DNA of 30,019 nt, taken from a virus. A model generated the notes under the pieces. The model had not been told where the DNA came from, ran no database searches, and worked only from the letters and a program-made list of their open reading frames with translations. This document shows positions 1 through 30,019 of the stretch, one piece after another. Within the stretch, counting starts at the first letter, position 1; each line of letters begins with the position of its first letter. Position numbers and translations under genes: made by a program. The stretch spans positions 1-30,019 of the IMG/VR virus record IMGVR_UViG_3300045119_000276; one strand, 5' to 3'.

Positions 1-349
1 GAATTTCAGAATCATCCATTACGGTAAGCTGCAACGGACCGGCGTCGCTTTGTTCTTTTTTCAGTTCGTCCAAGTGCGCCTGCGCTTTTCCTATTTGATC
101 TTCCAGGCGCGCAATGTCGCGCGTGCGCTCGGTGTAACTGTGGAGTTTGTCCAAGTCTGCAAGCAGCCGCGCCTTGTGGTGCTCAACAAGCGTTTCTGCC
201 TGCTCCTGCAATTTTTTCAGCGCGGCAAGCGGTTCTTCGCCTTCCTCAAGCGTCGCGCGCAGTTCGACTGCGGGGCGCAGATTCGCGTACTGCTCATATG
301 GATTATTGAACGTGCGGCCGGCGCTTACGGTGATTTCGGTAATTTTCAT
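1..349 (-). CDS. Conserved small phage protein, partial (runs off left edge)
   Basis: The reverse strand from 349 reads MKITEITVSAGRTFNNPYEQ and stays open to the window edge (116 codons), so the C-terminus is missing. A clear AAGGAG lies 6 bases before the ATG. The first part (residues 1-30, with the FNNPYEQYANLRP motif) looks like a family of short phage proteins that begin 'MKIT.ITV..GRTF..PYE.Y.NL'. Residues 35-105 are rich in Glu, Lys, Leu and Ala with heptad-like spacing, so a coiled coil is likely. It is the last visible gene of the leftward operon. Such proteins often sit near single-strand-annealing or nuclease genes, which would lie outside this window. Function is unknown. Confidence 0.75.
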   Translation of the reverse strand, partial: MKITEITVSAGRTFNNPYEQYANLRPAVELRATLEEGEEPLAALKKLQEQAETLVEHHKARLLADLDKLHSYTERTRDIARLEDQIGKAQAHLDELKKEQSDAGPLQLTVMDDSEI

Positions 350-373
350 GGCTCTCCTTTTAACTGCCTTGCT

Positions 374-472
374 TCATCGGCCTTCCGGACAGGTCCAGGC
401 ATCCAACACGCCGCCATCGTCATAGTCCATCTCGCCCGACTTCCCGCAGGATTCGCAGGTTTCGTAGGTCAT
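374..472 (-). CDS. Tiny Cys-containing protein (32 aa)
   Basis: The reverse strand encodes a 32-residue ORF beginning MTYETCESCGKSGEMDYDDG and ending with TWTCPEGR-like residues (WTCPEGR at the end). It has one CxxC knuckle and a third Cys, so it resembles half of a zinc ribbon. It fits the gap between its two neighbours in the leftward operon (21 bases after the upstream stop, 24 before the next start). No good Shine-Dalgarno is visible before the ATG, and an in-frame TAG closes the frame upstream, so a longer start is not available. Function is unknown; the ORF could also be untranslated. Confidence 0.45.
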   Translation of the reverse strand: MTYETCESCGKSGEMDYDDGGVLDAWTCPEGR

Positions 473-493
473 GCCGGCACCAATATTGTCTAG

Positions 494-811
494 CTAGCGC
501 TTCACTTCGTACAGGTGAAAAACGAATGGATGAATATTTACGTATTCGTCAAGCGGCGGCAGGTACATCGCCATTTCAGGCACTTCAGCCAGAAGCCTAT
601 AGCGCGCAGTCGCAATCTCGTCCCAGCAAGGATCGCGGTCCGTGCGGCTGATCGACAAATGCCACCCTTCCGGCGGTTCGTTGCACACAATACAGAAACA
701 GCCGTTCATTTTGAATACCCTCGCGCCGAACTGACGCAATTCAGCGCTCAGGCGCTCTATCAGTTCCGGGCGCTCAATGATCGGCGTGGAGTAATTAATG
801 CGGTCGCTCAC
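494..811 (-). CDS. DUF7694-like phage protein
   Basis: A 105-residue protein starting MSDRINYSTPIIERPELIER. It carries the pattern of a widespread phage family: GWHLSIS near residue 52, then WDEI..ARY, MAMYLPP and a C-terminal NIHPFVFHLYE. The family has no known activity and is usually found in early regions of siphoviruses and podoviruses. The frame is open from a GTG at 820, but the GTG at 811 is preferred: it has AAGGTGG upstream and makes a GTGA overlap with the stop of the preceding gene at 808-810, the linkage used throughout this genome. Three Cys residues (CFCIVC) could bind metal. Confidence 0.8.
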   Translation of the reverse strand: MSDRINYSTPIIERPELIERLSAELRQFGARVFKMNGCFCIVCNEPPEGWHLSISRTDRDPCWDEIATARYRLLAEVPEMAMYLPPLDEYVNIHPFVFHLYEVKR

Positions 812-972
812 GCTTTCCACCTTGGCGCCCTCGACCCCTTCTGTAGCACATAGATTCCGCGTTCTTTCAGATAAGCAATCGCCCGCGCGCGCTTTTCGTC
901 CATCGTCACCGCGCGGGGCAGGGGATCAACCGGGCGCTCGATCTGCTTTACCAGTCTCAGTCGAAATTGCAT
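808..972 (-). CDS. Small basic protein (54 aa)
   Basis: The reverse strand encodes 54 residues, MQFRLRLVKQIERPVDPLPR onward, ending PRWKA. It is rich in Arg and Lys, with a probable helix over residues 24-40 (DEKRARAIAYLKERGI). A strong AAAGGGGGG Shine-Dalgarno precedes the ATG. The stop overlaps the GTG start of the next gene by 4 bases, and the gene begins 2 bases after the previous stop, so it is translationally coupled on both sides. I do not recognise a family. A nucleic-acid-binding or regulatory role is possible but unproven. Confidence 0.65.
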   Translation of the reverse strand: MQFRLRLVKQIERPVDPLPRAVTMDEKRARAIAYLKERGIYVLQKGSRAPRWKA

Positions 973-974
973 GG

Positions 975-1160
975 TCACCCCCCTTTAATTACCTCATCAA
1001 TCACCGTGTCCATTTCCGTCGGTCCATCAATAAAAGCGCCTGTTGCGAAGTCGGCGATCCCGAACCGGTCCAAGTTGCGAAAGCACCGCCAGCGTGCCGC
1101 ATCCCGGCGGAGTTCGGCAAGCTCGAACGCGCTAATCGGAACAGCATCGTGCTCAGTCAT
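975..1160 (-). CDS. Small acidic phage protein (61 aa)
   Basis: A 61-residue protein beginning MTEHDAVPISAFELAELRRD. The middle region, 'AARWRCFRNL..FGIADFATG', resembles the 'ARRWRW' segment seen in many short early phage proteins, in which a helix of the type 'ELRRDAARWR' is followed by a variable acidic tail. Its ATG overlaps the upstream TGA (ATGA, 1157-1160), so it is co-translated with the preceding gene. No catalytic or metal-binding motif is visible. Function is unknown. Confidence 0.75.
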   Translation of the reverse strand: MTEHDAVPISAFELAELRRDAARWRCFRNLDRFGIADFATGAFIDGPTEMDTVIDEVIKGG

Positions 1161-1798
1161 TTTGTCGCCTTAGCGAGCGCTGCAAAACCCTCGGTAACTC
1201 GCGTCAGCAACACAGTGAAATTCGTGTTCCCTGCCGCTTCGCGTATTGCAGGTTCGTTTAATGCCAGCATTGCGCTTGCCTCATTGCACACATTTTGCAA
1301 CGCTTTGAGCAGATCGGGCGCGGCGGCGATCAGCATAGCATTGGCTCGATCTTCATCTGGGCTGATACAATGATCGCGATTCATCGTGTCTGCAACGGGG
1401 CCGTACCTGAGAATCGGCGCATTAATGGCAAAGAAACCTGGATCATCTGGAGACGGTTTTGGATCGCACTGCTCGTGCTCTGCTTCCCATTGTCCAGGCG
1501 TGTGACTCATTTTCCATCCCTCCCTCTCTCGCGTTAAAATCAGACCGCAGTCGCACCGTTCCCTCGGCCAATGTTCCCGATGCGGTGTGCGCAGCGACGC
1601 GCAACTTGGTGCATGCATATTTTGTGCGGGCGAATGCTTGCGGCAGAAGTTTATAAACATATTCCAAGTCGGCGACCATTCGCGTCTAACTTCCCCGTTC
1701 AGGCCATGTTCGCGCGGGTAGCAAAATCCGCACCGCTCATCCGTGCGTGCCGCCATGGTTTGCGCGAATTGTTCATTGATAATGTTCGCTTCGATCAT
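1157..1798 (-). CDS. Two-part phage protein: Cys-rich N-terminus joined to an HTPGxW-type domain
   Basis: One open frame of 213 residues from the ATG at 1798, which has GGAG 7 bases upstream; an in-frame ATG at 1804 is too close to that site. Residues 1-96 hold cysteine/histidine pairs (CGFC near 23; HAPSC and CDCG near 65-85) typical of small zinc-ribbon proteins. Residues 97-213 begin MSHTPGQWEAEHEQ and contain NAMLIAAAPDLLKAL, the signature of a very common phage early protein that normally starts at 'HTPGPW'. The internal ATG at 1510 has its own GGAGGG, so a separate 117-aa product (1157-1510) is likely, with or without the long form. The C-terminal unit is certain; the fusion is inferred from the lack of any stop between the parts. 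Confidence 0.7.
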   Translation of the reverse strand: MIEANIINEQFAQTMAARTDERCGFCYPREHGLNGEVRREWSPTWNMFINFCRKHSPAQNMHAPSCASLRTPHREHWPRERCDCGLILTREREGWKMSHTPGQWEAEHEQCDPKPSPDDPGFFAINAPILRYGPVADTMNRDHCISPDEDRANAMLIAAAPDLLKALQNVCNEASAMLALNEPAIREAAGNTNFTVLLTRVTEGFAALAKATK

Positions 1799-1816
1799 TT
1801 CCATTCTCCGTGTGCG

Positions 1817-2026
1817 TTAAAATTCCATCGCCTCGGCTTCTACTTCGGCGCGGGTAAAGCGGGCGGGTTTGCCGGCCGCCCAACGCTGTTCAAGAGCGGC
1901 CAGCAGCGCCAACGATTCGGCGTTCGTGCCATTGTCGGGGATGATGCAACAATCATCGGTATTTTCGCGCGCGATTAAACGCTGCACCGCTGCGGCTTTT
2001 TCGATTTTGCTTTTGCTGATGGTCAT
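1817..2026 (-). CDS. Small helical protein (69 aa)
   Basis: A 69-residue protein starting MTISKSKIEKAAAVQRLIAR and ending EVEAEAMEF. It is mostly helical (AAAVQRLIAR; AESLALLAALEQRWAAG; RAEVEAEAMEF), with a central Asp/Cys/Asn-containing loop (ENTDDCCIIPDNG). A strong AGGGAGGAACGGAAA site precedes the ATG. It lies in the leftward operon, 18 bases before the next start. No family is recognised and there are no membrane segments. Function is unknown. Confidence 0.75.
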   Translation of the reverse strand: MTISKSKIEKAAAVQRLIARENTDDCCIIPDNGTNAESLALLAALEQRWAAGKPARFTRAEVEAEAMEF

Positions 2027-2068
2027 TTCCGTTCCTCCCTTTTCGCGCCGCCGCGCAGCGCAGTTAAG

Positions 2069-2143
2069 TTACCAGCCGCGCCACAGTGCGAGGATTGCCA
2101 GCGCGATTACTCCAGACATGATGGCTGCGTCCACCGGGTGCAT
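2069..2143 (-). CDS. Single-pass membrane micropeptide (24 aa)
   Basis: The reverse strand reads MHPVDAAIMSGVIALAILAL followed by WRGW and a stop. Residues 8-20 form a compact hydrophobic segment bounded by a C-terminal Trp-Arg-Gly-Trp, a typical membrane-interface end. Its ATG shares the A of the upstream gene's TAA (TAATG, 2141-2145), so re-initiation by terminating ribosomes would explain the lack of its own Shine-Dalgarno. Small hydrophobic proteins in early phage operons often perturb or remodel the inner membrane, but nothing more specific can be said. Confidence 0.55.
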   Translation of the reverse strand: MHPVDAAIMSGVIALAILALWRGW

Positions 2144-2403
2144 TACATCCGTTCCCAAACGCGATTTGCAACGATGTGCACATTTTCACTGATCGCTGAT
2201 TCGTCGTCATCCGGGCCGGTACTCGGCGCGCCGGTAACAACAGTTTGATCGTCGTTCGCAAAATCGGATTTCAGATCGACGCGCACATCTGCGCCGGGGT
2301 ACTCTGTTGCCAGCGCGTTAGTGAGCGCAGCAACGTATTGCTGCGCGCCTGCGTTATCGGTGTCACCCAGATTTGCAGGTGCAATGTGGTGGTAAATTCT
2401 CAT
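2143..2403 (-). CDS. First gene of the leftward operon, acidic protein (86 aa)
   Basis: An 86-residue protein from MRIYHHIAPANLGDTDNAGA to NRVWERM. The ATG at 2403 is chosen over the longer frame (to 2454), because the upstream part would lie inside the predicted promoter and leader and because GGGGGCGG stands 4-8 bases before this ATG. It has a probable helix over AQQYVAALTNALATEYP, then a beta segment (ADVRVDLKSDF) and a very acidic stretch (GPDDDESA). The MRI start and the leader are shared with the unrelated gene starting at 5747. No family is recognised. Confidence 0.75.
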   Translation of the reverse strand: MRIYHHIAPANLGDTDNAGAQQYVAALTNALATEYPGADVRVDLKSDFANDDQTVVTGAPSTGPDDDESAISENVHIVANRVWERM

Positions 2404-2445
2404 GATCCGCCCCCTAATTTCCCGCGCAATCGCGGTATGACTGCC

Positions 2446-2473
2446 ATGATACACAGATTAATTTGCTAGTCAA
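2446..2473 (-). promoter_or_regulatory. Sigma70-type promoter for the leftward operon
   Basis: On the minus strand, TTGACT (2473-2468) is followed after 16 bases by TATCAT (2451-2446). The predicted transcript starts near 2439 and leaves a leader of about 36 bases containing a small hairpin (CCGCG-ATTG-CGCGG). The architecture is repeated at 5792-5819. Confidence 0.7.
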
Positions 2474-2508
2474 TAACTTTATTGCGGTTCGTGCAATTAT
2501 TTGCTAGT
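2461..2508. repeat. Direct-repeat operator candidate (ATTTGCTAGT x2)
   Basis: ATTTGCTAGT occurs at 2461-2470 and again at 2499-2508, 38 bases apart. The first overlaps the -35 of the leftward promoter and the second overlaps the -10 of the rightward promoter. An imperfect inverted copy (ACTAGCGAA, 2540-2548) lies inside the first codons of the HTH gene. The placement suggests that one repressor could control both divergent promoters. The HTH protein encoded at 2531 is the obvious candidate, by inference. Confidence 0.5.
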
Positions 2509-2510
2509 AT
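2482..2510 (+). promoter_or_regulatory. Rightward promoter for the HTH operon
   Basis: TTGCGG (2482-2487), a 17-base spacer and TAGTAT (2505-2510) precede the GGAGGA ribosome site and the ATG at 2531. The -35 is weak, so the promoter may need help or be regulated through the overlapping ATTTGCTAGT repeat. Confidence 0.5.
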
Positions 2511-2530
2511 GTGATTTTGTGGAGGAAAAA

Positions 2531-2701
2531 ATGCTGACAACTAGCGAAACCGCGGAGCGTTGGGGCTGTTCGCGCCAGCGCGTGCTGCAATTGCTGCTCC
2601 AAGGGCGCATTCCGCGCGCCACTAAATCAATTCGTGGCTGGCAAATACCTGACAACGCAAAGCGCCCGGACAATCGCAAGCGCGGGCCGAAACCGGCATG
2701 A
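2531..2701 (+). CDS. Small helix-turn-helix DNA-binding protein (excisionase/MerR-like)
   Basis: A 56-residue protein, MLTTSETAERWGCSRQRVLQ onward. Residues 2-45 match the pattern of the short winged HTH of excisionase/MerR-type proteins: 'LTTSETAERWGCSRQRV' is the helix-turn-helix, and 'GRIPRATKSIRGWQIP' is the wing that normally follows. The tail is Arg/Lys/Pro-rich. GGAGGAAAAA stands immediately upstream of the ATG; the frame extends to 2501 but would then overlap the promoter. It is the first gene of the rightward operon and overlaps the next by ATGA. It could repress or activate the divergent promoters, or act as a directionality factor. No integrase is visible in this window. Confidence 0.8.
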   Translation: MLTTSETAERWGCSRQRVLQLLLQGRIPRATKSIRGWQIPDNAKRPDNRKRGPKPA

Positions 2702-2895
2702 ATTTCACTGGCGATCCGGAGCGGATTCGGTGGTGCGAGTTCACCGATGACACCTGTTCGTACTGCAACGCGGCGCTGCCTGAGGACGGCTGTCCGTTGC
2801 GATTATTTCAGCAAGACGGCAGGATCGGCGCGGCTTTCTGCGATCGGTGCGCGGCTGATTTTTTTGGCGTGCAGTGTTTTGGGGACGAAGAATGA
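2698..2895 (+). CDS. Small zinc-finger-like protein (65 aa)
   Basis: A 65-residue protein beginning MNFTGDPERIRWCEFTDDTC. It has two Cys knuckles, C-x2-C (TCSYC near 20-23) and C-x2-C (FCDRC near 50-53), with other Cys residues near 13, 32 and 60, consistent with a treble-clef or zinc-ribbon fold. It is tightly packed in the operon with ATGA overlaps at both ends. No family name can be given. Such small zinc proteins in early phage operons are often inhibitors or adaptors of host enzymes, but that is general context and not evidence here. Confidence 0.7.
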   Translation: MNFTGDPERIRWCEFTDDTCSYCNAALPEDGCPLRLFQQDGRIGAAFCDRCAADFFGVQCFGDEE

Positions 2896-3098
2896 CCAAC
2901 CCGACCACGCCGGAACTGCCCGCCGAACGCTGCGGCAACTGCGCGATGGCCCGGCCGGCTGACGACGCGAGCGGCGTCCTGCACGCTGCGGGCTGGCTGC
3001 ACTGCGCGCACCAACGCACGTATGAGTACGTATCCCCGCGCCACGGCTGCCACTTCTCACCATCGCTCTGGATCACCAAACTTGAGCGCAAGCCGTGA
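2892..3098 (+). CDS. Small Cys-rich protein (68 aa)
   Basis: A 68-residue protein starting MTNPTTPELPAERCGNCAMA. It carries CxxC (CGNC near 14-17), then HC (WLHCAHQR) and a late 'HGCHFSPSLW'. The CxxC...C.H...C arrangement looks like a single structural zinc site, a pattern common in short phage proteins that end in 'C...F.P...'. The ATG at 2892 overlaps the previous TGA; an earlier in-frame start would reach deep into that gene. Function is unknown. Confidence 0.7.
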   Translation: MTNPTTPELPAERCGNCAMARPADDASGVLHAAGWLHCAHQRTYEYVSPRHGCHFSPSLWITKLERKP

Positions 3099-3394
3099 AG
3101 GAACTGATCCCGCCCATCCTGCACCGCCTGGGGCCGCTCTCAATCGAGCGCATCGGTGCCGAGCTCGGCAACCCGAACGATCGTGCCCTGCGCGCCTGGC
3201 TCACTGCGCTACGCGACGAAGGGCGCATTGTGCAGCGGTACGCGGGAAGGAACGGCATAAACGGGCGCGTGTACGCTTACGATATCGCGCCCGCGTACTC
3301 GCCTCTGCCGACGATGCGGGCGACGGAGTACCGCTGGCCGTGTCCTTCTGGGAGCCGCCCTGAGTCCGTGCGGCGGCTTTTCAGGCTGGAGTAA
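3095..3394 (+). CDS. Winged-helix-like DNA-binding protein (99 aa)
   Basis: A 99-residue protein with a GTG start at 3095 overlapping the previous TGA (GTGA). Residues 1-55 read as a helix-turn-helix followed by a short wing: 'LHRLGPLSIERIGAELG', 'DRALRAWLTALRDEGRI', then 'RYAGR...GRVYAYDI'. This is the layout of small winged-helix proteins. The last 35 residues are Pro/Arg-rich. It closes the rightward four-gene operon just before the interrupted methyltransferase locus. A transcriptional role is plausible but not demonstrated. Confidence 0.7.
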   Translation: MKELIPPILHRLGPLSIERIGAELGNPNDRALRAWLTALRDEGRIVQRYAGRNGINGRVYAYDIAPAYSPLPTMRATEYRWPCPSGSRPESVRRLFRLE

Positions 3395-3412
3395 GGGGTA
3401 GGGCAGGGTGAA

Positions 3413-3448
3413 ATGGCACCGCTGGCTATAGACCTGTTTTGCGGCCTA
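3413..3448 (+). pseudogene. Orphan 5' end of a cytosine methyltransferase gene
   Basis: ATG at 3413 encodes MAPLAIDLFCGL, which is motif I of a C5-cytosine methyltransferase (normally followed by GG-W). It then leaves the family at 3449, inside the 3' end of the HNH gene. A GGGCAGGGTGAA ribosome-binding sequence is retained upstream. The intact methyltransferase beginning at 4000 has an equivalent start (PLMIDLYAGLGGW). This is therefore a remnant of the gene's original start, left of the insertion. The plus frame stays open to 3817, but the rest is antisense to HNH. Confidence 0.65.
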
Positions 3449-3985
3449 CGCCAAGCCAAGTTCTTCCGGTGTGCAGATGCCTCTGTCGATAAGTTTGTGA
3501 CAGGTAGGGCAGAGTATCCAAATCATGTGCGGTTTGGTGTTGGAGACGAGTCTCCATGCGCCGTTACGCTTGTGCGATGGCCGATGAGCTATCTCAAGAA
3601 TACGGGCTTCGCCGCAGGATTGGCAGGAACGCGGCATTTCCGGCCATCGGCGTGCGAGTCTGTTAAGAGCCACATCTTTGAATTTCCGCGTCCGTTCATA
3701 GATCGGTCGCCGCTTCTTGTATTCGCGCCTTGCCCATTGTCGCCGCAGTTCGCGTGCGGCCTTGTTCGCGCACTCTACGCAGCAATATCGCTGATTGGTA
3801 TTTGGTGGCGTGATTGAAAAATGGCTCCCGCATTGGGCGCAATCCTTCCCGTTTTCTGTGCTGCCCTTGTGCTCGTGGCGGCGGATGCGCCCAGCACGCT
3901 GCGCACAGTAATTACTGCACCATTTCTTGTTGGACCTGGCGGCCGTAAAGGAAGCGCCACACAGTTGACAGATCAACTCGTTCAT
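3446..3985 (-). CDS. HNH endonuclease with zinc-ribbon repeats, likely homing type
   Basis: A 179-residue protein in three Cys-based units. Residues 6-27 form a first zinc knuckle pair (CQLC ... CSNYC), residues 49-72 a second (CAQC ... CVEC), and residues 121-163 the HNH core: CQSC, EIAH (His134), Asn149 and LCPTCH (His163). The core is the metal-dependent DNA-nicking or cleaving site of HNH enzymes; the N-terminal ribbons probably bind DNA. Residues 78-105 are strongly basic. The gene is antisense to its surroundings, ends exactly where the methyltransferase remnant breaks off (its TAG is the complement of the Leu codon CTA) and starts 14 bases before the intact methyltransferase ATG. That layout is typical of a freestanding mobile HNH gene. 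Confidence 0.85.
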   Translation of the reverse strand: MNELICQLCGASFTAARSNKKWCSNYCAQRAGRIRRHEHKGSTENGKDCAQCGSHFSITPPNTNQRYCCVECANKAARELRRQWARREYKKRRPIYERTRKFKDVALNRLARRWPEMPRSCQSCGEARILEIAHRPSHKRNGAWRLVSNTKPHMIWILCPTCHKLIDRGICTPEELGLA

Positions 3986-3999
3986 AGAAAAATCATAAC

Positions 4000-4896
4000 A
4001 TGGTAATGCCCCTCATGATAGATTTGTATGCGGGCCTAGGAGGTTGGGCTGAGGGAGGTTTGGCCGAAGGCTACGACGTGATCGGATTCGACATCGAGCG
4101 GCACGATTACGGCCTCGGCGGATACCCGGCGCAATTGGTATTGCAGGACGTCCTGACGCTGCACGGTGCGCAATTCAAGGACGCGGACCTGATCGTGGCA
4201 AGCCCGCCGTGCCAGGCATACAGTTACCGCGCGATGCCGTGGTCGCGTGCAAAGGCGCTGCCGCCACCCGATAATACTCTGTTCGATGCGTGCTTTCGGA
4301 TTCAGCGGGAGGCGTGCGCTGCGGCGGGGCATCACATTCCGATGATCGTTGAAAACGTGCGCGGGGCGCAAAAGTGGGTCGGTCAGGCGCGATGGAACTT
4401 CGGTTCGTTCTACCTTTGGGGCGACGTGCCGGCGCTGATGCCGGTGACGCAAAAGCGCCAGATTATGAAGAACGGGATCACGCACCGGTCTGACGGATCA
4501 ACGAATTTCCACGGGCAGAAAAACAATGGCGGTTCGTGGTTCGCCATCGCCAACAACACTACGAGCGGACACAGCAAGAATCCGGTGAATGAAGGCTTCA
4601 AATCGCACGGCATGAACTGGAGCAACCGGGAGTTGCGTGGCCAGGACTTTACGCGCATTGCAGGCAGGCAAGCTGTCGTAGCCAGGGCCCGACCATCAAA
4701 AATCGAAGGCGTGAAGTTCTCTCAGAGCGGCGCGGCATGGTTTGACGGGACGCCGCGCGACAAGATGCTCGGAGACAAAGGCCCGGCTGCGTTCGGCAGC
4801 AAGAGCAGCGCCCGCAAAGCCGCCTCCGCGGTAATCGCAAAAATTCCCTTTCCGCTTGCGCGATATCTGGCAAGAGTGTTCAAGCCGCAGTGCTAA
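4000..4896 (+). CDS. C5-cytosine DNA methyltransferase
   Basis: A 298-residue protein with the ordered motifs of DNA (cytosine-5)-methyltransferases. Motif I is IDLYAGLGGW (7-16, AdoMet binding). The catalytic loop is SPPCQ (68-72, nucleophile Cys71). Motif VI is VENVRG (117-122), followed by an Arg-containing QKRQ near 151. The terminal motif X-like IPFPLARYLARVF lies near the end. Residues 155-275 would be the target-recognition part. It transfers methyl groups to cytosine in phage DNA, probably protecting it from host restriction. No restriction partner is seen. The start is uncertain: ATGs at 4000, 4006 and 4015 all lack a Shine-Dalgarno, since the old one stays on the far side of the HNH gene. 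Confidence 0.9.
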   Translation: MVMPLMIDLYAGLGGWAEGGLAEGYDVIGFDIERHDYGLGGYPAQLVLQDVLTLHGAQFKDADLIVASPPCQAYSYRAMPWSRAKALPPPDNTLFDACFRIQREACAAAGHHIPMIVENVRGAQKWVGQARWNFGSFYLWGDVPALMPVTQKRQIMKNGITHRSDGSTNFHGQKNNGGSWFAIANNTTSGHSKNPVNEGFKSHGMNWSNRELRGQDFTRIAGRQAVVARARPSKIEGVKFSQSGAAWFDGTPRDKMLGDKGPAAFGSKSSARKAASAVIAKIPFPLARYLARVFKPQC

Positions 4897-4942
4897 ACTG
4901 CCCGCCAACCGGCTGCGGTAAGTTCCCTCCTGCGGGCGGCTA

Positions 4943-4975
4943 GGCCCCGCCCAGGGCGACACGCCCACCGGGGCC
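4943..4975. terminator. GC-rich hairpin after the methyltransferase
   Basis: GGCCCCG (4943-4949) pairs perfectly with CGGGGCC (4969-4975), and inside it GGGCG (4954-4958) pairs with CGCCC (4962-4966) around an ACA loop. It lies 46 bases after the methyltransferase stop. There is no T tract, so it is a candidate terminator or RNA-stabilising hairpin only. Confidence 0.45.
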
Positions 4976-5024
4976 GACTGAATGCTCGCCCCGCACGGCT
5001 TCAGGCCATGCCACGGACGAGACA

Positions 5025-5056
5025 GGCCGGGGTCGGGCGATCCGTCCGCCCCGGCC
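5025..5056. terminator. Long hairpin at the 3' end of the minus-strand gene
   Basis: GGCCGGGG (5025-5032) pairs with CCCCGGCC (5049-5056). After one bulged base, CGGGCG (5034-5039) pairs with CGTCCG (5043-5048) with a single G-T pair, leaving a 3-base loop. It is 7 bases beyond the stop of the minus-strand gene at 5064. A T tract is lacking on both strands, so termination without rho is uncertain. Confidence 0.5.
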
Positions 5057-5063
5057 GCCTACG

Positions 5064-5747
5064 TTAGGCGTAGGCCGTCCAGTGGCTTTCCGCGAAGATG
5101 GGCTTGTCGGCGATTACGGCAACTGGCTTAATGCGGTAGGCGCTCGCGTAGGACGCAACGCGAAAGCATGGTTCGCCATTCGATACACTGATCTTGACCC
5201 GGCGCGGCGCGCACGGCACGCGCGGGTAATAGCCATGTTCGGCTTTGTACGCTTGCCCGGCATCGCTGCCGTCCGGTTCGGTAGTCCATGCTCCGGGAGA
5301 TGGTACGCACTTGCCTTGAAGCCAAGCCGTGTCCTCGCTCTGGCTGTCGATCTCGCGCACTTCCATCATGCAGGCGCCAATCAGCGCCGTGCATTGGTAA
5401 TAGTCGATATTGGTCTGATCGTACCCCCACGAGCAACGGAAAATGTCGCCGAGTTTTACATCGTGGCCGCCGCTCGACTGCGGTTTAGTCCGCGCTTTGA
5501 ATTCGATGTGTGCCGCGATGCTCTTGAAAAACTCGTCCAGCTTCGCCGCGCGCTGTTCGGCTTTCCAATAGCTGTAGTGGAAGTACGGTTTTCCTGCACT
5601 GCCCCAGAACGCAATGGCGAGGAATTTACCGCACGACTCGTAGGTGTATGCTGCGCCATGTTCGCTCGAGCGCGCGTCCGCTACAGCACCCGCTGGTATC
5701 ATCACTGCACGGTATTGCGCGCGCTTTGCTGCTGTGTCCATTCTCAT
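5064..5747 (-). CDS. Conserved phage/plasmid protein of unknown function (CSWGYDQTN family)
   Basis: A 227-residue protein starting MRMDTAAKRAQYRAVMIPAG. Visible features are a beta-rich N-terminal segment with AYTYESCGKFLAIAFWGSAG, then KPYFHYSYWKAEQRAAKLDEFF (a 'Y.F...E.R......F' motif), a central IFRCSWGYDQTNIDYYQ, a WLQGKCVP loop and a terminal HWTAYA. I recall this set of motifs in uncharacterised proteins of phages and plasmids. The central motif is the most conserved and may be a ligand or nucleic-acid site. The ATG at 5747 follows GGAGGGAGACCGGATC; an upstream extension to 5765 would cover that site. It is transcribed alone from the promoter at 5792-5819 and is convergent with the methyltransferase. 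Confidence 0.8.
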   Translation of the reverse strand: MRMDTAAKRAQYRAVMIPAGAVADARSSEHGAAYTYESCGKFLAIAFWGSAGKPYFHYSYWKAEQRAAKLDEFFKSIAAHIEFKARTKPQSSGGHDVKLGDIFRCSWGYDQTNIDYYQCTALIGACMMEVREIDSQSEDTAWLQGKCVPSPGAWTTEPDGSDAGQAYKAEHGYYPRVPCAPRRVKISVSNGEPCFRVASYASAYRIKPVAVIADKPIFAESHWTAYA

Positions 5748-5791
5748 GATCCGGTCTCCCTCCATTTCCCGCTCGCGTGCGGTATGAGTGA

Positions 5792-5819
5792 ACTATAAAT
5801 AATGTGCAAAACAAGTCAA
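5792..5819 (-). promoter_or_regulatory. Sigma70-type promoter and leader, copy of the 2446-2473 unit
   Basis: On the minus strand, TTGACT (5819-5814), a 16-base spacer and TATAGT (5797-5792) lie 44 bases before the ATG at 5747. The -35, the spacer length and the leader blocks (GCGGTATGA, ATTTCCCGC and ATTCTCATGATCCG, read on the plus strand) match the promoter of the first leftward operon. Confidence 0.75.
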
Positions 5820-5845
5820 GCGATTTTACACATTTATTTTAGAAT

Positions 5846-6025
5846 ATGATCGTCAGCCGCAGAAAACCAGGACCGGACCACAGCGCCGTGATGCGCGGGA
5901 TTGCGCGGATGCGCCGGTTCGAGCGCGAGCGGGCTGCGTGGATCAAGACCCATCCGGGCGCCAGCCATGACGAAATCCGCCGGGCAGCCGATGAGATCGC
6001 GGCGCGGCTGACGCCGGGGGCGTAG
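5846..6025 (+). CDS. Small basic protein (59 aa)
   Basis: A 59-residue ORF starting MIVSRRKPGPDHSAVMRGIA and ending IAARLTPGA. It is Arg-rich, with two predicted helices (MRRFERERAAWIKTHPG and HDEIRRAADEIAARL) that resemble a small HTH-like or 'MHPGAS.DEI..A' DNA-binding unit. It has no Shine-Dalgarno; TAGAAT sits directly before the ATG, so translation may be leaderless or the start may be inefficient. It is divergent from the gene at 5747 and precedes the structured RNA at 6061. Reality is supported mainly by its protein-like composition and by filling the gap. Confidence 0.55.
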   Translation: MIVSRRKPGPDHSAVMRGIARMRRFERERAAWIKTHPGASHDEIRRAADEIAARLTPGA

Positions 6026-6060
6026 GCGCGTTTGATTTTTCGCCCCGCCTGCGCTAGGAT

Positions 6061-6131
6061 TTGATCTCGTCCGGCCTGCAACCGGATTGCCCGAAGCGAG
6101 ACCAGCCCCCCGGTGCCCACTACACCGGGGG
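6061..6131 (+). ncRNA. C4-like antisense RNA candidate
   Basis: Two helices can be drawn. The first has TCTCG (6065-6069) pairing with CGAGA (6097-6101) and enclosing CCGG-7-CCGG (6071-6085) followed by unpaired ATTGCCCGAAG. The second is a perfect 9-bp hairpin, CCCCCGGTG (6107-6115) with CACCGGGGG (6123-6131), whose 7-base loop is CCCACTA. All seven loop bases are complementary to TAGTGGG at 6152-6158, overlapping the ribosome-binding site of the next ORF. The sequence and arrangement resemble the phage C4 antisense RNA family known from P1 and P7, as I remember it; no covariance search was run. It could also act in cis as a pseudoknot. Confidence 0.5.
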
Positions 6132-6165
6132 CGCTCGCCTTCCAAGACCCTTAGTGGGGGAAATC

Positions 6166-6297
6166 ATGAAAATATCGTGGTTGGACCGCACCCTTTCGCA
6201 CCTTGATCGGATTTTGGCTGATTGCAAGGTGCGCAGGCATATTCGCATCAATATGAGGTTCGCCATCCTGCGCCGCGATCAAGCAGACGAGGCGTAA
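6166..6297 (+). CDS. Small ORF between the structured RNA and the replication gene (43 aa)
   Basis: A 43-residue ORF starting MKISWLDRTLSHLDRILADC, basic and probably helical, ending RRDQADEA. AGTGGGGG stands 5 bases before the ATG, and this site is matched by the loop of the upstream hairpin. Its TAA is immediately followed by the ATG of the replication-like gene (TAAATG), so ribosomes finishing here could re-initiate there. The arrangement is that of a control ORF under an antisense RNA, as for the small ORF upstream of ant in P1-like phages. It has no recognised domain of its own. Confidence 0.7.
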   Translation: MKISWLDRTLSHLDRILADCKVRRHIRINMRFAILRRDQADEA

Positions 6298-7176
6298 ATG
6301 CCAAGCCGAATCCTGCGGGAAGGTTATCTGGACTCTGAGCACATTTGCGCGCTTGACCCAGGTTCGGAAACGCTGTTCGTGCGCCTTTTGCTTGTCGCCG
6401 ACGATTTCGGCCGGTTTGACGGTCGCCTGCCGGTCATTCGCGCGCGTTGCTACCCAATTTCCGAGATTGACGCCAAAGAGATTGAGCGCAGGTTGCTCGC
6501 CGTCGCCGAGCGCAGTTTGATTCTGCGTTACGAAGTCAGCGGTAAGCCTTTCATCGTTATACCTAATTTCAAGCAACGCACGCGCGCGATGAAGTCCAAA
6601 TTTCCGCCCCCGCCGGCGGATTTAGCGAAAATGACAGACATTTGTCCGTCAAATGGCTGGCATACGACAGACACACGCCTGACCGATGCATGCGGGTTAC
6701 GGGTTTCGGAGTCGGAGTCGGAGTCGGAGTCGGGTTTGCGCCGCGCGGACAATTCGCAGCCTGTGGATAACTTTTCCGCTCAGCAGCCAAAACCGTCAAA
6801 ACCCCTGAAACCCCGAAAACCCAAACCCCTGCCCGAGGAAATTCCCAAACCCGAACCCCCTAAAACCGGATGGTGGGATACGGACCCAGGAGTCATTGCA
6901 ACCGCCAAAACCCTCAACCTGCCGGCAATCAGCGGCGAAACCGTTCGCGCACTCAAAGAGCGTTGCTTCGCGGAAATCGAGCGCATGAAAAGCGCCAACG
7001 CAGTCCCTCTGCCGACAATTCAGCCGCCATCCTGCGCCCACTGCGGCACACCGTTCGCCAACGGCGGATTCACGTCCATGTCCGGCGGCAACGTGTGCAA
7101 TCCGTGCTATGCGGCGTACCTGCGCTCGGAATGGCAACCGGCGCAACCGGATCAACCCCACGCTCCACTGGCTTGA
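6298..7176 (+). CDS. Phage replication-initiation-like protein
   Basis: A 292-residue protein. Residues 1-108 resemble the N-terminal domain of phage replication or replisome-organiser proteins: 'RILREGYLDSEHICALDP', 'FVRLLLVADDFGRFDG', 'RARCYP', 'KPFIVIPNFKQRTRAMKSKFP'. Residues 137-145 are a (Ser-Glu)4 run, 158-185 a Lys/Pro-rich linker, and 233-260 a zinc ribbon (CAHC ... CNPC). In this family the N-terminus binds origin DNA and the rest contacts host DnaB or DnaC; that part is known for relatives and inferred here. The gene contains a DnaA box and repeats (6707-6770), so the origin may lie inside it as in lambda O. It is coupled to the 43-aa ORF. Confidence 0.75.
   Translation: MPSRILREGYLDSEHICALDPGSETLFVRLLLVADDFGRFDGRLPVIRARCYPISEIDAKEIERRLLAVAERSLILRYEVSGKPFIVIPNFKQRTRAMKSKFPPPPADLAKMTDICPSNGWHTTDTRLTDACGLRVSESESESESGLRRADNSQPVDNFSAQQPKPSKPLKPRKPKPLPEEIPKPEPPKTGWWDTDPGVIATAKTLNLPAISGETVRALKERCFAEIERMKSANAVPLPTIQPPSCAHCGTPFANGGFTSMSGGNVCNPCYAAYLRSEWQPAQPDQPHAPLA
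6707..6730 (+). repeat. Four 6-bp tandem repeats (CGGAGT)
   Basis: CGGAGT is repeated four times in perfect register (6707-6730), coding for Ser-Glu repeats. Because the unit is two codons long, slippage would change only the length of the protein linker. It lies 32 bases before a consensus DnaA box. Confidence 0.85.
6762..6860 (+). other. Candidate replication origin inside the replication gene
   Basis: TGTGGATAA at 6762-6770 is the exact complement of the DnaA box TTATCCACA. It is followed from 6785 by at least five imperfect (A)AAACCC(C) units about 8-9 bases apart, which give a strongly A/C-biased strand. The combination of repeats, DnaA box and strand asymmetry in the middle of a replication gene recalls the lambda ori in gene O. 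The A/C repeats also encode the Lys/Pro linker, so they may be purely coding. Confidence 0.4.
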
Positions 7177-7749
7177 TTCGCGCCGATTCAGCAGAGGCGG
7201 CTTTGACTGTCGCCGGCCATGTGTACATTTTTTATATGCACCCCCCTGTCGAACTTTCGACACCCCCTCCAGGCGATCTGGTCCGAGGTCGGTCCGGCGG
7301 ATTGTCTGCTGCGGCGCACAAAATGCCGTTTGGGGGTACTTTTGGTGGTATCTTGCGTTTGTCACGACTTCCAACATGTTTTTTCTCAAACAGTTAAGAC
7401 TATCTTTTGGTTCCTTGTCACGGCATCCAATCGGAAAACGGGTGATGGGCGACCCGGTCAACCCGGCCGGCCGCGTCGAGGTGCTGGCGGCTGGAGGGCG
7501 CCGGCGGCGAGGTCCTGGCCATCTGGGCGCCGGGCTGGCCGCTGGCTGGTCGGGCTGGCCGTCGAGCCGGCGGGGCGCCGGGCCAGATGGGTCTGAGGGC
7601 GGCGTGCGCGTGTGCCATCCCTGTTCCGCCCCCAAAACGCGCAGGGCCTTTTTGCTTGATTCCAGGCGACCCTCCGAAAAACGGGCAACCAAGGCGACAT
7701 CTCTCCGGTTGATACCTAGATATTGCCGAGGGGGTGATCGAAGCTCCAG
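7177..7749. other. Gene-poor stretch with a GC-rich repeat tract
   Basis: No frame here looks like a protein on either strand; the long frames are Arg/Pro/Gly-rich shadows of high GC. The stretch changes sharply in composition. About 7330-7440 is T-rich and comparatively AT-rich, whereas 7450-7600 is very GC-rich, with GGGCTGGCCG repeated at about 7534 and 7552 and GGCGCC several times. CCATCTGG (7519-7526) and CCAGATGG (7583-7590) are inverted copies that could close a large stem. A structured RNA, an origin or packaging site, or decayed sequence are all possible. Confidence 0.35.
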
Positions 7750-7790
7750 TGCCGCGTAGGAGGCATCCGGCGGGCGTTACGCGGCATTTT
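7750..7790 (+). terminator. Terminator-like hairpin before the late promoter
   Basis: TGCCGCGTA (7750-7758) pairs perfectly with TACGCGGCA (7778-7786), followed by TTTT (7787-7790). The 19-base loop is itself GC-rich. Its place between the replication block and a fresh promoter supports transcription termination. Confidence 0.5.
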
Positions 7791-7824
7791 GGGGAGTTGA
7801 TGTCGAATCCGGTTGCTGGCGGTA

Positions 7825-7852
7825 TTGACAGAATCCGCAAAACGTGTAAAAC
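7825..7852 (+). promoter_or_regulatory. Rightward promoter, possibly giving a leaderless mRNA
   Basis: TTGACA (7825-7830, consensus), a 16-base spacer and TAAAAC (7847-7852) preceded by TG. The expected start point is within a base or two of the ATG at 7859, so the mRNA would carry almost no leader. It probably drives the operon that continues into the packaging genes. Confidence 0.6.
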
Positions 7853-7858
7853 GGGGGT

Positions 7859-8056
7859 ATGTCGAAATGGTGTCCATCCTGCGAGCGGGAGTTGAAGGAG
7901 ACGGCGTTCGGTCGGAACGAGAGCTTGAGCGACGGCTTGGCGGCGTACTGCAAGGGGTGCTATGCGAGGAAGATCAAGGAGTCTAGGCTGAGGACAGGCA
8001 AGGTGAAGCCGGGGCGTGGGGTTGGTAGACCAAGGAAGGGGGTAGGGGATGGATGA
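7859..8056 (+). CDS. Zinc-ribbon protein of phage type (65 aa)
   Basis: A 65-residue protein starting MSKWCPSCERELKETAFGRN. The first 45 residues hold C-x2-C (CPSC, 5-8) and C-x2-C (CKGC near 31-34), separated by the conserved 'LK..AF.RN...DGL..YC'. This is the recurring zinc-ribbon unit of small phage proteins, often related to HNH or recombination-endonuclease-like families, here without any catalytic part. The tail is Lys/Arg/Gly-rich (GRGVGRPRKG). It is the first gene after the promoter at 7825 and overlaps the next gene by 8 bases. A nucleic-acid-binding role is likely. Confidence 0.75.
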   Translation: MSKWCPSCERELKETAFGRNESLSDGLAAYCKGCYARKIKESRLRTGKVKPGRGVGRPRKGVGDG

Positions 8057-8480
8057 GGAAAAGGTGAGGGGTAGTCTAGGGGTAGGCATGGCTTACCCTA
8101 GCAATGTCCTGGAGGGCTTCGGAACCGGAGCACTGCTCGACCTGCGGGTTAGGCTGGCGATGGACCTGCTGCGCACGAGCCCGATGTTCACGAACTTTTT
8201 GCCTTTGAGCAGCGGAGAATCCTTGGAGCAAGCTCCTGGAATGCTGGCGGTCCTCGCTTTGGATGTAGCGACGGCCCTCTTGGCGGTTTCGGAGGCGCGC
8301 GGGTTGGTCGAGCCCTTGCCTGACGACGACGGGCTGAACCGGCAGTTGCGCTTGCAGGCGGCCCGGACGGCGCGCTACTCGGTCTGGCAGCAGCTCGCCG
8401 GGGCGCGGGTGGCGTCGGAGGAGCAGCCGCGGGTGGGGCCGGTCGGCGGGATGCCGGGCGGGCGGGTGTTCAACGGGTAG
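8049..8480 (+). CDS. Hypothetical phage protein (143 aa)
   Basis: A 143-residue protein starting MDEEKVRGSLGVGMAYPSNV. Residues 30-125 are mainly helical: 'LLDLRVRLAMDLLRTSPMFTNF', 'MLAVLALDVATALLAVSEARGLV', 'NRQLRLQAARTARYSVWQQLAG'. There are no Cys pairs or catalytic motifs. The hydrophobic helix near 62-85 is too polar at its ends to be a sure membrane segment. The C-terminus is Gly/Pro-rich. It overlaps the zinc-ribbon gene at its start. A similar small helical gene often precedes resolvase genes in phages, but no family is recognised. Confidence 0.65.
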   Translation: MDEEKVRGSLGVGMAYPSNVLEGFGTGALLDLRVRLAMDLLRTSPMFTNFLPLSSGESLEQAPGMLAVLALDVATALLAVSEARGLVEPLPDDDGLNRQLRLQAARTARYSVWQQLAGARVASEEQPRVGPVGGMPGGRVFNG

Positions 8481-8593
8481 GTGGGTCAAATGCCCCACCT
8501 GTGGATAAGTCGGTTGCCCTGTGGATAACCTTTTGCATATTCCCCGGTGGCTCACCACCCTCGAAGCGGCCGAAGTGACGGTCCGGGGAAACG
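8481..8593. other. Intergenic segment with two DnaA boxes and two hairpins
   Basis: TGTGGATAA, the complement of the consensus DnaA box, occurs at 8500-8508 and 8520-8528, each preceded by a TGCCC element. GGTGGG (8480-8485) pairs with CCCACC (8494-8499), and GGTGG (8546-8550) with CCACC (8555-8559). Between them is a short T-rich stretch (CTTTTGCATATT). This could be a secondary origin or a DnaA-responsive control region for the resolvase gene. Confidence 0.45.
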
Positions 8594-9109
8594 ATGGAGG
8601 GTGGGGTGCGGATCATTGGGCTTGATCCTGGGGTAAGCGGCGCGGTCGGGGTGCTGACCGAGGCCGGGGCCTATGTCGAGGTCTTCGACATGCCGACGGT
8701 GCTTGCGAACAAGTCAAGCAAGCGGTTGATGGTAAGCCCGGTCGAGCTTGCGAACCTGATGCGGGCTCGGCTGCAAGATGCCGCGGGCGATGCGGTGGCG
8801 GTGACCGAGGGTGTGAACGCTTTCCCGGATCAGGGCGTCGCCTCCGTGTTCGCATTCGGAAAGTCCTACGGCATCCTGCTCGGCGTGGTGGCGGCGTTGG
8901 GGATTTCGCTTCACGTCGTGTCGCCGGCGAAGTGGAAAGGGTTCTTCGCACTCGGGCGGGAGAAGGACCAATCGCGCGAGTTGGCGCAGCGCATGTGGCC
9001 GGCGGCGCCGCTCGGGTTGAAGAAGTATCACGGCAGGGCGGAATCGCTCTTGCTTGCCAAGTTCTACGTGGACACGGTACTGCGTCCGCTTTCTGCGAAA
9101 CCCTTCTGA
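8594..9109 (+). CDS. RuvC-like Holliday junction resolvase
   Basis: A 171-residue protein with an RNase H-fold resolvase pattern. 'IIGLDPGVSGAVGVL' supplies the first acidic residue (Asp11), 'VTEGV' the second (Glu72), 'SVFAFGKSYGILLG' is the family core, and 'KYHGRAESLLLA' near 143-155 supplies the C-terminal acidic residues. Here the usual Asp before GRAE is His146, leaving Glu150. 'SPAKWKGFF' and 'KDQSRELA' are also typical. It would cut branched DNA during phage recombination or before packaging, which fits its place just upstream of the terminase. ATG 8594 or GTG 8606 could be the start; GTG has the better GGAGG spacing. Confidence 0.85.
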   Translation: MEGGVRIIGLDPGVSGAVGVLTEAGAYVEVFDMPTVLANKSSKRLMVSPVELANLMRARLQDAAGDAVAVTEGVNAFPDQGVASVFAFGKSYGILLGVVAALGISLHVVSPAKWKGFFALGREKDQSRELAQRMWPAAPLGLKKYHGRAESLLLAKFYVDTVLRPLSAKPF

Positions 9110-9121
9110 AAGGAGAACAAC

Positions 9122-9400
9122 GTGGACATGGAAACGAGCGATAGGACGCAGGTGCGCGCTCTGGCTGCCGGCATCAACATCACGGCGCTGCGCGGATCAA
9201 TCGATGAACTGGAACAGGCGTGCCTGCGCAAGATCGACGCGCAGACGACGTTCAACAACGCGATACAGGTAGCGGCGCTCACGTGCGGCATCCTGCCCGG
9301 CGTGCTGAGTCAGTACATCGTCGCGCGCTGCACCGATACCGTGAAGAAGAAAGCGCAATCGGCGGGACAATTGCAATTGCTGTTCGAGGAAATCGGATAG
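9122..9400 (+). CDS. Hypothetical phage protein (92 aa)
   Basis: A 92-residue protein read from GTG 9122, which has AAAGGAG 6 bases upstream; the ATG at 9128 is less well spaced. The N-terminal part is helical (RTQVRALAAGINITALRGSI, DELEQACLRKIDAQTTF), followed by a more hydrophobic region (AIQVAALTCGILPGVLSQYI) and a basic C-terminus. The hydrophobic stretch is not long enough for a confident membrane span. It lies between the resolvase and the KTSC gene in a tight operon. No family is recognised. Confidence 0.7.
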   Translation: MDMETSDRTQVRALAAGINITALRGSIDELEQACLRKIDAQTTFNNAIQVAALTCGILPGVLSQYIVARCTDTVKKKAQSAGQLQLLFEEIG

Positions 9401-9404
9401 TGCC

Positions 9405-9614
9405 GTGAAAATGCATTCGTGCCGTTCCTCGCTGATCTCCGATTACGGTTATGACAACAAGACGCAGGAGCTTGACATTCGTTTCATCTCCGGTCCCACG
9501 TGGCGCTACTCTGGCGTGCCGCTTGATACGTTTCTTGAGTTTCTTAGGTCGGGCAGCAAGGGGAAGCACTTCAATGCGAACATCAAGGGAAAATACCGGG
9601 AGGAAAAACTGTGA
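9405..9614 (+). CDS. KTSC-domain protein
   Basis: A 69-residue protein made almost entirely of a KTSC domain. 'SSLISDYGYDNKTQELDIRF' is the strand-rich first half, 'WRYSGVPLDTFLEFLRSGSKG' the central part with the Tyr-x-x-Val-Pro motif, and 'HFNANIKGKY' the conserved end. The domain is widespread in phages and bacteria and is thought to bind nucleic acids, often appended to Lys-tRNA synthetase or RNA-polymerase-related proteins; its role alone in phages is unclear. It reads from GTG 9405, with ATG 9411 as an alternative. Confidence 0.85.
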   Translation: MKMHSCRSSLISDYGYDNKTQELDIRFISGPTWRYSGVPLDTFLEFLRSGSKGKHFNANIKGKYREEKL

Positions 9615-9724
9615 ATTCATTCGTGCTCGGCGTCGCCGCCGCGTGTTTCGCCTTCTTCGGCCATTGGTTTGTCGCGCTGCCTATGCTCGCGCTGGCGTGC
9701 TACTTCGCGGCGCACGAGACTTAG
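9611..9724 (+). CDS. Tiny membrane protein (37 aa)
   Basis: GTG at 9611 overlaps the KTSC stop (GTGA), with GGAGG 6 bases upstream. The product, MNSFVLGVAAACFAFFGHWF onward to YFAAHET, is almost wholly hydrophobic. Residues 3-20 and 21-34 could form one long or two short membrane segments around His18-Trp19. It may sit in the inner membrane. A holin or membrane-remodelling role is only a guess, since it is far from any visible endolysin gene. Confidence 0.6.
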   Translation: MNSFVLGVAAACFAFFGHWFVALPMLALACYFAAHET

Positions 9725-9727
9725 ACT

Positions 9728-9988
9728 GTGACCATCGGCGTCGAAGCAAAACCGATCTACCGCTTGAAGCTGAATGCGGGATGCCATCGTCTCTTGTGGT
9801 GGATGCTGTGTAAGATGGGCGAAGATTGCATGGTCACAGGCGGCTGGCGCGCGCGTGCGTCGAAAGACATCGGCTTGAATAGGACGCACGTGCAGGAGTG
9901 CGCGGATTTGCTGGAGCGCGAGGGCGTGATCGAGAAAGAACCGCAGGCCAGGTGGGCGCGCGTGCGTGTGAGCGCGATTACGGGATAG
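9728..9988 (+). CDS. Winged-helix protein before the terminase
   Basis: An 86-residue protein with GTG start at 9728. Residues 35-80 form a winged-helix: 'ARASKDIGLNRTHVQECADLLEREGVIEKE' is the HTH with the recognition helix, and 'ARWARVRVSAITG' the wing. The N-terminus is a strand and helix (RLKLNAGCHRLLWWML). Its position immediately upstream of the large terminase makes a small-terminase or DNA-recognition role attractive, but the length and fold also fit a transcription or replication regulator. It ends in TAG, and the terminase frame continues in the same register after this stop. Confidence 0.75.
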   Translation: MTIGVEAKPIYRLKLNAGCHRLLWWMLCKMGEDCMVTGGWRARASKDIGLNRTHVQECADLLEREGVIEKEPQARWARVRVSAITG

Positions 9989-9997
9989 GAGATTGAA

Positions 9998-11803
9998 ATT
10001 AAATTCCCCGCTGCGCGCTTTAATCAATTTCTTCGGCAAGTAACCGTCGATAGCAAAGAGTCGGGCAATGTCTCGCTCTCAAAACTACTCGGCACGCAAA
10101 AGTATTACGTCGAACAAATCATTCGCGGCATGGAAGATGACATACACTTCTTTGTTTGCTGCAAAGCGCGTCAATTAGGAATCACTACGGTTCAGCTTGC
10201 CATTGATCTGTTCTGGCACTACGAATACGCCGGGATGCAAGGGACGTTGATGTCGCACAATGACGACGCCCGTTCGATGTTTAGATCAACTCTGACGCAA
10301 TTCCATAACAGCCTGCCTCCCACGCACCGCTTGAAGATGCTCACGAACAACCGCGACTTCATGGAGTTCGAGAACCGCTCGCGCATGTTCATGCAAACCG
10401 GCGGCGGCGTGTCGAGGAAGGGGAGCAAGGGGCGCGGCAAGGGCATCATGTTCGGGCATGGGACAGAAATTTCCTCGTGGGATGACGAAGAATCTCTCGC
10501 GTCCATTCTGTCCTCGCTCGCGGAAACGAATCCATTGCGCCTGTATGCGTGGGAATCGACTGCGCGTGGGTACGACCTGTTTCACGATATGTTTGTCGAG
10601 GCCGAAGACGCGGTGACGCAACGTGCAATGTTCATCGGCTGGTGGCGAAACGAGTTGTACCGCAAAGAGAAAGACTCGAACGAGTATCAGGTGTACTGGG
10701 ACGGAAAGCTGACGGGCCAAGAGAGCGAGTGGTGCCAAGCCGTGAAGATGCAGTACGGCTTTGAGATTCAGCCCGAACAGATTGCGTGGTGGCGCTGGAA
10801 GCTCGCCGAGTCGATTCACGATCAGGACTACATGCGCCAGGAGTTCCCGTTCACGGCCGAGATGGCATTCATCCTCACCGGCAAAAACTTTTTCAGCCTC
10901 GCGCGCGTGCATGACATTGCGACTGCGATCGAGGCGGAACCTGCGCCGGTGGAATGCCTGCGCTTTGGTTTCGGTTCGGACTTCATGCAGACCGTGGTGG
11001 AAGAGTCGCCAGAGAATCGCGCGCAGTTGCGCATCTGGGAGCAACCCGACGATACGGCGTTTTATTCGATCGGCGCCGATCCCGCCTACGGCAGCGCGCA
11101 CTGGGCGGATAGAAGCGTGGTCGAAGTGTACCGCTGCTACGCCGATCGCTTCGAGCAGGTGGCGGAATTCTGCACGCCAGAGATCACGACGTACAAGTTC
11201 GCCTGGGTGATTTGCTACATCGCCGGGTGCTACCGCAATTCTATGGTCAACCTGGAAATCAACGGGCCGGGGGAAGCGGTGCTAGGCGAAATCGACAACT
11301 TGCGTCGGCAAGCGTCCATGCTCGGCACCTCGCCGCAAGGCAAGGCGATCCGCGATGTCGTTGGCCACATGCGCTACTTTCTCTACCGGCGGCTGGATTC
11401 CCCGTTCGGCGGCGGCGTGTACGGCTGGAAGACCACCGGGGAAACCAAGGACCGCGCCTTCAACACGTTTCGAGATCTGGTCGATAAGGGCCACGCCGTG
11501 CTGCACTCGAAGTTGCTCGCCGACGAAATGAAGATCATCGTGCGCGAGAAGGATGGCTTCCTCGGCGCATCCGGCCGCGGTCACGATGACTGCACCGTCG
11601 CCTCTGCGATCGCGGCGGAAAATCACGTGCGCTACTTCATCATGAAACTAAAGCAGATGGGCCTCACCTGGGCGAAGGAAGCCGACAAGCGGGCGAAGGT
11701 GGCGATCACCGGGCGCGCGGAGACGCCGGTAGAGAGTACTCTGCGCAGCACGGTCGGGGGGTACATGGATAAGGTCGGCATCCGGTACGGGGTGAACAAG
11801 TGA
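9998..11803 (+). CDS. terL: Large terminase subunit, apparent ATT start
   Basis: A DNA-packaging motor protein. Read from ATT 9998 it has 601 residues. 'CKARQLGITT' (55-64) is the Walker A-like ATP site. 'SSWDDEES' falls near the Walker B position, after 'GIMFGHGTEI'. The nuclease domain has the 'GADPAYG' Asp (361), 'DRSVVEV', 'LEINGPG' and a terminal 'GHDDC' (Asp530-531), all typical metal-binding residues. The first ATG in frame (10130) lies only 11 codons before the Walker A lysine and would remove the family's N-terminal adenine-binding region. Between the previous TAG and 10130 there is no ATG, GTG, TTG or CTG, but ATT 9998 has TAGGAG 6 bases upstream. Confidence 0.9.
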   Translation: MKFPAARFNQFLRQVTVDSKESGNVSLSKLLGTQKYYVEQIIRGMEDDIHFFVCCKARQLGITTVQLAIDLFWHYEYAGMQGTLMSHNDDARSMFRSTLTQFHNSLPPTHRLKMLTNNRDFMEFENRSRMFMQTGGGVSRKGSKGRGKGIMFGHGTEISSWDDEESLASILSSLAETNPLRLYAWESTARGYDLFHDMFVEAEDAVTQRAMFIGWWRNELYRKEKDSNEYQVYWDGKLTGQESEWCQAVKMQYGFEIQPEQIAWWRWKLAESIHDQDYMRQEFPFTAEMAFILTGKNFFSLARVHDIATAIEAEPAPVECLRFGFGSDFMQTVVEESPENRAQLRIWEQPDDTAFYSIGADPAYGSAHWADRSVVEVYRCYADRFEQVAEFCTPEITTYKFAWVICYIAGCYRNSMVNLEINGPGEAVLGEIDNLRRQASMLGTSPQGKAIRDVVGHMRYFLYRRLDSPFGGGVYGWKTTGETKDRAFNTFRDLVDKGHAVLHSKLLADEMKIIVREKDGFLGASGRGHDDCTVASAIAAENHVRYFIMKLKQMGLTWAKEADKRAKVAITGRAETPVESTLRSTVGGYMDKVGIRYGVNK

Positions 11804-11817
11804 AGCAGGAGGAAATC

Positions 11818-12180
11818 ATGCGGCGGCTGCGCGCCTTGTTCGCCACGCCTCCGAAGGAGCGCCCGTTCTCTGTGCCGGTGCTTGCGCACGTGAGCGGTAT
11901 CCGTGAAAGTCACTTATGGCGGGCAGCGAAAAGCCATAAAGGCATGTACCGCGAGCAGCAGCGCAGGCTTGAGCGCGCGTTCACGCTGCTGGAAAACGGG
12001 CAGGTCGAAGCGCGTCGGGTAAGCAAGGCGCGCGGCACCTACGAGATTACCGTGTACGAGGACACGCTGCCAGAGCAGACGATGCTGACGCGGATCAGGA
12101 TGACGGACAGGGGGCCGGTGCTCGATTGGGTTGCGGTGAACAAGGCTGCCTTTCCGGTACTTCCGCAGGTCATAAAATGA
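11818..12180 (+). CDS. HTH-like phage protein (120 aa)
   Basis: A 120-residue protein from ATG 11818, which is preceded by AGGAGG; a GTG at 11800 overlapping the terminase stop is the alternative. Residues 1-55 are basic with a likely helix-turn-helix ('FSVPVLAHVSGIRESHLWRA', then 'YREQQRRLERAFTLLENGQ'). Residues 70-120 are strand-rich (TYEITVYED, TMLTRIRMTDRGPVLDWVAV). The layout is that of small DNA-binding proteins often found between the terminase and portal genes. The role is unknown; small-terminase function is another possibility. Confidence 0.7.
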   Translation: MRRLRALFATPPKERPFSVPVLAHVSGIRESHLWRAAKSHKGMYREQQRRLERAFTLLENGQVEARRVSKARGTYEITVYEDTLPEQTMLTRIRMTDRGPVLDWVAVNKAAFPVLPQVIK

Positions 12181-12470
12181 AACCGATCATTTTCAAAGGC
12201 TATGACGTTGCTCTCAACGCGCCTATCAACTGGAAACCGTCGCGCGATGGAAGTTGTTCCACGCTTTGCGTCAAGTGTGCTGAATATGGCGGTCATCATA
12301 CGATGTTGTCATACTGGAAGCCTGACGCGGACGAGTTGCGCGCGCTCAATGAGGGTTTCAGCGTTTGCCTGGGCGTCGTAGCGTACGCCCATCCGCCTGT
12401 GTTCATGATGGTGCGGCGCGTTGAGGAACACGCGATGCCTGAAATTCTTATCCAGAAGCAAAGCGAATAA
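12177..12470 (+). CDS. Hypothetical protein (97 aa)
   Basis: A 97-residue protein starting MKPIIFKGYDVALNAPINWK. The start is set by an ATGA overlap with the previous stop. It has a Cys pair 'CVKC' near residues 31-34 and another Cys near 64 but no complete zinc site, and a beta-rich second half (VCLGVVAYAHPPVFMMVRRVEE). There is no catalytic motif and no recognised family. It lies in the packaging operon. Confidence 0.7.
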   Translation: MKPIIFKGYDVALNAPINWKPSRDGSCSTLCVKCAEYGGHHTMLSYWKPDADELRALNEGFSVCLGVVAYAHPPVFMMVRRVEEHAMPEILIQKQSE

Positions 12471-12490
12471 AATAGGCGTATCGTGCGCGC

Positions 12491-12973
12491 ATGGTCGCAA
12501 AGGAATATAGGTGCATCGCGCACGCGCTGTCGTTCACATCGAGCGACAAGCAGCCGCGTTGCCCACGGGGCTGCTCGACCATTGTCCGCGAGTTCCTGAC
12601 GGCGCCAGCGCTGCGCTCAGAGCGCACGAAAATCTCCGACCGCGCGCTAGACCGCCTCGCCGCGCGCTACCAGCTCACCGACCTTTCCAATCGCAACGGA
12701 TCGGTGGGGGCATCCAGGAAGACCCCGAAGGGCATGGAAGCGTTCTGGCAACCCCTGCCAACCGGGAACGTGTACGAAGTCGGCAAGGGCGAAGTCCCGC
12801 GCGAAGGTTCAGCGGGCGGCGCAACTGCCGCGCTGGCCGGCATGGGCATGACCGATAGCGGCGGCGCAATCTCCGAACTGATGAAGGCTCTGCCGCGCCC
12901 GAGGCCGCACGCCGTGGGACATGAACCCGGCTCGGCCAAGGACTTCGACAACGCACTGGCGAGTGCGCCGTGA
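12491..12973 (+). CDS. Conserved hypothetical between terminase and portal (160 aa)
   Basis: A 160-residue protein starting MVAKEYRCIAHALSFTSSDK. The N-terminus has a possible Cys/His knuckle (Cys8, His11; CPRGC near 24-28), followed by basic, mostly disordered sequence ('ERTKISDRALDRLAARYQLTDLSNR'), a conserved-looking 'GMEAFWQPLPTG', then a Gly-rich segment and a Pro/Ala-rich tail. Proteins of this appearance recur directly before portal genes in podovirus-like genomes. No enzymatic motif is visible. Its stop overlaps the portal GTG. Confidence 0.7.
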   Translation: MVAKEYRCIAHALSFTSSDKQPRCPRGCSTIVREFLTAPALRSERTKISDRALDRLAARYQLTDLSNRNGSVGASRKTPKGMEAFWQPLPTGNVYEVGKGEVPREGSAGGATAALAGMGMTDSGGAISELMKALPRPRPHAVGHEPGSAKDFDNALASAP

Positions 12974-14643
12974 GGATACCCCGCCAGGATGCCCAAAGGC
13001 TCGACTTTTTCCAAGAAGTCAGCCGCGTGTGCATGTCCTCGCGCGCGACGCGATTGGAACAATACACTCTGAATAGGGCTTACTATTTCTACGGCACGGC
13101 CGATGGCGCGCCGTCGCCGTGGAATCTGCTGTATTCACACCTTGACACGGTTACGTCGTTTCTCTACGCGAGCGATTCAACAAGATTTTCCGTAACTATG
13201 GGGAGTCATGCGCCAAAGTCAGACAGAAAAAGAACCGGCGCCATGAGCAAACTTGTCCAAGAAGAGTGGAAAAAGTCCAACGCCGACGTCATCATGCAGA
13301 TGGCGATCCTGTGGGCGCTCGTGTACGACTCGACCCTCGTCAAGCACATCCGGCGCAGGAACGGCCGCGTGGACCCTTACGTGATCGACCCGGCGTGCTT
13401 TGGCGTGTACCGTGACGATGTGCCCATGCTTGACCGGCAGGAGGCGTTTGTCCACGTCTACTACATGACGAAATCGGACTTGGCGAAGCGCATCAGCCTG
13501 CACCCGAAGCGCGAGGACATCCTGAAAGCGGCCACGGACGCCTACACGAAAAAGGATACCGCGTCGTCAACCCCGCCGATGTTGGATCGCATCCTCCTGA
13601 CTTCGGGCATTCCCGGCGAAGGCTTGCAAGGCTTGGTGGGCGAAGTGAACGTGAATATCGGAACGATTGCCGACTACGCCGCGCAGCTCGCCGTGCCTGT
13701 AATCGAGATGCAGGAAATTTACGTCTGGGACGATTCCCAAGACGACTACCAGGTCTGCACGATGGCAGGCGAGCAGGCGATCGTGTTTGACCGCAAGAAC
13801 ATCTTCTTGCCGCGCTCCAAGGACTTCGAGGGCGAGCACGGCTTTGTCCAGGTCTGCCCGAACCCGCTGCCCGATTATTTCTGGGGCCAGTCCGAGGTGT
13901 CGAAGCTGACGCCGATCCAGAACAAACTGAACGAACGCATGTTCGATATCGAGCGGCTGGAACAAAAGCAGGTCGATCCGCCTTCGGCCTGGGGCGGCAT
14001 GGGGCTCCCCGACAAGATGGACGCATTCAACTCGCCCGGCGCGAATGTAGCAATCGGCGATCCGAACTTCCGCCGCGAGACTTTCGTGCCGAACATCCCG
14101 GAGCACATCTACGCCAGCCTCGCGCGCTATCAGGACTACATGGACACGGTATCGGGATTGTCGAACGTGGTGCAGGGCAGAGGCGAATCGGGCGTGCGCT
14201 CGGCGGGCCACGCTGGCAAGCTCCTGACGGTCGGCACGGCGCGTCCGAAAAAGCGCGCGATGATTATTGAGGACTCGCTTGACCAGTCGGCGACGCTGTT
14301 CGGGAAATGCCTGTACGTCGGAACGACGGAGGAACTGTACGACGAGAACGACGTGCCGTTCATTCCGGCGGAAATGTCGCCGAACTTCACTGTGGGCGTG
14401 GATGCGCACAGCAACAGCCCAATATTTATGGAGAGCGCGCAGTTGTTGAGCGACCGGCTGTTGAAGGCGCGGGCGATCACGCGCAAGCGGTACATTCAAT
14501 TAAATGCTCCCCCGGCCGAAGAGTCGATAATCCGCGAGTTGGAGGAAATCATCGAACCGGCCGAGGCGAAAGCGGCGCAGCAGAAAATGGCGATGGAGGC
14601 GCAGAAAGGGGCGCCTAAGCCGCCGCTGGCGTCCGTCAAATAG
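12970..14643 (+). CDS. Portal protein
   Basis: A 557-residue protein from GTG 12970 (GTGA overlap). Length, position between terminase and scaffold-capsid genes, and sequence features all fit a dodecameric portal: 'WNLLYSHLDTVTSFLYASDS' in the wing region, 'KLTPIQNKLNERMFDIERLEQ' in the stem helix region, 'LSNVVQGRGESGVRSAGHAGKL' in the tunnel or lobe region, and 'SPIFMESAQLLSDRLLKARAITRKR' in the C-terminal crown helix. It forms the DNA entry and exit channel at one vertex and docks the terminase and the tail adaptor. It ends in the Lys/Pro-rich KPPLASVK, a tail that reappears 3' of the next gene. Confidence 0.9.
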   Translation: MRIPRQDAQRLDFFQEVSRVCMSSRATRLEQYTLNRAYYFYGTADGAPSPWNLLYSHLDTVTSFLYASDSTRFSVTMGSHAPKSDRKRTGAMSKLVQEEWKKSNADVIMQMAILWALVYDSTLVKHIRRRNGRVDPYVIDPACFGVYRDDVPMLDRQEAFVHVYYMTKSDLAKRISLHPKREDILKAATDAYTKKDTASSTPPMLDRILLTSGIPGEGLQGLVGEVNVNIGTIADYAAQLAVPVIEMQEIYVWDDSQDDYQVCTMAGEQAIVFDRKNIFLPRSKDFEGEHGFVQVCPNPLPDYFWGQSEVSKLTPIQNKLNERMFDIERLEQKQVDPPSAWGGMGLPDKMDAFNSPGANVAIGDPNFRRETFVPNIPEHIYASLARYQDYMDTVSGLSNVVQGRGESGVRSAGHAGKLLTVGTARPKKRAMIIEDSLDQSATLFGKCLYVGTTEELYDENDVPFIPAEMSPNFTVGVDAHSNSPIFMESAQLLSDRLLKARAITRKRYIQLNAPPAEESIIRELEEIIEPAEAKAAQQKMAMEAQKGAPKPPLASVK

Positions 14644-14652
14644 GAGGTTGGT

Positions 14653-14856
14653 ATGGCTAAGAAAGAAAAGCGGTTCATGGGAAGCATCCTGGATTCCAAT
14701 GATTATCGAGCGGGCAACCGCGTTGAGGTTGAGAAGGCGCCCAAAGCGAGTTATGAAGATCAGGAAACAGGTCAGGGGAAAATTGGAGCATTAGTTGACC
14801 CGAAAGACTATACGAAGGGGAAGGATGGGACGTACAGGAGAAAACCAGGACGGTAA
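14653..14856 (+). CDS. Small protein with an internal duplication (67 aa)
   Basis: A 67-residue basic protein starting MAKKEKRFMGSILDSNDYRA, with a strong AGGAGG upstream. It contains two related units: 'GSILDSNDYRAGN' (10-22) and 'GALVDPKDYTKGK' (44-56), i.e. G-x-hydrophobic2-D-x2-DY-x2-G. The C-terminus is Arg/Lys-rich. It lies between the true portal stop and a diverged copy of the portal 3' end, so it seems to have arrived by recombination with a related phage. A structural or decoration role is possible; it is not recognised. Confidence 0.7.
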   Translation: MAKKEKRFMGSILDSNDYRAGNRVEVEKAPKASYEDQETGQGKIGALVDPKDYTKGKDGTYRRKPGR

Positions 14857-14866
14857 GTGTGGCTAG

Positions 14867-14908
14867 CAAAAAGGGGTTGCCAAGCCGCCGCTCGCAAGCG
14901 TAAAGTAA
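14867..14908 (+). pseudogene. Remnant of a second portal 3' end
   Basis: Frame 14867-14908 reads QKGVAKPPLASVK followed by TAA. The real portal ends QKGAPKPPLASVK followed by TAG: 11 of 13 residues agree, while most third codon positions differ. An in-frame TAG immediately before (14864-14866) shows the rest is gone. This is the diverged tail of another phage's portal gene, not a recent copy. Confidence 0.7.
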
Positions 14909-14912
14909 GCCA

Positions 14913-14963
14913 ATGAGATACGGCAGAAAGAAATCAGGTCGCGGCAGACGCCGTGTTCTGTAG
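14913..14963 (+). CDS. Arg/Lys-rich micropeptide 1 (16 aa)
   Basis: ATG 14913 encodes MRYGRKKSGRGRRRVL followed by TAG: 9 of 16 residues are Arg or Lys. The Shine-Dalgarno is weak (GTAAG, about 4 bases away). It follows the portal remnant and precedes a second Arg-rich ORF. The product resembles the very short basic condensation peptides of small phages such as Microviridae J, but this is analogy only. It could be an RNA- or DNA-neutralising peptide of the virion, or a chance ORF. Confidence 0.45.
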   Translation: MRYGRKKSGRGRRRVL

Positions 14964-15001
14964 TAGGGGCGGCTTCATCATTCACCATGGAGGGCTTCAT
15001 C

Positions 15002-15037
15002 ATGGCCAGGCGTAGGGGTCGGCGCGGCAGGAGATAA
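15002..15037 (+). CDS. Arg-rich micropeptide 2 (11 aa)
   Basis: ATG 15002 encodes MARRRGRRGRR followed by TAA, with GGAGG 8 bases upstream, a proper ribosome site. An in-frame ATG at 14987 would add five residues. Eight of 11 residues are Arg. The repeated GGCTTCATCAT (14971-14981 and 14993-15003) brackets its start. It sits just before a strong terminator. It would probably bind nucleic acid if made. Confidence 0.5.
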   Translation: MARRRGRRGRR

Positions 15038-15056
15038 GCACCTGCAAAAGTACGAC

Positions 15057-15085
15057 AAAAGCCCGGTGCTCAGACCGGGCTTTTT
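15057..15085 (+). terminator. Rho-independent terminator
   Basis: AAAAGCCCGGT (15057-15067) and ACCGGGCTTTT (15074-15084) form an 11-bp stem around the loop GCTCAG, followed by a T run. It can act on both strands and separates the packaging-portal genes from the scaffold-capsid genes. Confidence 0.92.
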
Positions 15086-15183
15086 CATTCCTACTTGACG
15101 AAACAGTGATTTAGGCACAGAGTCACGCCGGAACGGGGCCGTGGGCAGCGGTTTTCCGTCAAAACCAGGCCGAAAGAGCGTCG

Positions 15184-15576
15184 ATGCCTCTGCCCGAATC
15201 CGCTGCACCTTCACCCTCTCCAGGCGCTGGCGGTTCCGCTACCGGCCCAGGCTCAGGCGGTCCGGGCAGTGCGCCGATGGCCACACCGCAGCCGCAGGAA
15301 GGCATCCAGAAGGCCGCGCGGGTGCAGATTCAGGTGGCGAGCGAAATGCTCCAGCGGGAACTCCCGCACTTTCCCTTAGACAGCCCAGAATTCGACGCCG
15401 TGAGCAAGGCGCTCGCCACGCTCTCCAAGGCGTTCGGCAAGTCGAAAGACGAAGACCGGCGCCTCTTCCCCGCTGAGATCATGAACATGCTCGGCGCCGT
15501 CAAACCGCCGGGCATGGGCGCAGCAGCACCCGGCCCCGGCGCAGGATCACCCGCACCACAACCAGCACCAGCTTAA
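15184..15576 (+). CDS. Gly/Pro/Ala-rich head-region protein (130 aa)
   Basis: A 130-residue protein starting MPLPESAAPSPSPGAGGSAT. Residues 1-40 and 110-130 are low-complexity Pro/Gly/Ala/Ser. The middle (42-100) is a helical domain: 'IQKAARVQIQVASEMLQREL', 'DSPEFDAVSKALATLSKAFG', 'FPAEIMNMLGAV'. The folded core with disordered ends and its place between portal and capsid suggest a head-assembly or packaging accessory protein. It is the first gene after the terminator; upstream CGAAAGAG is a weak ribosome site. No known family is recognised with certainty. Confidence 0.75.
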   Translation: MPLPESAAPSPSPGAGGSATGPGSGGPGSAPMATPQPQEGIQKAARVQIQVASEMLQRELPHFPLDSPEFDAVSKALATLSKAFGKSKDEDRRLFPAEIMNMLGAVKPPGMGAAAPGPGAGSPAPQPAPA

Positions 15577-15588
15577 TAGGAGCACATC

Positions 15589-15780
15589 ATGCCCGAGCAA
15601 CCAGGAATAGGCGTCAGACCGAGCGGACGCGGTATCCGCGATCCGCTGACCAACGCGCAGAACAACGGGCGGGTGGTCAATCCGCCGCGCTTTCCCGTTT
15701 TCGGCGGGTTTTCGTCGGCGGGAAAGGCGTTCTTTCGGAACTTGATGCATATCGTCAAGCCCGGCAACGGCACTAAGTAG
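15589..15780 (+). CDS. Small basic head-region protein (63 aa)
   Basis: A 63-residue protein starting MPEQPGIGVRPSGRGIRDPL, preceded by TAGGAGC. It is rich in Gly, Pro, Arg and Asn, with a C-terminal helix-like part 'SSAGKAFFRNLMHIVKPG'. It appears mostly extended, as expected for a small virion or assembly peptide. Its stop codon lies in the first unit of an 11-bp tandem repeat that continues to the next gene's ribosome-binding site. It is not recognised. Confidence 0.65.
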   Translation: MPEQPGIGVRPSGRGIRDPLTNAQNNGRVVNPPRFPVFGGFSSAGKAFFRNLMHIVKPGNGTK

Positions 15781-15816
15781 GCCCTAAGTAGGTACTAAAT
15801 AGGCACCAAATAGGAG
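15773..15816 (+). repeat. Four 11-bp tandem repeats (CTAAGTAGGNN)
   Basis: Units start at 15773, 15784, 15795 and 15806: CTAAGTAGGCC, CTAAGTAGGTA, CTAAATAGGCA, CCAAATAGGAG. The first carries the upstream gene's stop and the last supplies the AGGAG ribosome site of the gene at 15824. The units contain stop codons in more than one frame. Confidence 0.85.
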
Positions 15817-15823
15817 TAAATCC

Positions 15824-16117
15824 ATGACCATCGAAATCAAGAACTCGGGGCCTGAAATCGCGGCGGTGCTGATCGGCGATCCGAAAGAACCAAGCGAAGT
15901 GAAGGTGCTGCAAAACGGCGAAACGTACCATTCGACCGCCTCCACTCTGACCGTGGTCGACGACAGTTATCCTGGCCTGAAAGACCGGCGCGCGAAAGAT
16001 CAGGCGTTCGCCGGCCGGCGCAAGGCCGATCCGAACGTCGATCAGCGGCAGATCAAGAAGGCGAAGCCGGCGGCGGATAAACCTGCCGAGCAGCAAGGCA
16101 AGGCAGCCGTCAGGTGA
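15824..16117 (+). CDS. Hypothetical head-region protein (97 aa)
   Basis: A 97-residue protein starting MTIEIKNSGPEIAAVLIGDP. Residues 1-60 are beta-rich ('EIAAVLIGDPKEPSEVKVLQNGETYHSTASTLTVVDD' in several strands), a compact domain like small head or decoration proteins. Residues 65-97 are Lys/Ala/Pro/Gln-rich and probably disordered. It uses the AGGAG of the 11-bp repeat array as its ribosome site. Its end overlaps the next gene (GTGA). Confidence 0.7.
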   Translation: MTIEIKNSGPEIAAVLIGDPKEPSEVKVLQNGETYHSTASTLTVVDDSYPGLKDRRAKDQAFAGRRKADPNVDQRQIKKAKPAADKPAEQQGKAAVR

Positions 16118-16317
16118 ACGACGAACGCCCAGACTCGGACAAGCACGCGGAAGCCGACGCGGCCGGCGTGGTCAGTCACACGTCGCAGGGGCAGCCGATT
16201 CCAGCCGATGCGCGCTTAGCGATGGCACGGCGCAGTGAAGTTCACGACTTCGCCAATGCGCGCGCGCAGACCTTGGCGGCGAACGACGATCCGACCCCAA
16301 TTCCGCCAGCAGCATAG
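16114..16317 (+). CDS. Small acidic hypothetical protein (67 aa)
   Basis: A 67-residue protein from GTG 16114 (GTGA overlap), starting MNDERPDSDKHAEADAAGVV. It is polar, with 'TSQGQPIPADARLAMARRSEVHDFANARAQTLAAND' as the only helical part and a Pro-rich tail. Such peptides often lie beside scaffold genes in podoviruses. No motif gives a function. Confidence 0.65.
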   Translation: MNDERPDSDKHAEADAAGVVSHTSQGQPIPADARLAMARRSEVHDFANARAQTLAANDDPTPIPPAA

Positions 16318-16327
16318 GAGCTAGATC

Positions 16328-16888
16328 ATGCCCCCGCTCGAGGGAAAAACCGACGACGAAATCCGCGCACTCGCGGCCCTGGCCGACGACGTGCTCTCCA
16401 AGCCCGACACCGCGGGCGTGTTTCAAAGGTTGGTCAAAAAAAACAACCCGAACATCTCCATGCCGATTGTCGAATTGGAGGACAAGACGGTTGCCGCGCT
16501 CTCGGCGCGCGACAAGCGCATCGAGGAACTGGAGAAGCGCGGGCAGATGTCCGATGCCGAGCGGGAGGCCAGCAACCTCTACGAGAACCTGCGCGATGGC
16601 GGGCACGTCAACACGCGCGCTTCATTCTCCGACCTCGTGAAGTGGGCAAGCGAGAACGGCTTCATGACGACGCAGACCGGGCTGACCAAGGCGGCGATGC
16701 AACGCGCAATCGAGCAGGAAGCAGCCGAGCCCACGCCGTCAACCTCGCACCAGCAAGGCTTCGAACTCGGCCAAGGCGATCTTGGCAAGGCGTTCATGAA
16801 AGACCCGATCGGCACGGCGCGCGCGCAGGCAATGGCGGCGATGGACGAGATTCGCAAGGACCGGGCGAAGGCGGCACGCACGCATTGA
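16328..16888 (+). CDS. Scaffold-like head-assembly protein
   Basis: A 186-residue protein directly upstream of the major capsid gene. It is highly charged and helical. 'VAALSARDKRIEELEKRGQMSDAEREASNLYENL' (near 58-95) is a likely coiled coil, and there is a basic C-terminus, 'DEIRKDRAKAAR'. Position, size, charge and helical character are those of capsid scaffolding proteins, which direct shell assembly and then leave. There is no protease motif. The assignment is by position and character, not by sequence family. Confidence 0.65.
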   Translation: MPPLEGKTDDEIRALAALADDVLSKPDTAGVFQRLVKKNNPNISMPIVELEDKTVAALSARDKRIEELEKRGQMSDAEREASNLYENLRDGGHVNTRASFSDLVKWASENGFMTTQTGLTKAAMQRAIEQEAAEPTPSTSHQQGFELGQGDLGKAFMKDPIGTARAQAMAAMDEIRKDRAKAARTH

Positions 16889-16923
16889 ACAGTTTCTAAT
16901 CGGGGCGGATTAGGAGAAAGACG

Positions 16924-18030
16924 ATGACCAAGATTTCAACACTGCTGATACGCGCCCTGCTGTGGCTGTTCGAGCCGCTGTACTTCAAGCTCACCGAGTA
17001 CATGCACGGAGCGGGGTTGATGCCCCATGTAGTTTTTGGGACCGGGATCGTCCCGGCGGCAGGCGTTGGCCTCGAGTTATCGAGCATAACTAGGCGCGCA
17101 TTCGTCCCAAAACTCGTAGTCCAAATCTACAACAACTCGCCCACGATGGCGTCCCTACTTGCCGGCGCGCAGCCCGCTTACGGTGGCGTCAGTTCAATCA
17201 GCGTCCCGGTGCAGGGTGCGCCGTTTGTCACCGGGCAATGGTCGGGCTATGACGGCGCGTTCAATCAGCCGTCCGACTTGCAGGGCGCGTTCCTATTCGA
17301 AGCGAACCTGAAACTCTTCATCGTGCCGATTCCGTTCCTCGGGATGGAGGGCATCCTGCAACTCGATCACGCGATCATTCCGAAGATCGAGGCGAAGATG
17401 AACGACGCGGGGAACGTCGTCATGGACGTGTTCTCGACCGCGCTATTCAACAACACGACGAACTTGCAGGCGCTGATCGGCTTTCCCGGCGCCATCGACG
17501 ACGGCACCAACATGGTGACGTATGGCAACATCAACCGCACGCAGAACGTGTGGTGGCAGTCGAAGGTGTACGCCGCGACCGGAAATCCGACGCGGCAGGC
17601 GCTCCTGCAATACATCGCGGGCACGGCGAAAAACGGAGGCGAGAAACCGAGTTTCGGCGTGTGCGGCTTTGGTACATGGGCGCTGCTCGCGCAGGATTAC
17701 CAGGGCCAAGAGCAGTACGTCATCACGCCGGGCACCGGGTTCGACGGCTCAGGCGACGGACCGCGCTCCGGGTTCGATGCGCTCATGGTGTGCGGCGTTC
17801 CGATCTACGCCGACCAGTACTGCCCCGAAGGCATCGTGTACTTGCAGAATTCGAACTACATCAACCTGTATGTGCATGTAATGGGTTCTTTTGCCTTTAC
17901 TGGCTTCGAATCCACGATAAGCAACTTTCAATTGGGGTATGTTGGCGCCCTAGTGTGCATCCTGGAGCTTGCGAACGTCAAGCCGAAGGCATCAACGCGC
18001 ATAAGCGGCTTCAATTCGTTAACCCTTTGA
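16924..18030 (+). CDS. Major capsid protein
   Basis: A 368-residue protein preceded by TAGGAGAAAG. It has the features of HK97-fold capsid proteins of podovirus-type phages: a helical N-terminal segment, extended beta-rich middle parts ('SSISVPVQGAPFVTGQW', 'LFIVPIPFLGMEGILQL'), a spine-helix-like 'DHAIIPKIEAKMNDAGNVVMDVF', and C-terminal strands ('ALMVCGVPIYADQYCPEG', 'IVYLQNSNYINLYVHV'). It assembles the icosahedral shell. Unusually, the first 25 residues form a hydrophobic helix (LLIRALLWLFEPLYF) that could be a scaffold or membrane-like contact. It follows the scaffold-like gene. Confidence 0.85.
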   Translation: MTKISTLLIRALLWLFEPLYFKLTEYMHGAGLMPHVVFGTGIVPAAGVGLELSSITRRAFVPKLVVQIYNNSPTMASLLAGAQPAYGGVSSISVPVQGAPFVTGQWSGYDGAFNQPSDLQGAFLFEANLKLFIVPIPFLGMEGILQLDHAIIPKIEAKMNDAGNVVMDVFSTALFNNTTNLQALIGFPGAIDDGTNMVTYGNINRTQNVWWQSKVYAATGNPTRQALLQYIAGTAKNGGEKPSFGVCGFGTWALLAQDYQGQEQYVITPGTGFDGSGDGPRSGFDALMVCGVPIYADQYCPEGIVYLQNSNYINLYVHVMGSFAFTGFESTISNFQLGYVGALVCILELANVKPKASTRISGFNSLTL

Positions 18031-18052
18031 ACCGACCCTCAAGGAGAACATC

Positions 18053-19162
18053 ATGGGTGTAAATCGCATGGGGGCCGGCGCCTACGACCAAGGCCACACG
18101 CCGCTGCCAATCAACCTGACCTCGGGGCAGTTGTTCATGATCCCCTCGGGGCAGTATCAGGTGCTACCGGGCCTCTACACGTTCCTGCAATGGTGGGACG
18201 CGGCGACGCAAGTTTGGCGCGTGCTCACGACGCCGGCGCAGTCGGCGGGCGCGATCGTATCGAGCGACGGGGCGAACTGGCGGCTTGCGAACCTGACCGG
18301 GACGATGGTTGGGGCGTCGCTGACGACTGCGGGAACGGGCCTGACCAACGGCATCTATCCTGCGGGCACCGGGAACGGCACGGCTTCGGCGCCCACGGTC
18401 ACGATGTCAGCAGCCGGCGGATCTATCGTCGCAACGGTGAACGCAATCGTCGGCGGGGCGATCAATACGACGATTGCCATTACAGCGGGCGGAACGGGCT
18501 ACACGCGCGCGCCCATCTTGCAGATCGGACCGCCTCCGCTTGGCGGGGTCCCTGCGACGGCGTTCTGTACGGTGTCCGCCGGCGCCATCAACGCGGTGAC
18601 CGTCACGAATCAGGGCGCAGGTTACACGGTGGCGCCTCCGGTGACGGTGACGCGCGCACCAGGCGACACGACCGGCACAGGCGGCGCGCTGACAGTGAAT
18701 GCGACACTCGCAGGCTCCGGCGGCTACACGGCGCTGACGGTGGCGAACAACGGCGCGGGCATGACCTCGGTTCCGACCTTCACCTTTGCGCCGACGACGG
18801 GCACCCCGGCTGCGACCGCCATCATGTGCTTCACGATCACGACGGGCGTGGCGCAGACCGCAGCATCGAACCTCGGAACCGGCAACATCGGATTTGCAAT
18901 CGGCGCGTTGGCTACGGCGCAATCCATCAACACGAATCCGGCAATCACCACGGGGCTATTCGTTCCGCGTCCTGGCTACACGGCGTTCAACACCACGGCC
19001 ACGGGCGGCGTGACGTTCTTGGATGGCGGGTTGCACCAGATCATTCCGACCGGCATTGCTTACGCGAGCGATTCCAACGGCACGATTTCCGCCGCTATCA
19101 CCATTGTCGCGCAGACCGTCGGCGGCGCAGCGTCGGACTTGTCGTACTTGCTGCCGCTGTAA
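18053..19162 (+). CDS. Capsid-associated beta-repeat protein, decoration or spike candidate
   Basis: A 369-residue protein, rich in Gly, Thr, Ala and Val and almost all beta. Residues 1-60 form an N-terminal domain ('LTSGQLFMIPSGQYQVLPGLYTFLQWWD'). From about 90 to 265 there are tandem repeats with a 'G-x-GY-x2-AP-x-V/L' core ('GGTGYTRAPILQI' near 147; 'GAGYTVAPPVTV' near 188; a degenerate 'GAGMTSVPTFTF' near 234). A conserved C-terminal part ('GGVTFLDGGLHQIIPTGIAYASD') follows. Position after the capsid gene favours a decoration or head-fibre protein. Related repeats occur in the adaptor gene at 19877. Confidence 0.7.
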   Translation: MGVNRMGAGAYDQGHTPLPINLTSGQLFMIPSGQYQVLPGLYTFLQWWDAATQVWRVLTTPAQSAGAIVSSDGANWRLANLTGTMVGASLTTAGTGLTNGIYPAGTGNGTASAPTVTMSAAGGSIVATVNAIVGGAINTTIAITAGGTGYTRAPILQIGPPPLGGVPATAFCTVSAGAINAVTVTNQGAGYTVAPPVTVTRAPGDTTGTGGALTVNATLAGSGGYTALTVANNGAGMTSVPTFTFAPTTGTPAATAIMCFTITTGVAQTAASNLGTGNIGFAIGALATAQSINTNPAITTGLFVPRPGYTAFNTTATGGVTFLDGGLHQIIPTGIAYASDSNGTISAAITIVAQTVGGAASDLSYLLPL

Positions 19163-19190
19163 GGTTCCACGTGGAGCGAAGGGGCAGACC

Positions 19191-19457
19191 ATGAACGACA
19201 TCGGGTGGGCGGTGAAGCAGATGCAGGACGGCGCGCGAGTGGCGCGGGCTGGATGGAACGGCAAAGACATGTTCCTGTTTCTCGTCCCAGGCAGCACGTT
19301 CGAAGTCAACCGACCGCCGTTGCTCGGCATCTATCCGGTCGGAACCGAGATCACTTATCACGCGCACGTGGACATGAAAACGGCAACCGGCGACATCGTT
19401 CCGTGGTTGTGTTCCCAGACTGATCTGCTCGCTACCGATTGGGAACTCGCATCATGA
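19191..19457 (+). CDS. Tad2-like anti-Thoeris protein (DUF2829)
   Basis: An 88-residue protein starting MNDIGWAVKQMQDGARVARA. It is a clear DUF2829/Tad2 family member: 'ARAGWNGKDMFLFLVPGSTF', 'VNRPPLLGIYP.GTEI', 'HVDMKTATGDIVPWL', 'SQTDLLATDWE'. Phage Tad2 proteins bind and sequester the cyclic-ADP-ribose-type signal made by Thoeris defence, blocking host suicide; that is established for family members. Here full length and the conserved segments argue for activity. It is unusual to find it between virion genes, and its stop overlaps the next gene (ATGA), so it may be made late. The frame upstream is open, but ATG 19191 has GGGGCAGACC before it. Confidence 0.9.
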   Translation: MNDIGWAVKQMQDGARVARAGWNGKDMFLFLVPGSTFEVNRPPLLGIYPVGTEITYHAHVDMKTATGDIVPWLCSQTDLLATDWELAS

Positions 19458-19864
19458 TCCGGCAGCAAACCGTGTTCGTAGCGAACCACGGTGACGAACC
19501 TTTCCGCGACCGCTACAACGGCGAGGACTTCACGATTCCGGCTGGCGGTGTCGAAGAGATGCTGGTCGAAACCGCCGAACTCTGCTTGGGCTTTGGCGAA
19601 GAGGACAAGACCCGCGTCATTCGCCGGCTCGGCCTCGCCTTCACGCTGGACGATATGCCGAAGGCGCTGGAACGTCTCGGGCAGTTCTCCTTCCATCTGT
19701 CAGAAAAAGAAGCGCGCGCGCATCAACCAATCCCCGGCCCCTCCGTCCCGGCTGGTGATGACGAAACCGGCGCGGGGATGACTGCCTACCCCGCGCCGGG
19801 AGTAGCGCGAAAATTGGGACCACTGGACAAGCTCGCAGCCGCACGCCAAGCGAACGCGGGCTAA
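19454..19864 (+). CDS. Head or neck accessory protein (136 aa)
   Basis: A 136-residue protein with a start fixed by an ATGA overlap with the Tad2 gene. The N-terminus is beta-rich ('QTVFVANHGDEPFRDRYNGEDFTIPAGGVEEML'), the middle helical ('TAELCLGFGEEDKTRVIRRLGLAFTLDDMPKALERLGQF'), and the C-terminus Pro/Gly-rich. The 'F.I.PGG..EM......AEL.LGFG' pattern recurs in phage head-region proteins as far as I recall. It fits a capsid-vertex or head-completion accessory. No enzymatic motif is seen. Confidence 0.7.
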   Translation: MIRQQTVFVANHGDEPFRDRYNGEDFTIPAGGVEEMLVETAELCLGFGEEDKTRVIRRLGLAFTLDDMPKALERLGQFSFHLSEKEARAHQPIPGPSVPAGDDETGAGMTAYPAPGVARKLGPLDKLAAARQANAG

Positions 19865-19876
19865 CAAGCCCGCGCA

Positions 19877-20728
19877 ATGGCGCTAAACCAATACGTTATT
19901 CAAGTTCAGAGGCTCCTTCACGACGCGGCCGGACAGTTTACGAGCGTCGCGGAGATCGGCGACTACGTAAACGCCGCCCGCACGCGCGTAGTCCGCGACA
20001 CCGGCTGCAATCGCCTTCTGCAAACGCTGTACCTGTCCACTGGCGTTGAGGTTTACCCGTTTGGTTCCGTAACGGGCTTCCAGATCACATCGCCCGGTAC
20101 CGGCTACGTCACCGCGCCCGCCGTCACCATCGCCGGACCGGGAGTGACCGGCGGTGTAACCGCGACTGCCGTTGCCACAGTCACGGGGGGCGCGGTGACG
20201 GACATCGTGGTGACGAATCCGGGGACGCTGTACGCGAGCACGCCAGCAGTCAGTTTCAGCGGACCCGGAACCGGCGCTGCGGCAACCGCGTACTTCATCA
20301 ATTCGAGCACCATCGATTGCGTGAATCTCTCGGTGTACTCGGGCAATTCGCGCATCGTGCTCGCCTACCGCGACTGGTCAACCTTCAACGCGCTCGCTCG
20401 CAGTTGGGCCGGAAACGTCGGCAGGCCGGTGGTCTTTTCGATCTACGGCTACACGCAAACGTACATCGCGCGCATCCCGGATCAGGCGTACAAGGCTGAT
20501 TTCGATTCGGTGCAGCAGCCCCCGCCGCTCGTGGATAACACGACGCTGGAAGTGATTCCGATTGTGATGCAAGACCCGGTGCAGTATTTCGCCGCGCACT
20601 TGGCGAAGATAAAGTCTCAGCATTGGCAAGAGGCCGAGATGTTTTATCAGCGGTACAACAATGAGATCATCAAGGCGATCAATTCGTCGTACACACGCAG
20701 ATTGAAACATCCCTACAACGTGAGTTGA
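19877..20728 (+). CDS. Head-tail adaptor with inserted beta-repeat domain
   Basis: A 283-residue protein. Residues 1-60 ('YVIQVQRLLHDAAGQF', 'IGDYVNAARTRVVRDTGCNRLL') and 145-283 ('TIDCVNLSVYSGNSRIVLAYRDWSTFNALARSW', 'GRPVVFSIYGYTQTYIARIPDQAY', 'VQYFAAHLAKIKSQHWQEAEMFYQRY') match the type of phage neck proteins that bind the portal, in podoviruses the gatekeeper or tubular ring. Between them (63-140) lies a two-unit 'GTGY-x2-AP' beta-domain like that of the gene at 18053, interrupting the fold. It links portal to tail; the inserted domain probably projects outward. It begins 12 bases after the previous stop. Confidence 0.8.
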   Translation: MALNQYVIQVQRLLHDAAGQFTSVAEIGDYVNAARTRVVRDTGCNRLLQTLYLSTGVEVYPFGSVTGFQITSPGTGYVTAPAVTIAGPGVTGGVTATAVATVTGGAVTDIVVTNPGTLYASTPAVSFSGPGTGAAATAYFINSSTIDCVNLSVYSGNSRIVLAYRDWSTFNALARSWAGNVGRPVVFSIYGYTQTYIARIPDQAYKADFDSVQQPPPLVDNTTLEVIPIVMQDPVQYFAAHLAKIKSQHWQEAEMFYQRYNNEIIKAINSSYTRRLKHPYNVS

Positions 20729-20729
20729 C

Positions 20730-22259
20730 ATGGCGAACGCGCGCGCACTCGCTGCTGAAGAGTTGGATCAAGATTTGTCGGTGAAGGATTTCGCCGGCAT
20801 CAACACGCAGGCGCAGCGCACGGCGATCGACGAAAAGGAATTCTCATGGCTTGAAAACGTGATGCCGGTAGGCTACGCGAACCTGCGCTGCATTCCTGCG
20901 CCGACGCTGGTTGCGACGATACCCGCGGTCAACATCAACTATTGGAAGTACGCGAATATCGGCAACGTGGACTTCCAGTTGTGCTTCAACGTGGGCGGCG
21001 GCGGGCACGCGCTCAACCTCGCCACGTTCGCAGTGACTGTGATTGCGGCGGGTGGGACTTTCGTCGGTCAGGTGTCAATGGCGCAGTGGAAAAACGAACG
21101 CGCGCTGATTGTCGCGGCGAACGGCTACTGGAGTTGGGACCCTATCGGCGGGCTCGTCGCGCTCGCCTCGATCACCGGGGCGCCCGCGTTCGGCGCGACC
21201 ATCGCCACTTACGCGGGCCGCGTGTGGATCGGGTTCCTGCGCACGGTCACGTTCTCGGGGCCGAACAGCTATCAGGACTTCACGACGGCGAGCTCGGGCG
21301 GCACCTTCATCGTCACTGACGAAACGCTGCATTCGAATATCACGGCGCTATTCACCGCGAACAACTTCCTCTACATCGCGGGCAACACGTCATTCAACAT
21401 CGTGTCGGACGTGCGCCTCGGAACCGGCACGCCGACGCCGACGCTTTTCTCCAACACGAACATTTCGGCGTTGATCGGATCGACGCAGCGCATGTCGATC
21501 TTCGCCTACTACCGTTTAATCGCGTTCGTCACCGACTCAGGCTTCTACGTACTGAACGGCGCGACGCCGCAGAAAATTTCGGACAAGCTGGACGGCGTAT
21601 TCCGGGATTTGGTTTATCAGGACTTGGTTTCAGGGGGTCCGGCGAACATCTACCAGATTTTGTGCCTCGCGTTCTTGTTTCGGTATAACGATGCGGCGCG
21701 AGGCGAGCGGGCGCTCATCGCGATTCTTTTCAACGACAAGTGGTTTCTCGCCAGCCAAGGCGACGCGCTGACGCTGATCGCGGGCGGATTCCAGGCGGAG
21801 AAAACGGCGCTCTTTGGCACGGACGGCACGAACATCTACAAGCTCTTTGCCGATACCACGGCGCCGATTGACACCAAGATTCAGACGGCGCTCTGGCCCA
21901 TGAAAGAGCCCACGCGCATGAAGGAAGGCCAAAAGGCGGGGGTCGAAGTCACCACGGTTGCGCATCCTTTCTGGTTGAGCTTGTCGCTCGATTCCGACTT
22001 CGGCACCGTGCCCGTGATGCTCTCGGCGACGAACACCGGGCAATGGTTCAACGCCGCCGGGCAGTTGGGCGAGTGGATCAATGCGGCGCTCGTCACCGGG
22101 GACTGGATATTTTCGGGCTTCAACATTTTCCAGGGCGACGCGGAGTTCAAAGGTCGCTATCTTGGTTACACCATGACGTCGACGTCTCCCGCGTACATCG
22201 TCGAAGGGTTCTTGACGCAATACCAGCGCTCGACGCCGTGGGCGACGCGCGCACAGTAG
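20730..22259 (+). CDS. DNA-stabilisation or tail protein (P22 gp10-like class)
   Basis: A 509-residue beta-rich protein one base after the adaptor stop. It has repeats of short beta segments with Gly/Asn turns ('TYAGRVWIGFLRTVTFSG', 'LFTANNFLYIAGNTSFNIVSDV', 'LIAFVTDSGFYVLNG', 'IAILFNDKWFLASQGD', 'TALFGTDGTNIYKLFA'), suggesting a beta-propeller. The order adaptor, this gene, fibre-like gene is that of podovirus tail hubs, in which a P22 gp10-type protein closes the channel and holds the DNA. Homology is inferred from order, size and style only. Confidence 0.7.
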   Translation: MANARALAAEELDQDLSVKDFAGINTQAQRTAIDEKEFSWLENVMPVGYANLRCIPAPTLVATIPAVNINYWKYANIGNVDFQLCFNVGGGGHALNLATFAVTVIAAGGTFVGQVSMAQWKNERALIVAANGYWSWDPIGGLVALASITGAPAFGATIATYAGRVWIGFLRTVTFSGPNSYQDFTTASSGGTFIVTDETLHSNITALFTANNFLYIAGNTSFNIVSDVRLGTGTPTPTLFSNTNISALIGSTQRMSIFAYYRLIAFVTDSGFYVLNGATPQKISDKLDGVFRDLVYQDLVSGGPANIYQILCLAFLFRYNDAARGERALIAILFNDKWFLASQGDALTLIAGGFQAEKTALFGTDGTNIYKLFADTTAPIDTKIQTALWPMKEPTRMKEGQKAGVEVTTVAHPFWLSLSLDSDFGTVPVMLSATNTGQWFNAAGQLGEWINAALVTGDWIFSGFNIFQGDAEFKGRYLGYTMTSTSPAYIVEGFLTQYQRSTPWATRAQ

Positions 22260-22269
22260 AGAATTCACC

Positions 22270-22902
22270 ATGCCAGCACCCGTAACGATCACCACCTTTG
22301 CGAATCTCTCGGCGCCTTGGAGCCTCGTGCAACTGGATGCGAATTTCGCGGCGATTAAAGCGGGGATTGCCAGCACGAACACGTTCGGAAATTATCTGGT
22401 CGATACGGGCGCGGCGAACGTGTATGTCGTGAGCTTGCCGGTCGGCGTAACGGCGGTGCTCGCGGCGGGGCTTGCGATTCAATTTCTCGCGGCGACGACG
22501 AACACCGGGGCCTCTACGCTTAATGCCTATGGCACGGGCACGGTTCCGATCACGAATTTCGACGGCACCGCCATTGCCGCGGGCACGATCCGGGCTGGCG
22601 CGGTGGTGTCGGTGGTGTACGACGGCGTGCAGTACAAGATCGTGGGACAAGCGACGGGCGGGCCGCAGTTTGCCGATAACGAAACTCCAGTTGGCACCAT
22701 CAACGGCGCAGGCACGGTAGGAAACAAGGTGTTCACGCTCGCGCACGCGCCGACGCCAGCGGCGAGCTTGCTACTGACGCACAAGGATGGCACATCATAC
22801 TTGGCCGGCATAGATTACAACTTGGCCGGATTGACCATCACATTCGTGGCCGCGTCTACGCCTCAGACCGGAGACCAACTTCGGGCGTGGTATCGGTATT
22901 GA
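22270..22902 (+). CDS. Tail appendage or fibre-like protein (210 aa)
   Basis: A 210-residue protein, Ala/Thr/Gly-rich and beta-rich. Residues 1-35 ('ITTFANLSAPWSLVQLDANFAAIKAGI') are the start common to many phage tail-fibre and baseplate proteins. Then come hydrophobic strands ('VYVVSLPVGVTAVLAAGLAIQFLAA', 'AGTIRAGAVVSVVYDGVQYKIVG') and a final beta-sandwich-like part ('VGNKVFTLAHAPTPAASLLLTHKDG', 'YNLAGLTITFVAAS', 'GDQLRAWYRY'). It could be a tail-spike attachment protein or a fibre base. It follows the hub protein in one operon. Confidence 0.7.
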   Translation: MPAPVTITTFANLSAPWSLVQLDANFAAIKAGIASTNTFGNYLVDTGAANVYVVSLPVGVTAVLAAGLAIQFLAATTNTGASTLNAYGTGTVPITNFDGTAIAAGTIRAGAVVSVVYDGVQYKIVGQATGGPQFADNETPVGTINGAGTVGNKVFTLAHAPTPAASLLLTHKDGTSYLAGIDYNLAGLTITFVAASTPQTGDQLRAWYRY

Positions 22903-22904
22903 CC

Positions 22905-23243
22905 ATGAATTTGTCCGCACTTCAAGATTTCGACATGCAGAACGCGGGCGCGCTGGTGCAGTTCTTGGACCTTAACGACTTGGCGCACGAGACGATTTAC
23001 GGCGCACTCATGGAGCAGTTGCAGGTGGTGAGCGCGCATTACCCGCTATTCACCACGGGCGGCATTACCGAGGATTGGCTGAACTTGCACGCCGAGGTTC
23101 ACGCCTCGATTGCGACGGCGCTCGGCCTCCCGCTCCCGGTTGACCTCGATACGCTTGATCCGAAAGACAGCGCGCAGGCCGAGGACTGGCAGCAGAATCA
23201 CACGCTCGCGCATCAGAGAATAGAGCAGGCACTAGGACTTTAA
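22905..23243 (+). CDS. Hypothetical virion-region protein (112 aa)
   Basis: A 112-residue acidic helical protein starting MNLSALQDFDMQNAGALVQF. Its ATG is 2 bases beyond the previous stop; the frame upstream overlaps that gene. It contains two similar His-centred segments, 'DLNDLAHETIYGAL' and 'NLHAEVHASIATALGLPLP', and ends 'QNHTLAHQRIEQALGL', which hints at internal repetition with metal-binding-like His. There are no Cys pairs. The function is unknown; its position is among tail genes. Confidence 0.7.
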   Translation: MNLSALQDFDMQNAGALVQFLDLNDLAHETIYGALMEQLQVVSAHYPLFTTGGITEDWLNLHAEVHASIATALGLPLPVDLDTLDPKDSAQAEDWQQNHTLAHQRIEQALGL

Positions 23244-23245
23244 TC

Positions 23246-24745
23246 ATGGCACTTGCGCAAGTATCACCTACCACGGGCGGCACTGGGCTACCGGCTGCGC
23301 CTGTAGGTAATTGGGCTGAAAACATTGACCCGTATAGCCAGGAAGTGTCCTATGTAAATTTGGACAATCCGAAGCAGACTTCGCCAACGCCGCCACCTGG
23401 GGCGAATGTCGTCAAGTCTTTAGGCCAAATCAGGACAGATCAATTCACCAATGGGAAGTACGCACAGGTATTCCAAAATCCCACTACTGGTAAGTTTTTC
23501 TCTACTTCTGATGTGACTGGATTCAGTCAGATTCCTGATTCTCTCGCCACGCCTCAGTGGATTCAACAGCAGCTTCAAGGGACTGCCCAACAACAAGCCG
23601 AGCACAGAGCCACTAGCGGGGCATTCGGCGGCGACTTTGGAAGACTTGGCGGCTTGGCTGCGGGCGCTGCGTTTCTGCCGGCGGCGGCGGGGGCGCTCGG
23701 TGCGGGCGCGGTAGGCGCGGAAGCCTTACCCGGAGCAGCAAGCGACGCAGGCTTAGCCACGGCGGCAAACGCATCGGCGCAGGGCGGGTTGACGGCCGCG
23801 CTGCCGGAAGTCGCTGCGGGTGCCGGTGCTGCCGAGGCGCTGCCTGGCACTGCGCTGCCAGAGACGGCGCCGACGCCTCCGGCCGCATCGCCGGCGCCGA
23901 CTGCTCCAGGCCCTCCGGCTGGAACCGCCCCGACTGCACCAACGGCGCCGACGCCTCCAGGCGGGCCAGGTCTGCCAGGTCTTCCGTCACTCGGTCAAGC
24001 GGCCACGGCGGCGAGCGGCGCTGCCTCGGCCAAGACCCTGCTTGGCGGTTCCGGCGTCAGTGACGAGCAGCTTTTGACCGGGCAGGCGCCAGAAGCCGGC
24101 GGGAATCAGGCCGGGGACGTTTCCACTGGGTTTTCTGGGCAGGGCGCAGGGCCGGATGGTTCCGGCGTGCCTACGGGGCTGCCTTCGGTCAATGCGCCGG
24201 GATCGAATCTGCCTAATCTGCCTGGCTTGCCAAGCAACGCCAGCGACCTCCTGAAGCTCGCCCCGGCCATCGGCGGGCTGGCCGGTCTGGCCACATCGAG
24301 CAGCAACGCGAACAAGTATTTCGACGAAATCAAGTCGCTCGGCGGGCCTCAGCGCGATATCGCCAATCAGTTGCTCGCGCAGTACAAGGCCGGGACGATC
24401 AACGCCGCTGACGCCTTCAACATCCAGCAGACGAAGCAGGCGGCGATCAACCGGGCGAACGACTTCTACGCGAAAGCGGGCATCCCCGATAGCAGCCAGT
24501 TGCAGGGCACCATCGCCAACATCAACCAGCAAGCCGACGCGCAGACCGAGCAGGCGCGGCAAAACCTGCTTACCCAGGGCTTGAACGAACTGAATGTGAC
24601 CGACCAGACGCAGGTGGAGGCGATCAAAGCGCAGATCGCCGGGGATCAGGCGGCGGCGAAGGCGTTGCAAGATTTTATGGTGATGCTCGGAACGCTCGGC
24701 GCGCGACTGCCGGCCACTCAATCCGGTGTTGCCACGACGAAATGA
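23246..24745 (+). CDS. Internal virion protein candidate with a Pro/Ala/Gly-rich centre
   Basis: A 499-residue protein. Residues 1-105 are polar and beta-rich ('ENIDPYSQEVSYVNLDN', 'RTDQFTNGKYAQVFQNPTTGKFFSTSDVTGF'). Residues 120-335 are almost all Ala, Gly, Pro and Thr with runs such as 'APTAPGPPAGTAPTAPTAPT'. Residues 365-490 are helical and charged ('DIANQLLAQYKAGTINAADAFNIQQTKQAAINRANDFY', 'QQADAQTEQARQNLLTQGLNELN'). Large helical proteins with flexible centres downstream of the tail hub are typical of podovirus ejection proteins, which travel with the DNA. No transglycosylase motif is seen. The assignment is positional. Confidence 0.65.
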   Translation: MALAQVSPTTGGTGLPAAPVGNWAENIDPYSQEVSYVNLDNPKQTSPTPPPGANVVKSLGQIRTDQFTNGKYAQVFQNPTTGKFFSTSDVTGFSQIPDSLATPQWIQQQLQGTAQQQAEHRATSGAFGGDFGRLGGLAAGAAFLPAAAGALGAGAVGAEALPGAASDAGLATAANASAQGGLTAALPEVAAGAGAAEALPGTALPETAPTPPAASPAPTAPGPPAGTAPTAPTAPTPPGGPGLPGLPSLGQAATAASGAASAKTLLGGSGVSDEQLLTGQAPEAGGNQAGDVSTGFSGQGAGPDGSGVPTGLPSVNAPGSNLPNLPGLPSNASDLLKLAPAIGGLAGLATSSSNANKYFDEIKSLGGPQRDIANQLLAQYKAGTINAADAFNIQQTKQAAINRANDFYAKAGIPDSSQLQGTIANINQQADAQTEQARQNLLTQGLNELNVTDQTQVEAIKAQIAGDQAAAKALQDFMVMLGTLGARLPATQSGVATTK

Positions 24746-24754
24746 GGCGAAAAC

Positions 24755-26332
24755 ATGGCTCTTGACCAAAGCGTAGTCGATAGTGTCGGCCTTGGGCAGC
24801 AGTTTGACCGTAGAATCTTCGAACTGGAGGGCAAAAGCGCGGCGCAGGCGGGGGACGTGGCGGACCTCCAGCAGCAGGAATCCGAGCTTTCGACCACACG
24901 TGCGCAGCGGGCGCGGGATGCCGCTGCGGAGCTAAAGCCGGCCTCGGACAAGCTGAGAGAGGCAGCGCACAAGGCCGCCGACGAGCCAATCCAGAAGGAA
25001 GAACGCATGGAACCCTTCCAGCGGCCCGCTTTGGACCCGCAGGAGCTTCAAAAGACCTTCGGCATGCTGCTGGTCGCCTCAATGTTCGCCGGCAAGGCGT
25101 CCCGCTCGCCCTACAACAACACGATGACGGCGCTAACCGGGGCAATGAATGGGTTCATGAAGGAAGACGACCATCAAGTAGCCCAATCCTTGGCGATTTA
25201 CGACACGAACCTTGCCGCCATGAAGGAGCGCAATGCCGCTTTGCAGCGCGACATGGCCGCGAATGACCGGAAAAACAAGAACAACGTGGCCGCGTGGACG
25301 CTGGAGCACGATTTAATTCTGGAAAGGTACGATTTTGACGACAAAGCGGCTGGCCACGAGCAGAAATCGCTGTCGGACAAGGTAAAACGCGGCGAAACCA
25401 TCCTCAGTTCGACCGAAAAGGCCATCGACAGGCTGACGGTGGCGCGGGCGCAGATCGGCGAGCGGCACGATGCCGCAGTCGAGCGGAAGCGCCACGACGA
25501 GGAAATGGAGCGGGTGGCGCGCGAGAACGCCGCGACGCGAAAGGATGCTGTCGAAAAGCACGGCGCGGCCAAGGTCGAGGCCCAAGCTGGAAGCGACGTT
25601 CTTTGGACCCCTGCCGAAGTCGATTTCTTCGCCGCCTCGGCGCTTCAAGGAAATTGGCAGTGGCGGACCGGGCTCGGGCGCACGAAAACAGGTTCCGAGA
25701 ACATTCAGCGGGTGGACAAACGCATTTCGTCGCTGGCGAAGGAATTGGGCATTTCGCCTGCCGAGATGGGCACGATTCAATCGGTGGCAAAGGCGACAGA
25801 CGCATCCTTGAAGCAGTTGACCGTGCGGGCGGGTGCTCTGGAACAGTCCTCCAAGAAGATCGACAAGGACATCGCCACGCTGGACCATTTCATCGAAAGC
25901 GGCACGGCTGGCAGCGTGAAGCTTATCAACAGGCCGCTGAACTACATCCGGGAGAAGTTCAGCAGCCCGGAACTTACGGAATTGGTGCTGGCTGCGCAGA
26001 TCGTGGGCACCGAGTACGAGCGCATGATAAACGGCGGGTTGCTGTCGGCGGCGCAGTTGCACGAGGGCGCGCGCGAGGACGCGCACAAGCTCTTGAACGC
26101 AGATATGACGCCGGAGCAGATTCGGCGCACGGTGAAGCTGATGCGCACGGAAATCAACAACCAGCGTTCGGCCTTCGACGAGCAGTTGAAGGAAACGACG
26201 ACTAAGCGCGCCGACGTCATGGGTTCAGTCAAGGCCGCTGTCGGCGCAAAGCCTGCCGCCGCTGCCCCGTTCCAGGATGCCGAGAAGGAACGCCGGTATC
26301 AGGAGTGGAAAGCGAAAAATGGCGCTCAGTGA
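24755..26332 (+). CDS. Coiled-coil internal virion (ejection) protein candidate
   Basis: A 525-residue protein, almost entirely helical and highly charged. 'DVADLQQQESELSTTRAQRARDAAAELKPASDKLREAAHKAADEP' and 'ERKRHDEEMERVARENAATRKDAVEKHGAAKVEAQ' are coiled-coil segments. A central globular part ('AEVDFFAASALQGNWQWRTGL') is followed by more helices. The 'LLVASMFAGKASRS' segment near 95-110 is hydrophobic. Internal proteins of podoviruses that form the ejection tube look like this. It has no enzymatic motif. The TGA overlaps the next gene by 14 bases. Confidence 0.65.
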   Translation: MALDQSVVDSVGLGQQFDRRIFELEGKSAAQAGDVADLQQQESELSTTRAQRARDAAAELKPASDKLREAAHKAADEPIQKEERMEPFQRPALDPQELQKTFGMLLVASMFAGKASRSPYNNTMTALTGAMNGFMKEDDHQVAQSLAIYDTNLAAMKERNAALQRDMAANDRKNKNNVAAWTLEHDLILERYDFDDKAAGHEQKSLSDKVKRGETILSSTEKAIDRLTVARAQIGERHDAAVERKRHDEEMERVARENAATRKDAVEKHGAAKVEAQAGSDVLWTPAEVDFFAASALQGNWQWRTGLGRTKTGSENIQRVDKRISSLAKELGISPAEMGTIQSVAKATDASLKQLTVRAGALEQSSKKIDKDIATLDHFIESGTAGSVKLINRPLNYIREKFSSPELTELVLAAQIVGTEYERMINGGLLSAAQLHEGAREDAHKLLNADMTPEQIRRTVKLMRTEINNQRSAFDEQLKETTTKRADVMGSVKAAVGAKPAAAAPFQDAEKERRYQEWKAKNGAQ

Positions 26333-28655
26333 AATCGAGGAATTCGAGTTTCGCGCTCGGGCCGAGGCGGAAGCGCAGGCGGCGACGGTCGTCGACCCAG
26401 ACATCCCCGTTCCCGGTCACGCGATGGATGCGCCGGCCAAGCCTGAGGAAGCGCCGGCATCCATGCTCAGCACCGTGGCTGACAAGGCCGGCAAGTTCGC
26501 GCGCGGCAAGCTCGGCGACCTGGAGGCCGGCGGTGCGCTGCTCACCGGCATGGCAGGCTCTATCCCCGGCATGGTGCTCGGCGGAGCAAACGCCGCTGTT
26601 CGGCAGGCGATGGGGCGAGGCGGTCCTGGCTTCAAGGAAGGGGCGATGGAGGGCGCCAGCGCATTGACGCGCACGCCGCGCACGCCGGAGGGGAAGGAAG
26701 CCCTGGGCGGTCTCCAGGAAGCGGTATCGGCGAGCAAGCTGGAAGGGCTCGGGCCGACCGGCGGCATGCTGATGGGCGGGATGTCCGGTAGCGGCAAACT
26801 GGCGGGACCGGCGCTGCGGCAGGTTGGCGCACCGGTTGGCGCTCTACTTGAACGCGGCGCCAAAACGATCGGCGCTGGCGCGTCCAAGGTGGGCGAGTTT
26901 GCCGGCGACGTGATTGGCAGGAGGGTTGCGCCTTCACGGGAAGCGGCCGGGATCGAGGCGCGCAAGGCGGTCGAGGAAGGCATGGCGAAGTTGAGCAAGG
27001 CCGGCCAGCAGGACGAGTTGCGCGTCAAGGCGATCGGTGACGTTGAAAAGCGGCTGGAGGCGCAGCTAGAGACCGAGCGCACCGTGCCGGCGGACCTGGG
27101 CAAGATCGGGGCATCCATTCGCGGCACCTTCAACGAGACGATGGAGAACGCGAAAACCGTGCGCGCCGACATCGCCAAAGAGCAGTTCGCCGAGGTGATG
27201 GAAAAAGCCGCGGCCAAGGAAGCGACTGGCGCGCGCGTGGATACGTCAGAAATTGAGGGCGAACTGAATGCGATGCTGGAAAAGGCTGCCGGTATTCCAG
27301 ATCTCGAAGTTGCGCTGAAAAACGCGCTCTCCACTGTGGCCGGGAAGGAAGTCGATCCAGCGGCCGGCGCAGGTCGCGCACCCGCCGCGTTTCAAGCCGA
27401 AAGCCTTCTGGCCGCGATTCAGAAAAAGGGCGGCATCTCGATCAATCAAATCTCGGACCTTACGGGCGAAGGCCGCGTTGGAAATGGGGTCAAAGGTCTT
27501 CGCCCTGGTCTATTCACTCGGAACGGTCAAGGCCTGGGCGATCTTGCGAATGCTCTGCGCGAGGAAGGATGGGACATACCAAACGATATGGTCGACGGCG
27601 GAGTTCAGGCGCTGCGCGACTTGATCCAGAAGGAACTGCGTGGCGAAAAAGTCTATTCGATTGCCGATACTGACCGGGAGACGGTGCACCGGCTCAGCGC
27701 ACTTGGGCGCGATGCCGCGCTAGAGCAGGAACCGTACCGCCCCGGCAAGACGTTTGAGCAGTTGGAGGTGGCGCGGCGCAAACTGAACGACATCGCGTTC
27801 TCGCGCGATATGGAGGGGTACGGCGCCATATTCCGAGGTGAAGCCAAGAAGGCGGCGAAGGCGTTGGACAGGGCCATGCAGGAATTCGTGCCGGAGTTCG
27901 GCGAGTACAAGGCCAAGTATCGGCAAATGTCGGAACCACTGGAAACGCTCGGGACGCGGTTCGGGCGGGCGCTGCACGATACCGAGGGCGGCTTGCAAGG
28001 CGAGGCTTACGCCAAGGTCTCCGACCAGAATTTACCGGGCAGAATTTTTTCTACGCGCGAGGGTATTGAGCAGATGATCGACGCGGTTGCCGGCGGCAAG
28101 GGCGCATCGCCGCAATATCGCTCGATCGCAACGAAGCAAGTCGGTGTGTGGGTCGAACAGTGGATCAGGGAAACGACGCGCACGATGCAACCGACGAAGG
28201 CGCTAGAAAAGCTATCCGAGCCCGGCATGCGCGCATCGCTTCAATCCCTGCCGAACGTCGAAGCGGCACTGAAAAAGCAGTTCGGGGACATCTCAGGCAT
28301 GGACCGCACGGCGAAGCAGTTGGCGAAGATGCACGGCGAGCTCGCCGAGCGCGGCGCGGAAAAGACCCAAGCAGCGGCCGCAGTCAGAACTGAAATCCAG
28401 AAGGCCGATGACCTTGCTTCTCTTCCTGGCGAAAAATCGCAAAAGAAGGCACTTTCGATCTTGACGAAGGCGCTCGATTCAGGATTGGACAAAGAACTGA
28501 TTCCGCGTGCGCAGTGGAACGCAGCGCGCGTGCTGATCGACAAGGCCGAGACCATTGAGGAAAAGACAAATATCGCGCGCAGGATCGCTACTCTGATAGG
28601 CGTGACGGCGGGCGCTGGCGCGGTCGGCGCCGAAGGCGTGAAGTACTTGCAATGA
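26319..28655 (+). CDS. Large internal virion protein candidate (778 aa)
   Basis: A 778-residue helical protein. Its ATG at 26319 lies inside the end of the previous gene, preceded by GGAAAG. Residues 55-140 are Gly/Ala/Met-rich with glycine zippers ('GALLTGMAGSIPGMVLGGANAA', 'GGMLMGGMSGSGKLAGPALRQVG'), capable of inserting into a membrane. Residues 215-310 are charged helices. 'RYRPGKTFEQLEVARRKLNDIAF' and 'EYKAKYRQMSEPLETLGTRFGR' follow, and there is a final hydrophobic 'IATLIGVTAGAGAVGAEG'. Size and position fit the largest ejection protein. No lytic transglycosylase Glu motif is identifiable. Confidence 0.65.
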   Translation: MALSEIEEFEFRARAEAEAQAATVVDPDIPVPGHAMDAPAKPEEAPASMLSTVADKAGKFARGKLGDLEAGGALLTGMAGSIPGMVLGGANAAVRQAMGRGGPGFKEGAMEGASALTRTPRTPEGKEALGGLQEAVSASKLEGLGPTGGMLMGGMSGSGKLAGPALRQVGAPVGALLERGAKTIGAGASKVGEFAGDVIGRRVAPSREAAGIEARKAVEEGMAKLSKAGQQDELRVKAIGDVEKRLEAQLETERTVPADLGKIGASIRGTFNETMENAKTVRADIAKEQFAEVMEKAAAKEATGARVDTSEIEGELNAMLEKAAGIPDLEVALKNALSTVAGKEVDPAAGAGRAPAAFQAESLLAAIQKKGGISINQISDLTGEGRVGNGVKGLRPGLFTRNGQGLGDLANALREEGWDIPNDMVDGGVQALRDLIQKELRGEKVYSIADTDRETVHRLSALGRDAALEQEPYRPGKTFEQLEVARRKLNDIAFSRDMEGYGAIFRGEAKKAAKALDRAMQEFVPEFGEYKAKYRQMSEPLETLGTRFGRALHDTEGGLQGEAYAKVSDQNLPGRIFSTREGIEQMIDAVAGGKGASPQYRSIATKQVGVWVEQWIRETTRTMQPTKALEKLSEPGMRASLQSLPNVEAALKKQFGDISGMDRTAKQLAKMHGELAERGAEKTQAAAAVRTEIQKADDLASLPGEKSQKKALSILTKALDSGLDKELIPRAQWNAARVLIDKAETIEEKTNIARRIATLIGVTAGAGAVGAEGVKYLQ

Positions 28656-28900
28656 CCAAGCCGAAGGCGAAGTCAAAGGGCGTCGATCCGGTCCTAGTGC
28701 GGGCAATCAAGGAAATGATGGCCGAGGTCATGGAGAAACCCAATCCGGGGGAGAACCCGAAGTATTCTTTGACCGAACGATGCAAAGTGTTGGACCGTTT
28801 CTTGAAGGTCGAATCCATCCGGTTGAATGTGCAGCAGGACGATTCGGCCGGTGAGTTTTTCAAGCAGAAAGGAGACGTTGACGATGAGCCAAATGAATGA
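28652..28900 (+). CDS. Small helical conserved phage protein (82 aa)
   Basis: An 82-residue protein starting MTKPKAKSKGVDPVLVRAIK, with ATGA overlap. The core, 'REMMAEVM...PKYSLTERCKVLDRFLKVESIRLNVQQDD.AGEFF', resembles a small helical protein often found at the end of podovirus structural operons, with 'SLT..CKVLDR.LK.E..RLK' as the conserved part. It has been placed near terminase or lysis genes in some phages. No function is known, and the similarity is from memory. Confidence 0.7.
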   Translation: MTKPKAKSKGVDPVLVRAIKEMMAEVMEKPNPGENPKYSLTERCKVLDRFLKVESIRLNVQQDDSAGEFFKQKGDVDDEPNE

Positions 28901-29141
28901 TATCGGCGTGCCCGATCTGAAAGTCATGTTCGCGTATGCAAAGGTCGGAATTCAAATGCTGGCAAGCAGGATACTGTCCCTCACGGCGCTTTTCGGTGTG
29001 GTTGCCCTGGCTGGCTATGTAACGTACAATCCAAGCTGGCAGGGGGCATCCGTTGTTGCTGTTATTGCCCTGTTCGTGTTCGTGCCAGCGCTCAAGGCGG
29101 AATCGACCAGGCGCTCAGGAGACGAACATGACCAGCCGTAA
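28884..29141 (+). CDS. Putative membrane protein, holin candidate (85 aa)
   Basis: An 85-residue protein from ATG 28884 (GGAGACGTTGACG upstream; overlaps the previous gene by 17 bases). It has two membrane segments, residues 28-47 (ILSLTALFGVVALAGYVTYN) and 52-70 (GASVVAVIALFVFVPAL), joined by a short turn, with charged ends (KAESTRRSGDEHDQ). The size, two helices and charged tail suit a class II holin, but no endolysin gene is seen next to it. A simple virion membrane protein is also possible. Confidence 0.65.
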   Translation: MSQMNDIGVPDLKVMFAYAKVGIQMLASRILSLTALFGVVALAGYVTYNPSWQGASVVAVIALFVFVPALKAESTRRSGDEHDQP

Positions 29142-29391
29142 GCTCGCCGCACCCACTCCCGCCCTGGTCGGCAGCGTCCTTGCCCCAGAACCCTCGCTCA
29201 AGAAACAGTCCCGCTACGGAAACGCGCCGTGGATGCCGGGTGAGATTCCAACGCTCACGGGCTCCCTGATGCCGATTACCGAACCGATTGAAGTTCCGGT
29301 CAACGCGCCGTATGGCGAATTCCTCGGCATCGAAACGCCGCGCAATCGCGGCTCCGGCTGGCCGACTAAAGCGGACATGGAGGGCAAATGA
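29128..29391 (+). CDS. Small conserved phage protein (87 aa)
   Basis: An 87-residue protein starting MTSRKLAAPTPALVGSVLAP, with GGAGACGAAC before the ATG. It is largely extended and Pro-rich, ending 'APYGEFLGIETPRNRGSGWPTKADMEGK'. It contains no Cys, no membrane segment and no helix of note. It is in the same operon as its neighbours (ATGA overlap at the end). It resembles short spacer proteins of virion operons. Function is unknown. Confidence 0.7.
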   Translation: MTSRKLAAPTPALVGSVLAPEPSLKKQSRYGNAPWMPGEIPTLTGSLMPITEPIEVPVNAPYGEFLGIETPRNRGSGWPTKADMEGK

Positions 29392-29726
29392 ACAACGCCG
29401 CGTTTTCCCCGATGGGGAGCAGCACCTTTTTTGTCGATTCGAGCGCGGCGGTTCAGGTGGTTTCGGCAGGGTCGCAACAGATGACGAATTACCGCGTCCG
29501 CAACCTGAGTCTGACCGCGCAAGCGTGGTTCCAGTCCTCGGCGCCAGGACCGTCTGCGGTGGCGCCAGCGGGCATGGTCGCAACCGCGCCTGCGTTGGGC
29601 GTGCCGAGTCCGCGGACGATCGGCATGCTGCCCGCAAGCGTCGAAGTGTTCACGCTGGCGCCTAGTTCCTGGTTTATCGCAAGTGCTGGCGCATCGTTCG
29701 AGGTGACTTGCGGAGACGGCTTGTAA
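29388..29726 (+). CDS. Small beta-rich virion-region protein (112 aa)
   Basis: A 112-residue protein starting MNNAAFSPMGSSTFFVDSSA. It is beta-rich and Ser/Ala-rich, with 'QVVSAGSQQMTNYRVRNLSLTAQAWFQSS' in the middle and 'MLPASVEVFTLAPSSWFIASAGASFEVTCGDGL' at the end. A compact beta-sandwich is likely, of the sort used in head- or tail-decoration proteins. The ATGA overlap couples it to the gene before. No family is certain. Confidence 0.65.
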   Translation: MNNAAFSPMGSSTFFVDSSAAVQVVSAGSQQMTNYRVRNLSLTAQAWFQSSAPGPSAVAPAGMVATAPALGVPSPRTIGMLPASVEVFTLAPSSWFIASAGASFEVTCGDGL

Positions 29727-30019
29727 ATGCTCCACGTCGGCGCAGGCAGGCGGACTTTGCGCATCTTCGGTTCTGCCGGAGGCGGGATTGGGTTTCCCTC
29801 TTTCAACCTGCCGCTAAACGACCTCGGCAACGGTATCGTCAACACGGTTCCGGCGCAGTCCTCAGGTTCTCCTGTCGCAACCTTCACCCGAGCCTCGGTC
29901 GCCTGGACGAAGCTCGCCAGCGGCCTGTGGGCGCAGGTTGCAACGGGAATTGCCCGCTCGACCTACCTTGGCCGTGATACCGCAGTTGGAGCGTACGGTG
30001 GCTACTGGAGCGAACCTGC
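29727..30019 (+). CDS. Virion protein with FTRAS motif, partial (runs off right edge)
   Basis: ATG 29727 directly follows the previous TAA. The visible 97 codons read MLHVGAGRRTLRIFGSAGGG onward and include 'PVATFTRASVAWTKLASGLWAQVATGIARSTYLG', then 'YGGYWSEP'. This 'FTRAS.A...' block starts many large phage surface proteins that continue into lectin-like or fibre domains. The rest lies outside the window. It may be the receptor-binding or head-fibre protein. It is not evident whether it carries an enzymatic domain. Confidence 0.75.
   Translation, partial: MLHVGAGRRTLRIFGSAGGGIGFPSFNLPLNDLGNGIVNTVPAQSSGSPVATFTRASVAWTKLASGLWAQVATGIARSTYLGRDTAVGAYGGYWSEP

Follow-up and report, generated by a model that had tools for sequence, protein, structure and literature searches.

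CopA of plasmid R1 and the Inc RNA of ColIb-P9 (repY-repZ) are antisense RNAs transcribed from the opposite strand, with incompatibility set by the loop sequence; the loop pairs upstream of a leader ORF that is coupled to the replication initiator gene. C4 RNA of phages P1 and P7 (Rfam RF01695) comes from the leader of the operon under its control, makes two contacts with its target, is processed by RNase P, and switches specificity between P1 and P7 through a few loop changes (PMC5320573). The CI RNA of satellite phage P4, a short leader RNA that pairs on its own transcript, provides a precedent for a phage replication operon under RNA control, exerted through transcription termination (PMC4825925). 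IsrK of Gifsy-1 is a short leader RNA that activates its own long transcript (PMC4825925), in which the first ORF is translationally coupled to the next.

Here we describe a candidate leader RNA in the window, a 30-kb virus record. It resembles C4 in its origin from the leader of the operon that it would control, in a loop whose complement lies in the ribosome region of a small leading ORF linked to an effector, and in that a few loop changes would switch its specificity. C4, however, consists of an outer stem enclosing two hairpins, contacts its target through a' plus b', and controls icd/ant, whereas the window RNA consists of two serial hairpins, has a single 7-nt pairing, and belongs to a type that precedes replication modules. 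The likeness to P4 CI, a short leader RNA controlling the replication genes of its own operon, is one of regulatory logic; CI ends transcription prematurely by way of seqA and seqC, whereas the site in the window is a ribosome-binding site. IsrK likewise acts on its own downstream mRNA, but it activates, has a terminator and controls anrP/antQ, and no shared sequence was seen. Like the plasmid antisense RNAs, the window RNA would pair through a loop ahead of a small ORF joined to a replication initiator gene, and its loop sequence would set incompatibility; unlike theirs, its antisense loop lies on the strand of its target. The features of the locus are as follows.

6032–6060, plus strand: predicted promoter firing into the RNA, TTGATT (6032–6037), 17-nt spacer, TAGGAT (6055–6060)
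6069–6087, plus strand: hairpin 1, 6-bp stem GTCCGG/CCGGAT, loop CCTGCAA
6096–6138, plus strand: hairpin 2, outer helix GCGAG/CTCGC, asymmetric internal loop, inner GC stem
6116–6122, plus strand: putative antisense (specificity) loop CCCACTA
6152–6158, plus strand: putative target TAGTGGG, reaching into the ribosome-binding site from its 5' side
6166–6297, plus strand: 43-aa ORF, first cistron under the RNA, its stop TAA directly adjoining the next ATG
6298–7176, plus strand: replication initiator-like gene, 292 aa

The inner stem of hairpin 2, CCCCCGGTG-CCCACTA-CACCGGGGG (6107–6131), has the nine base pairs (6107–6115 with 6123–6131) and 7-nt loop that an earlier note on this DNA had claimed, and it is set on the short outer helix formed by 6096–6100 with 6134–6138. 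The loop is complementary over all seven bases to TAGTGGG, which lies at the ribosome site of the 43-aa ORF, as that note also held; this target overlaps the Shine-Dalgarno-like GGGGGA (6156–6161) that precedes the ATG at 6166. Beyond what the note described, the element also has a promoter (6032–6060), directly preceding hairpin 1, and a second hairpin (6069–6087). No intrinsic terminator was found in the window between the RNA and its target site.

The 43-aa ORF, which has no family match, does abut the replication gene (TAAATG, with the ORF ending at 6297 and the gene starting at 6298). The suggestion that this gene encodes a replication initiator was upheld by matches of the 292-aa product to the PHROG replication-initiation families phrog_5810 (E 3e-10), phrog_1408 (6.5e-10) and phrog_2149 (2.2e-9). 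Between the N-terminal and C-terminal parts of the gene, a run of GAGTCG repeats (6709–6737) encodes SESESESE. The region 3' of it (7440–7640) is GC-rich and repetitive-looking and may represent an origin or some further structured element; similar frame translations (VLAAGGRRRRGPG...) follow the replication genes of two of the relatives described below, G001 and G008. On the other side, a promoter-like TTGACT-16-TATAGT on the minus strand (5792–5819) precedes the minus-strand gene 5765–5064 (phrog_37844) and is arranged back to back with the promoter region of the RNA. A C5 cytosine DNA methylase gene (PF00145) occupies 4000–4896, and G003 has a similar-looking ORF upstream of its copy of the element.

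Taken singly, the loop/site match in the window is suggestive only, because a perfect match has p ~0.001 when the linker/RBS region is shuffled and a loose loop-to-start-codon finder returns about one match per shuffled genome. The latter rate is what a chance match, or an inverted repeat acting at the DNA level (for example, as a protein operator) with no RNA role, would have in its favor. Folds of the leader alone gave minimum free energies with z of about -2 to -3, which we do not take as the main evidence. The decisive comparison is with relatives.

The element was recovered in six further distinct phages (G001, G002, G003, G007, G008 and the contig pair L170/L171) by a covariance model and patterns. 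G001 and G002 were found through the replication gene and a pattern. The covariance model R1, built from these two copies and that of the window and run on whole related records, yielded new copies in G008 (E 2e-22), G007 (3e-8) and G003 (5e-8). L170/L171 was found by a promoter-plus-outer-stem pattern and has an R1 score of ~7e-14. Neither R1 nor the promoter pattern, the searches that yielded relatives with new loops, made any demand for complementarity of those loops. A second model, R2, built from all seven copies, found one convincing copy per related genome, plus two matches that are noise (E 0.24 and 0.7); 0.9 Mb of unrelated sequence gave it no match at E≤1.

Other searches added no copies. 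Among the matches listed for the loose pattern CGAGACCAGCC...CTCG in viral contigs were chance ones inside genes, and, apart from unrelated sequence, the patterns loop-plus-site and promoter-plus-GACCAGCC recovered no records other than G001 and G002. A pattern scan of genome contigs gave six chance-looking matches and no prophage home, and BLASTN of the element against GenBank phages gave short chance matches only. The GenBank phages MW202753 and MW202825, whose capsid protein is 63% identical, had no match to the covariance models. Across searches that included GenBank phages, the element was found only in uncultivated phage contigs.

The seven copies share two hairpins in series, of which the second has a short outer helix. 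In hairpin 1, both sides change at all six pairs and every cell is paired (42 of 42). The inner stem of hairpin 2 is paired in 63 of 63 cells, with both-side changes in three of its nine pairs, and in G002 it carries one paired insertion; its stem covaries while the loop stays at 7 nt. Over both stems, every cell pairs and nine changes are double-sided. The promoter reads TTGATT-17-TAGGAT in five of the seven copies, TTGAAA-17-TAGGAT in G001 and TTGATT-17-TATTCT in G003. Within each genome it is matched only at the RNA element, apart from one looser match in G008.

The loops and ribosome sites fall into five alleles, each pairing at all seven positions.

CCCACTA with TAGTGGG: window, G001 and G002 (7/7)
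CCCAACA with TGTTGGG: G008 (7/7)
CCCAATA with TATTGGG: L171 (7/7)
CCTACCA with TGGTAGG: G007 (7/7)
CCATGAA with TTCATGG: G003 (7/7)

In this loop-site table, 49 of 49 cells pair and both sides change at four of the seven positions. The pairing was counted on a hand-registered table, not on the model-fitted alignment A4, because indels in A4 displace the G003 and G007 sites by one column. When loops were swapped against sites among four of the alleles (the fifth, from L170/L171, not being among them), only 3–5 contiguous pairs formed. The product of the shuffled-region probabilities over the copies is ~3e-14, a figure that ignores relatedness. In all copies the loop begins with CC (positions 1–2), the counterpart of the GG with which the Shine-Dalgarno region starts. 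The site lies 7–12 nt before the start codon in every copy, the linker from hairpin 2 to the site is 8–14 nt, and loop and site are ~30–37 nt apart on one transcript.

The earlier note had asked for loop/site covariation in related phages and had named independent change of the two as evidence against its proposal; we observe the opposite, with loop and site changing together. The match is not a product of chance, since seven distinct copies with five loop sequences all pair at 7/7. The covariation of the stems around a loop of constant length, and the fixed placement between promoter and start codon, also argue against a DNA-level repeat. Covariation refutes chance and a DNA-level repeat alike, and we consider either exceedingly improbable.

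In every copy, the gene under the RNA is the first cistron of a replication module, often ending at or beside the start of the next replication gene. The kinds of module differ.

Window: 43-aa ORF, then the initiator
G001: DUF1376/phrog_22470 replication protein directly
G002: HNH-like ORF, then a DUF1376 protein
G003: 116-aa ORF, then a phrog_1408 initiator, stop and start adjacent
G007: CHC2 primase-finger protein overlapping an AAA_25 helicase
G008: 110-aa ORF, then an AAA_25 helicase
L171: 22-aa ORF, then a primosomal protein (phrog_6451) 77 nt on

The window, G001, G007 and G008 carry different replication modules and three loop alleles, with portal and capsid proteins 94–98% identical among them. 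As different modules thus stand behind the same promoter and RNA in phages with nearly identical virion proteins, the RNA marks a point of module exchange. G002 and G003 have the C-terminal part of the replication protein in common with the window, and no match to the window portal or capsid was found in them. The window and G008 are identical in hairpin 1 and differ in loop allele.

Searches that bear on lifestyle found no tyrosine integrase, and those for ParA (a plasmid-prophage lifestyle) and for the capsid in plasmids were negative. As no integrase was found, a lysogenic or immunity role for the RNA is unproven. HTH_3 (repressor-like) domains occur in G002 (27469–27570) and G003 (5721–5822), 2.4 and 3.4 kb upstream of the RNA, and were not found in the other records.

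The earlier note had read the locus as a copy of P1/P7 immunity logic with a C4-like RNA. The functional logic is strongly supported, as loop and site change together and the first cistron belongs to a replication module; membership in the C4 family is not supported. A divergent C4 would indeed show the same arrangement, with an upstream hairpin loop complementary to the ribosome region of a small, effector-coupled ORF, and the P1 C4 loop contains UUUCACUAACG opposite GTTAGTGAGG before the next ORF. The candidate RNA has this C4-like feature, a hairpin loop complementary to the ribosome region of a small ORF farther down its own transcript, in all five alleles (7/7). The comparison with RF01695 that the note had called for, however, gave no match at E≤10 for any copy in eight related records, while P1 C4 scored 68.8 bits in the same search (gathering score 45 bits). 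Moreover, no stem encloses both hairpins, no upstream a1/b1 element is seen (RF03163, the upstream a1/b1 target copy, had no Rfam match in the window), and the effectors are replication genes, not an antirepressor. With all 4227 Rfam models, the window gave nothing at the gathering threshold and 5800–6400 nothing relevant at E≤10. C4 membership is thus largely refuted and, in our view, highly unlikely. Since no copy matches RF01695 while P1 C4 does, the sequences are best described as a separate RNA family that appears to work like C4. No description of a family of the window type was found in the literature searched.

We consider it probable, and the best reading of the locus, that the leader RNA, by pairing of its loop with the first cistron's ribosome site, represses translation of the replication gene. 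Transcription from the promoter would yield a single leader RNA with the replication module behind it. This leader would fold into the two hairpins, the loop of the second being antisense to the downstream ribosome-binding site of the first cistron on the same transcript. Pairing would cover the first Shine-Dalgarno bases and block ribosome entry, so that the first cistron, and with it the replication gene that is coupled to it or adjoins it, would be translated less. This would be a negative control of phage replication, with a specificity that paired loop/site changes can switch. We infer that its action is at least partly in trans, through an RNA freed by cleavage or early termination or supplied by a co-resident genome; it would thereby set timing or copy number, or make phages that share a loop type exclude one another. 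As no terminator separates the RNA from its target, a free short RNA would need cleavage or processing.

A purely cis-acting leader, in which the hairpin-2 loop pairs with its own ribosome site as a pseudoknot and no trans-acting RNA is involved, seems to us possible but rather unlikely. Such a pseudoknot, for which we hold the same expectation, would keep translation down until opened by ribosome traffic, a protein or RNA decay. It would account for the constant presence of loop and site on the same transcript, the lack of a terminator between them and the single element per genome, and pairing across the 8–14-nt linker is sterically possible. The loop, however, is exactly 7 nt and fully paired, with no nucleotide left to cross the groove of an H-type pseudoknot. 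Loop specificity also differs between phages ~95% identical in virion proteins with hairpin 1 unchanged (window versus G008), and a cis-only element has no evident reason for such turnover. We therefore favor trans action, as specificity turns over between otherwise almost identical phages and the fully paired loop has no spare nucleotide.

The direction of regulation could also be reversed, since the ribosome sites fold into small local hairpins in the five variants. In an activator of the IsrK kind, for which the Gifsy-1 leader RNA is the precedent, the ribosome site would be shut in a local hairpin and loop binding would open it, turning translation on. The linker/RBS regions do fold alone, to -13 kcal/mol in G007, but pairing with the loop itself takes up the opening bases of that site, and the local hairpins vary between copies while the loop-site pairing is invariant. 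We regard activation as quite unlikely and retain repression by pairing as the preferred reading. The comparative evidence argues for a genuine RNA switch that acts on phage DNA replication.

The locus would extend the same-transcript antisense logic of P1/P7 immunity to phage replication genes, at the ribosome site. At least five alleles exist of its one specificity loop, and the replication proteins that follow are exchanged while the element itself remains in place; the element also provides a compact set of naturally orthogonal loop/ribosome-site pairs. If the RNA acts in trans, phages that are nearly identical otherwise would fall into exclusion groups according to allele. We tentatively propose an undescribed family of phage RNAs with interchangeable loop/ribosome-site alleles, which may act in trans on replication genes and would sort near-identical phages into RNA-defined replication-incompatibility (exclusion) types, whatever replication proteins they carry.
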